This document shows, in pieces, positions 1 through 47,647 of a DNA stretch of 47,647 nt. Location of the stretch: contig ONKE01000035.1 in assembly GCA_900318355.1 (NCBI GenBank), positions 1-47,647 on the forward strand. The letters run 5' to 3'. How positions within the stretch are numbered: position 1 is the first letter of the stretch; the number at the start of each line of letters is the position of its first letter. The notes below the pieces were generated by a model that was not told where the DNA came from, ran no database searches, and saw only the letters and a list, made by a program, of their open reading frames with translations. This stretch comes from an uncultured Bacteroidales bacterium (GTDB lineage: Bacteria; Bacteroidota; Bacteroidia; Bacteroidales; UBA932). Made by a program: the position numbers and the translations under genes.

Positions 1-2303
1 CTTCAACCCCTGAGCAAAGCGGCTCAGATGCCGTTACCGGCGTCAGATTGTTCCCGGAAGCCGTTGAACTCAGTATAGGCAAGACAGTCCAGCTTGAAGC
101 TGTCGTGGAGCCTGAAACTGCGGCTAACAAGTCCGTCATCTGGTCGACTTCGAACGACAAGGTGGCGACCGTCAAAGACGGAGTCGTAACCGCCACCGGC
201 GATGGTGAGGCGACGATCAAGGTTACGACGGTCGACGGCTACATGACCGCGACCTGCAAGGTGTCGGTCAGTACGATTTACGTAAGCGAAATCAGCGTGC
301 CTGAGACAAGCGTATCTCTGGTCATCGGGAGCGACTATCAGATCAAGCCGACAATCAAGCCCGACAATGCGGAAAATGCCGCCATAAGTTTCAAGGTGGT
401 ATCGGGTGATGCGGTATCTGTCTCCTCTGAAGGACTTGTTTCGGCAGTCAAGGTAGGCTCCGCGACGGTCAGGGTTGAGGCCATGGACGGCAAGGGCGCC
501 AAGGCCGATGTGAAGTTTACCGTACAGAGCGAGCCCATCTATGCTACCGGTTTCATTATAGCCTGCGACGTGGATACGCAGATCGGCAAAACCGTTAACG
601 GTCGACTCAACTGGGAGCCATCGGGAACCAACCAGAAAGGCTTCGAGATTACCTCGTCCGACCCGTCCGTGGCCAAGTTGACGGTCACCTCGGACGAGTC
701 GTTCACCCTTGAGGGGCTGAAGGAGGGAAGTACGAACATCCACGTTTCCTACAAGCATAAACCTGGTATTTTCAAAAACTTCAAGTTCACCGTCCATAAA
801 GATGCCCCGAGCATCCAGTGGACCTGCGACTGGAAGACCTCCTATGGCAGTCTTACGACGGATCCGATGATTCCCGGTGAGACCTACCAGTTGAAGGCGG
901 CCGTGAATAATATCGGAAGCACGGGCGTTACCTATGCCATTACCTCCGGCAGTGACTATGCGACGGTGAGTTCCTCGGGAGTCCTTACGGCCAAAAAGCG
1001 CGGTACCGTCAAGGTGATTGCCAAATCGGCCACCAATCCTAACGTGAAGACTCCCGAGCAGACGATACAGATCACATATCCGGCCGACAAGATTGTCCAT
1101 GCTTATGCATCCGGCGGCGACACTTACTGGAATGATGGCGACAACCTGACGTATTATGTCAAACGGGGAAGTGATCTTAACGTCACTCTCGGCGTCCAGT
1201 CCAGCGACGGCTACAGTTCCCGTCCGACCCTGGAATTAGAATCGCTGTCATCGTCAATCAGTTCCATCGTGACAGTTACCAGGACGGGCTATAATAACTC
1301 GGGCGTCCAGTTCAAAATCAGCGCCAAAACCGGGAGCTATGCCGTCAAGGGTACCGCTACCTTCCGCGTCACAGGAACTACAAAGACCCGTACTGTCAAT
1401 GTTTATGTCTGTGAATATGAATATTTCGACGTAAAACCCGGTGATGCCTTGTGGTTCAGGCAATCCGATGGCGCGCTTACCATTACCGACGGCCACTACC
1501 GCGGAAAGACCTCCAACAATGAACTGATTTGGTATAAGCATTTGATAGGAAGTTCCAGCGGCTCTGTCCATGCAGTGGTTACATGGGTCGGTCTGCCCGG
1601 CGAATCTGATTCCCAAATCCGTGACTGGGCTACATACGGCGGCAGCTTCAGTTGCACCCGGTCAGTAAAGAATGAAGTTCATGGATATGCCATCGCGGTG
1701 AAGAATACGTCCTCTTCGACTACGACATGGGCGAAAGAGACGCAGAATCTGTTTGGAAGCGAAGCCTTCATTGAAGGCAAAGATAATTACCGTGGTTGCC
1801 CCATTTCGCAGGCAAACGCTCTGGACCTGACCAAGAAATATGGTTATGACCTTACCCTTGGAGGAATCGCTTATAATTACAACCGCGGCGACTCCCACCA
1901 TATTTCCGTGATCCATCATCTGTATCGATGTGACCGTGGCTCCTCCGAAGGCAACAGCGGTTTCGAGGCCTTCAACGACACGTATACCGCGCTTCCTATG
2001 GACAAATCGCCGAAGAATGCTGCAACCGCATGGTACAATGCGCATTCATCCGGATGGTTCCTGCCTTCTGAAGCAGAGTGGAAGGAGTGTATCCTCGGAA
2101 CCTTTGGAATGAATGTCCTGAACAGTCTTCTCGATAAATATTCCGGTGTTCAACTGAGTTCCGTCCAGCCCTACTGGACCATGCAGCAGGATCCGAACAA
2201 TGACAAGCAGGTCCGTATCGTTTTGGGTGATAAGGGTATGTCCGGCTCTTATGTCAGCAAGACGAGCGCCCATGCGATGGTCCGTCCCATTATCGTATTC
2301 TAG
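1..2303 (+). CDS. Big_2 (bacterial Ig-like) surface lipoprotein, 5'-truncated by the window edge
   Basis: The frame is open from the first bases of the window (complete codons from position 3), and the TTG at 48 is internal, so the true start and probable lipoprotein signal lie upstream. The visible part has about 765 residues. Two or three Big_2-type Ig-like domains come first, with the typical 'WSTSNDKVATV' strand pattern, followed by further beta-rich repeats. The last 280 residues form a globular domain with 'SSGWFLPSEAEW' near residues 665-680 and a late 'YWT' motif, resembling DUF1566/FISUMP-type C-terminal domains. The next gene has the same layout along its whole length, so the two form a tandem paralogous pair. 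Third codon positions look less GC-rich than in that neighbour. Probable role, by inference: cell-surface adhesion or binding. The ligand is unknown. Confidence 0.85.
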   Translation, partial: STPEQSGSDAVTGVRLFPEAVELSIGKTVQLEAVVEPETAANKSVIWSTSNDKVATVKDGVVTATGDGEATIKVTTVDGYMTATCKVSVSTIYVSEISVPETSVSLVIGSDYQIKPTIKPDNAENAAISFKVVSGDAVSVSSEGLVSAVKVGSATVRVEAMDGKGAKADVKFTVQSEPIYATGFIIACDVDTQIGKTVNGRLNWEPSGTNQKGFEITSSDPSVAKLTVTSDESFTLEGLKEGSTNIHVSYKHKPGIFKNFKFTVHKDAPSIQWTCDWKTSYGSLTTDPMIPGETYQLKAAVNNIGSTGVTYAITSGSDYATVSSSGVLTAKKRGTVKVIAKSATNPNVKTPEQTIQITYPADKIVHAYASGGDTYWNDGDNLTYYVKRGSDLNVTLGVQSSDGYSSRPTLELESLSSSISSIVTVTRTGYNNSGVQFKISAKTGSYAVKGTATFRVTGTTKTRTVNVYVCEYEYFDVKPGDALWFRQSDGALTITDGHYRGKTSNNELIWYKHLIGSSSGSVHAVVTWVGLPGESDSQIRDWATYGGSFSCTRSVKNEVHGYAIAVKNTSSSTTTWAKETQNLFGSEAFIEGKDNYRGCPISQANALDLTKKYGYDLTLGGIAYNYNRGDSHHISVIHHLYRCDRGSSEGNSGFEAFNDTYTALPMDKSPKNAATAWYNAHSSGWFLPSEAEWKECILGTFGMNVLNSLLDKYSGVQLSSVQPYWTMQQDPNNDKQVRIVLGDKGMSGSYVSKTSAHAMVRPIIVF

Positions 2304-2314
2304 CCCTGTAGGTC

Positions 2315-4630
2315 ATGAAAAAACTCTACGCATCGCTTACCGCTCTGCTGCTCATCGCCTGCGGAGGCGTCGAGCAGCCCGCCCAACCCTCCGTCCCGGA
2401 GGATGGGGACGGCTCGGTGACAGGCGTCACCCTCTCCGACGAATTCGTTCCGCTGAGCATCGGGAAGTCCTATCTCGTCACGGCGACGGTCCTTCCGGAG
2501 AATGCCATCAATAAGAAAGTGCTCTGGAGCACGTCCAATAATCAGGTAGCCACGGTCAAGGACGGCCTCATCACGGCTGTCGGCGACGGCAAGGCCACGA
2601 TTACCGCGACCACGGTGGATGGCATGCTCACGGCGACCTGCCGGGTGGAGGTCAATACCATCTATGTGGACCGCATCGACATCGGCGAGAACGAAATCCT
2701 CATGGTGATCGGGACCGACTATCAGATCGAGCCTGTTATCAGCCCGTCCAATGCTGAAAATGCCGCCATCGGATATGAGGTGACCTCAGGGAAGGATGTC
2801 GTGACCGTGAGCCAGGACGGCCTGGTCCATGCCGAAAAGGTAGGGCAGGCCGTTGTCCGCGTATTCGCCAAGGACGGCCACGGTGCCCAGGCTCAGCTGC
2901 GCATAGGCGTGCAGGCCGAGCCCATCTATCCCACCGCGATGGTGGCCTTTTTCGACCAGGAAATCGTCGTCGGGAAGACGGTCGAGGGCAAGATGAGCTG
3001 GACGCCGGCCACGACCAACCAGACCGGCTACACCATCACCTCGTCCCTGCCGGAGGTCGTTACGGCCGAGAGGATTTCCGGGCTGGCCTTCCGGGTCCGG
3101 GCCCTGAAAGCGAGCGACCAGCAGGTGAAGCTGACCTTTACCTCCGAGTCGGATCCTTCCGTCAAGTCGGTCCATATCGTCTATGTCCACACCGGAGAAG
3201 CATCCATCGCCTGGGACTGCGACTGGAAGACCTCCTACGGCACGCTGGACGAGGGTATGGTCCCGGGCGAGAGCTATTCGGCCTCGGCTTCGGTGACCAA
3301 CCTCCACGACCAGGAAATCATCTACAGGACCGACAATCCGTCCGTTGCCAGCGTCAATTCTTCGACGGGAAAACTGACGGCGGTCGGGGAAGGGGAGACC
3401 ACGCTGACGGCCGTCTCCGCCGCCAACCCGACGCTCAAGGTCACGCGGACCGTCAAGGTGTGGTCGGCACCGCAGGAAGTCTATTTCCCCGGCGGGGAAC
3501 ACGTCTTCGTCAAGCCCGGCGCGACGGTCAAGGTCAAGGCCTATGTCCGTGACAGCCGGCACGCCAATACCCGTCAGGTGCTGATTGTCGAGGATAACGC
3601 GGGCGACCTGAAGGTGACGACGGCCAGCCTCTCCGACGACGGCTCCGGCAAGAAGTGCGTGTTCATCACCCTGGAAAGCCGGTTGTCTTCCCGGACCAGT
3701 ACCATCCAGTACCCGGTGAAGTTCCGCATTCCGCTGGTCTCCGGCTACCTTTCGACTCAGGCCTGGTTCTATTCCTGCCAGTGGGACGGGGATGATGTCA
3801 AGCCCTATGACGCGATCGTCGTTTCTTCCACCGGCAGTCTGGCGGTATATGACAGCGGTTTCCGCGGCTACTCTTCGGACAAGAAGACGGCCTATTGGGC
3901 CAATGGCAGCGGTCCTTACACCAGCAGCAACCAGCGGAATGCGGCGGCTTTCGTCTATTGGGTGGGAACGCCCGGCGACAGCAAGTCCGCCCTGCGCAAG
4001 CTGAATCTTCCGGGCATCGCCAAGGGGAACGGCGCGAAGGTGCACGGTTATGCCGTCGCCGCCGCGGACGCATTCTCCAATATCAGTGATACGGAGCGCG
4101 CCCGTTTCCAGAACACGGCCAACAACATTTCGGACAGGCAGTCCTTCAAGAATGCCTGCCCGGCCTGCACCGCCGGTGCCACGGGCCGTTTCGGCTACGA
4201 TATCACCCAGGGCATCGTGGCCTACAACACCGACCGCGGCCCGGGCTATACGGTCCATCCTGTCCAGCACATCTACCGTGCCGGCAATGCTGACAGCCAC
4301 AATGCGGGCGGTTACGGCTACTATGACGAGTCCCATCCGCTCAAACCAGAAAACAAGTATTCGTCTGGCTGGTTCCTGCCTGCCCAGGCGGAGTTGCTGC
4401 TCATGATGGGGAAGGACGGTGACGCCCAGACCTCAACGGCCTGGCTGACGCATTTCAACGCGCTCTTCGATGCCGCGAGCGGTACCCGGATGCAGACCCA
4501 TCTGTCCTACTGGACCTGCAACCAGGGGACGACGGAGTCGACGGCCCTCGCCGTGACCGGTGCTGGAACGGTGAACTCCCTGACAAAGACTTCCGGCGTG
4601 GCCTGTACCCGTGCGGTCCTGGCCTTCTAG
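2315..4630 (+). CDS. Big_2 (bacterial Ig-like) surface lipoprotein, full-length paralogue
   Basis: 771 residues. The N-terminus MKKLYASLTALLLIAC is a type II signal peptide with lipobox LIAC, so the mature protein is a lipoprotein. Big_2 domains lie at roughly residues 36-115 and 117-203, with two further Ig-like units to about 375. A linker region and a C-terminal domain of about 280 residues follow. That domain contains 'SSGWFLPAQAE' (about residues 681-692) and 'YWTCNQ', as in DUF1566/FISUMP-like modules. It starts 11 bp after the preceding paralogue and is probably co-transcribed. Its TAG stop overlaps the TAG stop of the convergent cysE in the palindrome ctag. Surface exposure is inferred from family habit; no enzymatic motif is visible. 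Confidence 0.88.
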   Translation: MKKLYASLTALLLIACGGVEQPAQPSVPEDGDGSVTGVTLSDEFVPLSIGKSYLVTATVLPENAINKKVLWSTSNNQVATVKDGLITAVGDGKATITATTVDGMLTATCRVEVNTIYVDRIDIGENEILMVIGTDYQIEPVISPSNAENAAIGYEVTSGKDVVTVSQDGLVHAEKVGQAVVRVFAKDGHGAQAQLRIGVQAEPIYPTAMVAFFDQEIVVGKTVEGKMSWTPATTNQTGYTITSSLPEVVTAERISGLAFRVRALKASDQQVKLTFTSESDPSVKSVHIVYVHTGEASIAWDCDWKTSYGTLDEGMVPGESYSASASVTNLHDQEIIYRTDNPSVASVNSSTGKLTAVGEGETTLTAVSAANPTLKVTRTVKVWSAPQEVYFPGGEHVFVKPGATVKVKAYVRDSRHANTRQVLIVEDNAGDLKVTTASLSDDGSGKKCVFITLESRLSSRTSTIQYPVKFRIPLVSGYLSTQAWFYSCQWDGDDVKPYDAIVVSSTGSLAVYDSGFRGYSSDKKTAYWANGSGPYTSSNQRNAAAFVYWVGTPGDSKSALRKLNLPGIAKGNGAKVHGYAVAAADAFSNISDTERARFQNTANNISDRQSFKNACPACTAGATGRFGYDITQGIVAYNTDRGPGYTVHPVQHIYRAGNADSHNAGGYGYYDESHPLKPENKYSSGWFLPAQAELLLMMGKDGDAQTSTAWLTHFNALFDAASGTRMQTHLSYWTCNQGTTESTALAVTGAGTVNSLTKTSGVACTRAVLAF

Positions 4631-5370
4631 ATTCCGTCTCCGCCGGTAAAGTGCGGTGCGTACACCGCCTTTCCCTGGAGGATCCTGCTGTTCGGCGGCA
4701 CGTCGTGGGTAAGCCACACGTTGCCGCCGATAACCGTATCATGCCCGATGCGGACCCTGCCGAGGATGGATGTGTTGGAATAGACCGTGACGTTGTCTTC
4801 CAGGATCGGGTGGCGCGGCTGGTCGATGGGCCGGCCGGACTCGTCGTAACGGAAGTTCTTTGCGCCGAGGGTGACTCCCTGATAGAGCATTACATGATCT
4901 CCGATGATGGCGGTGGCACCGATAACGACGCCCGTGCCGTGGTCGATGGCGAAATGGCTGCCGATGGTGGCTCCCGGGTGGATGTCGATGCCGGTCATGC
5001 CGTGGGCCCATTCGGTGAGCATCCTCGGAAGGACGCGGACTCCGCGGAGCAGCAGCGCATGGGCGGTACGGTAGTGGAGCATGGCGGTTACGGCCGGGTA
5101 GCAGTAGACGATTTCCTTGCGGTCGTCGGCTGCCGGGTCGTTTTGGGCGATGGCTTCAACGTCGGTGCAGATAAGGTGGCAGATATCCTTTAAATCTTCA
5201 TCCAGAAACGCCTGTGCGACATCTGCGCCGGTCAGTTCCGTCAGACTGCTGCGGATGGATGCACGGGCGGCTTCCTCCTTGCGGTCGCTGTAGAGGGGGA
5301 AGACGACATCCTTGACGGCGTCCATGAGGTCGCTCAGGCGCGAACGTGTCTGCTGTATGCTCAGACTCAT
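4627..5370 (-). CDS. cysE: Serine O-acetyltransferase (EpsC/CysE type)
   Basis: 247 residues, which fits the EpsC-like SAT family. It transfers acetyl from acetyl-CoA to L-serine, giving O-acetylserine for cysteine synthesis in the cytosol. An all-helical N-terminal part (about 1-120) precedes a left-handed beta-helix of hexapeptide repeats. The catalytic Asp of 'DIHPG' (D129) and His of 'DHGTG' (H144) are present, as is the 'QGVTLGAKN' acetyl-CoA loop. The start ATG overlaps the stop of cysK by 4 bp (ATGA), so the two are translationally coupled. Being distal to cysK puts both cysteine-synthesis steps in one transcript. The 3' end meets the convergent lipoprotein gene head-on. Confidence 0.95.
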   Translation of the reverse strand: MSLSIQQTRSRLSDLMDAVKDVVFPLYSDRKEEAARASIRSSLTELTGADVAQAFLDEDLKDICHLICTDVEAIAQNDPAADDRKEIVYCYPAVTAMLHYRTAHALLLRGVRVLPRMLTEWAHGMTGIDIHPGATIGSHFAIDHGTGVVIGATAIIGDHVMLYQGVTLGAKNFRYDESGRPIDQPRHPILEDNVTVYSNTSILGRVRIGHDTVIGGNVWLTHDVPPNSRILQGKAVYAPHFTGGDGI

Positions 5371-6299
5371 AGGGGATAGGTTTCGAATGCGTAGAGAATG
5401 GTCGACAGGTAGCGCTCGCCGGTGTCGGGGAGGAGGGCTACGATGGTCTTGCCGGCGTTTTCTTCACGGCGCGACAGGGTCAGGGCTGCGGAGAATGCGG
5501 CGCCCGAGGAGATGCCGACGAGGAGGCCCTTCTTTGCCGCCAGGCTGCGCGAGGCGCGTATGGCGTCGTCGTCTGCGACGGGAAGGATTTCGTCCACGAC
5601 GTCGGGATTGTAGGTCTTGGGGACGAAGCCTGCGCCTATGCCCTGGATCTTGTGCTTGCCGGGAACTCCTGTCGAGAGGACAGCGGAGGATGCCGGCTCG
5701 ACGGCAACGACCTTTACCGAGGGCTTGAAGGCTTTCAGGGCCTTCCCGGTGCCGCTCACGGTGCCGCCCGTGCCGACTCCGGCGACAAAGATGTCCACCT
5801 GTCCGTCGGTGGCTTTCCATATTTCGGGGCCGGTGGTCTTTTCGTGTATTGCGGGGTTGGCCGGGTTGACGAACTGTCCGAGGATGATCGAGCCGGGGAT
5901 TTCGTCGCGTAACTGCTCTGCGCGGGCGATTGCGCCATTCATGCCTTCGGCGCCGGGAGTAAGTTCCAGACGGGCTCCCAGGGCCTTCAGAAGGCTGCGG
6001 CGCTCCTGGCTCATGGTGTCGGGCATGGTCAGGATGGCCTTGTAGCCTTTGGACGCGGCGACCCAGGCTATGCCTACGCCGGTGTTGCCGCTGGTGGGCT
6101 CGATGATGGTCGCTCCGGGCTTGAGGAGGCCCTTGGCCTCGGCATCTTCAACCATTGCCAGGGCGATGCGATCTTTCACGCTTCCGCCGGGGTTGAAATA
6201 TTCGAGTTTGAGGATAATGCGGGCCTTCTGGCCGTCGAATCCGGTGACCTCAAGGAGCGGGGTGTTTCCTATAAGGTCTGTTAAGTTATTGTGTATCAT
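5367..6299 (-). CDS. cysK: Cysteine synthase A (O-acetylserine sulfhydrylase)
   Basis: 310 residues, the usual CysK length. It is a PLP enzyme that makes cysteine from O-acetylserine and sulfide. The PLP lysine is K42 in 'GGSVKDR', the substrate-binding loop is 'PTSGNTG' (about 68-74), and the phosphate-binding 'GTGGTVSGTG' lies near 175-185. The C-terminus ends in '...AFETYPL', not the canonical C-terminal Ile that docks into SAT, so formation of the classic cysteine-synthase complex is uncertain. It lies 7 bp downstream of the LytTR gene stop and overlaps cysE by 4 bp, so all three are probably one operon read from the promoter at 7200-7207. Confidence 0.96.
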   Translation of the reverse strand: MIHNNLTDLIGNTPLLEVTGFDGQKARIILKLEYFNPGGSVKDRIALAMVEDAEAKGLLKPGATIIEPTSGNTGVGIAWVAASKGYKAILTMPDTMSQERRSLLKALGARLELTPGAEGMNGAIARAEQLRDEIPGSIILGQFVNPANPAIHEKTTGPEIWKATDGQVDIFVAGVGTGGTVSGTGKALKAFKPSVKVVAVEPASSAVLSTGVPGKHKIQGIGAGFVPKTYNPDVVDEILPVADDDAIRASRSLAAKKGLLVGISSGAAFSAALTLSRREENAGKTIVALLPDTGERYLSTILYAFETYPL

Positions 6300-6306
6300 G
6301 CGTTTA

Positions 6307-7182
6307 TTAATTTTTGAAACGCGAGAGGACGTTCTCGGCGTATGTTTTTGTTATGGTGATGGGGGGAATGGCGTCGTTGTCGAGGTCGAGCTCGTAGCCG
6401 TCCTTTTCCTTGCGCAGGACCTTCACCCGGTCCATGTTGACGATGTATTTGCGGTGACATCGCACGAGCGGACTGTCGCGGAAGCTCTCCTCTATGGTCT
6501 TGAGGCGACATCGGATCATGTATTTCTTCATGGCGCCGGAGTTGTCGGAGTACCAGACGATTACGTAGTTGTCGTCGGACTCGATGTAGAAGAGGTTGGA
6601 CAGGCTCACCGACAGGCGCATGACGCCGCTGTTGTCGAACAGGGTAACCTTCTGGAGGTCGTTCGAAGTGTCGACGGGCTCGTCGGAAACGATGTCGCGG
6701 GCGTTCATCAGGCGTATGGTCTTGTCTTTGTCGACGATGGCGAGGAACATCCCGGAGATGACGTAGGGAACTACCAGAGCGACGAAGGCGAAGACCAGGG
6801 AGTTGAGGAAAATGTCGATGGGGGTGTCGTCGGCGAGGGTCACCACTCCCATGGCGTCGGCCTTGACGGAGAGGAAGGTGTACAGAAGGCATATGAGGAT
6901 GACTTCCAGAAGGTTCCAGCCTATGTATTGGAACCAGTTCATCTGCCACAGACGCCGCGTCACGTACATGATGCGCTTGCTGATGATGACAAGGAGCAGG
7001 GACAGCAGGTAGAAGGTCAGCGTGAAGCCGAAGGCCCGGGACGTACCGAGGGCGAACCAAGCATTATGGGAAAAAGGCACGCTGACCAGCATGAAGAACA
7101 TGGAAAAGAAGGCCGTGAAGGTCACGGTCGCTATGAGTCCGTATTTTTCCCGTAGATATTCGGGTATGGCATAGCGCTTCAT
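6307..7182 (-). CDS. Membrane-anchored LytTR-domain transcriptional regulator
   Basis: 291 residues from the chosen ATG at 7182 (MKRYAIPEYL). An in-frame ATG at 7194 would add MLWK but lies at or next to the predicted transcription start. Four hydrophobic segments fill roughly residues 12-150. A LytTR DNA-binding domain follows (about 185-290), with the typical 'LFYIESDDNYVIVWY' strand and 'VRCHRKYIVNMDRV' motif. No receiver domain is present, so this is a one-component membrane regulator, a form common in Bacteroidota. It is first in a probable operon with cysK and cysE, which suggests, as inference only, a link to sulfur or cysteine status or autoregulation. Confidence 0.9.
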   Translation of the reverse strand: MKRYAIPEYLREKYGLIATVTFTAFFSMFFMLVSVPFSHNAWFALGTSRAFGFTLTFYLLSLLLVIISKRIMYVTRRLWQMNWFQYIGWNLLEVILICLLYTFLSVKADAMGVVTLADDTPIDIFLNSLVFAFVALVVPYVISGMFLAIVDKDKTIRLMNARDIVSDEPVDTSNDLQKVTLFDNSGVMRLSVSLSNLFYIESDDNYVIVWYSDNSGAMKKYMIRCRLKTIEESFRDSPLVRCHRKYIVNMDRVKVLRKEKDGYELDLDNDAIPPITITKTYAENVLSRFKN

Positions 7183-7199
7183 TTTCCAAAGCATTTATG

Positions 7200-7207
7200 C
7201 AAATATA
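7200..7207 (-). promoter_or_regulatory. Bacteroidota -7 promoter element of the lytTR-cysK-cysE operon
   Basis: On the minus strand this reads TATATTTG, a perfect TAnnTTTG element. The implied transcription start lies near 7194-7196, leaving a leader of only about 12 nt to the ATG at 7182. No clear -33 TTTG is found at the usual 19-21 bp. Confidence 0.65.
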
Positions 7208-7273
7208 AAACTTTTTCGCCAAATGCTGAATGATGTTGTCGCCGGGAGTTTTCATTTTTCGGAATAAGTTAGG

Positions 7274-7281
7274 TATATTTG
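7274..7281 (+). promoter_or_regulatory. Bacteroidota -7 promoter element of fabH
   Basis: TATATTTG matches TAnnTTTG exactly. The predicted start of transcription (about 7286-7289) lies downstream of the TTG at 7279, which rules that codon out as the fabH start and supports the ATG at 7300 with a leader of roughly 11-14 nt. Confidence 0.65.
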
Positions 7282-7299
7282 CAGGACAATACTTTTTGC

Positions 7300-8247
7300 A
7301 TGAGATTTTTAGGCACCGGAAGCGCACTCCCGGAAAGGGTGGTCACCAACGATGAACTGGCGACTATACTCGACACTTCCGATAAATGGATAACGCAGCG
7401 CACAGGCATTCGCAGCCGTCACGTGCTGACCGATGAACATCTTGAAGACCTTGCGGCCCTTGCGGCAGGCAGGGCCTTGGAAGACGCCGGCCTCGACCCC
7501 GGCGAAATAGACTATTTCATCTGCTCCAATGTGGTGGACGACTATCCCACGCCGAGCCTTTGCAGCCTCGTGTCGGAGCGTCTGGGCTTGACTTGCCCCT
7601 GCATCGACATCAACTGCGCCTGCGCGGGCTTTGTCTACGCCCTGGATATAGCCGAGTGCCGCTACGAGGCGGGGAAGGCCCGCAACATCCTCATCGTCTG
7701 CGCCGACGCCCCCACGCGTATGTGCGACTGGCGCGACCGCTCCACAAGCGTCCTCTTCGGCGACGGTGCCGGCGCGGTGGTCCTCGGCCCCGGCGACAAC
7801 ATCCGCGCGATCAAGCTCACCAGCAAGCCCGACATGCAGAAATTATGGCAGCGTTCCCGCCAGATGCCGACCCCGTTCTACAAGGGCGAAGATGTCGACA
7901 CCGGGCTCCAGATGGCCGGAGGCGAGGTTTTCCGCTATGCCGTCGACACATGTTCCGCCGATGTTCAGGCCCTTCTGGCCGAGACCGGTCTGGGGAAAGA
8001 GGATATCTCCTACTACTTGATCCATCAAGCCAACCAGCGAATAACCGACGCCATCCGCCGCTTCCTTGACGAGCCCGAGTGGAAGTTCCCGTCAAACATT
8101 TCCGACCACGGCAATTCCTCCTCGGCTTCATGCACCATCCTTCTGGACGAATGTAGGCGCAGCGGCCTTTTCGAAAGGGGAGACATCATCGTCCTGAGCG
8201 CTTTCGGAGCCGGACTTCTTTCAGGAACGGCCGTTGTCCAGTGGTAA
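7300..8247 (+). CDS. fabH: 3-oxoacyl-ACP synthase III (KAS III)
   Basis: 315 residues from ATG 7300. It condenses an acyl-CoA primer with malonyl-ACP to start fatty acid synthesis. The thiolase-fold catalytic triad is visible: Cys of 'CACAGF' (about C108), His of 'LIHQANQR' (about H242) and Asn of 'HGNSSSAS' (about N272). 'GDGAGAVVL' is the conserved loop of the family. A longer frame from TTG 7279 overlaps the promoter and was rejected. It heads the fab gene run and is followed after 24 bp by the enoyl reductase, which also has its own promoter. Branched or straight primer preference cannot be read from the sequence. Confidence 0.93.
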   Translation: MRFLGTGSALPERVVTNDELATILDTSDKWITQRTGIRSRHVLTDEHLEDLAALAAGRALEDAGLDPGEIDYFICSNVVDDYPTPSLCSLVSERLGLTCPCIDINCACAGFVYALDIAECRYEAGKARNILIVCADAPTRMCDWRDRSTSVLFGDGAGAVVLGPGDNIRAIKLTSKPDMQKLWQRSRQMPTPFYKGEDVDTGLQMAGGEVFRYAVDTCSADVQALLAETGLGKEDISYYLIHQANQRITDAIRRFLDEPEWKFPSNISDHGNSSSASCTILLDECRRSGLFERGDIIVLSAFGAGLLSGTAVVQW

Positions 8248-8263
8248 AAAAAGTGTATATTTG
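8234..8263 (+). promoter_or_regulatory. Promoter between fabH and fabK (TTG-N19-TATATTTG)
   Basis: A -33 TTG at 8234-8236 and a -7 TATATTTG at 8256-8263 are separated by 19 bp, the Bacteroidota sigma-ABfr arrangement. The predicted start is about 8268, a few bases before the ATG at 8272, so the message would be leaderless or nearly so. Confidence 0.6.
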
Positions 8264-8271
8264 TCCTGATT

Positions 8272-9222
8272 ATGATTAAAAGTCCTATATGTGACCTGCT
8301 CGGTATCCGCTACCCCCTGTTCCAGGGTGGTATGGCTTGGATTTCCGATGCCCGTCTGGCTGCCGCCGTGTCAAATGCCGGCGGTCTGGGCCTGATTTCC
8401 GCAATTCAGGGAGGCGTCGAGGCAGTCCGTCGTGAGATCCGCCTGTGCCGCAGCCTGACCGACAAGCCTTTCGGCGTCAACATCATGCTCAAGGCTCCTG
8501 ACGCCGCCGACATCGCCTCGCTCGTGGTTGAGGAAGGCGTCCGCGTGGTGACGACCGGCGCCGGCAGCCCCGCAGCGTTCATGCCCGCATGGAAAGAGGC
8601 CGGCATCATAGTGGTCCCGGTGATTCCTTCGGTTGCGTATGCGCTTAAGATGCAAGCAGTTGGTGCCGACGCCGTAGTCGCCGAGGGTGCCGAGTCCGGC
8701 GGTCATATAGGCGAGCTACATACGATGGCGCTTGTCCCCCAGGTGGTCGACGCGCTCGACATTCCCGTCCTCGCCGCAGGCGGCATATTCGACGGCCGCG
8801 CCGCTGCCGCCGCCTTCATGCTGGGTGCCGTCGGAGTCCAGGTCGGGACGCGCTTCCTCGTCGCGGACGAGTGCCGTGTCCACGAAGTCTACAAGGATAA
8901 ACTTATAGCTGCCAGCGATATAGGCACTATGGTCACGGGCCGTTCGCTCGGCGACTCGGTCCGCTGCCTCAAAAATCCCTTCGCCAAGAAGTTCTTCAAG
9001 ATGGAATACGACCCGTCGGTGTCGGCCGAGGAAGTCCGCGCCTTCGGTACCGGCTCTCTCCACAAGGCTGTCTTCGACGGCGATTTTGCCGGAGGCAGTT
9101 TCCTTGCCGGCGAAGTGGCCGGGCTTGTCAAGGAGCGTCAGAGCGCGGCCGCGATAGTGGAGGACATCATGGGCGGAGCCGAGAAGATATTAACTGAAAA
9201 AGTAAAACAGATATTGCTATGA
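8272..9222 (+). CDS. fabK: Enoyl-ACP reductase II, FMN-dependent (FabK type)
   Basis: 316 residues, a TIM-barrel flavoprotein of the nitronate monooxygenase/FabK superfamily. FabK reduces trans-2-enoyl-ACP with NAD(P)H in the last step of each elongation cycle. 'YPLFQGGMAWIS' near the N-terminus, 'GGLGLIS' (about 38-44), the 'AEGAESGGHIG' loop (about 138-148) and 'VLAAGGIFDGRAAAAAF' match FabK. Superfamily members also act on nitronates, so the FabK call rests partly on its position between fabH and fabF, with a 4-bp ATGA overlap to fabF. FabK enzymes are typically insensitive to triclosan. Confidence 0.88.
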   Translation: MIKSPICDLLGIRYPLFQGGMAWISDARLAAAVSNAGGLGLISAIQGGVEAVRREIRLCRSLTDKPFGVNIMLKAPDAADIASLVVEEGVRVVTTGAGSPAAFMPAWKEAGIIVVPVIPSVAYALKMQAVGADAVVAEGAESGGHIGELHTMALVPQVVDALDIPVLAAGGIFDGRAAAAAFMLGAVGVQVGTRFLVADECRVHEVYKDKLIAASDIGTMVTGRSLGDSVRCLKNPFAKKFFKMEYDPSVSAEEVRAFGTGSLHKAVFDGDFAGGSFLAGEVAGLVKERQSAAAIVEDIMGGAEKILTEKVKQILL

Positions 9223-10478
9223 GCAAAGACCATAGAGTCGTCGTAACCGGCATGGGGGTCATCTCCTCCGTCGGGAATGACGTCAAGACGTTTTGGGAAA
9301 GCCTGGTCGCGGGCAAGTGCGGCATCGATTTCATCGAGGAGTTCAACACCGACAATCTGCCCGTGCGCTTTGCCGGGAAGGTGAAGGATTTCCATCCGGA
9401 AGAATACGGCATGGACAAGCCTTTCATCCGCAAGCAGGATTTGTTTACGCTCTACGGCATGGCCGCGGCCTATCAGGCGATGTCCGACTGCGGCCTGGTT
9501 GCCGAAGGCGAAGATGCCAACATCGATCCGTTCCGTCTTGGAGTATATGTCGGCAGCGGCATCGGCGGTTTCGAGGTTCAGTACCGCGAGACGGCCAAGA
9601 TGATAGAAGATCCTTCAGGCCGATGGATTTCCCCGCTGTTCATTCCGACGATGATTTCCAACGTGGCCACCGGACAGATTGCCATAAAATACCATGCCCA
9701 GGGACCGTGCCTCGACCCTGTGACCGCCTGTGCGACTTCGACCAACGCCATCGGAGAGGCCTATCGCGCCATCAAGCACGGCTATGCCGACGCCATCATC
9801 GCCGGCGGCTGCGAAAACGCCACCATACCCCTCGGCATCGCAGGATTCGCCAACGCCAAGGCCCTCAGCCAGGCTTCCGATCCGAAATATGCCTCACTGC
9901 CTTTCAACGCCAACCGTGCCGGTTTCGTCATGGGCGACGGCGCCGCGGTGATCATTCTCGAGGAATATGAACATGCAAAGGCCCGCGGCGCCAACATCTA
10001 CGCCGAAATGGTCGGCTACGGCAACACCTGCGATGCCTACCACGTGACGGCTCCCCGTCCCGACGGCACCACCCAGGCCCGTTGCATCCAGATCGCCCTC
10101 GAGGAGGGTTCGTTCGATCCCGCCACCGACCGCCTCTACATCAACGCCCACGGCACGGGCACCAAGCTGAACGACGTCACCGAGACCAAGGCCTACAAAG
10201 TCGCCCTCGGCGATTATGCCTACAAGGCCCGCATCTCGTCCACTAAGTCCATGACCGGCCACATGTTCGGCGCTGCGGGCGCGGCAGAGGCCATTGTGAC
10301 CATCCAGACGCTGCGCTGCGGCATTGTCCCTCCCACGATCAACCTCGACACCCCCGACCCGGAGTGCGACCTCGACTACACGCCCAACAAGGCAGTCCGC
10401 GACGATATCACAATCGGCATTTCGGACTCCTTCGGTTTCGGCGGCCACGACGCATGCGTAGCCTTCCGCAGAGCTTGA
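9219..10478 (+). CDS. fabF: 3-oxoacyl-ACP synthase II (KAS II)
   Basis: 419 residues, standard FabF size. It elongates acyl-ACP with malonyl-ACP. The Cys-His-His triad is complete: C171 in 'TACATSTN', H311 in 'NAHGTGTKLND' and H348 in 'TGHMFGAAG'. 'GVYVGSGIGG' and 'NFG-like' motifs ('SFGFGGHDA') are present, the last with Asp where most homologues have Asn. The start overlaps the fabK stop by 4 bp and fabZ follows 4 bp after the stop, so the three genes should be translated together. Confidence 0.95.
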   Translation: MSKDHRVVVTGMGVISSVGNDVKTFWESLVAGKCGIDFIEEFNTDNLPVRFAGKVKDFHPEEYGMDKPFIRKQDLFTLYGMAAAYQAMSDCGLVAEGEDANIDPFRLGVYVGSGIGGFEVQYRETAKMIEDPSGRWISPLFIPTMISNVATGQIAIKYHAQGPCLDPVTACATSTNAIGEAYRAIKHGYADAIIAGGCENATIPLGIAGFANAKALSQASDPKYASLPFNANRAGFVMGDGAAVIILEEYEHAKARGANIYAEMVGYGNTCDAYHVTAPRPDGTTQARCIQIALEEGSFDPATDRLYINAHGTGTKLNDVTETKAYKVALGDYAYKARISSTKSMTGHMFGAAGAAEAIVTIQTLRCGIVPPTINLDTPDPECDLDYTPNKAVRDDITIGISDSFGFGGHDACVAFRRA

Positions 10479-10482
10479 CGCC

Positions 10483-10914
10483 ATGAACAGAGAGGAAATC
10501 AAAAAGCACCTTCCGCATCGTGAGCCCATGCTGCTCATCGATGAGGTGTCGCTTGATGCCGAGGGAGTCGCCCACGGCATCTACCGTATCCCCGAAGACG
10601 CGTTCTACGTCCAGGGCCATTTCCCGGGCAATCCCATAGTTCCGGGCGTTATCCTCTGCGAAATCATGGCCCAGTGCAGCGCCTTCCTCATGGTCGACCG
10701 GCTCCCCGGCCGCAACACCCTCTACCGCGGGATCGACAAGGTCAAGTTCAAAGGGATGGTCCGTCCCGGAGATGTCTGCGAAATCACCTGCCGCCTCCTC
10801 GACGTGGTCGAAACCCCGGCCGGCATCGTCTTCAACGTCGACGGCCGCCTGAGCGTCTCCTCCCGCCTCTGCTGCCGAGGCCAGCTCGAATTCGTCCTCA
10901 CTCCCCAGCAGTAG
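10483..10914 (+). CDS. fabZ: 3-hydroxyacyl-ACP dehydratase
   Basis: 143 residues, a single hot-dog domain. FabZ removes water from 3-hydroxyacyl-ACP to give the enoyl substrate of FabK. The catalytic His (H46) sits in 'GHFPGNPIVPG' and the catalytic Glu (E60) in 'LCEIMAQ'. It is the last gene of the fab run. No lpx genes lie nearby, so it is not the bifunctional LpxC-FabZ fusion found in some Bacteroidota. The sequence after the stop is repeat-like rather than coding. Confidence 0.95.
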   Translation: MNREEIKKHLPHREPMLLIDEVSLDAEGVAHGIYRIPEDAFYVQGHFPGNPIVPGVILCEIMAQCSAFLMVDRLPGRNTLYRGIDKVKFKGMVRPGDVCEITCRLLDVVETPAGIVFNVDGRLSVSSRLCCRGQLEFVLTPQQ

Positions 10915-10919
10915 CCTCC

Positions 10920-11079
10920 CTCCTTACCTCCGGCGTTCGCGGCGGGATTTTCGGAAATTGAGCCGCAGGCGAGGGTAAGTCCCTTCCCCGAGGGGAGGGA
11001 TTTAGGGAGAGGGTAACGTTGTCGAATAATTTGTGCGTGGGCGAATCTTTGCCTACAAGGCTCAGTCGTAGATGTTTAT
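10920..11079. repeat. Non-coding repeat-like spacer with hairpins
   Basis: A GC-rich spacer between two convergent genes with no convincing ORF. It contains an imperfect stem (ccttcccc / ggggaggg, about 10981-11000) followed by 'atttagggagagggtaacg', and a perfect 6-bp stem gtagat-gttt-atctac at 11068-11083. A 13-base phrase, gcgggattttcgg, occurs at about 10942 and again at about 11098, inside the 3' end of the DUF4293 gene. The text resembles short interspersed elements seen in Bacteroidota spacers. Only one copy is present in this window, so the repeat status is inference. Confidence 0.35.
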
Positions 11080-11505
11080 CTACCTCCGTCTTTCTCTGCG
11101 GGATTTTCGGAGATGGTAAGCCGATTCTACCAGAAGCTGGTCGGCGAGGATGCCGCGGGCGGCCATGACGTCGAGGATGACGGCGACGACGGGGAAGAGG
11201 GCCGGAAGGCGGAAGATGACTTCGCCGCGGGTGGTGATGAAATCGACCACCAGCCATATCTGGAGGGCAAGGAGGATGATTGCGGCAAGGACGGTCGTGC
11301 GCATCTGGAAGATGCGGTGGCGGAAGGTCGTCAGCGCGAGAAGCTGCAGGGCGGAAGCGATGATGAGCAGGATCAGATAGGGAATGTAGGAGATGAAACT
11401 TATCGTCAGGGCCCCGTCAGCGGAGACGGCCTTCGTGCAGAAAAACATGGCGGCAACCAGCGCGGTTGCGATTGCCAGATATAGGGTTTGGACTCTTTGC
11501 CACAT
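11080..11505 (-). CDS. DUF4293 family membrane protein
   Basis: 141 residues from ATG 11505 (MWQRVQTLYL), the characteristic start of DUF4293 proteins. A longer reading from 11622 would run through both divergent promoters and was rejected. Four hydrophobic helices fill residues 5-115: one near the start, two in the middle, and one around 'LPALFPVVAVILDVMAARGI'. A very basic tail (KSRRERRR) follows. DUF4293 is a small Bacteroidota family of unknown function in the inner membrane. It is divergent from the nucleoside phosphorylase with closely spaced promoters. Confidence 0.85.
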   Translation of the reverse strand: MWQRVQTLYLAIATALVAAMFFCTKAVSADGALTISFISYIPYLILLIIASALQLLALTTFRHRIFQMRTTVLAAIILLALQIWLVVDFITTRGEVIFRLPALFPVVAVILDVMAARGILADQLLVESAYHLRKSRRERRR

Positions 11506-11526
11506 GGATTGATTAAGTTTGGTGTG

Positions 11527-11534
11527 CAAAAATA
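11527..11534 (-). promoter_or_regulatory. -7 promoter element of the DUF4293 gene
   Basis: Minus-strand TATTTTTG is a perfect TAnnTTTG. It faces away from the phosphorylase promoter at 11556-11563, with 21 bp between the two -7 elements. Each promoter's -33 zone therefore falls on or beside the other's -7. Confidence 0.6.
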
Positions 11535-11555
11535 GGAAATCCCGCCGAAAAATCC

Positions 11556-11563
11556 TATATTTG
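11556..11563 (+). promoter_or_regulatory. -7 promoter element of the nucleoside phosphorylase gene
   Basis: TATATTTG matches TAnnTTTG exactly. The predicted transcription start is near 11568-11571, about 20 nt before the ATG at 11591. No canonical -33 TTTG is seen. Confidence 0.6.
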
Positions 11564-11590
11564 TCTTTCACTGATTTAAACGCTAAAGCC

Positions 11591-12463
11591 ATGAGAATAC
11601 CTGAATCTGAACTTATCATCAACGAAGACGGATCTGCTTTCCATATTCATCTTAAGCCTGAAGAACTTGCCGACAACGTCATCCTCGTAGGCGACCCCGG
11701 CAGAGTCGACATGGTGGCTGAACACCTGACCGACATCGAGTTCCGCCATGAGTCCCGTGAGTTTGTGTCTGTGACCGGCAAGTGTGACGGCAAGCGCATC
11801 ACGGCCGTTTCCCACGGCATCGGCCCCGACAATATCGACATCGTCATGACCGAGATCGACGCCCTGGCCAATGTCGACTTCACCACCCGCGAGGTAAAGC
11901 CCGTCCACCGCAGCCTCAACATCATCCGCATCGGCACTTCCGGCGCCCTGCATGCCGACATTCCCCTGGGCTCGTACATTCTCTCGCATATCAGTGTCGG
12001 CTTCGACGGCGTCATGAACTGGTATGCCGACAGGGAAAAAGTGACCATCCCCGAGGTGGAGGAAGCCTTCAAGAAGCATATGAACTGGCCTGCTACGCTC
12101 CAGTCTCCTTATTTCGTGCGCGGCGGACAAAAGATGATAGACCTTTTAAAGGACGTCACCATCAAGGGTGTAACCATCTCTGCTCCCGGTTTTTACGGTC
12201 CTCAGGGCAGGGTGGTGCGCATGCCTCTTGCAATGCCCGACATGCTCGAAAAGATCGAGAGTTTCCGCTTCGGTGAATACCGCATCACCAACTTCGAGAT
12301 GGAGGGTGCGCCGCTGGCGGGATTCGCCGCACATCTGGGGCACAACGCCTGCACGGTGTGCTGCGCCATCGCCAACCGCTACCTTAAGAGCAGCAACCCC
12401 GACTATAAGCCTCAGGTCCACGCACTTGTGGAAATGGTAGTCAAACGTCTGGCGACTTTGTAG
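11591..12463 (+). CDS. Nucleoside phosphorylase (uridine phosphorylase family)
   Basis: 290 residues from ATG 11591 (MRIPESELI), chosen because upstream in-frame codons lie in the promoter. The family phosphorolyses nucleosides to base plus ribose-1-phosphate in salvage. The phosphate-binding 'LVGDPGRV' is near residue 32, 'SHGIGPDNIDI' near 77, the 'RIGTSGAL' loop near 115, and the substrate 'NFEMEGAPLAGFAA' motif near 235-250. The Glu-Met-Glu triplet (EME) that binds ribose is intact. Uridine is the likeliest substrate, but purine or mixed specificity cannot be excluded. The metallophosphoesterase gene follows after 24 bp. Confidence 0.88.
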   Translation: MRIPESELIINEDGSAFHIHLKPEELADNVILVGDPGRVDMVAEHLTDIEFRHESREFVSVTGKCDGKRITAVSHGIGPDNIDIVMTEIDALANVDFTTREVKPVHRSLNIIRIGTSGALHADIPLGSYILSHISVGFDGVMNWYADREKVTIPEVEEAFKKHMNWPATLQSPYFVRGGQKMIDLLKDVTIKGVTISAPGFYGPQGRVVRMPLAMPDMLEKIESFRFGEYRITNFEMEGAPLAGFAAHLGHNACTVCCAIANRYLKSSNPDYKPQVHALVEMVVKRLATL

Positions 12464-12487
12464 CCCCGGGGCTGCGCAAGGCGAGAT

Positions 12488-13597
12488 ATGAAATTCAAGT
12501 CCTACGCCATTTTCTTCGTCCTCTTCGGAGTCATCCCAGACATTTATATCTCGTGGGCTCTGGGAGGCGGAGTGGCCCTTGCCTTGCTGTGGCTTCCGAC
12601 CCTGATTGCGGCGGTCTACCTTGTCCGCATCAAGAGGGGAGTCGACTACACCGAGTCGCTGAAAGTATTTTCATACCTGATTTTCATCTGCGAGTTCCCC
12701 AAGCTCATCCTGACCCTCTTCCATGTCCTCGGGGCGGGGAAGGCGGTGTCGCTGGCGGCAGGCATTGCCGTAGGGCTGTTTTTCGCCGTAATGATATTCA
12801 TCGTTACGCCGATGCTCAAGACGACCCGTCGCGAAATCGACATAGAGGGCCTTCCAGAGCAGTTTGACGGCCTTCGCATCTGCCACCTGTCGGATTTTCA
12901 TCTCGGCTCGTTCGGCAAAGGCAATCCTTACATCAAGCGCATCGTCGACGCCGCCATGGCCGAGAAGCCGGATGTTATCCTCTTCACCGGCGACCTGGTC
13001 AACTTCGACTCCGCCGAGGCCGACCCATACATGCCGGAGCTGTCGCGTCTGGCCGCGCCCATGGGCATATTCGCCGTCCGCGGCAACCATGACTACCTGC
13101 TGCACGGCCATTTTACCGAGGAAGAACGCCTGAAAGACACGGAGCGCCTCCTGGACATGGAGCGTTCCATGGGATGGAAGATTCTGCTCAACGCCAACGA
13201 CCGGATCCGCAAGGACGGCGCGGAAATCGCCATCGCCGGAGTCGAAAACATCTCGACCAACCCGTATTTCCCCGGCGTCGGCGGAGATCTGGGAAAGGCC
13301 CTCGAAGGCATTCCTGACGGCGTTTTCACCATCCTGCTCTCCCACGATCCTACCCATTGGAAGAAAGAAGTGGCCGGGAAAGCGCTGGTAGGTCTTACCC
13401 TATCCGGCCACACCCACGGCCTCAAATACAAACTTGCCGGCCTTCATATCCCCAGTTGGACTTTCCACCAGAATGCCGGCGTTTATGAAGACGGCCCCCA
13501 GGTGCTTCACGTCAGCGTCGGTCTTGGCAGCGCATTCGCCTTCCGCCTTGCCGGCCGTCCCAGCGTAGACATCCTGACCCTTAGAAAGAAACTGTAA
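12488..13597 (+). CDS. Membrane-anchored calcineurin-like metallophosphoesterase
   Basis: 369 residues. Three hydrophobic segments occupy about 5-45, 60-83 and 86-110, followed by a metallophosphoesterase domain. All metal-binding blocks are present: 'SDFHLG' (D136, H138), 'FTGDLVNF' (about 165), 'RGNHDY' (about 200), 'LLSHDP' (about 281) and 'SGHTHG' (about 304). The layout matches YkuE/YaeI-like enzymes, some of which act on UDP-diacylglucosamine or other lipid phosphates. Here it precedes a lipid kinase and an acyltransferase, which supports a role in phospholipid or lipid A metabolism by inference only. Confidence 0.87.
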   Translation: MKFKSYAIFFVLFGVIPDIYISWALGGGVALALLWLPTLIAAVYLVRIKRGVDYTESLKVFSYLIFICEFPKLILTLFHVLGAGKAVSLAAGIAVGLFFAVMIFIVTPMLKTTRREIDIEGLPEQFDGLRICHLSDFHLGSFGKGNPYIKRIVDAAMAEKPDVILFTGDLVNFDSAEADPYMPELSRLAAPMGIFAVRGNHDYLLHGHFTEEERLKDTERLLDMERSMGWKILLNANDRIRKDGAEIAIAGVENISTNPYFPGVGGDLGKALEGIPDGVFTILLSHDPTHWKKEVAGKALVGLTLSGHTHGLKYKLAGLHIPSWTFHQNAGVYEDGPQVLHVSVGLGSAFAFRLAGRPSVDILTLRKKL

Positions 13598-13614
13598 CTT
13601 AAACCTTTACTGAA

Positions 13615-14550
13615 ATGGAAAAATGGTTGATGATTGTAAACCCGTCGTCCGCTACTGAATCCACCGGACGTACCTGGGAGTCCTTCAAGACTATGCTGAC
13701 AGATGCCGGCCTTGAGGTTGAGGCCGTATGCACCCAGCGGAAGGCCCATGCCATCGAAATCGCGCAGAAAGCTGCCGCAGACGGCTGGAGGCGTTTTATC
13801 GCCGTAGGTGGCGACGGCACCATCCACGAAGTGATGACCGGCCTCCTGCGCTATGTCGAGGCAACCAAAGGAGCCGACCTTGGCGACTTTACCCTTGCGG
13901 TCATACCCTCCGGCACCGGCAACGACTGGATCCGCACCGCCGGCATCCCCGCCGACCTCTCCGAAGCGGTCAAATGCATCATCGCCGGGAAGACGGCAAA
14001 GGAAGATATCGCCAAACTCACTTTCGAAAACGGCGTCTTCTGCATGGCCAATATCGGTGGGATTGGCCTGGACGCCAATATCTGCTACAACACCAACGCC
14101 CTGAAGGAAAAGGGCTACAAGGGTTCGTTCCTCTATAGCCTGGTGGCGCCTTATTCCATTTTCTCGAAGAAACTTCGCCCTGTCGAGATAGTCTGCGACG
14201 GGGAAACCGTCTATAAAGGCAAGCTTTTCTCGGCTGTCCTTGCCAACGGTATCTACCGCGGCGGCGGACTCAAGCAAAACGCCGAGGGCGTCGACTGGGC
14301 CGACGGTCAGCTGGAGGTCTCCATCATGCCGGGAGTCAACCATTTCAAGGGGCTTTCGCAGATGATGCATATCTTCAAAGGCGACTTCGCAACGCTCCCC
14401 GGTATCATCTCCAAACGTTTCCGCAAAATGACCGTAACTCCGTTGGGCAAAGCTCCTTACGATAGGGTAGAGAGCGACGGCGAAATCCCCGGCACGCTAC
14501 CTCTGACAGTGGAAGTTACCGGCCAGCAGATTAATATCATCGTTCCGTAA
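13615..14550 (+). CDS. Diacylglycerol kinase family lipid kinase (YegS/DgkB/LCB5 type)
   Basis: 311 residues. The DAGK catalytic fold is marked by 'NPSSATEST' at the start, 'VGGDGTIHEV' (GGDGT about 65-69), 'IPSGTGNDWIR' (about 97-107) and 'NIGGIGLDA' (about 145). It phosphorylates a lipid hydroxyl (diacylglycerol, ceramide or sphingoid base) with ATP at the membrane face. Bacteroidota make sphingolipids, so a ceramide or sphinganine substrate is possible, but nothing in the sequence decides this. It lies 17 bp after the phosphoesterase and 1 bp before the acyltransferase. Confidence 0.9.
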   Translation: MEKWLMIVNPSSATESTGRTWESFKTMLTDAGLEVEAVCTQRKAHAIEIAQKAAADGWRRFIAVGGDGTIHEVMTGLLRYVEATKGADLGDFTLAVIPSGTGNDWIRTAGIPADLSEAVKCIIAGKTAKEDIAKLTFENGVFCMANIGGIGLDANICYNTNALKEKGYKGSFLYSLVAPYSIFSKKLRPVEIVCDGETVYKGKLFSAVLANGIYRGGGLKQNAEGVDWADGQLEVSIMPGVNHFKGLSQMMHIFKGDFATLPGIISKRFRKMTVTPLGKAPYDRVESDGEIPGTLPLTVEVTGQQINIIVP

Positions 14551-14551
14551 A

Positions 14552-15169
14552 ATGGGCGGGGGAACTGTCAGGGAGGCCGGTCTGAGCATCGCGGACCGTT
14601 GCCTGCGCGGCTTTTCGTGGCTCATGGTAAAAGCCGTCCACCGGCCGAAAGTCCATGGCACGAAGCCTGTCATTGACAAGCCGACCATCTTCGTGTGCCG
14701 ACACGTCGGACTTATGGATCCGGTGATATTGATGGTGGAATACTATCATCAACTTCTGCATCCTACCGTAGCCCTTGACTACTACGACAAGAATGCGTTC
14801 ACGCGTTCATTCTACACCCATGCGCAGTGCATAACCATAGACCGGAAGGGCCATTCGCAAGACTGGCTGGACAACTGCCTTGCCGCGCTTGGAAGGGGTG
14901 AGTCAATCATCATATTCCCGGAAGGGAAGCGTAACAAATCCGGCGAAGGCTTGCTTCCTTTCCACACCGGAGCCGTCAGGCTTGCCGCGGCGAGCGGAGC
15001 ACAGGTCGTCCCGGTATGGAACGCCGTCTGGAACTTTCCTCATCGCTACAATCTGTCTGTTGGCGAGCCGTTTACGATCGATCCGGTCCCCGAGGGCGGA
15101 ATCACCGCGGAGTGGCTTCACGACCAGGCTGACAAGATGAGGCAGAAGGTTGCCGCTCAGGAGTTCTGA
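14552..15169 (+). CDS. PlsC-like 1-acylglycerol-3-phosphate acyltransferase
   Basis: 205 residues, at the short end for the family. It should acylate lysophosphatidate or a related lysolipid at the inner membrane. The HX4D catalytic motif is 'RHVGLMD' (H51, D56), block III is 'IIFPEGKRNKSG' (about 125-136), and block IV is 'VVPVWN' (about 153). The initiating ATG follows the lipid-kinase stop by one base, so coupling is strong. Together with the kinase it could turn diacylglycerol or lysolipids into phosphatidate. It is the last gene of the plus-strand run. Confidence 0.87.
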   Translation: MGGGTVREAGLSIADRCLRGFSWLMVKAVHRPKVHGTKPVIDKPTIFVCRHVGLMDPVILMVEYYHQLLHPTVALDYYDKNAFTRSFYTHAQCITIDRKGHSQDWLDNCLAALGRGESIIIFPEGKRNKSGEGLLPFHTGAVRLAAASGAQVVPVWNAVWNFPHRYNLSVGEPFTIDPVPEGGITAEWLHDQADKMRQKVAAQEF

Positions 15170-15184
15170 TTCTATCTTGCAGGC

Positions 15185-15310
15185 TTAGGCCGTGTGGATG
15201 TCGAGAATTTCAAGGCCGAGGTCGCCGATCATGTCCATAAGGGTCTGGAGTGAAGACTCGGAAGAGATCACGCTGGTGAGGTTGTCGAGGTTGTAGTTCG
15301 TGTTTCTCAT
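15185..15310 (-). CDS. Small ORF, 41 residues, with its own promoter
   Basis: An ATG at 15310 opens 41 codons ending in TAA at 15185. The product begins MRNTNYNLDNLTSVIS and ends LGLEILDIHTA. It is acidic, has no cysteine, signal peptide or membrane helix, and looks amphipathic and helical from about residue 15. The sequence upstream has a perfect TATCTTTG -7 element and a palindrome over the -33 zone, which argues for real transcription. It lies about 100 bp downstream of the clp gene on the same strand. I do not recognise a family. A regulatory peptide, a peptide precursor or an untranslated RNA are all open; coding status is probable rather than proven. Confidence 0.5.
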   Translation of the reverse strand: MRNTNYNLDNLTSVISSESSLQTLMDMIGDLGLEILDIHTA

Positions 15311-15334
15311 GGCTTCTTTGTTTTGTTTCTGGTG

Positions 15335-15342
15335 CAAAGATA
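15335..15342 (-). promoter_or_regulatory. -7 promoter element of the 41-residue ORF
   Basis: Minus-strand TATCTTTG is a perfect TAnnTTTG. The start of transcription should be near 15330, giving a leader of about 20 nt before the ATG at 15310. Confidence 0.6.
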
Positions 15343-15348
15343 GCCCCC

Positions 15349-15373
15349 GCTTGCGCCAAACCATTGCGCAAGC
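15349..15373. promoter_or_regulatory. Perfect palindrome, candidate operator
   Basis: GCTTGCGC, nine spacer bases, then GCGCAAGC form a perfect 8-bp inverted repeat. Its centre lies about 20-25 bp upstream of the -7 element at 15335-15342, exactly over the expected -33 region of the small-ORF promoter. It is not followed by a T-run on the minus strand, so it does not look like the clp terminator. On the plus strand it is followed by A's and then T's, so a weak terminator for the plsC-side transcripts remains possible. Confidence 0.5.
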
Positions 15374-15406
15374 AAAAAATTTTTGAATTTTTTTTGAGAA
15401 AAACGG

Positions 15407-17764
15407 CTACGCCTCCACGGGCTGGGGCTCGCGGAGGGTGACGACGGTGCTTTCCTTGTCCGGGGCGAGGGCGACACGGAGCTGTTTGAGGAGCGGCTGG
15501 CCCTTTTTGCCGGAGGAGAGAAGGCGGTCGGAGATAATAAACTCAGACACAGGGTCTTCGATATATTTTGTCACCGCGCGCTTGAGCGGACGGGCGCCAT
15601 AGGCGGGGTCGTAGCCGGCGTCGGCCACGAACTTTTTGGCCGTGGGCGTGACGGTGATCTTGTAGCCGGCCTCTTCGGCACGGCGGCGCAGCGAGCGCAG
15701 CTCGATGTCGATGATCTTTTCGATGTCGTCGCGGGTCAGCGAGTTGAAGAAGACCTTTTCGTCGACGCGGCCGACGAATTCCGGCGGGAAAGCCTTCTTG
15801 ACAGCCTTTTCGAGCACGGACTGGCGGTCGCGGTCCACGTTGCGGGCCGATGTCGAGAATCCGAGGCCCTTGCCATATTCCGACATTTCGCGGCTGCCGA
15901 CGTTGGACGTCATGATGACTATGGTGTTGCGGAAGCTCACCGTGCGTCCTTCGCTGTCGGTCAGGCGGCCGTCGTCAAGCACCTGCAGGAGCAGGTTGAA
16001 GATGTCTGGATGGGCCTTTTCAATCTCGTCGAGCAAAACAACGCAATAAGGCTTGCGGCGGACACGCTCGCTGAGCTGGCCTCCCTCTTCGTAGCCGACG
16101 TATCCCGGAGGCGCGCCGATAAGCCTTGATACGGAGAATTTCTCCATGTATTCGCTCATGTCGATGCGGACCATGTTTTCTTCCGAATCGAAGAGATATT
16201 CGGCCAGGCACTTGGCCAGCTGCGTCTTTCCGACGCCGGTGGGGCCGAAGAAGAGGAAGGTTCCGATGGGACGGTTGGGGTCTTTCAGCCCGGCGCGGCC
16301 GCGCTGTATGGCTCCCACGACGGTGTCGATGGCGGCGTCCTGGCCGATGATGCGCCCGGCGAGCCTTTCGCGCATTTTCAGGATGCGGGCGGCTTCGGAT
16401 TCGGCAACCTTCGATACGGGGATGCCCGTCATCTTCGACACCACCGCGGCGATGTCGTCGGCCGTAACGGTCTTGGAGGCACCCTTGATGCGGACCATGG
16501 AACCGGCTTCGTCCATGGCGTCGATGGCCTTGTCGGGAAGGGAACGGTCGGTTATGTACCTGTCGGTCAGGCGGACGCAGGCCTCGATGGCCCCGTCGGC
16601 ATAGGAAACCTTGTGGAACTCTTCATAGTTGGGCTTCAGGCGCTCGAGAATCTCGATGGATTCGTCCACTCCCGTCGCCTCTACCACTATTTTCTGGAAC
16701 CTGCGGTCGAGCGCGCCGTCCTTTTCCACGATTTTGGTGAATTCATCCATGGTCGTGGCTCCGATGCACTGGATTTCTCCGCGGGCAAGGGCGGGCTTGA
16801 GCATATTTGCGGCATCGAGGCTGCCTCCGGCGCCACCGGCTCCGACGATAGTGTGGAACTCGTCGATGAACAGGATGAGGTCGGGGTCGGCAGTGGCCGT
16901 TGCGATGATGGTCTTGATGCGTTTTTCGAAGTCGCCGCGGTATTTGGTGCCGGCCACCACCGAAGCGATGTCCAGCGAGATGATGCGCTTTTTGGCCAGG
17001 ACGGGGGAAATGTCGCCGGAGGCTATGCGAAGGGCGATGCCTTCGACAATGGCCGATTTGCCCACGCCGGGCTCGCCGATGAGCATGGGATTGTTTTTCT
17101 TGCGGCGTCCGAGGATTTCGATGACGCGGCTAATCTCCGTGTCGCGGCCCACTACCGGGTCCAGACGGCCTTCTGCGGCGGCTTTCGTGAGGTCGTAGCC
17201 GAATTCTTCCAGGGAATCTTTCTTGTCTTCCGCCTTGGCTTCCTGCTGCTGCGAACCGTTGTCGTATTCGATTTCGTCGCCGTCGTCGTCCTGCTGTGGC
17301 TCGTTGCCGCGGGCGGGGGAACCGAAGATGCCGTTTTTCTCCATCCACGTGAGGATGCGGCCGTAGTCGATGCCTATCGAACGGAGGAATGCCTGTCCGT
17401 AGCTGCCGGTGGTGCGGCAGAGGGCAAGCAGGAGATGTTCGGCCCCGGCTTCGGAACTTTTCATTCTGGTAGCCTCCATGATGGTGAGGCTCAGGACGTT
17501 CTGCGCGCCCCGGGAGAATGTGATGTTTTCCAGCTCGGAGTAGGGGATGTGTTCGTTGGTGAATATGCGCGAGTCGATAAACCTTTTCAGTTGGTCGGTG
17601 TCGGCCTCCAGGCCCTTGAGGGCGAGCAGGGCGTTGTTGTCCCCGTGGCGGATGATGCCGAGGAACAGATGGTCCGGACCGATTCCGTAGCTGCCGGTCC
17701 TCATTGCTTCTTCGCGGGCGTAGTTGATGATGCCGCCCAGCTGGTCTGATACCTTGATGTCCAT
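15407..17764 (-). CDS. clpC: ClpA/ClpC-type AAA+ unfoldase of the Clp protease
   Basis: 785 residues. It is a double-ring ATPase that unfolds proteins and feeds them to ClpP. The N-terminal Clp repeat domain (1-145) is followed by an acidic linker (about 155-185). AAA1 has Walker A 'GEPGVGKS' (230-237) and 'LILFIDEFHT'. AAA2 has 'GPTGVGKT' (about 505) and 'VVLLDEIEKAHPD'. The ClpP-docking loop is probably 'GLGF' (about residue 635). Between the two AAA modules only a few residues separate 'MVRIKG' from 'VTADDIAAV' (about 420-430), so the coiled-coil M-domain typical of ClpC is missing, as in ClpA. The symbol clpC is kept because overall sequence features look ClpC-like. Confidence 0.9.
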   Translation of the reverse strand: MDIKVSDQLGGIINYAREEAMRTGSYGIGPDHLFLGIIRHGDNNALLALKGLEADTDQLKRFIDSRIFTNEHIPYSELENITFSRGAQNVLSLTIMEATRMKSSEAGAEHLLLALCRTTGSYGQAFLRSIGIDYGRILTWMEKNGIFGSPARGNEPQQDDDGDEIEYDNGSQQQEAKAEDKKDSLEEFGYDLTKAAAEGRLDPVVGRDTEISRVIEILGRRKKNNPMLIGEPGVGKSAIVEGIALRIASGDISPVLAKKRIISLDIASVVAGTKYRGDFEKRIKTIIATATADPDLILFIDEFHTIVGAGGAGGSLDAANMLKPALARGEIQCIGATTMDEFTKIVEKDGALDRRFQKIVVEATGVDESIEILERLKPNYEEFHKVSYADGAIEACVRLTDRYITDRSLPDKAIDAMDEAGSMVRIKGASKTVTADDIAAVVSKMTGIPVSKVAESEAARILKMRERLAGRIIGQDAAIDTVVGAIQRGRAGLKDPNRPIGTFLFFGPTGVGKTQLAKCLAEYLFDSEENMVRIDMSEYMEKFSVSRLIGAPPGYVGYEEGGQLSERVRRKPYCVVLLDEIEKAHPDIFNLLLQVLDDGRLTDSEGRTVSFRNTIVIMTSNVGSREMSEYGKGLGFSTSARNVDRDRQSVLEKAVKKAFPPEFVGRVDEKVFFNSLTRDDIEKIIDIELRSLRRRAEEAGYKITVTPTAKKFVADAGYDPAYGARPLKRAVTKYIEDPVSEFIISDRLLSSGKKGQPLLKQLRVALAPDKESTVVTLREPQPVEA

Positions 17765-17792
17765 AACGGGGTTCGCTCTTGCAAAAATCGGA

Positions 17793-17800
17793 CAAAGATA
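17793..17800 (-). promoter_or_regulatory. -7 promoter element of the clp ATPase gene
   Basis: Minus-strand TATCTTTG, a perfect TAnnTTTG. The predicted start near 17788 leaves a leader of about 23 nt. No CtsR or CIRCE-like repeat is apparent. Confidence 0.6.
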
Positions 17801-17824
17801 AGAAAACTTGACAATATGTCAGTA

Positions 17825-17855
17825 TTGGATATTACCGAAAAAATGAGTATTTTTG
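17825..17855 (+). promoter_or_regulatory. Promoter of gyrA (TTG-N20-TATTTTTG)
   Basis: A -33 TTG at 17825-17827 and a -7 TATTTTTG at 17848-17855 have 20 bp between them. The predicted start near 17860 gives a leader of about 50 nt, longer than most others in this window. Confidence 0.6.
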
Positions 17856-17909
17856 CATGATTAACGATATTCGTGACGGGGAAGCCCCGTCCAAGGAAAA
17901 AAGATAGAA

Positions 17910-20435
17910 ATGGAAGATAAAATCGAAGAGAAGAAAACAGGGATTATCGAGCAGGTAGAGATCGATCAGGAGATGCGCAGCGCCTACATCGACTACTCCA
18001 TGTCGGTCATCGTTTCCCGCGCACTGCCTGACGCCCGCGACGGTCTCAAGCCCGTACAGAGGCGCGTGCTGTTCGGCATGGACGGCCTGGGCCTGAGCTA
18101 TGGCGGCCAGACCAAGAAGTCGGCCCGTATCGTCGGCGAGGTGCTCGGTAAGTTCCACCCCCACGGCGACTCAAGCGTCTACGACGCAATGGCGCGTCTG
18201 GCCCAGGGCTGGAACCAGCGCTACCCGCTGGTCTACGGCCAGGGCAACTTCGGTTCGCCCGACGGCGACCCCGTTGCTGCAATGCGTTACACCGAGGCCA
18301 AGCTGATGAAAATCACCGAAGACATCCTCGGCGACCTCGACAAGGATACGGTCAATTTCCAGAACAATTTCGACGACTCCCTCCAGGAGCCGACGGTTCT
18401 GCCCACCAAGGCCCCGCTGCTCCTGCTCAACGGCTCGAGCGGCATCGCCGTCGGTATGGCCACCAACATGGCTCCCCACAACCTCGGCGAGGTTGCCGAC
18501 GCCATCTGCGCCTATATCGACGACCCGGAGATAACCACCGAGGGCCTCATGAAATATGTAAAGGGTCCGGATTTCCCTACCGGCGGCATCATCCGCGGCG
18601 TCCAGGGCATCAAGGACGCTTATGAGACCGGCCGCGGCAGGGTGGTCATCCGTGCCAAGACCGAAATCGAAGTGGCCGACAACGGCCGCGAGACCATCGT
18701 CGTCACCGAAATCCCCTACATGGTCAACAAGCGGATCATGATAGAGAAGATCGGCCAGATGGTCGAAGAAAAGAAGATAGAGGGCATCACCTACATCAAC
18801 GACGAAACCTCCCGCGAAGGTACGCGCATCATCATCCGCGTAAAGCAGGGAGCCAACGCCAATGTAGTGCTCAATACTCTGTTCAAATACACCGAACTCC
18901 AGAGCAGCTTCGCCATCAACAACGTCGCCCTCGTCAAGGGCCGTCCCCGCACGATGGGCCTCAAGGAGATGATCCAGGTGTTCGTCGACTTCCGTCACGA
19001 GGTCGTCGTCCGCCGCACCCGCTTCGAGCTCGACAAGGCCCAGAAGCGCGCCCATATCCTCGAGGGGCTTCTCAAGGCTATCGACGTTATCGACGAGATC
19101 ATCCGCATCATCCGTGCGTCGAAGGGCGTCGACGAGGCCAAGGAGGAACTCATCGCCACCTTCGGCTTCTCCGATGCGCAGGCTTCCGCAATCGTGGAAA
19201 TGCGTCTGCGTCAGCTCACCGGACTCGAGCGCGAAAAGCTCCAGGCCGAATACGACGATCTCGCCAAATTCATCGCCTACTGCAACGACGTCCTCTCCAG
19301 CGAGGAACTGCAGCTCGGCGTCATCAAGAAGGAAACCCAGGAACTCAAGGCCCGCTACGCCGACAAGCGCCGCACTGAAATCACCCTCAGCGACGACGAG
19401 TTCAACCCCGAAGACTTCTACGCCGACGAAGACGTCGTCATCACCCTGTCCCACCTGGGCTACATCAAGCGCACCCCTCTGACGGAGTTCCGCACCCAGG
19501 CCCGCGGCGGCGTGGGAATGAAGGCCAGCGCCAAGCGCGACGAAGACTTCATCGACCATATTTATGTGGCCAACATGCACTCGACCATGCTCTTCTTCAC
19601 CCAGAGCGGCCGCTGCTTCTGGCTCAAGGTCTATGAAGTTCCCGAAGGCTCCCGCACATCCAAGGGACGCGCCATCCAGAACGTGCTCAACATCCCGGAC
19701 GACAAGATCAAGGCCATCATCAACGTGCGCAACCTCTCCGACACCGAGTTCGTCAGCAACAACTTCGTGGTCCTGACCACAAAGCGCGGCATCATCAAGA
19801 AGACGACCCTCGAGGCCTACTCCCGCCCGCGTGCCAACGGTATCAACGCCATCACCATCCGCGAGGGAGACGAACTGCTCAACGCCGTCCTGACCAACGG
19901 TTCGGAAGAGTTGCTTCTCGGCGCCCGCAACGGCCGCTGCTGCCGCTTCGACGAGACCGACGCCCGTCCTCTGGGCCGCACGGCTTCCGGTGTCCGCGGT
20001 ATCAATATCGAAGATGACGACGAGGTTGTCGACGCCATCTCCTACAACCCTGCCGCCGAAGATGCCGCCGCCCATACTGTGCTGGTAGTCAGCGAGCACG
20101 GATATGGCAAGCGCACAGATTTCGACGAATATCGCAAGACCAGCCGCGGCGCCAAGGGCGTGCGCACGCTAAACATCACCGACAAGACTGGCAAGCTTGT
20201 TGCAATGAAGAACGTCACGGACGAAGATGACCTGATGATTATCAACCGTTCCGGGCTCACAATCCGCATGGCCGTGTCGGACATCCGCGTGGCCGGACGT
20301 GCAACCCAGGGGGTCAAGCTCATCAACATCAAGGAAGGCGATTCGATCGCAGCCGTGTCCGTGGTAAGCAAGAGCGACGAGGAGGAAGTCCCGCAGGAGG
20401 GTCAGGCCCCCGAGGCGCCCGCAGCAGAAGAATAG
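17910..20435 (+). CDS. gyrA: DNA gyrase subunit A
   Basis: 841 residues. It is the breakage-reunion subunit of gyrase and introduces negative supercoils together with GyrB. The catalytic tyrosine is Y127 in '[10 protein letters not shown]'. The quinolone region '[12 protein letters not shown]' keeps Ser and Asp at the positions equivalent to E. coli S83 and D87 (here S88, D92), so no classical resistance change is visible. The C-terminal beta-pinwheel has a degenerate GyrA box, 'QARGGVG' (near residue 530) against consensus QRRGGKG. The tail is acidic (EEVPQEG... to AAEE). gyrB is not in the window. A TPR protein gene follows after 24 bp and may be co-transcribed. Confidence 0.96.
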
Positions 20436-20459
20436 TAATAACATTAAACTGAATAAGCT

Positions 20460-21767
20460 ATGAAAAGAATTCTAGCCGTTCTGGCAACCGCCGCCGTAGT
20501 GCTCAGCACCTCGGCCGCATGGGCTCAGACTAAGACGCCCGCCGAAGCCCGCAAGGCTCTTGACGCAGCCGTTGCCGCTTCACAGAATGATAAGAAAGCT
20601 ACGAAGGCCGCCACATGGCAGAAGCTTGGACAGGCCTATATGGCTGCATACGAAGCTCCCGCCGGAAGCGTATGGCGCGGCGCCTCGAAGCAGGAACTTA
20701 TGTACGTGATGGGCAGCGAAAAGCCCGTCGCCACCGAGGACGTCGTGATTTCCGGCCAGCCCATGACCAAGGAAGTCTACGCCGACAAGAATCTCTATTT
20801 CAATGCCTACGGCCAGGTCGACATCATCGAGGTGACCCGCCCCGTCGAGAAAGACGCCCTCGACAAGGCTCTCGAAGCCTATGAGAAGTGCCTCGCCCTC
20901 GACCCTAAAAAGGCCAAGGACATCGGCAAGGAATACGAGAAGATTTCCTCGAGATACATGAACGACGCGTTCAACGCCTATCAGCTTGGCGACGTCAAGC
21001 TGGCCAGCACCCTCTTCGAGAAGGCCGGTTTCGCCTGCGACCGTGAGCCCGTCAACAAGATCGACACCAGCGCCGTCTACAATGCCGGTTTCACGGCTAT
21101 CGTCCTCGGCGAGAAAGAGCGTGCCCAGAAACTCCTCGAGAAGTGCTACGAGATGGGTTACTACTCCGACGGCGAAGTCTATGCCAAACTCGCGGAGGTC
21201 GACACCCTCAACACCCGCAAATACCTCGAAGAAGGTTTTGCCGCATTCCCCCAGAGCCAGAGCATCCTCATCGGCCTTATCAACTACTACCTCACCCACA
21301 ACGAGAGCCCCGACCGTCTGTTCGAGCTCCTCGACATGGCTAAGGTCAACGAGCCCAACAATGCTTCCCTCTACTATGTCGAGGGCAACATCCACGGCCA
21401 GCTCGGCCAGATTGACGAGGCTGTCGCTTCCTATCGCGAGTGCGCCGAAATCAATCCTCAGTACGAATACGGCTACATAGGCGAGGGCGTTCTCTTCTAC
21501 AACAAGGCCATCGAGGTACAGACCAAGGCCCAGGAAGAGATGGACGACAACAAGTACATGGCCCTCGTGGCCGAGTTCGAGAAAGACCTCAAGGCCTGCA
21601 TCGAGCCTTTCGAGAAAGCCTACAGCGTCTCCAAGGACAACGCCATCCGCGTCAACATCGCCGAATACCTCAAAAACGCCTTCTACCGTTTCCGCGACCA
21701 GGATCCTTCCTACCAGGCCGGTTACGACAAATACAACGAGGTGGTCAAATCCGGCGAAGCCAAATAA
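20460..21767 (+). CDS. Secreted tetratricopeptide-repeat protein
   Basis: 435 residues. A Sec signal peptide (MKRILAVLATAAVVLSTSAAWAQ) points to the periplasm. The mature part is alpha-helical with TPR-like units, clearest at about 125-215 ('ALEAYEKCLALDPKKA') and 295-350 ('NNASLYYVEGNIHGQLGQIDEAVASYRECAEINPQ'). There is no catalytic motif. Proteins of this kind are common scaffolds in Bacteroidota, but the partner is unknown. It lies between gyrA and an LD-carboxypeptidase with spacings of 24 and 21 bp, so it may share the gyrA transcript. Confidence 0.82.
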   Translation: MKRILAVLATAAVVLSTSAAWAQTKTPAEARKALDAAVAASQNDKKATKAATWQKLGQAYMAAYEAPAGSVWRGASKQELMYVMGSEKPVATEDVVISGQPMTKEVYADKNLYFNAYGQVDIIEVTRPVEKDALDKALEAYEKCLALDPKKAKDIGKEYEKISSRYMNDAFNAYQLGDVKLASTLFEKAGFACDREPVNKIDTSAVYNAGFTAIVLGEKERAQKLLEKCYEMGYYSDGEVYAKLAEVDTLNTRKYLEEGFAAFPQSQSILIGLINYYLTHNESPDRLFELLDMAKVNEPNNASLYYVEGNIHGQLGQIDEAVASYRECAEINPQYEYGYIGEGVLFYNKAIEVQTKAQEEMDDNKYMALVAEFEKDLKACIEPFEKAYSVSKDNAIRVNIAEYLKNAFYRFRDQDPSYQAGYDKYNEVVKSGEAK

Positions 21768-21788
21768 GCCGTGACCCACGTATGCATC

Positions 21789-22718
21789 ATGCCCGGCTTC
21801 CTTGAGGCCGGCGACAAGGTGGCACTCATTTCCCCGTCCTACTTTCTGGACGGGGAAAGTGTGTTTAAGGCGGCCGCTGTCCTCCGCGGATGGGGCCTTG
21901 AGCCCGTTGTGGGGCCGAATGTCGGCAAGAAATTCGCCGGGCAGTATGCAGGTACGGCAGGGGAGCGCGTGAGCGACCTGCGATGGGCCCTGGAAGCGGA
22001 CGACATAAAGGCGATAGTCTTCAACAGAGGCGGTTACGGGAGCATCCATCTTATCGATTTGCTTCCTCTGTCCGAGTTTTCGTCCCACCCCAAGTGGCTG
22101 GTCGGTTTCAGTGACATTTCCACGTTCCACGGGATGGCGACCCGCGCCGGAGTCATGAGCGTCCACGGCACGATGGGCTCGTTCCTGGCCGCCGGAGGGA
22201 CCGACGTTTCGAGCGTGCTGCTGCGCGACCTGCTTTTCGGCAAGGTGCCGTCCTACAGCCTTCCGGCCCATCCCGACAACGTCGTTGGCAAGGCTTCCGG
22301 GCTTCTTGTCGGCGGCAACCTATGCACTTTCGTCCCCAATCTCGGCTCGCAGGCCGACGCGACCGCGTGCGACGACATTATCCTGTTCATAGAGGAAGTG
22401 GAAGAGTCCATGCACAATATCGACCGGCAGCTTAACATACTCTCCAGAAACGGGGTGCTCAGCCGCTGCAAGGGTGTCGTCCTTGGCGAATTTACCGGCT
22501 GCGGGGATGAATTCGACTATGGCAGCGTCGAGAAGATGCTCCTTGCCAGCCTCAGGGATTATCATATACCCGTCCTGTGCGGCTTCCCGGCCGGTCACGG
22601 CGAGAAGAATTTCCCGCTCATAATGGGCTCGCAGGTCACTTTGGATGTGCGCGACGACGGCGCTTCGCTCGATTTTGATGTCGCAGGGGACAGAGTCCCC
22701 ATAGCTGTTTCATGGTAA
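21789..22718 (+). CDS. ldcA: LD-carboxypeptidase (peptidase family S66, LdcA-like)
   Basis: 309 residues from ATG 21789 (MPGFLEAGDKVALISPS). The GTG at 21771 would add six residues of no family character. S66 enzymes cut the L,D bond of the murein tetrapeptide during peptidoglycan recycling. The nucleophile Ser lies in 'VGFSDIS' (about residue 105), the Glu in 'LFIEEVEES' (about 203), and the His in 'GFPAGHGEKNFPL' (about 272). 'FNRGGYG' near 80 is the conserved substrate loop. No signal peptide is visible, so it should act in the cytosol. It ends just before a strong terminator. Confidence 0.9.
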   Translation: MPGFLEAGDKVALISPSYFLDGESVFKAAAVLRGWGLEPVVGPNVGKKFAGQYAGTAGERVSDLRWALEADDIKAIVFNRGGYGSIHLIDLLPLSEFSSHPKWLVGFSDISTFHGMATRAGVMSVHGTMGSFLAAGGTDVSSVLLRDLLFGKVPSYSLPAHPDNVVGKASGLLVGGNLCTFVPNLGSQADATACDDIILFIEEVEESMHNIDRQLNILSRNGVLSRCKGVVLGEFTGCGDEFDYGSVEKMLLASLRDYHIPVLCGFPAGHGEKNFPLIMGSQVTLDVRDDGASLDFDVAGDRVPIAVSW

Positions 22719-22722
22719 TACA

Positions 22723-22745
22723 ACGGCCGGATGGCCGTTTTTTTT
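22723..22745 (+). terminator. Rho-independent terminator after ldcA
   Basis: The stem acggcc / ggccgt with loop ggat is followed by an unbroken run of eight T's (22738-22745). It begins 4 bp after the LD-carboxypeptidase stop. Confidence 0.85.
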
Positions 22746-22975
22746 AGCCATTATGGTCGGCATGGCGCCCGTTACATGGTGTCGGACCAGTGTACTACAG
22801 GGCGTGTCGGCATTTCTCCGCTGGAGGTCTTTACTCCGGACGAACTTTACGCCCTTTGGGAGAGCCACTTTTCAAAGTTATTCTGAACGGCGAGGAGGTT
22901 GTCCTTGACTGTCTGAAGCCCGTTTCGGGCCCCTATTACCGCTGGTCGGATCTCTGTTTCCTTTTCGGGAAATAG
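22746..22975 (+). pseudogene. Collapsed remnant of a histidine-type acid phosphatase (MINPP/phytase-like)
   Basis: One frame starting at 22746 (open back to an ATG at 22731 inside the terminator) reads 'SHYGRHGARYMVSDQC'. This is the RHG phosphohistidine signature of the histidine phosphatase superfamily with its usual flanks. It continues through 'FTPDELYALWESHFSKLF' and stops at 22886. The +1-shifted frame carries 'GEPLFKVILNGEEVVLDC' and 'GPYYRWSDLCFLFGK', stopping at 22975. The second half resembles the C-terminal end of Bacteroidota histidine-type phosphatases. A functional gene would need several hundred residues between these parts, so large internal deletions and a frameshift have occurred. 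A 61-codon frame from 22790 covers only the second half and is not a gene. Confidence 0.65.
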
Positions 22976-22978
22976 CCG

Positions 22979-23917
22979 CTACTGAGCGCTGTCGAAGGCT
23001 TTCACTATCTTGGTGACGAGATGGTGGCGGACGATGTCTTCCGAAGCGAAGCGGATGGCAGCTATGCCTTTTATGCCTTCAAGCAGGGATATGCCCTTGA
23101 GCAGGCCGGAGTCTTCGCGTCGCGGGAGGTCGATTTGCGAGGCGTCGCCGGTTACGATGAATTTGGCGTTGGGTCCCATGCGCGTCAAGAACATCTTGAG
23201 CTGGCCCAGATTGGTGTTTTGGGCCTCGTCGAGAATGACGCAGGCCTTGTCGAGCGTGCGGCCGCGCATGTAGGCGAGAGGGGCTATCTGGATGGTGCCG
23301 TCGGCCATGAATTCGCCGAGCTTGCGGGAAGGGATCATGTCGCCCAGGGCGTCGTAGAGGGGCTGGAGATAGGGGTCGAGTTTGTCTTTGAGGTCGCCGG
23401 GCAGGAAGCCCAGCCTTTCTCCGGCCTCGACGGCGGGACGCGTAAGGATTATCCGCTTGATTTCCCTGTTTTTAAGCGCACGTACCGCAAGGGCTATGGC
23501 AACGTAGGTCTTGCCGGTCCCGGCCGGGCCTATGGCAAAGATGAGGTCGTTTTCGAAATAGGCCTTGACGAGTTCCTGCTGGGTCTTTCCGCGTGCGCGG
23601 ATGGGCTTTCCGTCGGTGGCATGTACGATTATCGCGTCGCCGCTTGTGCGGAACTTGTCGGGGGAGGTTTCGCCGTCAAAGATGTCTTCAACGTCGTAGG
23701 CGGTGAGGTTCATTCTCTGGTGGCGGCGTTCGATGAGCTGCCCGAGCCTCATGCCGAATTCTTCGATTTGCGTGGGCTTGCCTTCCAGCATCAGCTGGTT
23801 GCCGCGCGCTACGACCTTAAGGCCGGGAAAATATGTACAGAATTCTTCGAGGATACGGTTGCCCGCCCCGTAAATCTCTATGGGGTCGATGGCTTCGAGG
23901 GTTATCGTTTTTTTCAT
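22979..23917 (-). CDS. PhoH-like ATPase
   Basis: 312 residues from ATG 23917 (MKKTITLEAI). An earlier in-frame codon at 23929 lies inside the -7 promoter element and cannot be used. A small N-terminal RNA-binding-like region (1-90) precedes the PhoH P-loop NTPase domain with Walker A 'GPAGTGKT' (about 130-137), 'ILTRPAVEAGERLGFLPG' (about 155-172), Walker B 'CVILDEAQN' (about 230) and 'VTGDASQIDLPR' (about 258). PhoH proteins are linked to RNA metabolism, often near ybeY, which is not visible here. The stop lies 4 bp from the pseudogene end on the other strand. Confidence 0.92.
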   Translation of the reverse strand: MKKTITLEAIDPIEIYGAGNRILEEFCTYFPGLKVVARGNQLMLEGKPTQIEEFGMRLGQLIERRHQRMNLTAYDVEDIFDGETSPDKFRTSGDAIIVHATDGKPIRARGKTQQELVKAYFENDLIFAIGPAGTGKTYVAIALAVRALKNREIKRIILTRPAVEAGERLGFLPGDLKDKLDPYLQPLYDALGDMIPSRKLGEFMADGTIQIAPLAYMRGRTLDKACVILDEAQNTNLGQLKMFLTRMGPNAKFIVTGDASQIDLPRREDSGLLKGISLLEGIKGIAAIRFASEDIVRHHLVTKIVKAFDSAQ

Positions 23918-23926
23918 AAGCAGAGG

Positions 23927-23934
23927 CAAAGATA
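23927..23934 (-). promoter_or_regulatory. -7 promoter element of the PhoH-like gene
   Basis: Minus-strand TATCTTTG. The implied start near 23920-23922 leaves only about 3-5 nt before the ATG at 23917, so the transcript would be leaderless or nearly so. Confidence 0.6.
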
Positions 23935-23936
23935 CG

Positions 23937-25049
23937 TCATTTCTCCGGAATTCCGGCTCCGCTTCGCACCCTTTCGAGGGTGGAAATCATCTTGTCGTAG
24001 TCGGAGGCCTGGAGCCACTCTGCGCGATGCCCTGTGAAGTCGGCTACGGGCAGGGTCATGTAGTTGTCGGAGAACCTGCCGGGGAGGGAGCACCAGAGAA
24101 ATTCGGCCGCCGGAGGCAGCAGGGTGACGTTGCCCAATCCGTCTTTTGCAAACGACAGGGTGACAAGCAGTTCGAGCTGGGTGTTGGCTGCGCTCATGTT
24201 GGATACGGCGTTGCCGACGGAGTAGAAAACCGGCACGATACGGCCGTCAGGGAGGGTTATGGCTTCATAGTCCTGGACCACGTGGGGATGTGCTCCGACG
24301 ATGGCGTCGACCCCGGAGGCGGCAAGCCAGCGGGCGAGCGAGGCCTGGGAAGCGTTGTGGCGGAGCTGGTATTCCTCGCCCCAGTGCGGCAGCGCCACGA
24401 TGAAATCGGCTCCGCGGCTGCGCGCCCGGCGTATGGCTGCGGCGATGTCCGCCTTGTCCATGCGGTTGACTTTAGGCCACCGGAAGCCCTGGGAGGCGTT
24501 GGTGCCGTAGGTGAAGTTGAGCAGGGCTATGCGGATGCCGTTGACCGGGACTATGAGCGGGTATGAGGCACTGTCGGCCGGTGCCGTTGCCGCGCAGCCG
24601 GTGTGGCGTATGCCGGAAAGGGTGTCGTAGACGGCCAGGGTGCGCTCCAGTCCGCTTTTGCCCTTGTCGAGGATATGGTTGTTGGCGGTCAGGAAAACGT
24701 CTACGCCGCAGTCGCGGACGTAGGAAGCGTAACTGTCCGGGGCGGAGAAAGCGGGATAGCCGCTGTAGGGCGGTCCGGCGAGAGTAAACTCCATGTTGGC
24801 GACGGCAAGGTCGGCCTCCGCGAGTCGGCTGCTGATTGCCGCCAGAAAGGGCTTGCAATCGTAGCTCAGCTGCCGGGTGTGCATCATCACGTCGCCGATA
24901 ATGGCCACCCTTGCGGTGTCGGCAAGTTCATACGGACGGGGCTTTTCGAAGGGATGGTTCCACGGCAGGGCGAGCCTCCAGTCGGGCTGCGCATGGACCG
25001 ACATGAGGGAGAAGAGCAGCCCGAACGCCGCCAGCAGATGTTTTTTCAT
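23937..25049 (-). CDS. CapA-family (PGA_cap) metallophosphatase-like protein, secreted
   Basis: 370 residues from ATG 25049 (MKKHLLAAFGLLFSLMSVHAQ, a Sec signal peptide). An ATG at 25055 adds two residues and is equally possible; the TTG at 25064 overlaps the promoter. The fold is calcineurin-like, of the poly-gamma-glutamate synthesis CapA family: 'IIGDVMMHTRQL' (about 49), 'NMEFTLAGPPYSGYPAF' (about 88), 'LTANNHILDKG' (about 118), 'ALPHWGEEY' (about 205) and 'GAHPHVVQDYE' (about 235). No capB/capC homologue is near, so capsule synthesis is not supported; a periplasmic hydrolase is the safest reading. Confidence 0.87.
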   Translation of the reverse strand: MKKHLLAAFGLLFSLMSVHAQPDWRLALPWNHPFEKPRPYELADTARVAIIGDVMMHTRQLSYDCKPFLAAISSRLAEADLAVANMEFTLAGPPYSGYPAFSAPDSYASYVRDCGVDVFLTANNHILDKGKSGLERTLAVYDTLSGIRHTGCAATAPADSASYPLIVPVNGIRIALLNFTYGTNASQGFRWPKVNRMDKADIAAAIRRARSRGADFIVALPHWGEEYQLRHNASQASLARWLAASGVDAIVGAHPHVVQDYEAITLPDGRIVPVFYSVGNAVSNMSAANTQLELLVTLSFAKDGLGNVTLLPPAAEFLWCSLPGRFSDNYMTLPVADFTGHRAEWLQASDYDKMISTLERVRSGAGIPEK

Positions 25050-25061
25050 CCTCATTTCCTG

Positions 25062-25069
25062 CAAAAATA
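25062..25069 (-). promoter_or_regulatory. -7 promoter element of the CapA-like gene
   Basis: Minus-strand TATTTTTG. Its predicted transcription start (about 25055-25058) coincides with the ATG at 25055. It lies back to back with the SPOR-gene -7 at 25083-25090. Confidence 0.6.
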
Positions 25070-25082
25070 AGGATAATTTCGT

Positions 25083-25090
25083 TATTTTTG
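25083..25090 (+). promoter_or_regulatory. -7 promoter element of the SPOR lipoprotein gene
   Basis: TATTTTTG, perfect TAnnTTTG. The predicted start is near 25096, about 20 nt before the ATG at 25116. Only 13 bp separate it from the divergent CapA-gene -7. Confidence 0.6.
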
Positions 25091-25115
25091 CACATTGTAC
25101 ATTAATCTTGGAAAC

Positions 25116-25631
25116 ATGAGACGTTATATCCTTCTCCCGCTCCTTGTTGCATCCGTGCTCGCTACGGGCTGTGATGCCTTCCGCAAGCTTGCAGGCCGTC
25201 CCACGGCTTCTGAAATAGAAGCCAGGCGAGTAGCCATGCTCCAGGAGCAGCAGCTTCTGGAACAGGCCAGGATTGACTCTCTCGAAAGGGTGCGCAAGGC
25301 CCTCGCCGACTCGCTCGCCGTCCTCGACTCGCTCAAGCAGCTCAGCGGCACAATCCTCAACCCCTCCGCCATGGGCGGGCTCTACACCACCAAGCTCGAT
25401 TCGCGCTACTACATCATAGTCGGAGCCTTCACCTACCGGCCCAATGCTGAAAAGCTTCTGTCAAGGGTCCAGAAATCCGGATATGATGCCACCCTCATCT
25501 GCTTCAGGAACGGCTACCATGCCGTAGGCCTGTGTCAGACAGACAATCTCAACGCCGCTCTCCGTTCGCTGAAAAAGGTGAAGGGCGAACCGTTCTGCCC
25601 CGTTGACGTGTGGATTCTGGTCAACGAATGA
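25116..25631 (+). CDS. SPOR-domain lipoprotein
   Basis: 171 residues from ATG 25116 (MRRYILLPLLVASVLATGC, lipobox LATGC region with Cys19). A short coiled-coil stretch (about 28-75, rich in Gln, Glu and Leu) leads to a SPOR domain (about 92-170) with 'YYIIVGAFTYRPNAEKLLSRVQ' and 'VDVWILVNE'. SPOR domains bind denuded glycan strands of peptidoglycan, typically at division sites. The stop overlaps the ATG of the M28-like gene by 4 bp, so the two products are made together. Confidence 0.88.
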   Translation: MRRYILLPLLVASVLATGCDAFRKLAGRPTASEIEARRVAMLQEQQLLEQARIDSLERVRKALADSLAVLDSLKQLSGTILNPSAMGGLYTTKLDSRYYIIVGAFTYRPNAEKLLSRVQKSGYDATLICFRNGYHAVGLCQTDNLNAALRSLKKVKGEPFCPVDVWILVNE

Positions 25632-26956
25632 AAAGGCTGCTGACCATCCTCGCCTTCCTTGCCGTCCTGCCGGCGGCCGCCCAATACAGGAGCGGCTATG
25701 CCGACCTTGACGACAGCCCGACCGTGCGCCAGCTAAGGGAACATGTGTCTTTCCTGGCATCGGCCGCCCTCGAAGGACGCCGGGCCGGCTCTCCCGGAGA
25801 GGCCGAGGCCGCCGACTATCTGCGCCAGGCCCTGGAGTCGGCCGGAGTGGAGATGCTCTCGGGGTCGAAGGGCGACGTTTTCGGCATCTCACGTGCCTCA
25901 GACACGCTTTCTTCCCGCAATGTCTTCGGCGTGGTCCAAGGCTACGACCCCGTCCTGCGCGACCGCTACATCGTGGTCGGCGCGCGTCTCGACAACCTCG
26001 GCACCAACGTTCTTACCGTCGACGGCGAGCCCGTTACCCAGACATATTATGGCGCCAACGGCAACGCATCCGGCCTGGCCATGCTCGTCGAACTGGCCCG
26101 CAAGGTTGCCGGACGTTCCGTCCTGTTCCGCCGCAGCGTGGTGTTTGTCGGTTTCGGGGCCTCATGCGAAGGCTTTGCCGGCGCGTGGTATTTTCTCAAC
26201 CGTTCCTTCGCCGGACGTGACGCCGTCGACGCCATGATCAACCTCGACATGCTCGGGGCGGGGGATGGCTTCTACGCCTACACCGGCTCCAACAAAGACC
26301 TCAACCTGCTTCTGGCCTCGATGGAGCGTCAGCTGACTCCAATAGTCCCGCAAGTGACTGCGGCCGAGCCATATCCTTCCGACCACAGGGCCTTTTACAG
26401 CGGCGAAGTGCCGTCCGTGTTCTTCACCACCGGGCATTATGCCGAGCACGACACCCCACGCGACACCCCCTCCATCCTGGACTACGACAAGATGGAACTC
26501 GAGTTGGAATACATCTTCCTCTTCCTCGAAGAGCTTGCTTCGCGGGACGACGCCCCTTCCTTCAGGCAGGACATCCAGGCGGAAGTGCCGGCCAAGACCG
26601 TGTCCTACTACGACTGCGATGTGCCGCCGGTGTTCCTTAAGCGCCTGGGCCTCAGAGGCTTCATGGAAAGATGGGTCTATGCCTACCTGCGCTATCCCCA
26701 GGCCGCCGTGGAGCAGGGCATACAGGGCCGCGTCCATGTCCAGCTGCGTATCGACAGCAAGGGCAAGGTGTGCGACGTGCATGTCGTGAAGGGGGTGGAC
26801 CCGCTTCTGGACGAAGAGGCCGAGCGCGTCATAAAGGCATCCCCCGACTGGAAGCCGGGGCGTGTGGGCGGCAAGCCCGTCGACTGCGTGATCACCTTGC
26901 CGGTCGACTTCATCCTCGAGAAAAAAAGCAAAACGAAAATAGGAATCAAAAGATAA
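25628..26956 (+). CDS. M28-fold protein lacking metal ligands, fused to a TonB C-terminal domain
   Basis: 442 residues from ATG 25628; a Sec signal (MKRLLTILAFLAVLPAAAQ) sends it to the periplasm. Residues 30-325 follow the zinc aminopeptidase M28 layout, but key positions differ from the family pattern. 'VVGARLDNLG' has Arg120 where the first His ligand belongs, 'GANGNASG' has Gly145 for the bridging Asp, and 'GASCEGFAG' has Ser179-Cys180 for the Glu-Glu pair. Asp207 ('INLDMLG') and His253 ('SDHRAF') remain. Residues about 356-430 are a TonB_C-like domain ('YPQAAVEQGIQGRVHVQLRID'). It is most likely a non-catalytic binding protein; the partner may be the SPOR lipoprotein encoded just upstream. 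Confidence 0.82.
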   Translation: MKRLLTILAFLAVLPAAAQYRSGYADLDDSPTVRQLREHVSFLASAALEGRRAGSPGEAEAADYLRQALESAGVEMLSGSKGDVFGISRASDTLSSRNVFGVVQGYDPVLRDRYIVVGARLDNLGTNVLTVDGEPVTQTYYGANGNASGLAMLVELARKVAGRSVLFRRSVVFVGFGASCEGFAGAWYFLNRSFAGRDAVDAMINLDMLGAGDGFYAYTGSNKDLNLLLASMERQLTPIVPQVTAAEPYPSDHRAFYSGEVPSVFFTTGHYAEHDTPRDTPSILDYDKMELELEYIFLFLEELASRDDAPSFRQDIQAEVPAKTVSYYDCDVPPVFLKRLGLRGFMERWVYAYLRYPQAAVEQGIQGRVHVQLRIDSKGKVCDVHVVKGVDPLLDEEAERVIKASPDWKPGRVGGKPVDCVITLPVDFILEKKSKTKIGIKR

Positions 26957-26959
26957 GTC

Positions 26960-29725
26960 ATGGACTATAATTTCAGGGAAATTGAACGCAAGTGGCAGGC
27001 CCGTTGGGCCGCCGAACATACCTACAAGGCGGTGGAAGACCCTTCCCGCCCGAAATACTACGTGTTGGACATGTTCCCGTATCCTTCCGGAGCGGGCCTT
27101 CACGTAGGACACCCGCTGGGTTACATAGCCAGCGACATTTTCTCGCGCTACAAGCGCCTGAAGGGCTTCAACGTTCTCCATCCCATGGGCTACGACGCCT
27201 TCGGGCTTCCGGCGGAGCAATATGCCATCCAGACCGGCCAGCATCCCGAGAAGACGACCACCCAAAACGTCGCCCGCTATCGCAGCCAGCTCGACAGGAT
27301 AGGCTTCTCATATGACTGGGACAGGGAAGTGCGCACCTGCGACCCTGCCTATTACAAATGGACCCAGTGGGCGTTCCTGAAGATGTTCGGCAGCTACTAT
27401 GACCTCGATGCCGACAAGGCCATGCCTATAGAAAGCCTGGTCGCCAAGTTCGAAGCCGGCGGCACGGAAGGCGTGCATGCCGCGTGCGGAAAGGAAATGA
27501 GTTTCTCCGCCGAGGAATGGCGTGCGATGAGCCCGGCCCAGCAGAGCAAGACCCTGATGAACTGGCGCATAGCCTATCAGGGCGAGACGGCAGTCAACTG
27601 GTGCCCGGCCCTCGGGACCGTTCTCGCCAACGACGAGGTCAAGGACGGGCTTTCCGTCCGCGGCGGCCATCCGGTCGAGCAGAAGATGATGACCCAGTGG
27701 CAGCTTCGCGTCTCAGCCTATGCCGAGCGCCTTCTGGATTCGCTGGATCGCCTCGACTGGACCGACTCCCTCAAGGAAATGCAGCGCAACTGGATAGGCA
27801 AGTCCGAAGGAACGGAGGTCACTTTCAATGTCGAAACTGACGGCAAGACCACTCCAGTGGTCATTTTCACCACCCGCGTCGACACCATTTTCGGCGTGAC
27901 CTTCATGGTCCTTGCCCCCGAAAGCCCCCTCACTCCTCTTCTGACCGCCCAAAGCCGCAAGGCCGAGGTCGAAGAGTATCTTTCCGAAGTCAAGAAGAAG
28001 ACCGAGCGCGAAAGGATATCCGAGACCAAGTCGGTTACTGGCGTATTCTCCGGTTCTTACGGAATCAATCCGCTGACCGGCGAGAAGGTTCCTGTGTGGA
28101 TTTCCGAATATGTCCTCGCTGGCTACGGTACCGGCGCCATCATGGCCGTTCCGGCCCACGACAGCCGCGACTATGCATTCGCCCGCAAATTCGGCTTGGA
28201 GGTCCGTCCCATCATCGAAGGCTGCGACGTTTCCGAGTCCTCCTTCGATGCCAAGGAAGGCAAGATGTGCAACTCCGGTTTCCTCGACGGCATGGATGTA
28301 AAAGTGGCGATAGAGGCTGCCAAGGACTATGTCGAGGCCAAGGGCCTGGGACGCCGCAAGGTCAATTTCCGTCTTCGCGACGCCATCTTCTCGCGCCAGC
28401 GCTACTGGGGCGAGCCCTTCCCTATATATTATAAGGACGGCATTCCCACTCCGCTTCCCGAGAGCGCACTCCCGCTCACCCTTCCGGAAGTGAGCGAATT
28501 CAAGCCCACCGAGGCAGGGGAGCCGCCGCTTGCGCGCGCAAAGGATTGGACCTACGACGGCTGGCCGCTTGAGACGAGCACCATGCCCGGTTTTGCCGGC
28601 TCGAGCGCCTACTATCTCCGCTACATGGACCCTCACAACGACAGCGCCCTGGTAAGCCGCGAGGCAAATGACTATTGGCGCAGCGTCGACCTCTACATCG
28701 GCGGCACCGAACATGCCACCGGCCACCTGATCTACAGCCGTTTCTGGAACAAGTTCCTCTACGACCTCGGCTGCGTGTGCGAAGACGAGCCTTTCCGCAA
28801 GCTGGTCAACCAGGGCATGATCCAGGGACGTTCCAACTTCGTCTACCGTGTCGTTGGCACCAACCGCTTCGTCTCCCTAGGCCTCAAGGACGGCTACAAG
28901 ACCCAGGAAATCCACGTCGACGTCAATATAGTCCATAACGACAGGCTCGACCTGGAAGCCTTCCGTGCATGGCGTCCCGAATTCGCCGACGCCGAGTTCA
29001 TCCTCGAAGACGGCCAGTACATCTGCGGCTGGGCCATAGAGAAGATGAGCAAGTCGATGTTCAACGTCGTCAATCCCGACGAGGTCTGCGACAACTACGG
29101 CGCCGACACTCTCCGTCTCTACGAGATGTTCCTCGGCCCCATCGAGCAGAGCAAGCCCTGGGACACCAAGGGAATCGACGGCGTGAGCCGCTTCCTCCGC
29201 AAGTTCTGGCGCCTTTTCTACGACGGTGACAAGTTCCTCGTCACCGATGAAGAGCCCACAGCAGCCGAACTCAAAACCCTCCACCGCCTTATCGGCAAGG
29301 AGCAGGAAGACATCGAAGCGTTCTCCTACAACACCACCATCAGCGCATTCATGATCGCCGTCAGCGACCTGACCGACCGCAAATGCAGCAAGCGTTCGGT
29401 CCTCGAGCCGCTGGTAGTGCTTCTTTCCCCGTTCGCTCCCCATATGGCGGAGGAACTCTGGCATGCCCTGGGCAACGAAGGAAGCGTGGCCGATGCCACT
29501 TTCCCCGAATATAATGCAGCCTACACCGTCGAGGACAACGTGACCTATCCGGTGTCATTCAACGGCAAGATGCGCTTTACCGTGGAACTACCCAAGTCCA
29601 TGTCTCCGGCCGATGTCGAGGCACATGTCCGCTCGCTGGACCAGACCGCCCGCTACGTCGGCGACCAGAATATCGTCAAGATGATCGTCGTTCCCGGAAG
29701 GATTGTTAACGTTGTTGTGAAATGA
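26960..29725 (+). CDS. leuS: Leucyl-tRNA synthetase
   Basis: 921 residues. A class I synthetase that charges tRNA-Leu. The HIGH motif is 'HVGH' (48-51) in '[14 protein letters not shown]', and KMSKS is intact near residue 695 ('KMSKSMFN'). The CP1 editing domain shows '[13 protein letters not shown]' and '[11 protein letters not shown]', so proofreading should work. A bacterial insertion carries '[16 protein letters not shown]' before KMSKS, as in other Bacteroidota LeuRS. It starts 3 bp after the M28-like gene and its stop overlaps the first yitT-like gene by 4 bp. Confidence 0.96.
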
Positions 29726-30648
29726 CACTGAAAAAGGTACTGGCCACTGTCGGCGACTACGCGCTCCTGTCGATCGGAACCCTGCTGTACTGCCTTGCCT
29801 GGGATTCGTTCCTGATTCCTAACGGCATCGCGAGCGGCGGACTGACCGGCGCCTGCACCATCCTGCAGTTCGCTACCGGAATCCCGGTGTCCATATCCTT
29901 TGTCATCGCCAACGCCGTCTTGCTCGGCATCGGATTCCTGGTTATGGGCAATGCGTTCGGCATGCGCACGATATGGTGTATAGCCCTGTCTACCATTTTG
30001 TTTCGCGTGTTGCCGGAGTTTCCTGTCCTGGCCGCAGTCGAAGGACAGCCGCTCTATATAAGCGAAAAGGTGCTCGTGCCGATTATCGGCGGCCTTCTGG
30101 AGGCGGCCGGCATAGCGCTGATCTTCTTCCGCGGCGGCAGCACCGGCGGTACCGATATCGTGGCCCTGATTCTCAACAAGTTCTGGCCCGTGTCGCCCGG
30201 AAAGGTGTTCATGTACACCGACCTGTTCATCATCGCGACCGTCCTTCTGATTCCGGGCTATTCGCTCCAGGACATGATCTACGGCTACTTGGCAATGATC
30301 ACCTTCTCCCTGGCGATAGATGGTATCCTCATGGGCAGCAAGACCTCCGTACAGGTGCTCATTTTTTCGAGCCGCTACAATGAGATTGCCGACTACATCA
30401 TCCACGAGATGGACCGCGGCGTAACAGCCCTCAAATCGGTAGGCTGGTACACCCAGCAGGATACCAAGGTCCTTCTTATCGTAGTCCGCAAGACCCAGCT
30501 CCCCGAACTTACGCGTGCCGTAAAGGAAATCGACAAGCGCGCGTTCGTGAGCGTCTCGCAGGCCAGCAGCGTCTACGGGGAAGGATTCGAAGAGATAAAG
30601 ACCGGTCCGTCGGCGCGCCGCCGCCGCTACGGTTCAATTAACCAATAG
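29722..30648 (+). CDS. YitT family membrane protein (copy 1)
   Basis: 308 residues. Five or six hydrophobic helices fill about 5-205 (DUF161/YitT_membrane), including the conserved '[12 protein letters not shown]' and '[14 protein letters not shown]' glycine motifs. A cytoplasmic DUF2179 domain occupies about 225-290 ('[19 protein letters not shown]' then '[14 protein letters not shown]'). The transported solute, if any, is unknown for the family. It is translationally coupled to leuS by ATGA and followed after 14 bp by a second copy. It ends in a basic stretch (ARRRRYGS). Confidence 0.9.
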
Positions 30649-30662
30649 TATTATCCAATTAC

Positions 30663-31628
30663 ATGGCAGAGATTAAAAAGTCGGTCTGGACACATGTCAA
30701 AGAGTATTTCCTGGTCACGCTCGGAATCCTTCTCTACGTGACCGGATGGTCCATTTTCCTGGTTCCCAACAACCTTGTCGGAGGCGGAGTATCTGGTGTC
30801 TGCTCCATCATCCAGTATGCGACCGGATTCAAGATGGGTTATTCCTATTTCCTGATCAACGCAGTGCTCCTTCTTGCGGCCCTGGCCATTCTTGGGTCCA
30901 GTTTCGGGGCCAAGACCGTATATGCCATCGTTATCGCCTCCATCGGGCTGAACGTCCTGCAGGGCGCAATCCCCCAGCCGATAATCGAGGCCCTGGCGCT
31001 CCAGAACGGAAAATTGATGTCCACCATCATGGGCGGCATCATGGTCGGAGTCGGAATTGGAATTACCATGTCGGTAGGCGGCAGCACGGGCGGAACGGAT
31101 ATCATCGCCCTGATCGTGGGCAAATACCGCAATGTCTCTCCGGGGCGTATGATTCTCGCGATGGATGTGGTGATCATCCTGTCTTCGCTTCTGGTTCCTT
31201 CCTACACGTCCGACGGCCAGCTGGTCGGATGGGCCGACAAGATCACAACCGTAGTCTACGGTCTTCTCCTTGTGACGGTCAACAGCTACGTTCTCGACCT
31301 CTATCTCTCCGGTTCCCGCCAGAGCGTCCAGCTTTTCGTCCTTTCGCGCAAGCATGCCGAGATCGCCGACGCCATCACCCACGACCTCCACAGGGGAGTG
31401 ACGGTGCTTTCGGGAAAGGGCTGGTACACCAAGCATGAAGCGAGCGTCCTGATGGTGATTACCCGCAAGACGGACCTCAATCTGATGCTCCGTTACATTA
31501 AAATGATAGACCCCGACGCCTTCCTTTCGGTGTCCCTGGTGACCGGAGTTTACGGCAAAGGTTTTGACACGATTAAAACCGGAGGATTTCAGCCTATTCC
31601 CAAGAAAGTTGAAGAAAATGCCGAATAA
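30663..31628 (+). CDS. YitT family membrane protein (copy 2)
   Basis: 321 residues with the same layout as the preceding gene: a YitT membrane domain (about 18-225) with 'GGGVSGVCSIIQYATGF' and '[15 protein letters not shown]', then DUF2179 (about 240-310) with 'DLHRGVTVLSGKGWYT'. The two neighbours are clear paralogues and probably arose by tandem duplication, with strong divergence since. They may act as a heteromer (inference). A perfect inverted repeat follows 57 bp after the stop. Confidence 0.9.
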   Translation: MAEIKKSVWTHVKEYFLVTLGILLYVTGWSIFLVPNNLVGGGVSGVCSIIQYATGFKMGYSYFLINAVLLLAALAILGSSFGAKTVYAIVIASIGLNVLQGAIPQPIIEALALQNGKLMSTIMGGIMVGVGIGITMSVGGSTGGTDIIALIVGKYRNVSPGRMILAMDVVIILSSLLVPSYTSDGQLVGWADKITTVVYGLLLVTVNSYVLDLYLSGSRQSVQLFVLSRKHAEIADAITHDLHRGVTVLSGKGWYTKHEASVLMVITRKTDLNLMLRYIKMIDPDAFLSVSLVTGVYGKGFDTIKTGGFQPIPKKVEENAE

Positions 31629-31685
31629 TCGCGTTATTTTTCAAGAATTAATAAAAAAAATCATAGGGTAAATTAAAATTCGTTT

Positions 31686-31708
31686 GGGGTTAACCGCTGG
31701 TTAACCCC
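31686..31708 (+). terminator. Perfect inverted repeat, probable terminator of the yitT operon
   Basis: GGGGTTAACC, spacer gct, GGTTAACCCC form a perfect 10-bp stem. It is followed by ttaatt rather than a long T-run, and by a third direct half-copy (aattaacccc, 31711-31720). The structure suits a terminator, but the symmetric GGTTAACC core could also be a protein-binding site for the surface-protein gene 75 bp downstream. Confidence 0.5.
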
Positions 31709-31783
31709 TTAATTAACCCCCTTTATTTTACTTTGTAAAACGAATTAAGTCCCCAAGACTGCAAAATCTCTAATCGAACGTTT

Positions 31784-34135
31784 ATGAGAAAGTCTGTTCT
31801 GGCCGTTTTGGCCGTCGCGATGATCCTTGCCTCCTGCGTTTCCGGCGGGGAGAAGGATATTGCCGTCAGAAAGATTTCCATCGAGCCTTCCGAGCTCAAG
31901 GTTTCCATCGGATTTACCAAGCCGCTTACGGCTGTGGTCGAGCCTGAAAACGCCGACTATCTCTATGTGGAGTGGAAGTCCTCCGACCCTTCGATCGCCC
32001 AGGTTTCCAAACGCGGCACCGTCAAGGGTATTGCCGTGGGTACGGCTACGGTGACAGCCTCGGTCGGCGGCGTATCCGCAACCTGCACCGTTACGGTATC
32101 CGAGCGTTCCGCTCCGGTGAGCGGCGTCGTCGTTTCGCCCGAGACCCTCTCGGTCGGCCTTAACGGCACCGGCGAGGTCTCCGCCAAGGTCGAGCCTGAA
32201 GACGCCGCCAATGAAAACGTCACCTGGTCCTCGAGCAACACTCAGATTGCCACGGTCGACGAGAACGGCGTCGTGACCGGCGTCGCGATCGGCGAATGCG
32301 ACATCATCGCCACGTCCGAAGACGGCGGTTTCACCGACAAGTGCCATGTCACCGTCAGCGTGATTCCTATTGAAAAGATTTACTTCTTCAACGGCGGCGA
32401 CAACACCATCGTGGCCGAGCAGGGCTCCAACCAGACCCTCCTGGTGGCCTTCGAGCCGGAGAATGCATCCTTGACGAATCTTACCTGGACCACCGACGAC
32501 GCCTCCCTCGCAACCGTCGAGTCGGAAGGCAAGGCTCAGGGCAAGGTGACCTTCGCCAGCGGCAAGTTCGGCCCGGTCGTCATTACCGCCAAGGCCGAAG
32601 ACGGTTCCGCCGTCAGCCAGACCTTCTTCGTAAAGGGTGCTCAAGAACTCTACAACGCCCCTTCGGGCAATGCCTACGCCGGCCGCAGAGTCAAATACTC
32701 ATTCAACAGCGCCTACTACACCCAGGCTTCCGGAATTTCCTGGAAGATCGGCGACAAGACCATCCAGGGCTCCGAGGCTGAATTCGCCTTCGAATCCGGC
32801 GGCGACGCTTCCGTAGTCCTTTCTGCCACCTATGGCGGAAAGCCCATCAACGTCACGTTCCCTGTCAAGGTTGAGGAATGGTACATCAACGTAACCCTCG
32901 AAGACAAATACATTAACCCCCGCAACACCTATCCGGTGTTCAACAAGGAGCAGACCAAGGCCTACTTCATCACCCGCGGCGACAAGGACAACGGCGCCCG
33001 CAGGCTCTACGAGATCGACCTCGAAGGCCGCAAGCTCGGCTGGTACTACGACATCAACGACCCCAAGCACGACAACGGCGGCGACATCTGCGTCAACCCC
33101 AACACCGGCGACGTGATATGCTCCAACCAGACCAAGGTCTTCTGCATAAAGCCCGACGGTACGGCCAAGTGGACGCTCGACGTTGCCAACGACGTTTCCG
33201 GCGCCACTTCCGGAACGAGCGGCTCCGCCACCTCGTCCTTCTACGGCTGCGGCCCTGCGATGAGCAACGACTGCTCGGTAATCTTCGCTCCTATTGTCAA
33301 CAAGTTCTTTGCCCTCGATGCCGCTACCGGCCAGATCCTCGACACCTTCACCAACGGCGGACAGGGCCATATCCAGTATGCCGTCTACGGCAACGACAAC
33401 CTGGTAATCCACTACGACAGGGTGAGCGGCGAAAACGCCATCCGCTTCTGCCACTTCTCCGGCGGCAAGTTCGTCCAGGACGGCGACATCAATTCCCCGC
33501 TTACCAGCGAAAAGGGCAGCCAGCTTACTGATATTTGCGCTCCTGCGATCAACAAAGACCAGAGCGTGGCCTACTTCTCCGGCAGCCACGGACGTATTCT
33601 CGCCCTGGATCTGCGCAACCGTTCCGTCATCGGAATCGCCACCCCTGCAAATGGCAGCGGCGACGCCTATATCATGCAGCCCACCCTTACCGATGACGGC
33701 CGCATGCTGATTCCTACCCAGGTCGGCGCTTCTATCATGGGAGGCGACCTGTCGAAGAACTTCACCTCGACCTCTATCTGGACGAAGGCCTACAACGCCG
33801 GCGTCGCGGGTATCTTCAACTTCATGGTAATCGGCTGCGACACTGAAGGCAACGGCTACTTCTTCGTCAACGGTGGTTCCGGTGGCCTGACGGGCTTCTG
33901 CGAGGTTACCAAGGACTATGAGATGAGGGTAATCGCGCCTCTGGCCGCCAAGATCAACGAATATCAGGCCGTATTCAACTTCTGCGACGGCTATCTTGTC
34001 ACCGGCGGCGGTCCCAACAGCGGCAATGCGGTCATCCTCGTCCGCTGCATCGACGCCAAGCGCGGCAACGGCTGGTCAGGCGCCGGCGGCGATGTCTGCG
34101 CGACCAAGAACGCCAACATAGTTTATGCACAATAA
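31784..34135 (+). CDS. Big_2-stalk surface lipoprotein with C-terminal propeller
   Basis: 783 residues. The signal MRKSVLAVLAVAMILASC has lipobox LASC. Three Ig-like Big_2 units (about 28-105, 110-195, 197-290) and a PKD-like segment (about 300-370) form a stalk. From about residue 378 ('NPRNTYPVFNKEQTKAYFITRG') to the end runs a repeated beta-propeller-type domain with PQQ-like strands, closing with 'GWSGAGGDVCATKNANIVY'. The same C-terminal domain is found in the next gene on a different stalk. It has no SusC/SusD partner here. Probable role: surface binding of a polymer or host factor (inference). Codon use is GC-rich throughout. Confidence 0.85.
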   Translation: MRKSVLAVLAVAMILASCVSGGEKDIAVRKISIEPSELKVSIGFTKPLTAVVEPENADYLYVEWKSSDPSIAQVSKRGTVKGIAVGTATVTASVGGVSATCTVTVSERSAPVSGVVVSPETLSVGLNGTGEVSAKVEPEDAANENVTWSSSNTQIATVDENGVVTGVAIGECDIIATSEDGGFTDKCHVTVSVIPIEKIYFFNGGDNTIVAEQGSNQTLLVAFEPENASLTNLTWTTDDASLATVESEGKAQGKVTFASGKFGPVVITAKAEDGSAVSQTFFVKGAQELYNAPSGNAYAGRRVKYSFNSAYYTQASGISWKIGDKTIQGSEAEFAFESGGDASVVLSATYGGKPINVTFPVKVEEWYINVTLEDKYINPRNTYPVFNKEQTKAYFITRGDKDNGARRLYEIDLEGRKLGWYYDINDPKHDNGGDICVNPNTGDVICSNQTKVFCIKPDGTAKWTLDVANDVSGATSGTSGSATSSFYGCGPAMSNDCSVIFAPIVNKFFALDAATGQILDTFTNGGQGHIQYAVYGNDNLVIHYDRVSGENAIRFCHFSGGKFVQDGDINSPLTSEKGSQLTDICAPAINKDQSVAYFSGSHGRILALDLRNRSVIGIATPANGSGDAYIMQPTLTDDGRMLIPTQVGASIMGGDLSKNFTSTSIWTKAYNAGVAGIFNFMVIGCDTEGNGYFFVNGGSGGLTGFCEVTKDYEMRVIAPLAAKINEYQAVFNFCDGYLVTGGGPNSGNAVILVRCIDAKRGNGWSGAGGDVCATKNANIVYAQ

Positions 34136-34162
34136 TGATTTACTAATCTAATAATCACAAAA

Positions 34163-36781
34163 ATGAAAAAGTTATTATGGATCTTTGTGCCGGTTCTTAT
34201 GCTGGCAGCGTGCCAGAAGTACGATGACACGACCCTCAAGCAGGAAATCCGCAAGCTTGATGAACGCGTCACTGCTCTGGAAACCATCAAAACTGACATT
34301 TCCGGTCTCCAGACCGCCGTGCAAAACCTTCAGAAGGGTTTCACCGTCTCTTCCGTCAAGGAAGTCTCCGGCGGATGGGACATCGTTTTCTCCGACGGCA
34401 ACAAAATCACCGTCAAGAACGGCAATGATGGTGCTTCTCCCGTCATAGCCGTCCGCAAGGACACCGACGGCAAATACTACTGGACCGTCAATGGTGAGTG
34501 GCTGCTTGACGGCGGCGCCAAGGTTCCCGTGACCGGCGCAGACGGTGCCCAGGGTCCTGAAGGCCCTGCAGGGAAGACCCCTCAGATCGACATCCAGGAA
34601 GGATGGTGGGTCGTCCGTTTCGCCGACAATGAGGAGTGGAAGAAGATTGCCGAGGCCACTTCCGTTTCCGGCTCCGGCAGCAACATTACCGTTACCAAGG
34701 ACGAGCAGTTCTGCTACATCACCGTAGCCGGTGAGGAGCCGATCGCCATTCCCCTGACGGTAGCCGCCGTCAAGATCCAGCTCGTATTCGATGAGTCCGC
34801 AATCGCTTACATGAGCGCCGGCGAGACCGTCAAGATTCCCTACACCATCGTTGCTCCGGAAGGCGTCAAGACTTCCCTCGAGACCTTCGAAACTCCCGGC
34901 TGGATTGTCGAGATCGAAGATGGCAGCTTCTCCATCACCGCTCCTGACAAGATCGCCGGCGGCAAGATTCTATTTGCCCTGACCAGCGAAGACGGCGGCA
35001 GCTTCGTAAAGATTGTCCGCATCCTTGACGGCGAAGGCATCGCCACATCCTACAGCTCCGATGCTACCGGCGGTACCATTTCCATCCCCGGCGTAACCAG
35101 CATCACCATCCCCGAGTCGGTGACCTGGATCACCCAGTCCACCGGTGAAAGCGGCCCCGTGCTCAATGTCGCCGCCAACACAGGCGAAGACCGCAGCGCT
35201 GAAATCACCATTGTTACCGCTGCTGGCGTGACTCGTACAATCGTCATCAATCAGCTTGCTGCAGCTGCCATTATCATCGCAGCCCCGGACGAGGTCGCAT
35301 GGCAGGGCGGCGTCCTCGAGCTTCCTGTCCGCGCCAGCGTCGAATTCACGGCATCCGTTACCGCTGGCTCCGACTGGCTCACCGGCCTTAAGACCAAGGC
35401 AATGACCGAGACCGTCTACACCGTCAACGTGGCCCAGAACATCTCCGTAGCCCGCCAGGGTGAAATCACCGTCACCAGCTCCGACGGCACCATCGTCCAG
35501 AAAGTCGCCATCCCTCAGGAGAGCCGTTTCTGGATGGACTGCCCGCTTGATCCTGAGAAACAGGCCAGCCCGCGCAATACTTTGCCTGTGTTCAATAAGG
35601 AATGCACCCGTGCTTATTTCATTACCCGTGGCGGTAAGGACAATATGGGCGCCCGTAGGCTGTATGAGATCAACCTGGAAGAGAGGAAGGTCGGTTGGAT
35701 GTTTGATATGGGTAAGGCTGATGGCGCCGCGGTAAAATCCGACAATGGCGGTCATATCTGTGTCAACCCGTTCAACGGGGATATCATCTGCAACAATCAG
35801 TACTACGTATATGCTGTCAAGGCGGATGGTACCCAGCGTTGGGCCTTGAAGATTGAGAATACAGCCAACAATTGTATGATTATCCCTGGTTGTGGCCCTG
35901 GTATCAGCAACGACGGAAAGACCGTGTTCTTCCCTTCCCGGACCAAGAAATTCTATGCTGTTGATGCGGAGAACGGTTCCGTGCTGGATACCTATGATCT
36001 CCCGACGACGGATAATTTTGAATACGTGATTTACGGCGAGAACGAGATTGCGTTCTTCCTGAACAGTGTCAAGGATGGAATCGGCGGTCTTCGTTATCTG
36101 CAGTTCACAGGCGGTAAACTCGTTGAAAAAGCGGTTAAGAATGCGGGTGTCGGCATGCTTGATATTCTAGCTCCTGCTGTCAGCAAGGATCAGAAGTGGG
36201 CGTATTTCGGATCCGGAAACAATATTCTTGCGCTGAGTCTCACAACCCGTGACAATCCCAATGATGCCGGTATCCTTGGTTGGGCGCACAACATGGGTGG
36301 CGCTGGTTGTGGTTCTATCGCCATTACCCCCGATAACCATCTCATTGAGAGCGTGGCGGGCGTGCAGGGAGCAAATGCAAAACCGGCTACTGTCTATTTT
36401 GCGAACTTGAATACCCCTTATACGAATGATTCCTGGTTTGTTTCCTCCAATCTTAAAGTGGGTGCCAACCAGTTGAATTTCTCCGGTGTGACCTGTGATG
36501 AGTCCAGCAATGCATACATCTTCCATTCGGCGACCAAGGGTCTCTACAAGATCAGCCCGAACGGAAATTATGTTCAGCTTGCCGATATCGCTACGGCCTA
36601 CTCTGAGTATCAGGCGGCTTCTGGCTTTGGTGGTAACTATTATATCATCGGCGGCGGCAAACTCAATCAGGAGAATCGTATCATTGTTCTCAAGATGGAA
36701 GCCCCGCGTGCCAAGGGTTGGTCCGGTCCGGGCGGCGACGTCTGTATGACCAAGAATGCCAACCTCGTATGGGGCAACTAG
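34163..36781 (+). CDS. DUF4988/BACON-stalk surface lipoprotein with C-terminal propeller
   Basis: 872 residues. The signal MKKLLWIFVPVLMLAAC has lipobox LAAC. A short coiled coil (about 22-55) leads into a DUF4988-like region with 'KYYWTVNGEWLLDGG' (about 108-122) and a short collagen-like Gly-x-y run (GADGAQGPEGPAG, about 129-141). Two BACON domains follow (about 290-370 and 372-455). The propeller runs from about 470 ('SPRNTLPVFNKECTRAYF') to 'GWSGPGGDVCMTKNANLVW', clearly paralogous to that of the preceding gene. Third positions change from C-rich to more T-rich at about base 35560, where the propeller begins, which suggests a module of different origin. Confidence 0.85.
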   Translation: MKKLLWIFVPVLMLAACQKYDDTTLKQEIRKLDERVTALETIKTDISGLQTAVQNLQKGFTVSSVKEVSGGWDIVFSDGNKITVKNGNDGASPVIAVRKDTDGKYYWTVNGEWLLDGGAKVPVTGADGAQGPEGPAGKTPQIDIQEGWWVVRFADNEEWKKIAEATSVSGSGSNITVTKDEQFCYITVAGEEPIAIPLTVAAVKIQLVFDESAIAYMSAGETVKIPYTIVAPEGVKTSLETFETPGWIVEIEDGSFSITAPDKIAGGKILFALTSEDGGSFVKIVRILDGEGIATSYSSDATGGTISIPGVTSITIPESVTWITQSTGESGPVLNVAANTGEDRSAEITIVTAAGVTRTIVINQLAAAAIIIAAPDEVAWQGGVLELPVRASVEFTASVTAGSDWLTGLKTKAMTETVYTVNVAQNISVARQGEITVTSSDGTIVQKVAIPQESRFWMDCPLDPEKQASPRNTLPVFNKECTRAYFITRGGKDNMGARRLYEINLEERKVGWMFDMGKADGAAVKSDNGGHICVNPFNGDIICNNQYYVYAVKADGTQRWALKIENTANNCMIIPGCGPGISNDGKTVFFPSRTKKFYAVDAENGSVLDTYDLPTTDNFEYVIYGENEIAFFLNSVKDGIGGLRYLQFTGGKLVEKAVKNAGVGMLDILAPAVSKDQKWAYFGSGNNILALSLTTRDNPNDAGILGWAHNMGGAGCGSIAITPDNHLIESVAGVQGANAKPATVYFANLNTPYTNDSWFVSSNLKVGANQLNFSGVTCDESSNAYIFHSATKGLYKISPNGNYVQLADIATAYSEYQAASGFGGNYYIIGGGKLNQENRIIVLKMEAPRAKGWSGPGGDVCMTKNANLVWGN

Positions 36782-36783
36782 CA

Positions 36784-36814
36784 TTTGTTCTTTCCCGCGG
36801 AATTGTTATCTTTG
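36784..36814 (+). promoter_or_regulatory. Promoter of the MBL-fold gene (TTTG-N19-TATCTTTG)
   Basis: A full consensus: -33 TTTG at 36784-36787, 19 bp, -7 TATCTTTG at 36807-36814. The -33 begins 2 bp after the stop of the lipoprotein gene. The predicted start is near 36820, about 13 nt before the ATG at 36833. Confidence 0.75.
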
Positions 36815-36832
36815 TGTAACTTTGTTTACGGG

Positions 36833-38050
36833 ATGAAAATCAAAAGATTATTTATAGCTGCTGTCGCTTCCGTCCTTTTTGGGGCGGAAGCGATTGCTGC
36901 TCAGAGGTGGGTGGCAACGGGTAATGAGCAGCTCTACCAGGCCATGCTCACGTGCCTCCGCAACTTTCAGGGCGAACTGTTCGGCGAACCGGTCTATTAT
37001 CAGGCCCAAAACCTCGAGATGGCCATCACGGCTGCTCACAAGGGCGACGAATATGCCTGGATGAGCCAGGTCCACAATTTCTGCAACTATCTGGAAGACA
37101 TCTATCCTCCGGTGATGGGCCATCCGCGCGAGAGCCTTGACGACAAGTACGAGACCATCCGTCGCAACCTTGTCCTCCTGCGCGATTTCCCCATGCATCA
37201 GGTGTGGCAGACCAACGACTCACCTTCGCCCACGCAGATTCAGATCGACGCCTTCAATGCCGCCAACAAGCAGTGGCTGCATTACAAGCGTGCCCAGTTC
37301 TTCGAGTTCCTTCGCGGTCCGCGTCCTGCGGGTAACGAAATCCAGGTCGTCAAGCTCTACAGCAGCGGCGTGGTGTTCCGCACCAAGTCGGCCTGCATCG
37401 GCATGGACATTACCTACGAGTCGCGCCTCTACGACGACGAGGGCATAGAAGAACTTGCCGACATCCTGGACGTCATCTACGTGACACATGCCCACACCGA
37501 CCATTTCGACCAGAAACTCCTTCAGGCAATGCTTCGCAAGGGAAAGTGCGTCGTCGGGCCGCATACGATGGAAAAATACATTTCCGGCTCCGACTGGGCC
37601 GGTAAGAAATATCTCTGGTCCGACACGCAGGAAGAGGCGGTCCTTGTCGGCGGCGTAGCCTCGACCCAGGCATTCATGTCTGAACAGAAGCCCGAGCCGT
37701 GCCTCCTCTATCTGGTCGACCTCGGCGGATGGAGGATGATCCACGTAGGCGACAACTCCGAACACGTCAACGAGCAGAACTACCTCAGATACCCCATGGC
37801 CGACTTCGTGATGTCTCCCGTGTTCCAGGGTCTCGTCACGTTGTTCAAGTCGACCTACGGCGGACTGAACCCCGACGGGATCGAGCAGTACTACATCAAT
37901 ATCCACGAGAACGAATATCTCCACACCGTCGATGGCCGCATAGCCTTCGACTACATGTATAAGGATGCAAACTCCCTGGGCAACACCGTCAACCGTTACC
38001 CCAACTGCCTCATACTCGACTGCGGGGAACATATTGTCATGAGCAAATGA
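36833..38050 (+). CDS. Secreted metallo-beta-lactamase-fold hydrolase
   Basis: 405 residues from ATG 36833; MKIKRLFIAAVASVLFGAEAIAAQ is a Sec signal. An earlier TTG (36785) lies within the promoter. An N-terminal helical region of about 150 residues has no family I recognise. The MBL domain follows, with the metal motif HxHxDH in 'THAHTDHFD' (about 218-226), a later 'HVGDNSEHVN' (about 305) and 'NIHENEYLH' (about 360). The metal centre looks intact, so it should be a periplasmic hydrolase; the substrate is unknown. Its stop overlaps the next lipoprotein ATG by 4 bp. Confidence 0.85.
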   Translation: MKIKRLFIAAVASVLFGAEAIAAQRWVATGNEQLYQAMLTCLRNFQGELFGEPVYYQAQNLEMAITAAHKGDEYAWMSQVHNFCNYLEDIYPPVMGHPRESLDDKYETIRRNLVLLRDFPMHQVWQTNDSPSPTQIQIDAFNAANKQWLHYKRAQFFEFLRGPRPAGNEIQVVKLYSSGVVFRTKSACIGMDITYESRLYDDEGIEELADILDVIYVTHAHTDHFDQKLLQAMLRKGKCVVGPHTMEKYISGSDWAGKKYLWSDTQEEAVLVGGVASTQAFMSEQKPEPCLLYLVDLGGWRMIHVGDNSEHVNEQNYLRYPMADFVMSPVFQGLVTLFKSTYGGLNPDGIEQYYINIHENEYLHTVDGRIAFDYMYKDANSLGNTVNRYPNCLILDCGEHIVMSK

Positions 38051-38922
38051 TACGAGCGATACATTTTTTCTGCGCCATTGCCGCGTTCTTCCTGACGGCA
38101 TGCGGCAACAAGCCGTCCTCGGAAGGGACGGCGGAAAAATCCGCATGGCTGATGAGCAACTATCCCGTAGCCCGCGTTGATGTCAGCACGCCCACCGGCA
38201 CACTTCTGGAGTCTTTCGAATACACCTATGACGACCTTGGCCGTATGGCTTCGCTCACGCGTAAGGACTGTCAACGCAACCGCGTGCTCCTGAAGCTCGA
38301 CTACACCTACCCGTCGGCCACGGAAATGCGCATAAGGGGCACATATGCCCCGGTTTCCGGCGATCGGACGCTCATTGCGACGGCCGACCCTGCAAAGGGC
38401 ACCATAAGTTATTCGGGTTCATGGAAGGATGCGTGGCGCTATGATGTCACCCGCGACCCCGAGGGCGTCCTTACCGGTGTGACAATGCAAAGGGATTTCA
38501 AGAGCAAGGAAGGTTACTACAGTTCTGAAACCAGCTACCGCGAGACGTGCTCCGTCCGTGGCGGCTGCATAGAAACCTGGACCAGCGCTACCGAAGTCTC
38601 GTCCAAATCCCGCAAAACGTCTTCCAGCAAGTCCTCGTCGGCGGTAAACCGCACCTACACCTATCTGGACCACGAAGACACCATGAACTTCGGCCTCTAT
38701 CTTACCGACGGGGTATTTCCCGTGTGGGCCGCCGCGCAGCTCCCGGGCTGCAGCAAGCTCATTTCCGGCATGACGATGAAGACAGGGTCTGTCAGCGGAC
38801 CGGTGTCGTTCAAGGTCGATTACACGTTCAATATCGACGGCGACGTTGAAACCGCCACTCGCACTGACTACAACGGCACCTCGCCAGTCCTGGTGCGTGT
38901 CTACACGGTCACTTATCTTTAA
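38047..38922 (+). CDS. Lipoprotein with RHS-like repeat character
   Basis: 291 residues. The signal MIRAIHFFCAIAAFFLTAC has lipobox LTAC. The mature part is beta-rich with an RHS/YD-like stretch, 'FEYTYDDLGRMASLTRK' (about 58-74), resembling DUF4595-type Bacteroidota lipoproteins. A serine-lysine rich loop (KSRKTSSSKSSS, about 184-195) lies in the middle. I do not recognise a precise function. It is coupled by ATGA to the MBL-fold gene, so the two may work together in the envelope. Confidence 0.75.
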   Translation: MIRAIHFFCAIAAFFLTACGNKPSSEGTAEKSAWLMSNYPVARVDVSTPTGTLLESFEYTYDDLGRMASLTRKDCQRNRVLLKLDYTYPSATEMRIRGTYAPVSGDRTLIATADPAKGTISYSGSWKDAWRYDVTRDPEGVLTGVTMQRDFKSKEGYYSSETSYRETCSVRGGCIETWTSATEVSSKSRKTSSSKSSSAVNRTYTYLDHEDTMNFGLYLTDGVFPVWAAAQLPGCSKLISGMTMKTGSVSGPVSFKVDYTFNIDGDVETATRTDYNGTSPVLVRVYTVTYL

Positions 38923-38949
38923 TCCTAAGCAAAGGAGTGACTTTTTTCA

Positions 38950-38977
38950 GAGGCGACCTGATTAATCCGGTCGCCTC
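38950..38977. terminator. Perfect 9-bp hairpin after the lipoprotein gene
   Basis: gaggcgacc, ten loop bases, ggtcgcctc, lying 27 bp after the lipoprotein stop. It has no T-run downstream on either strand (six T's precede it on the plus strand), so it is a non-canonical terminator or a processing site. Confidence 0.45.
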
Positions 38978-39037
38978 GATTCGTACACAATTGGGCCAGT
39001 AGCGCGTTTGGGTCAGTCGTCGGGACGCCTTTCTGTA

Positions 39038-39045
39038 TATTTTTG
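39038..39045 (+). promoter_or_regulatory. -7 promoter element of the AraC-family gene
   Basis: TATTTTTG, perfect TAnnTTTG. The predicted start near 39050 gives a leader of about 27 nt to the ATG at 39078. The TTTG at 39007 is 27 bp away, too far for a normal -33. Confidence 0.55.
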
Positions 39046-39077
39046 CATTGCGGGGTATAAAGTCCCGCCAGAATTGT

Positions 39078-40103
39078 ATGCAGAAACAAAAATCGTCTTC
39101 TACTAATCGCATACGCCTGCTGCGTCTGGATTCAGTCTTGACTTTTTTGGCTTGTTTTCTGGTCCGCATCTTCGTATGCGGAGATACGTTTCCATGTGGC
39201 GTGGCGTATGACATTTCCTGTGCCTGCTCGGTGCTGCTCATGCAGTCGCCGGGGCTGGACTTCTGGAAAAAGACCTGGTCCGTGTGGCTGACAGCGGCCA
39301 CGATGCTGATTTCAGTATCCTTTCCTCTGCTGTCGAAGTGCTTTGGCGGCATGCCTGCCGCAGTAGTCATTCTCGTCAATGTCTTTCCGCTGATGATGCG
39401 TTATCACATTCTCAGTCGCGCGATTATCAGCGACAGGGATTTCCTGGCCGTAGGAGTCTCGGGCTGGGACATCGCCAAGGAGCAGGTGAGGCAGACCATG
39501 ATGATGCTCCTTCTCCTCCTGTCGGCGCTGGCCTATGGCCTGTTCGGCGTCGCTCCGGGACTGCGATGGCTTTTTGTCACGCTTCTTTCGGCATTTTACA
39601 TCTTTCTAATGGTGCGAAGCTATACGGATCGTCCGCTTGTCGACGGCCTCGAGGCCGAAATGTCCGAAGCGGTAATGCAGCCGGCCGGCACCGTCCCCGG
39701 AGATCCTCCTTATCAGGTTCTTTTCAATCGCATGTGCAAATACATGAGGGACAGGTTGCCCTTTTTGAATCCAAAGCTGTCGCTGGACGATGTCGCGCAC
39801 GAACTCTATACGAACAGGGGCTATATCTCGCGCATGATCAATTCCTGTTCGGGGCTTAACTTCCCGAAGTTCATCAACAGTTACCGCATCCGATATGCGA
39901 TGGATTTGTTGAAGAAAGACCCTACCATCAAAGTGACAGACATATATCCGATGTGCGGGTTTGGCAGCAAAAGCGCTTTCAGAGCCGCCTTCCAGCTGTT
40001 CACCGGGCAGTCTCCCAGCGACTGGTGCCAGGAATTGCGCGATGCGGCGGAAGGCGGCTCTGAAGTGAAATCCGATAAAAAAGTTGGCTCTGACTCAGGA
40101 TAA
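39078..40103 (+). CDS. Membrane-anchored AraC-family regulator
   Basis: 341 residues from ATG 39078 (MQKQKSSST); the earlier frame start overlaps the transcript start. Six hydrophobic segments fill about 15-195, then a short linker. The AraC HTH domain is at about 235-320 with 'LSLDDVAHELYTNRGYISRMIN' and the second helix region 'VTDIYPMCGFGSKSAFRAAFQLFTGQSPSDW'. No periplasmic sensor domain is present. This form is widespread in Bacteroidales and its signal is unknown. It lies beside the surface-lipoprotein genes and may control them (inference). Its 3' end overlaps the convergent RluA-family gene by 9 bp. Confidence 0.87.
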   Translation: MQKQKSSSTNRIRLLRLDSVLTFLACFLVRIFVCGDTFPCGVAYDISCACSVLLMQSPGLDFWKKTWSVWLTAATMLISVSFPLLSKCFGGMPAAVVILVNVFPLMMRYHILSRAIISDRDFLAVGVSGWDIAKEQVRQTMMMLLLLLSALAYGLFGVAPGLRWLFVTLLSAFYIFLMVRSYTDRPLVDGLEAEMSEAVMQPAGTVPGDPPYQVLFNRMCKYMRDRLPFLNPKLSLDDVAHELYTNRGYISRMINSCSGLNFPKFINSYRIRYAMDLLKKDPTIKVTDIYPMCGFGSKSAFRAAFQLFTGQSPSDWCQELRDAAEGGSEVKSDKKVGSDSG

Positions 40104-40802
40104 GTCAGGCCAGCTTTCCGGCAGGGGACAGGTGATTTCCACGGGCTCTTTCCTGATCGGGTGGACGAAGGATATGTGCCTGGCGAGCAGACTGATGCCT
40201 CCGTCCGGGTTGGATCGCGGCGCGCCGTATTTGAGGTCGCCCTTGATAGGGCAGCCGATTCCGGCGAGCTGGCAGCGGATCTGGTGGTGACGGCCGGTCA
40301 GGAGCTCGACTTCCACCAGGAAGTAGTTGCGGGTCTGCTGCAGGAGCCTGTAGCGGAGCCTGGCCAGCTTGGCCTGGCCCTTGGGCTCGCTGAGAATATA
40401 CGCTTTATTCTGCTTCTCATTGCGCCCCAGCCAGTTTTCAAGCAGGGCTTCATGAGGCTGCGGCTCGGCGCAGACGAGGGCCCAGTAGGTCTTGTGGACG
40501 CCGCCTTCGCGCAGAAGGGCCGACATCCTTTCCAGCGCCTTGGACGTCTTGGCAAGCACGGTGATGCCGGCCACGGGACGGTCCAGACGGTGGGGGATGC
40601 CCAGGAAAACCTGCCCGGGCTTGGCATCGCGGCTGGCGATAAAAGCCTTGTACTTGTCGGCAAGGGTCTCGTCGCCGGTCTTGTCGCCCTGGACGATCTC
40701 TCCTGTCCTTTTTGCGACGATCAGGAGGTGGTTGTCTTCATAGAGAATCCGCCGGCGCAGGTCGGCGGATTCTGTTTCTGAAAGCTGGCGGTAAACTGCC
40801 AT
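40095..40802 (-). CDS. RluA-family RNA pseudouridine synthase
   Basis: 235 residues. It isomerises uridine to pseudouridine in rRNA or tRNA. The catalytic Asp is D74 in 'HRLDRPVAG', motif I 'EDNHLLIVAKRTG' is at about 22-34, and 'LLTGRHHQIRCQLAGIG' near 168-184. No S4 domain is present, so it is a short form like RluA or TruC; the target base cannot be told. It lies 11 bp downstream of dnaK and is likely read from the same transcript. Confidence 0.92.
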   Translation of the reverse strand: MAVYRQLSETESADLRRRILYEDNHLLIVAKRTGEIVQGDKTGDETLADKYKAFIASRDAKPGQVFLGIPHRLDRPVAGITVLAKTSKALERMSALLREGGVHKTYWALVCAEPQPHEALLENWLGRNEKQNKAYILSEPKGQAKLARLRYRLLQQTRNYFLVEVELLTGRHHQIRCQLAGIGCPIKGDLKYGAPRSNPDGGISLLARHISFVHPIRKEPVEITCPLPESWPDLS

Positions 40803-40813
40803 CGGACTTGGAT

Positions 40814-42706
<1,893 letters not shown>

Positions 42707-42780
42707 AATATTACTCCTTTTTATATTTGTTTTCCTTTTTGTCATGCCCGGGGGTACAGTCCGCCGGGCCGACAGAGTTC

Positions 42781-42822
42781 TATCCAATGCCGTGCCACCG
42801 CCCTCGTCCTGCCAAATTGTCA
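42781..42822 (-). promoter_or_regulatory. Candidate sigma-54-like promoter with upstream palindrome for dnaK
   Basis: On the minus strand TGGCACGGCATTGGA has the GG-N10-GA spacing of a -24/-12 promoter (consensus TGGCAC-N5-TTGC, with GC at -12; one base differs). It would start transcription near 42771, 65 nt before the ATG. About 12 bp upstream lies TGACAATTTGGCA (42810-42822), a 13-bp near-palindrome of form TGnCAA-TTGnCA. No TAnnTTTG element is found on the minus strand in this spacer. Sigma-54 use is a proposal only. Confidence 0.35.
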
Positions 42823-42834
42823 TATCCGGAATCA

Positions 42835-42865
42835 TTGTCCAAGTCGGGAAACTTCCGTATCTTTG
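42835..42865 (+). promoter_or_regulatory. Promoter of the copper ATPase gene (TTG-N20-TATCTTTG)
   Basis: -33 TTG at 42835-42837 and -7 TATCTTTG at 42858-42865 are 20 bp apart. The predicted start at about 42870 is the A of the ATG, so the transcript is probably leaderless. No CueR-type dyad is obvious. Confidence 0.65.
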
Positions 42866-42869
42866 CGGC

Positions 42870-44711
42870 ATGGCAAAGACAGTAAGAAAGAATTTCCCCG
42901 TCGAGGGAATGGGCTGCGCGGCATGCGTCGCCCGTGTCGAAAATACGCTCAAAGGCTGCCCCGGAGTCGAAAACGCCTCGGTGAGCCTTGCTTCCAACAG
43001 CGCTCAGGTCGACTATGACCCGGGAGTGACATCCGGAAAAAAACTGCGCGAGGCCGTCCAGGCCGCCGGTTACGACCTTCTGGTCGGCGAGGATGAAGAC
43101 GAGCCTGCCCCGGAAGACGAGGCTGACCGAAGACGGGAAGATGTATATTCCTCGTTGAAACGCGATGCGATCGCGGCGGCCGTTCTCGCGGCGCTCGTGA
43201 TGCTGCTCGCCATGGGCTTCAAGCCCTTCCATGGCCGTGGGATCGCCATGGCAGTCCTTGCAGGGACGGCCGTTTTCTGGTGCGGACGCCGTTTTATCGT
43301 CACGGCTTGGAACCAGGCCCGCCACGTCAGCGCCAACATGGACACCCTGGTCGCGCTTTCGACCTGTATCTCCTTCTTTTTCAGTTTGTTCAATCTGGCT
43401 TTCCCCGGAGTATGGACCAGCCGCGGCCTGGAGGCTCATCTGTATTTCGAGTCTTCGGCCATGATAGTGGCGTTCATCCTTCTGGGCCGGCTCCTCGAAG
43501 AAAAGGCCAAGCATGGCACCACGGCTGCAATCCGCGCCCTGAAAGGCCTTCAGCCCAAAGAGGTGAATGTCAGGCCGGGAGATATCGTCGACATCGCCCC
43601 GGGCTCGCGCATCCCTGCAGACGGCACGGTGGTCGAAGGCAGCTCCACGGTGGACGAAAGCATGATGACAGGGGAACCGGTTCCTGCTGAAAAGGGGCCC
43701 GGCTCGGTCGTGTACGCCGGCACCATCAACCAGGCGGGCTCTTTCCGCATGCGCGCCGACAAGACCGGCTCCGAGACCATGCTCGCCGCGATTATCCGCA
43801 TGGTGCAGGACGCCCAGGGCAGCAAAGCCCGCATCCAGAGGACGGTGGACAAAGTCGCCGCTGTTTTCGTTCCCGTCATTATCGGCATTTCCCTGCTCAC
43901 GCTTGTGGCCTGGATAGTCCTGATGCCGGGAGAAGGCCTTGCAATGGGGCTTCTGTCCATGGTCACGGTGCTCGTCATCGCCTGTCCGTGCTCCCTGGGC
44001 CTCGCCACGCCGACCGCAATTATCGCCGGTATCGGCAATGCCGCATCCAAAGGAATTCTCGTAAAGGACGCCGACAGCCTCCAGACCGCCCGGCGCGTCG
44101 ATACGGTGGTGCTTGACAAGACCGGCACGCTCACCGTAGGCCGCATCGACGACCTGGGCGAAGACCGTCTCAAGCCGACTTCAGTGGCTGCGGTTGCCGA
44201 GCTTCGCCGCCGCGGACTTGCCGTCCACATGATGTCGGGCGACGAACCGGGCCGCGCCGCGGCAATAGCCGCAGAGGCCGGAGTCGACGATTTCCGCTCG
44301 CGCTGCCTCCCTGCCGACAAGGCCGACTACATATCAGCCCTTAAGGCCGAGGGCCATACCGTTGCCATGGTGGGCGACGGCATCAACGACAGTGCCGCCC
44401 TGGCCCGTGCCGACCTCAGCGTCGCAATGGGCAGCGGAACCGACATCGCCATGGACGCCGCCATGGTGACCCTTGTGACATCCGACCTGCAAAAGATTCC
44501 GCAGCTGATAGACCTCTCGCGCAGGACCGACCGCATAATCAAGGAAAACCTGTTCTGGGCCTTTTTCTACAACGTCCTGGCCGTCCCCCTTGCCGCCGGA
44601 GTGCTTTATCCGGTATGCGGGTTTATGGTCAGCCCCATGGTCGGAGCGGCCTGCATGGCGCTGAGTTCGGTCTGCGTCGTCTGCAACAGCCTTCGCCTGC
44701 GTCGGGGTTAG
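42870..44711 (+). CDS. copA: Copper-type P1B ATPase apparently lacking the N-domain
   Basis: 613 residues from ATG 42870 ([11 protein letters not shown]); about 120 shorter than one-HMA CopA proteins. The HMA domain has GMGCAAC (C16, C19). Eight membrane helices include the transport motif CPC (C372, C374). The actuator loop has TGEP (267-270), the phosphorylated Asp is D416 in DKTGT, and '[12 protein letters not shown]' is at 500-511. Only about 33 residues separate 'DKTGTLT' (416-422) from 'MSGDEPG' (455-461), where the nucleotide-binding domain with the His-Pro motif should lie; that domain is absent. Flanks are in frame with no stop. It may be a pump with altered ATP use, a non-pumping copper binder or an assembly deletion. 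Confidence 0.87.
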
Positions 44712-44713
44712 AG

Positions 44714-46909
44714 TTACGGCAAGTCGGCCCTGTGGAGGAACGGGGCCCGCAGGAAGCGCGTCGACCCGTCGGCAAATTGGACCTGGAAAGATGAGAAATC
44801 GTCGTTCGCGGCAAGGATGACCCCCTCTCCGAAAATATCGTGGACCACGGTCTCGCCTATGCTGAACGGGCTGTTGTAGGCGTTCCTGTCGGCCGCGAAT
44901 CCGTCTGCGACCTCGAATGAGCCGCCCTTTGCGGGCCTGATGTCAGGAACATACGATTCTTCGTCCAGGACGTGGACCATGTTGCGGGTCCCGCGCCATA
45001 GCGACTCCGGGATAGTCCCTTCGAGCACGACCATGTCGCGCCGTATTTCGTCGAGGAAACGCGATGGGTACTTGCTCATCTTCGTGGCCACGTTGTAGCC
45101 CTCGGACTCCGAGAGGAACAGCGCGTTTTCCGCACGCGTCACTGCCACGTACATCAGGCGCCTTTCCTCTTCCTCGCCGTTTTTCTTCCATTCCCGGATC
45201 GTGCGCATGTTTGGGAAAATGCCCTCGCTCAGACCCGTGATGAAGACGTAGGGGAACTCCAGCCCCTTGGCCTGGTGGATGGTCATCATTTTGAGCGAGC
45301 CCGTGTCCTGGCGATAGTCGGCGTTGGTGTAGAGGGCGATGTCCTGAAGATATTCCACCAGCGTAGGCTCTTCCTCCGCGTGGCTTTGCTCGTAGAAGCG
45401 CATGCTGGCGAGCAGTTCGTCGAGGTTTTCCAGACGTTCTTCGTCCTGGTCTTCGCGCAGCGCCTTCTTGTAGAGGCTCCCTTCCAGGATGCGGTTGGCA
45501 AGGTCGGATATCGTCGAAGTCTCCACGTGGGCGCGGCCGTCTTCAATGAGCCGGACAAACTCCGAAGCCGAGGCTTTCCCCATTTCGCCGTGGTGGGCGA
45601 GAAGGGCTCGATATAGCGACGTGTCTTCGCTCAGCGCATAGGACCGGAGCGAGTCGAGGAAAGACCTCCCGAGTTTGCGTGACGGCGTGTTGATTATCCG
45701 AAGCAGCGACACGTCGTCATCCGGCTGGACGAGCAGCCTCAGATATGCCAGGGTGTCTTTAATCTCCTTGCGCTCGAAAAAGCGCGTTCCGCCCCATATG
45801 GAATAGCTTATCCCCGCATTGAGCAGGGCCTGCTCCAGGGCGCGTGACTGCCACGAACTGCGGTAGAGAATGGCGATTTCGCGGCTTGAGGCGCCGCTTT
45901 CAACGAGGGCGCGTATGCGGCCGACGATCCATTCCATCTCTTCTGATTCGGTCTTGCCGTGGAAATGGATCACCGGGACTCCGTCGGCGCGGCGGGTGAA
46001 GAGGTCTTTGGGGATGCGGTTGCGGTTGTTGGCAATTACGCAGTTGGCTATATCCAGGATCCCGGGCGTGCTGCGGTAGTTTTCGTCCAGGATTATGTCG
46101 CGGTCGGAGGCGAACTCCACGAACCTGGCCGGCTTGGCGCCCCGCCATTCGTAGATGCATTGGTCAGGGTCTCCGACCACGAAGAGGTTGCGGTGGCGTG
46201 CCGCAAGCTTTTCGATGAGGTTCCAGTCGTCCAGGTTGCAGTCCTGCGCCTCGTCCACCATGATGTAGTTGAGGGCCTCCTGCCAGGCCGTGCGGGCGTC
46301 TTCGAAGCGGTCGAGGATAAACAGCGTGAAGTTCATCAGGTCGTCGAAGTCCAGCGCCCAGTTCTTCATCTGGCGGGAAACGTAGCATGCCAGGTTTCCG
46401 CCGCGCATGTGGTCCGTGATTACGGAGCCCGGGAGCATGTAGGCCTCGATATAGCCATTGAGCGCTTTTTCCGCCCCGATGCCCTCGAGAAACAGTTTTA
46501 CGGTCTTTTCGGTGCGCTTAAGTCCGAGTTCGTCCATGCATTCCTTGGCCAGGGCCTTGGAGTCTTCCTCGTCGAGGATGGTGAAGGATTTCGGGAATCC
46601 CAGACGGTAAATCTCCTTGCGCAGGAACTTGACGCAGAATCCGTGAAGGGTGCAGACGAAATCGTTGTAGTCGCCGCTTTTGACCATTGCGGCGATGCGC
46701 TGCCGCATTTCGGACGCGGCCTTGTTGGTGAAGGTCAGGCAGAGGATATTGGCCGGGTCGATGCCCAGGACATTGACCAGATATGCGTAGCGGTGGGTAA
46801 GGGCTTTTGTTTTGCCCGTCCCGGCGCCGGCGATTACGCGAATGCGGCCTTCGGTGGTCTGGACGGCCTCCCGCTGGCGTATGTTAAGGTCTGAGAGAAG
46901 GTCTTTCAT
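44714..46909 (-). CDS. UvrD/PcrA-type SF1A DNA helicase
   Basis: 731 residues. A 3'-5' helicase for DNA repair. Walker A is 'AGAGTGKT' (27-34), motif II 'VDEAQD' (about 218), motif III 'VVGDPDQCIYEWRGA' (about 245), motif IV 'ENYRSTPGI' (about 275), motif V 'MTIHQAKGLEFPYVFI' (about 547) and motif VI 'EEERRLMYVAVTRAE' (about 587). The C-terminal Tudor-like piece 'GETVVHDIFGEGVIL' is as in PcrA/UvrD. Its start overlaps the stop of the nicotinamidase gene by 4 bp, and its stop is 2 bp from the convergent copper ATPase stop. Confidence 0.93.
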   Translation of the reverse strand: MKDLLSDLNIRQREAVQTTEGRIRVIAGAGTGKTKALTHRYAYLVNVLGIDPANILCLTFTNKAASEMRQRIAAMVKSGDYNDFVCTLHGFCVKFLRKEIYRLGFPKSFTILDEEDSKALAKECMDELGLKRTEKTVKLFLEGIGAEKALNGYIEAYMLPGSVITDHMRGGNLACYVSRQMKNWALDFDDLMNFTLFILDRFEDARTAWQEALNYIMVDEAQDCNLDDWNLIEKLAARHRNLFVVGDPDQCIYEWRGAKPARFVEFASDRDIILDENYRSTPGILDIANCVIANNRNRIPKDLFTRRADGVPVIHFHGKTESEEMEWIVGRIRALVESGASSREIAILYRSSWQSRALEQALLNAGISYSIWGGTRFFERKEIKDTLAYLRLLVQPDDDVSLLRIINTPSRKLGRSFLDSLRSYALSEDTSLYRALLAHHGEMGKASASEFVRLIEDGRAHVETSTISDLANRILEGSLYKKALREDQDEERLENLDELLASMRFYEQSHAEEEPTLVEYLQDIALYTNADYRQDTGSLKMMTIHQAKGLEFPYVFITGLSEGIFPNMRTIREWKKNGEEEERRLMYVAVTRAENALFLSESEGYNVATKMSKYPSRFLDEIRRDMVVLEGTIPESLWRGTRNMVHVLDEESYVPDIRPAKGGSFEVADGFAADRNAYNSPFSIGETVVHDIFGEGVILAANDDFSSFQVQFADGSTRFLRAPFLHRADLP

Positions 46910-47493
46910 GCAAGGCGGATGCCTTCGGCCTCCATGGCGGCGAGAGCCCCCTCGTGTCCCTTGGGATCCACCCAGCCTATTGCATCGCGAAGGACGATGA
47001 CCTCGTAGCCGGCGGCCTTGAGGTCTTCAGAGGTCTGGCGGACGCAGAATTCAGTGGCGATGCCGCACACATAAACGCGGCGGATTTCCATCGTGTCGAG
47101 TACGTCGCCAAGGCTCTGCCCGGCTTCGTTGATGCCCTCGAAACCGGAGTATTGCTCCTTGTCGGCCTTGTAGCCCTTGTAGAAGGTGAATTCTTCGCTT
47201 ACGTAGGGTTTGAGGCTGTCGTGGACTTCGTCACCGCGGGTGCCTTGAACGCAGTGCGGCGGCCAGGGACCGCCCTGGGCCTTGAAGGAACAATGGTCGG
47301 CGGGATGATGGTCGCACACGAAAAGTATCGGGAAACGGGATTGTATGACTTCCGGGCCTTCAAGTTTTTCGGAAGTCATCCTGTCTATGAAACGGAGGCT
47401 TTCGGCCACGGCCTCTTCGGCATGGCCGCATGCCATGGTTCCGTCAATAAAGTCGTAGAGCATGTCCACGACAACCAGCGCAGTGTCTTTCAT
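46906..47493 (-). CDS. pncA: Nicotinamidase (isochorismatase superfamily)
   Basis: 195 residues from ATG 47493 (MKDTALVVVDMLYDF). It hydrolyses nicotinamide to nicotinate for NAD salvage. The catalytic triad is D10, K104 and C148 ('GIATEFCV'). The metal site is 'CDHHPADHCSF' (D61, H63, H67), and 'KADKEQYSGF' contacts the substrate. All features fit PncA rather than other isochorismatase relatives. It is translationally coupled to the downstream helicase gene. Its own promoter region shows no perfect TAnnTTTG. Confidence 0.93.
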   Translation of the reverse strand: MKDTALVVVDMLYDFIDGTMACGHAEEAVAESLRFIDRMTSEKLEGPEVIQSRFPILFVCDHHPADHCSFKAQGGPWPPHCVQGTRGDEVHDSLKPYVSEEFTFYKGYKADKEQYSGFEGINEAGQSLGDVLDTMEIRRVYVCGIATEFCVRQTSEDLKAAGYEVIVLRDAIGWVDPKGHEGALAAMEAEGIRLA

Positions 47494-47505
47494 TCCAGTA
47501 AGCAT

Positions 47506-47647
47506 ATATTTTGCGCAAGTTACAAAAAAAGCCCGTTTCCTGCAATCAATAGTTCGTTAATTTTATAGATTTTACGCCACGGCGCGAACGCCGTAGAATA
47601 AGAGTTCTTTGAAATCAGTGTTATTTAATCGCAAGTTCGCGTGTTTC
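47506..47647. other. Right-edge spacer with a perfect hairpin; possible start of an RNA operon leader
   Basis: 142 bp of AT-rich spacer with no ORF. A perfect stem acggcg-cgaa-cgccgt lies at 47579-47594. The text 'agagttctttgaaatc' (about 47601-47616) resembles the boxA-like leader seen upstream of Bacteroidota rRNA operons, so an rRNA operon could begin just outside the window. This is a weak guess from one short phrase. Confidence 0.2.

What the first reader, a model, noticed from the sequence alone, without database searches (positions are those of the whole stretch)
44115..44250. Copper P-type ATPase with the nucleotide-binding domain cleanly missing
The protein keeps its HMA domain, CPC transport site, TGEP actuator loop, phosphorylated DKTGT (D416) and GDGIND hinge. 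Only about 33 residues lie between DKTGTLT and MSGDEPG, where CopA relatives carry an N-domain of roughly 120-150 residues with the His-Pro motif. The join is in frame near residue 425-431 and the flanks still look under selection. If real, this is either a pump that binds ATP without an N-domain, a pump that borrows one in trans, or a copper-binding membrane protein that no longer pumps. The neighbouring chaperone gene dnaK and the separate promoter add interest.
Basis: partly seen in the sequence, partly recalled or inferred. Interest (0 to 1): 0.78.

Follow-up and report, generated by a model that had tools for sequence, protein, structure and literature searches.

The report
Copper pumps lacking their ATP-binding domain
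Many gut and rumen bacteria carry a copper-pump protein from which the part that normally holds ATP has been cleanly lost, apparently several separate times in evolution, while the reaction centre has been kept, so these proteins may work without a part thought essential for such pumps.

Summary
The window's CopA (42870-44711, 613 aa) keeps HMA, CPC, TGE, DKTGT, SGD, K484 and GDGIND but lacks the N-domain: DKTGT to GDGIND is 86 residues, against 180-211 in full genus relatives. It is no assembly error. By match span, at least 45 of 159 genus genomes with a CopA match (400 searched) carry the unbroken N-less form, as do 24 of 251 genomes of a second Bacteroidales family, 5 of 15 of a third, and the circular replicon of Segatella hominis HDD12. 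Trees reject one origin; 7-8 changes of state are needed. Catalytic residues are invariant in 38 of 38 genus N-less proteins, P-domain dN/dS is about 0.06, and substitutions recur beside the active site. AlphaFold keeps the P-domain, with a short flap hairpin where HAD C1 caps insert. Profile searches of 22 N-less genomes found no convincing separate N-domain gene. Most likely the phosphorylation cycle runs without an N-domain, perhaps on a small acyl phosphate; the donor is inferred. Ten library searches listed no report of this.

The parts
42870..44711 (+). copA-like gene without N-domain, 613 aa, with stop codon
   Evidence: ORF; Pfam/NCBIfam; orthologues of the same architecture
42894..43076 (+). 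HMA metal-binding domain, residues 9-69, GMGCAAC
   Evidence: Pfam PF00403 E=1.4e-17; C16 and C19 invariant in 6 N-less sequences
43668..43676 (+). TGE dephosphorylation loop of the actuator domain (residues 267-269)
   Evidence: TGE in 38 of 38 N-less genus rows; SGE in Segatella hominis
43983..43991 (+). CPC transport site in M4 (residues 372-374)
   Evidence: sequence; invariant in the 56-sequence alignment
44115..44129 (+). DKTGT phosphorylation motif, D416
   Evidence: 38 of 38 N-less and 53 of 53 full rows
44136..44231 (+). residues 423-454: short stretch left where full CopA carries its N-domain; begins in the HAD flap hairpin (strands 422-425 and 432-434)
   Evidence: length comparison; AlphaFold model
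44235..44243 (+). SGD, HAD motif II (residues 456-458); TGD in most full-length relatives
   Evidence: S in 36 of 41 N-less, T in 65 of 72 full rows
44319..44321 (+). P-domain lysine K484
   Evidence: 38 of 38 N-less and 53 of 53 full rows
44373..44390 (+). GDGIND hinge motif (residues 502-507)
   Evidence: G502, D503, G504, N506, D507 in 38 of 38; position 505 I in 37, V in 1
40814..42706 (-). dnaK (named from its sequence, recalled), divergent neighbour, not thought to be part of the function
   Evidence: ORF; same protein cluster beside copA in several other loci

Best explanation
This is a genuine form of the copper P1B-ATPase in which the N-domain has been lost at its insertion point in the HAD flap of the P-domain. 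SHOWN here: N-less architecture in many species; catalytic residues kept; strong purifying selection; more than one origin on the trees; recurrent substitutions near HAD motif II; no dedicated N-domain gene detected. INFERRED: the P-domain now works as an open, uncapped (C0-like) HAD site. D416 is phosphorylated and dephosphorylated (TGE, K484, GDGIND) without an ATP-holding domain, and this cycle still switches the CPC site of M4 to move Cu(I) delivered through the HMA domain. The most likely donor is a small acyl phosphate such as acetyl phosphate, because a classical P-type ATPase with a blocked nucleotide site still acts on acetyl phosphate and p-nitrophenyl phosphate.
For: Unbroken N-less match in 6 of 61 genomes, at least 45 of 400 in the genus census, 24 of 251 and 5 of 15 genomes in two other families, and one isolate replicon. 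D416, K417, T418, G419, T420, T422, G457, D458, K484, G502, D503, N506, D507 invariant in 38 of 38. P-domain dN/dS medians 0.061 and 0.058 in N-less pairs, 0.088 and 0.146 in full pairs of the same divergence classes. One-clade topology rejected for all N-less (p-AU 6e-6) and within the genus (p-AU 4e-89). In-place loss: L116 (full) and L078/L085 (N-less) have the same two neighbours on each side. Five of the seven largest N-less/full differences lie at residues 448-477. Models with intact P-domain and short flap; Foldseek's 13 best PDB matches are Cu-ATPases. [quoted passage not shown] FITC-blocked H,K-ATPase still hydrolyses acetyl phosphate or pNPP (PMC4215238, one passage). Acetate kinase in 22 of 22 genomes tested.
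Against: No biochemistry: neither transport nor phosphorylation is shown. Acetate kinase is also in all 5 full-CopA genomes tested, so it does not discriminate. [quoted passage not shown] A conserved catalytic site also fits Pi-driven gating or phosphatase activity. The tree-aware test of T456S is not significant (about 4 pairs for, 0 against, median p 0.125). The scan is not a formal test, and several high-ranking positions lie elsewhere (109, 87, 270, 223, 524, 390). The window itself has S456, R462 and S477 but not M448, K459 or E461. Trees are 'quick' ones (SH-aLRT only), and regain of the N-domain by recombination is not excluded.
Confidence: 0.4

Rival explanations
1. It no longer pumps uphill. 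D416 is phosphorylated reversibly by inorganic phosphate (the back-door E2 reaction of P-type ATPases, recalled), which gates a passive Cu(I) pathway, or the protein is a copper sensor or buffer that keeps the switch.
For: All residues needed for the E2/E2P part of the cycle (TGE, D416, K484, GDGIND) are kept, and that half needs no nucleotide; HMA and CPC are kept.
Against: An unpowered facilitator gives a cell little reason to keep the whole chemistry at dN/dS about 0.06; recurrent changes near motif II suggest a retuned donor site.
Confidence: 0.25
2. It still uses ATP, bound directly and weakly by the P-domain and Mg2+ alone at the millimolar ATP of the cell; the N-domain raises affinity but is dispensable.
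For: P-domain phosphate and Mg sites are intact; charged side chains after motif II (K459, E461, R462 in some clades) could help hold a polyphosphate.
Against: No adenine pocket remains: no HP or GxG motif in the short linkers. No example known to me.
Confidence: 0.2
3. An N-domain is supplied in trans, by the other P1B ATPase of the genome or by an unrelated nucleotide-binding protein.
For: 18 of 19 N-less genus genomes and 3 of 3 from other families have an N-domain hit inside another long ORF. That ORF is a second P1B ATPase where checked: G000, G016, G017, G033 and G725, G785, G609; in the rest this is inferred from ORF length.
Against: No convincing stand-alone N-domain gene in those 22 genomes; G105 (96% complete) has no match at E <= 0.1. 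Marginal hits only in G114 (E 0.015, 120-aa frame) and G609 (E 0.014, with a stop). The profile does reach divergent N-domains at E 1e-6 to 1e-10. Second hits also occur in 4 of 7 full-CopA genomes.
Confidence: 0.08
4. It has become a membrane-tethered HAD phosphatase for another substrate; C0 HADs often act on large substrates (recalled).
For: C0-like architecture; intact HAD motifs.
Against: The transport parts (CPC, HMA cysteines, TGE) are conserved too, which a phosphatase would not need.
Confidence: 0.05
5. Assembly artefact or pseudogene.
For: Most named carriers are metagenome-assembled; one relative (G1256) has an in-frame TAG.
Against: Dozens of species, isolate replicon, bimodal spacing, low dN/dS.
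Confidence: 0.02

Closest known systems
CopA, copper-exporting P1B-1 ATPase (e.g. 7r0g A. fulgidus CopA, 4bbj/3rfu L. pneumophila CopA; organism names recalled or from PMC9433437)
   Same: HMA, M-domain with CPC, A-domain TGE, P-domain DKTGT/GDGIND; Foldseek TM 0.77 (by query length) to 7r0g_A; TIGR01511 over its cut-off
   Different: No N-domain, no HP motif; motif II usually SGD instead of TGD; 613 and 645 aa in the window and Segatella forms, while full genus relatives have longer open frames (711-867 aa, cut loci aside)
C0-type HAD enzymes (uncapped haloacid dehalogenase superfamily)
   Same: Rossmann-like core with short flap hairpin and no C1 cap (models; cap classes from passages of PMC8069645)
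   Different: Here the HAD core is inside a membrane protein with A-domain and CPC site; by sequence it descends from CopA, not from a C0 family
KdpB and other P-type ATPases
   Same: P-domain and A-domain motifs
   Different: Their families carry an N-domain (recalled). The 31 PDB sequences matched are, by name, P-type ATPases or fragments of them; I did not check each for an N-domain

Membership tests
P1B-type copper ATPase (CopA) | Over the curated cut-off of TIGR01511 copper-translocating P-type ATPase | tested here: met
   509.4 bits, cut-off 397, in two stretches
P1B-type copper ATPase (CopA) | CPC motif in M4 | tested here: met
   C372-P373-C374; invariant in alignment A3
P1B-type copper ATPase (CopA) | Invariant catalytic Asp in DKTGT, GDGxND, (T/S)GE | tested here: met
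   catalytic Asp and (T/S)GE named in PMC9433437 (passages)
P1B-type copper ATPase (CopA) | N-terminal HMA domain (common, not universal; recalled) | tested here: met
   PF00403 E 1.4e-17
P1B-type copper ATPase (CopA) | N-domain with HP nucleotide-binding motif | tested here: not met
   absent in cis; no convincing separate gene
P1B-type copper ATPase (CopA) | ATP-dependent Cu(I) export | not testable with these tools
   needs biochemistry
HAD superfamily, C0 (uncapped) class | HAD motifs I-IV on a Rossmann-like core | tested here: met
   D416, S456, K484, D503/D507 (assignment to motifs recalled) and model
HAD superfamily, C0 (uncapped) class | No C1 domain in the flap hairpin | tested here: met
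   strands 422-425 and 432-434 with 6 residues between in the window model; two short helices between strands 415-417 and 435-437 in L138
HAD superfamily, C0 (uncapped) class | Descent from a C0 HAD family | tested here: not met
   nested among full-length CopA in trees: cap lost secondarily

The most novel reading that the evidence does not exclude
A family of P-type transporters that has given up ATP as its phosphoryl donor: repeated loss of the N-domain turned the copper pump into a transporter energised by a small acyl phosphate such as acetyl phosphate, coupling copper export directly to fermentation flux in gut Bacteroidales.
Probability: 0.25. Interest if true: 0.93.

Novelty: new variant of a known kind. 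Interest (0 to 1): 0.8.

Why it matters
To my knowledge (recalled) the N-domain is treated as universal to P-type ATPases, the part that brings ATP to the catalytic aspartate. A natural group that lost it, apparently several times, and kept the rest under strong selection makes an old question directly testable: what is the minimal P-type machine, and must it use ATP? It also shows that a protein annotated 'heavy metal translocating P-type ATPase' (Segatella hominis) can lack the ATP-binding domain, which matters for annotation, metal-resistance prediction and modelling of rumen and gut bacteria. A named isolate carries it.

Tried and rejected
Single-species deletion or misassembly: rejected. 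Single loss: rejected by AU tests, which were made after seeing the tree and on quick trees; regain of the N-domain by recombination is not excluded, so 7-8 is a count of changes, not of losses. Dedicated trans N-domain gene: none convincing. N-less form outside Bacteroidales: in the sample of 395 phylum genomes (query L138, E <= 1e-80, list cut off) I saw unbroken matches only in G725 and G000. In the plasmid collection (at least 5000 records match, 30 shown) I fetched two: H2 (Segatella) is N-less, H4 (Runella) is full; the other one-piece hits were not examined. Acetyl-phosphate synthesis as a discriminator: acetate kinase in 17 of 17 N-less and 5 of 5 full genomes, uninformative. Neighbour genes: look like housekeeping genes (gmk, nadD, trpS, dnaK; named by recall from sequence). 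Scar at the deletion: only two short direct-repeat pairs in 44000-44400, none flanking it in a telling way. Literature: titles and abstract starts as listed (one search showed 20 of 86, 10 of 47), showed no paper on a P-type ATPase lacking the N-domain; papers opened were PMC9433437, PMC8069645, PMC4215238 and PMC11208427, passages only. The library lacks most subscription journals. dN/dS is Nei-Gojobori; pairs with saturated dS were dropped (counts), and pairs are not independent.

Full report
WHAT IS THERE. The window contig (G000:C70; genome 2.31 Mb, 77 contigs, 91% complete) encodes on the + strand, 42870-44711, a 613-residue CopA-like protein. HMA, actuator domain and part of the HAD hydrolase are recognised by Pfam. 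TIGR01511 (copper-translocating P-type ATPase) scores 509 bits against a cut-off of 397, but in two pieces, the best ending at residue 426. Between DKTGTLT (416-422) and MSGD (455-458) there are 32 residues. By the script the gap from DKTGTLT to the next (S/T)GD motif is 28-38 residues in the six N-less proteins and 127-171 in the full-length P1B ATPases where the motif was found.

IT IS SHARED. A search of 61 genomes gave six species of the genus (the window's own included) with one unbroken match over residues 1-612, and others whose match breaks near 426/431. The five relatives are 66-84% identical to the window protein. In a census of 400 genomes of the genus, 159 had a match at E <= 1e-60. 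I count 35 with an unbroken near-full-length match and 10 more with a shorter match that runs unbroken across the junction, so at least 45 N-less; this is judged from match spans, and the match list is cut off. The 80 named loci are all from assemblies titled Bacteroidales or Bacteroidia bacterium, many titles naming ruminant stomach samples. Of 104 loci (L033-L136), 101 gave both motifs: spacing 82-93 (58) or 180-211 (43), nothing between (L120 no ORF, L089 and L136 cut). Outside the genus, an order-wide census (393 genomes, 130 with a match at E <= 1e-90) showed three more N-less carriers, in two other families. A census of the first of these families gave 24 unbroken N-less matches among the 38 genomes with a match at E <= 1e-125, of 251 searched, in 7 genera, some in one- or two-contig genomes; one (G1256) has an in-frame TAG. 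Spacing was checked for the 12 fetched loci of that census (89-97); the rest are judged from match spans. The other family: 5 of 15 (spacing checked in 4). Segatella hominis HDD12 (circular 317-kb record, human source) carries a 645-aa N-less form annotated 'heavy metal translocating P-type ATPase'. A phylum sample of 395 genomes showed no other N-less form among the matches listed.

MORE THAN ONE ORIGIN. With the N-domain columns left out, 38 N-less and 53 full proteins do not separate: 7 changes, 4 forced by well-supported branches. With more families (113 and 124 rows), 8 changes, 7 forced. Holding all N-less together costs 413 log-likelihood units (p-AU 6e-6), and within the genus 266 (p-AU 4e-89). 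These are quick trees with SH-aLRT support, and the tests were made after seeing the tree. The window and its nearest N-less relative L004 form a pair (support 100); their sister group is uncertain (support 88, 7). Spacing differs between clades (82, 83, 86, 89, 90, 93, 96, 97) and once within a clade (L076, 82 among 93s). The loss happened in place: full L116 and N-less L078/L085 have the same two neighbours on each side (trpS immediately upstream, nadD and gmk downstream on the other strand; names by recall), and L115 (full) and L084 (N-less) share trpS immediately upstream. Regain by recombination is not excluded.

SELECTION. In 38 of 38 distinct N-less proteins of the genus, D416, K417, T418, G419, T420, T422, G457, D458, K484, G502, D503, G504, N506, D507 and the TGE loop are unchanged. 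P-domain dN/dS medians are 0.061 (29 usable of 33 pairs) and 0.058 (72 of 139) in N-less pairs, against 0.088 (23 of 23) and 0.146 (48 of 49) in full pairs of the same divergence classes (pairs are not independent). The window-L004 pair gives 0.070 in the P-domain, the full pair L090-L123 0.223. So the P-domain looks at least as constrained without its N-domain. In a scan weighting 8 N-less clades equally, 5 of the 7 largest N-less/full differences lie at residues 448-477, around and after HAD motif II: E461 (weighted 0.72 vs 5/72), S456 (0.71 vs 7/72), M448 (0.73 vs 15/72), K459 (0.49 vs 1/72), S477 (0.50 vs 4/72); R462 (0.37 vs 0/72) ranks twelfth. Others lie elsewhere (109, 87, 270, 223, 524, 390). 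This is not a formal test. For S456 alone the tree-aware pair test leans the same way (about 4 for, 0 against) but gives only median p 0.125. The window has S456, R462 and S477 but R448, E459 and G461, so it shows only part of the pattern.

NO CONVINCING SPARE N-DOMAIN. A profile of 21 genus N-domains was run on 19 N-less and 7 full genomes. All 7 full genomes gave a hit at E 6e-21 or better. Of the 19 N-less, 18 gave one hit (E 4e-10 to 2e-6) inside another ORF of 539-681 aa, plus one marginal 120-aa hit in G114, and G105 gave none. That ORF is a second P1B ATPase in G000, G016, G017 and G033 (places); for the others I infer it. The same held for the three N-less genomes tested in other families (second P1B ATPase seen), with one marginal, stop-interrupted hit in G609. 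In the genus census all 35 genomes with a near-full-length N-less match show one match each, so both forms were not seen together, but only the 3 best candidates per genome were scored.

STRUCTURE. AlphaFold models of the window protein (pLDDT 83.5, pTM 0.77) and of L138, from the separate N-less group (87.5, 0.81), keep the P-domain fold. In place of the N-domain there is a short hairpin (422-425/432-434) or a hairpin with two small helices. Foldseek's 13 best PDB matches are Cu-ATPases. In the HAD superfamily C1 caps sit in the middle of this flap hairpin, and the P-type ATPases are given as an example (PMC8069645, passages). The deletion thus leaves an uncapped, C0-like HAD core, which would explain why it can be clean and repeated (inference).

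HOW IT PROBABLY WORKS. In the usual cycle an invariant P-domain aspartate is phosphorylated by ATP, the HP motif of the N-domain binds the nucleotide, and (T/S)GE dephosphorylates (PMC9433437, passages). Here everything but the nucleotide holder is kept. [quoted passage not shown] but such phosphatase activity of P2-ATPases is described as not linked to ion transport (PMC11208427, passages). I favour N-domain-independent phosphorylation by a small acyl phosphate (0.4), then Pi-driven gating or loss of pumping (0.25), then direct weak ATP use (0.2). Acetate kinase occurs in 22 of 22 tested genomes of both kinds, so the donor may be available but this does not discriminate.

NOVELTY. Ten library searches (listings, some capped) showed no report of a P-type ATPase without N-domain; the library misses most subscription journals, so this is weak evidence of absence. 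By the membership tests it descends from CopA and meets the sequence criteria tested except the N-domain; 'ATPase' should be treated as unproven. I class it as a new variant of a known kind.

Noticed in passing
window 42858-42865: TAtcTTTG, like the Bacteroidales -7 promoter box (recalled), lies 4 bases before the copA ATG at 42870, hinting at a leaderless transcript; TAnnTTTG is found within 60 nt upstream of the script's chosen ATG in 7 of 38 N-less and 20 of 45 full genus genes.
   Followed up: partly
L059-L063, L065, L066, L069, L070, L073, L074: In the largest N-less clade copA often starts 13-22 nt behind nadD, after gmk (names recalled), on the same strand, as if in one operon with housekeeping genes.
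   Followed up: partly
L090, L109, L123, L124 and other full-length genus CopAs: Many 'full' genus CopAs have short N-domains (about 92-100 residues by the cut used), keeping the HP and GxG residues, possibly a stage before loss.
   Followed up: no
L137-L139, L168-L179, L181-L184: Most members of the second N-less group share a conserved stretch after motif II with a YW pair and a later HY pair, and the Segatella hominis protein is 70-79% identical to those of another family, suggesting horizontal transfer.
   Followed up: partly
G1256:C1:1339228-1341114: One N-less copy in a single-contig genome carries an in-frame TAG: a decaying copy or a sequencing error.
   Followed up: no
G085, G240, G340: N-less relatives whose best match to the window begins only at residue 233, so their N-terminal half is divergent or separated.
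   Followed up: no
genus census: 241 of 400 genus genomes, many incomplete, had no match to this CopA at E <= 1e-60, so this copper ATPase seems patchy in the genus.
   Followed up: no
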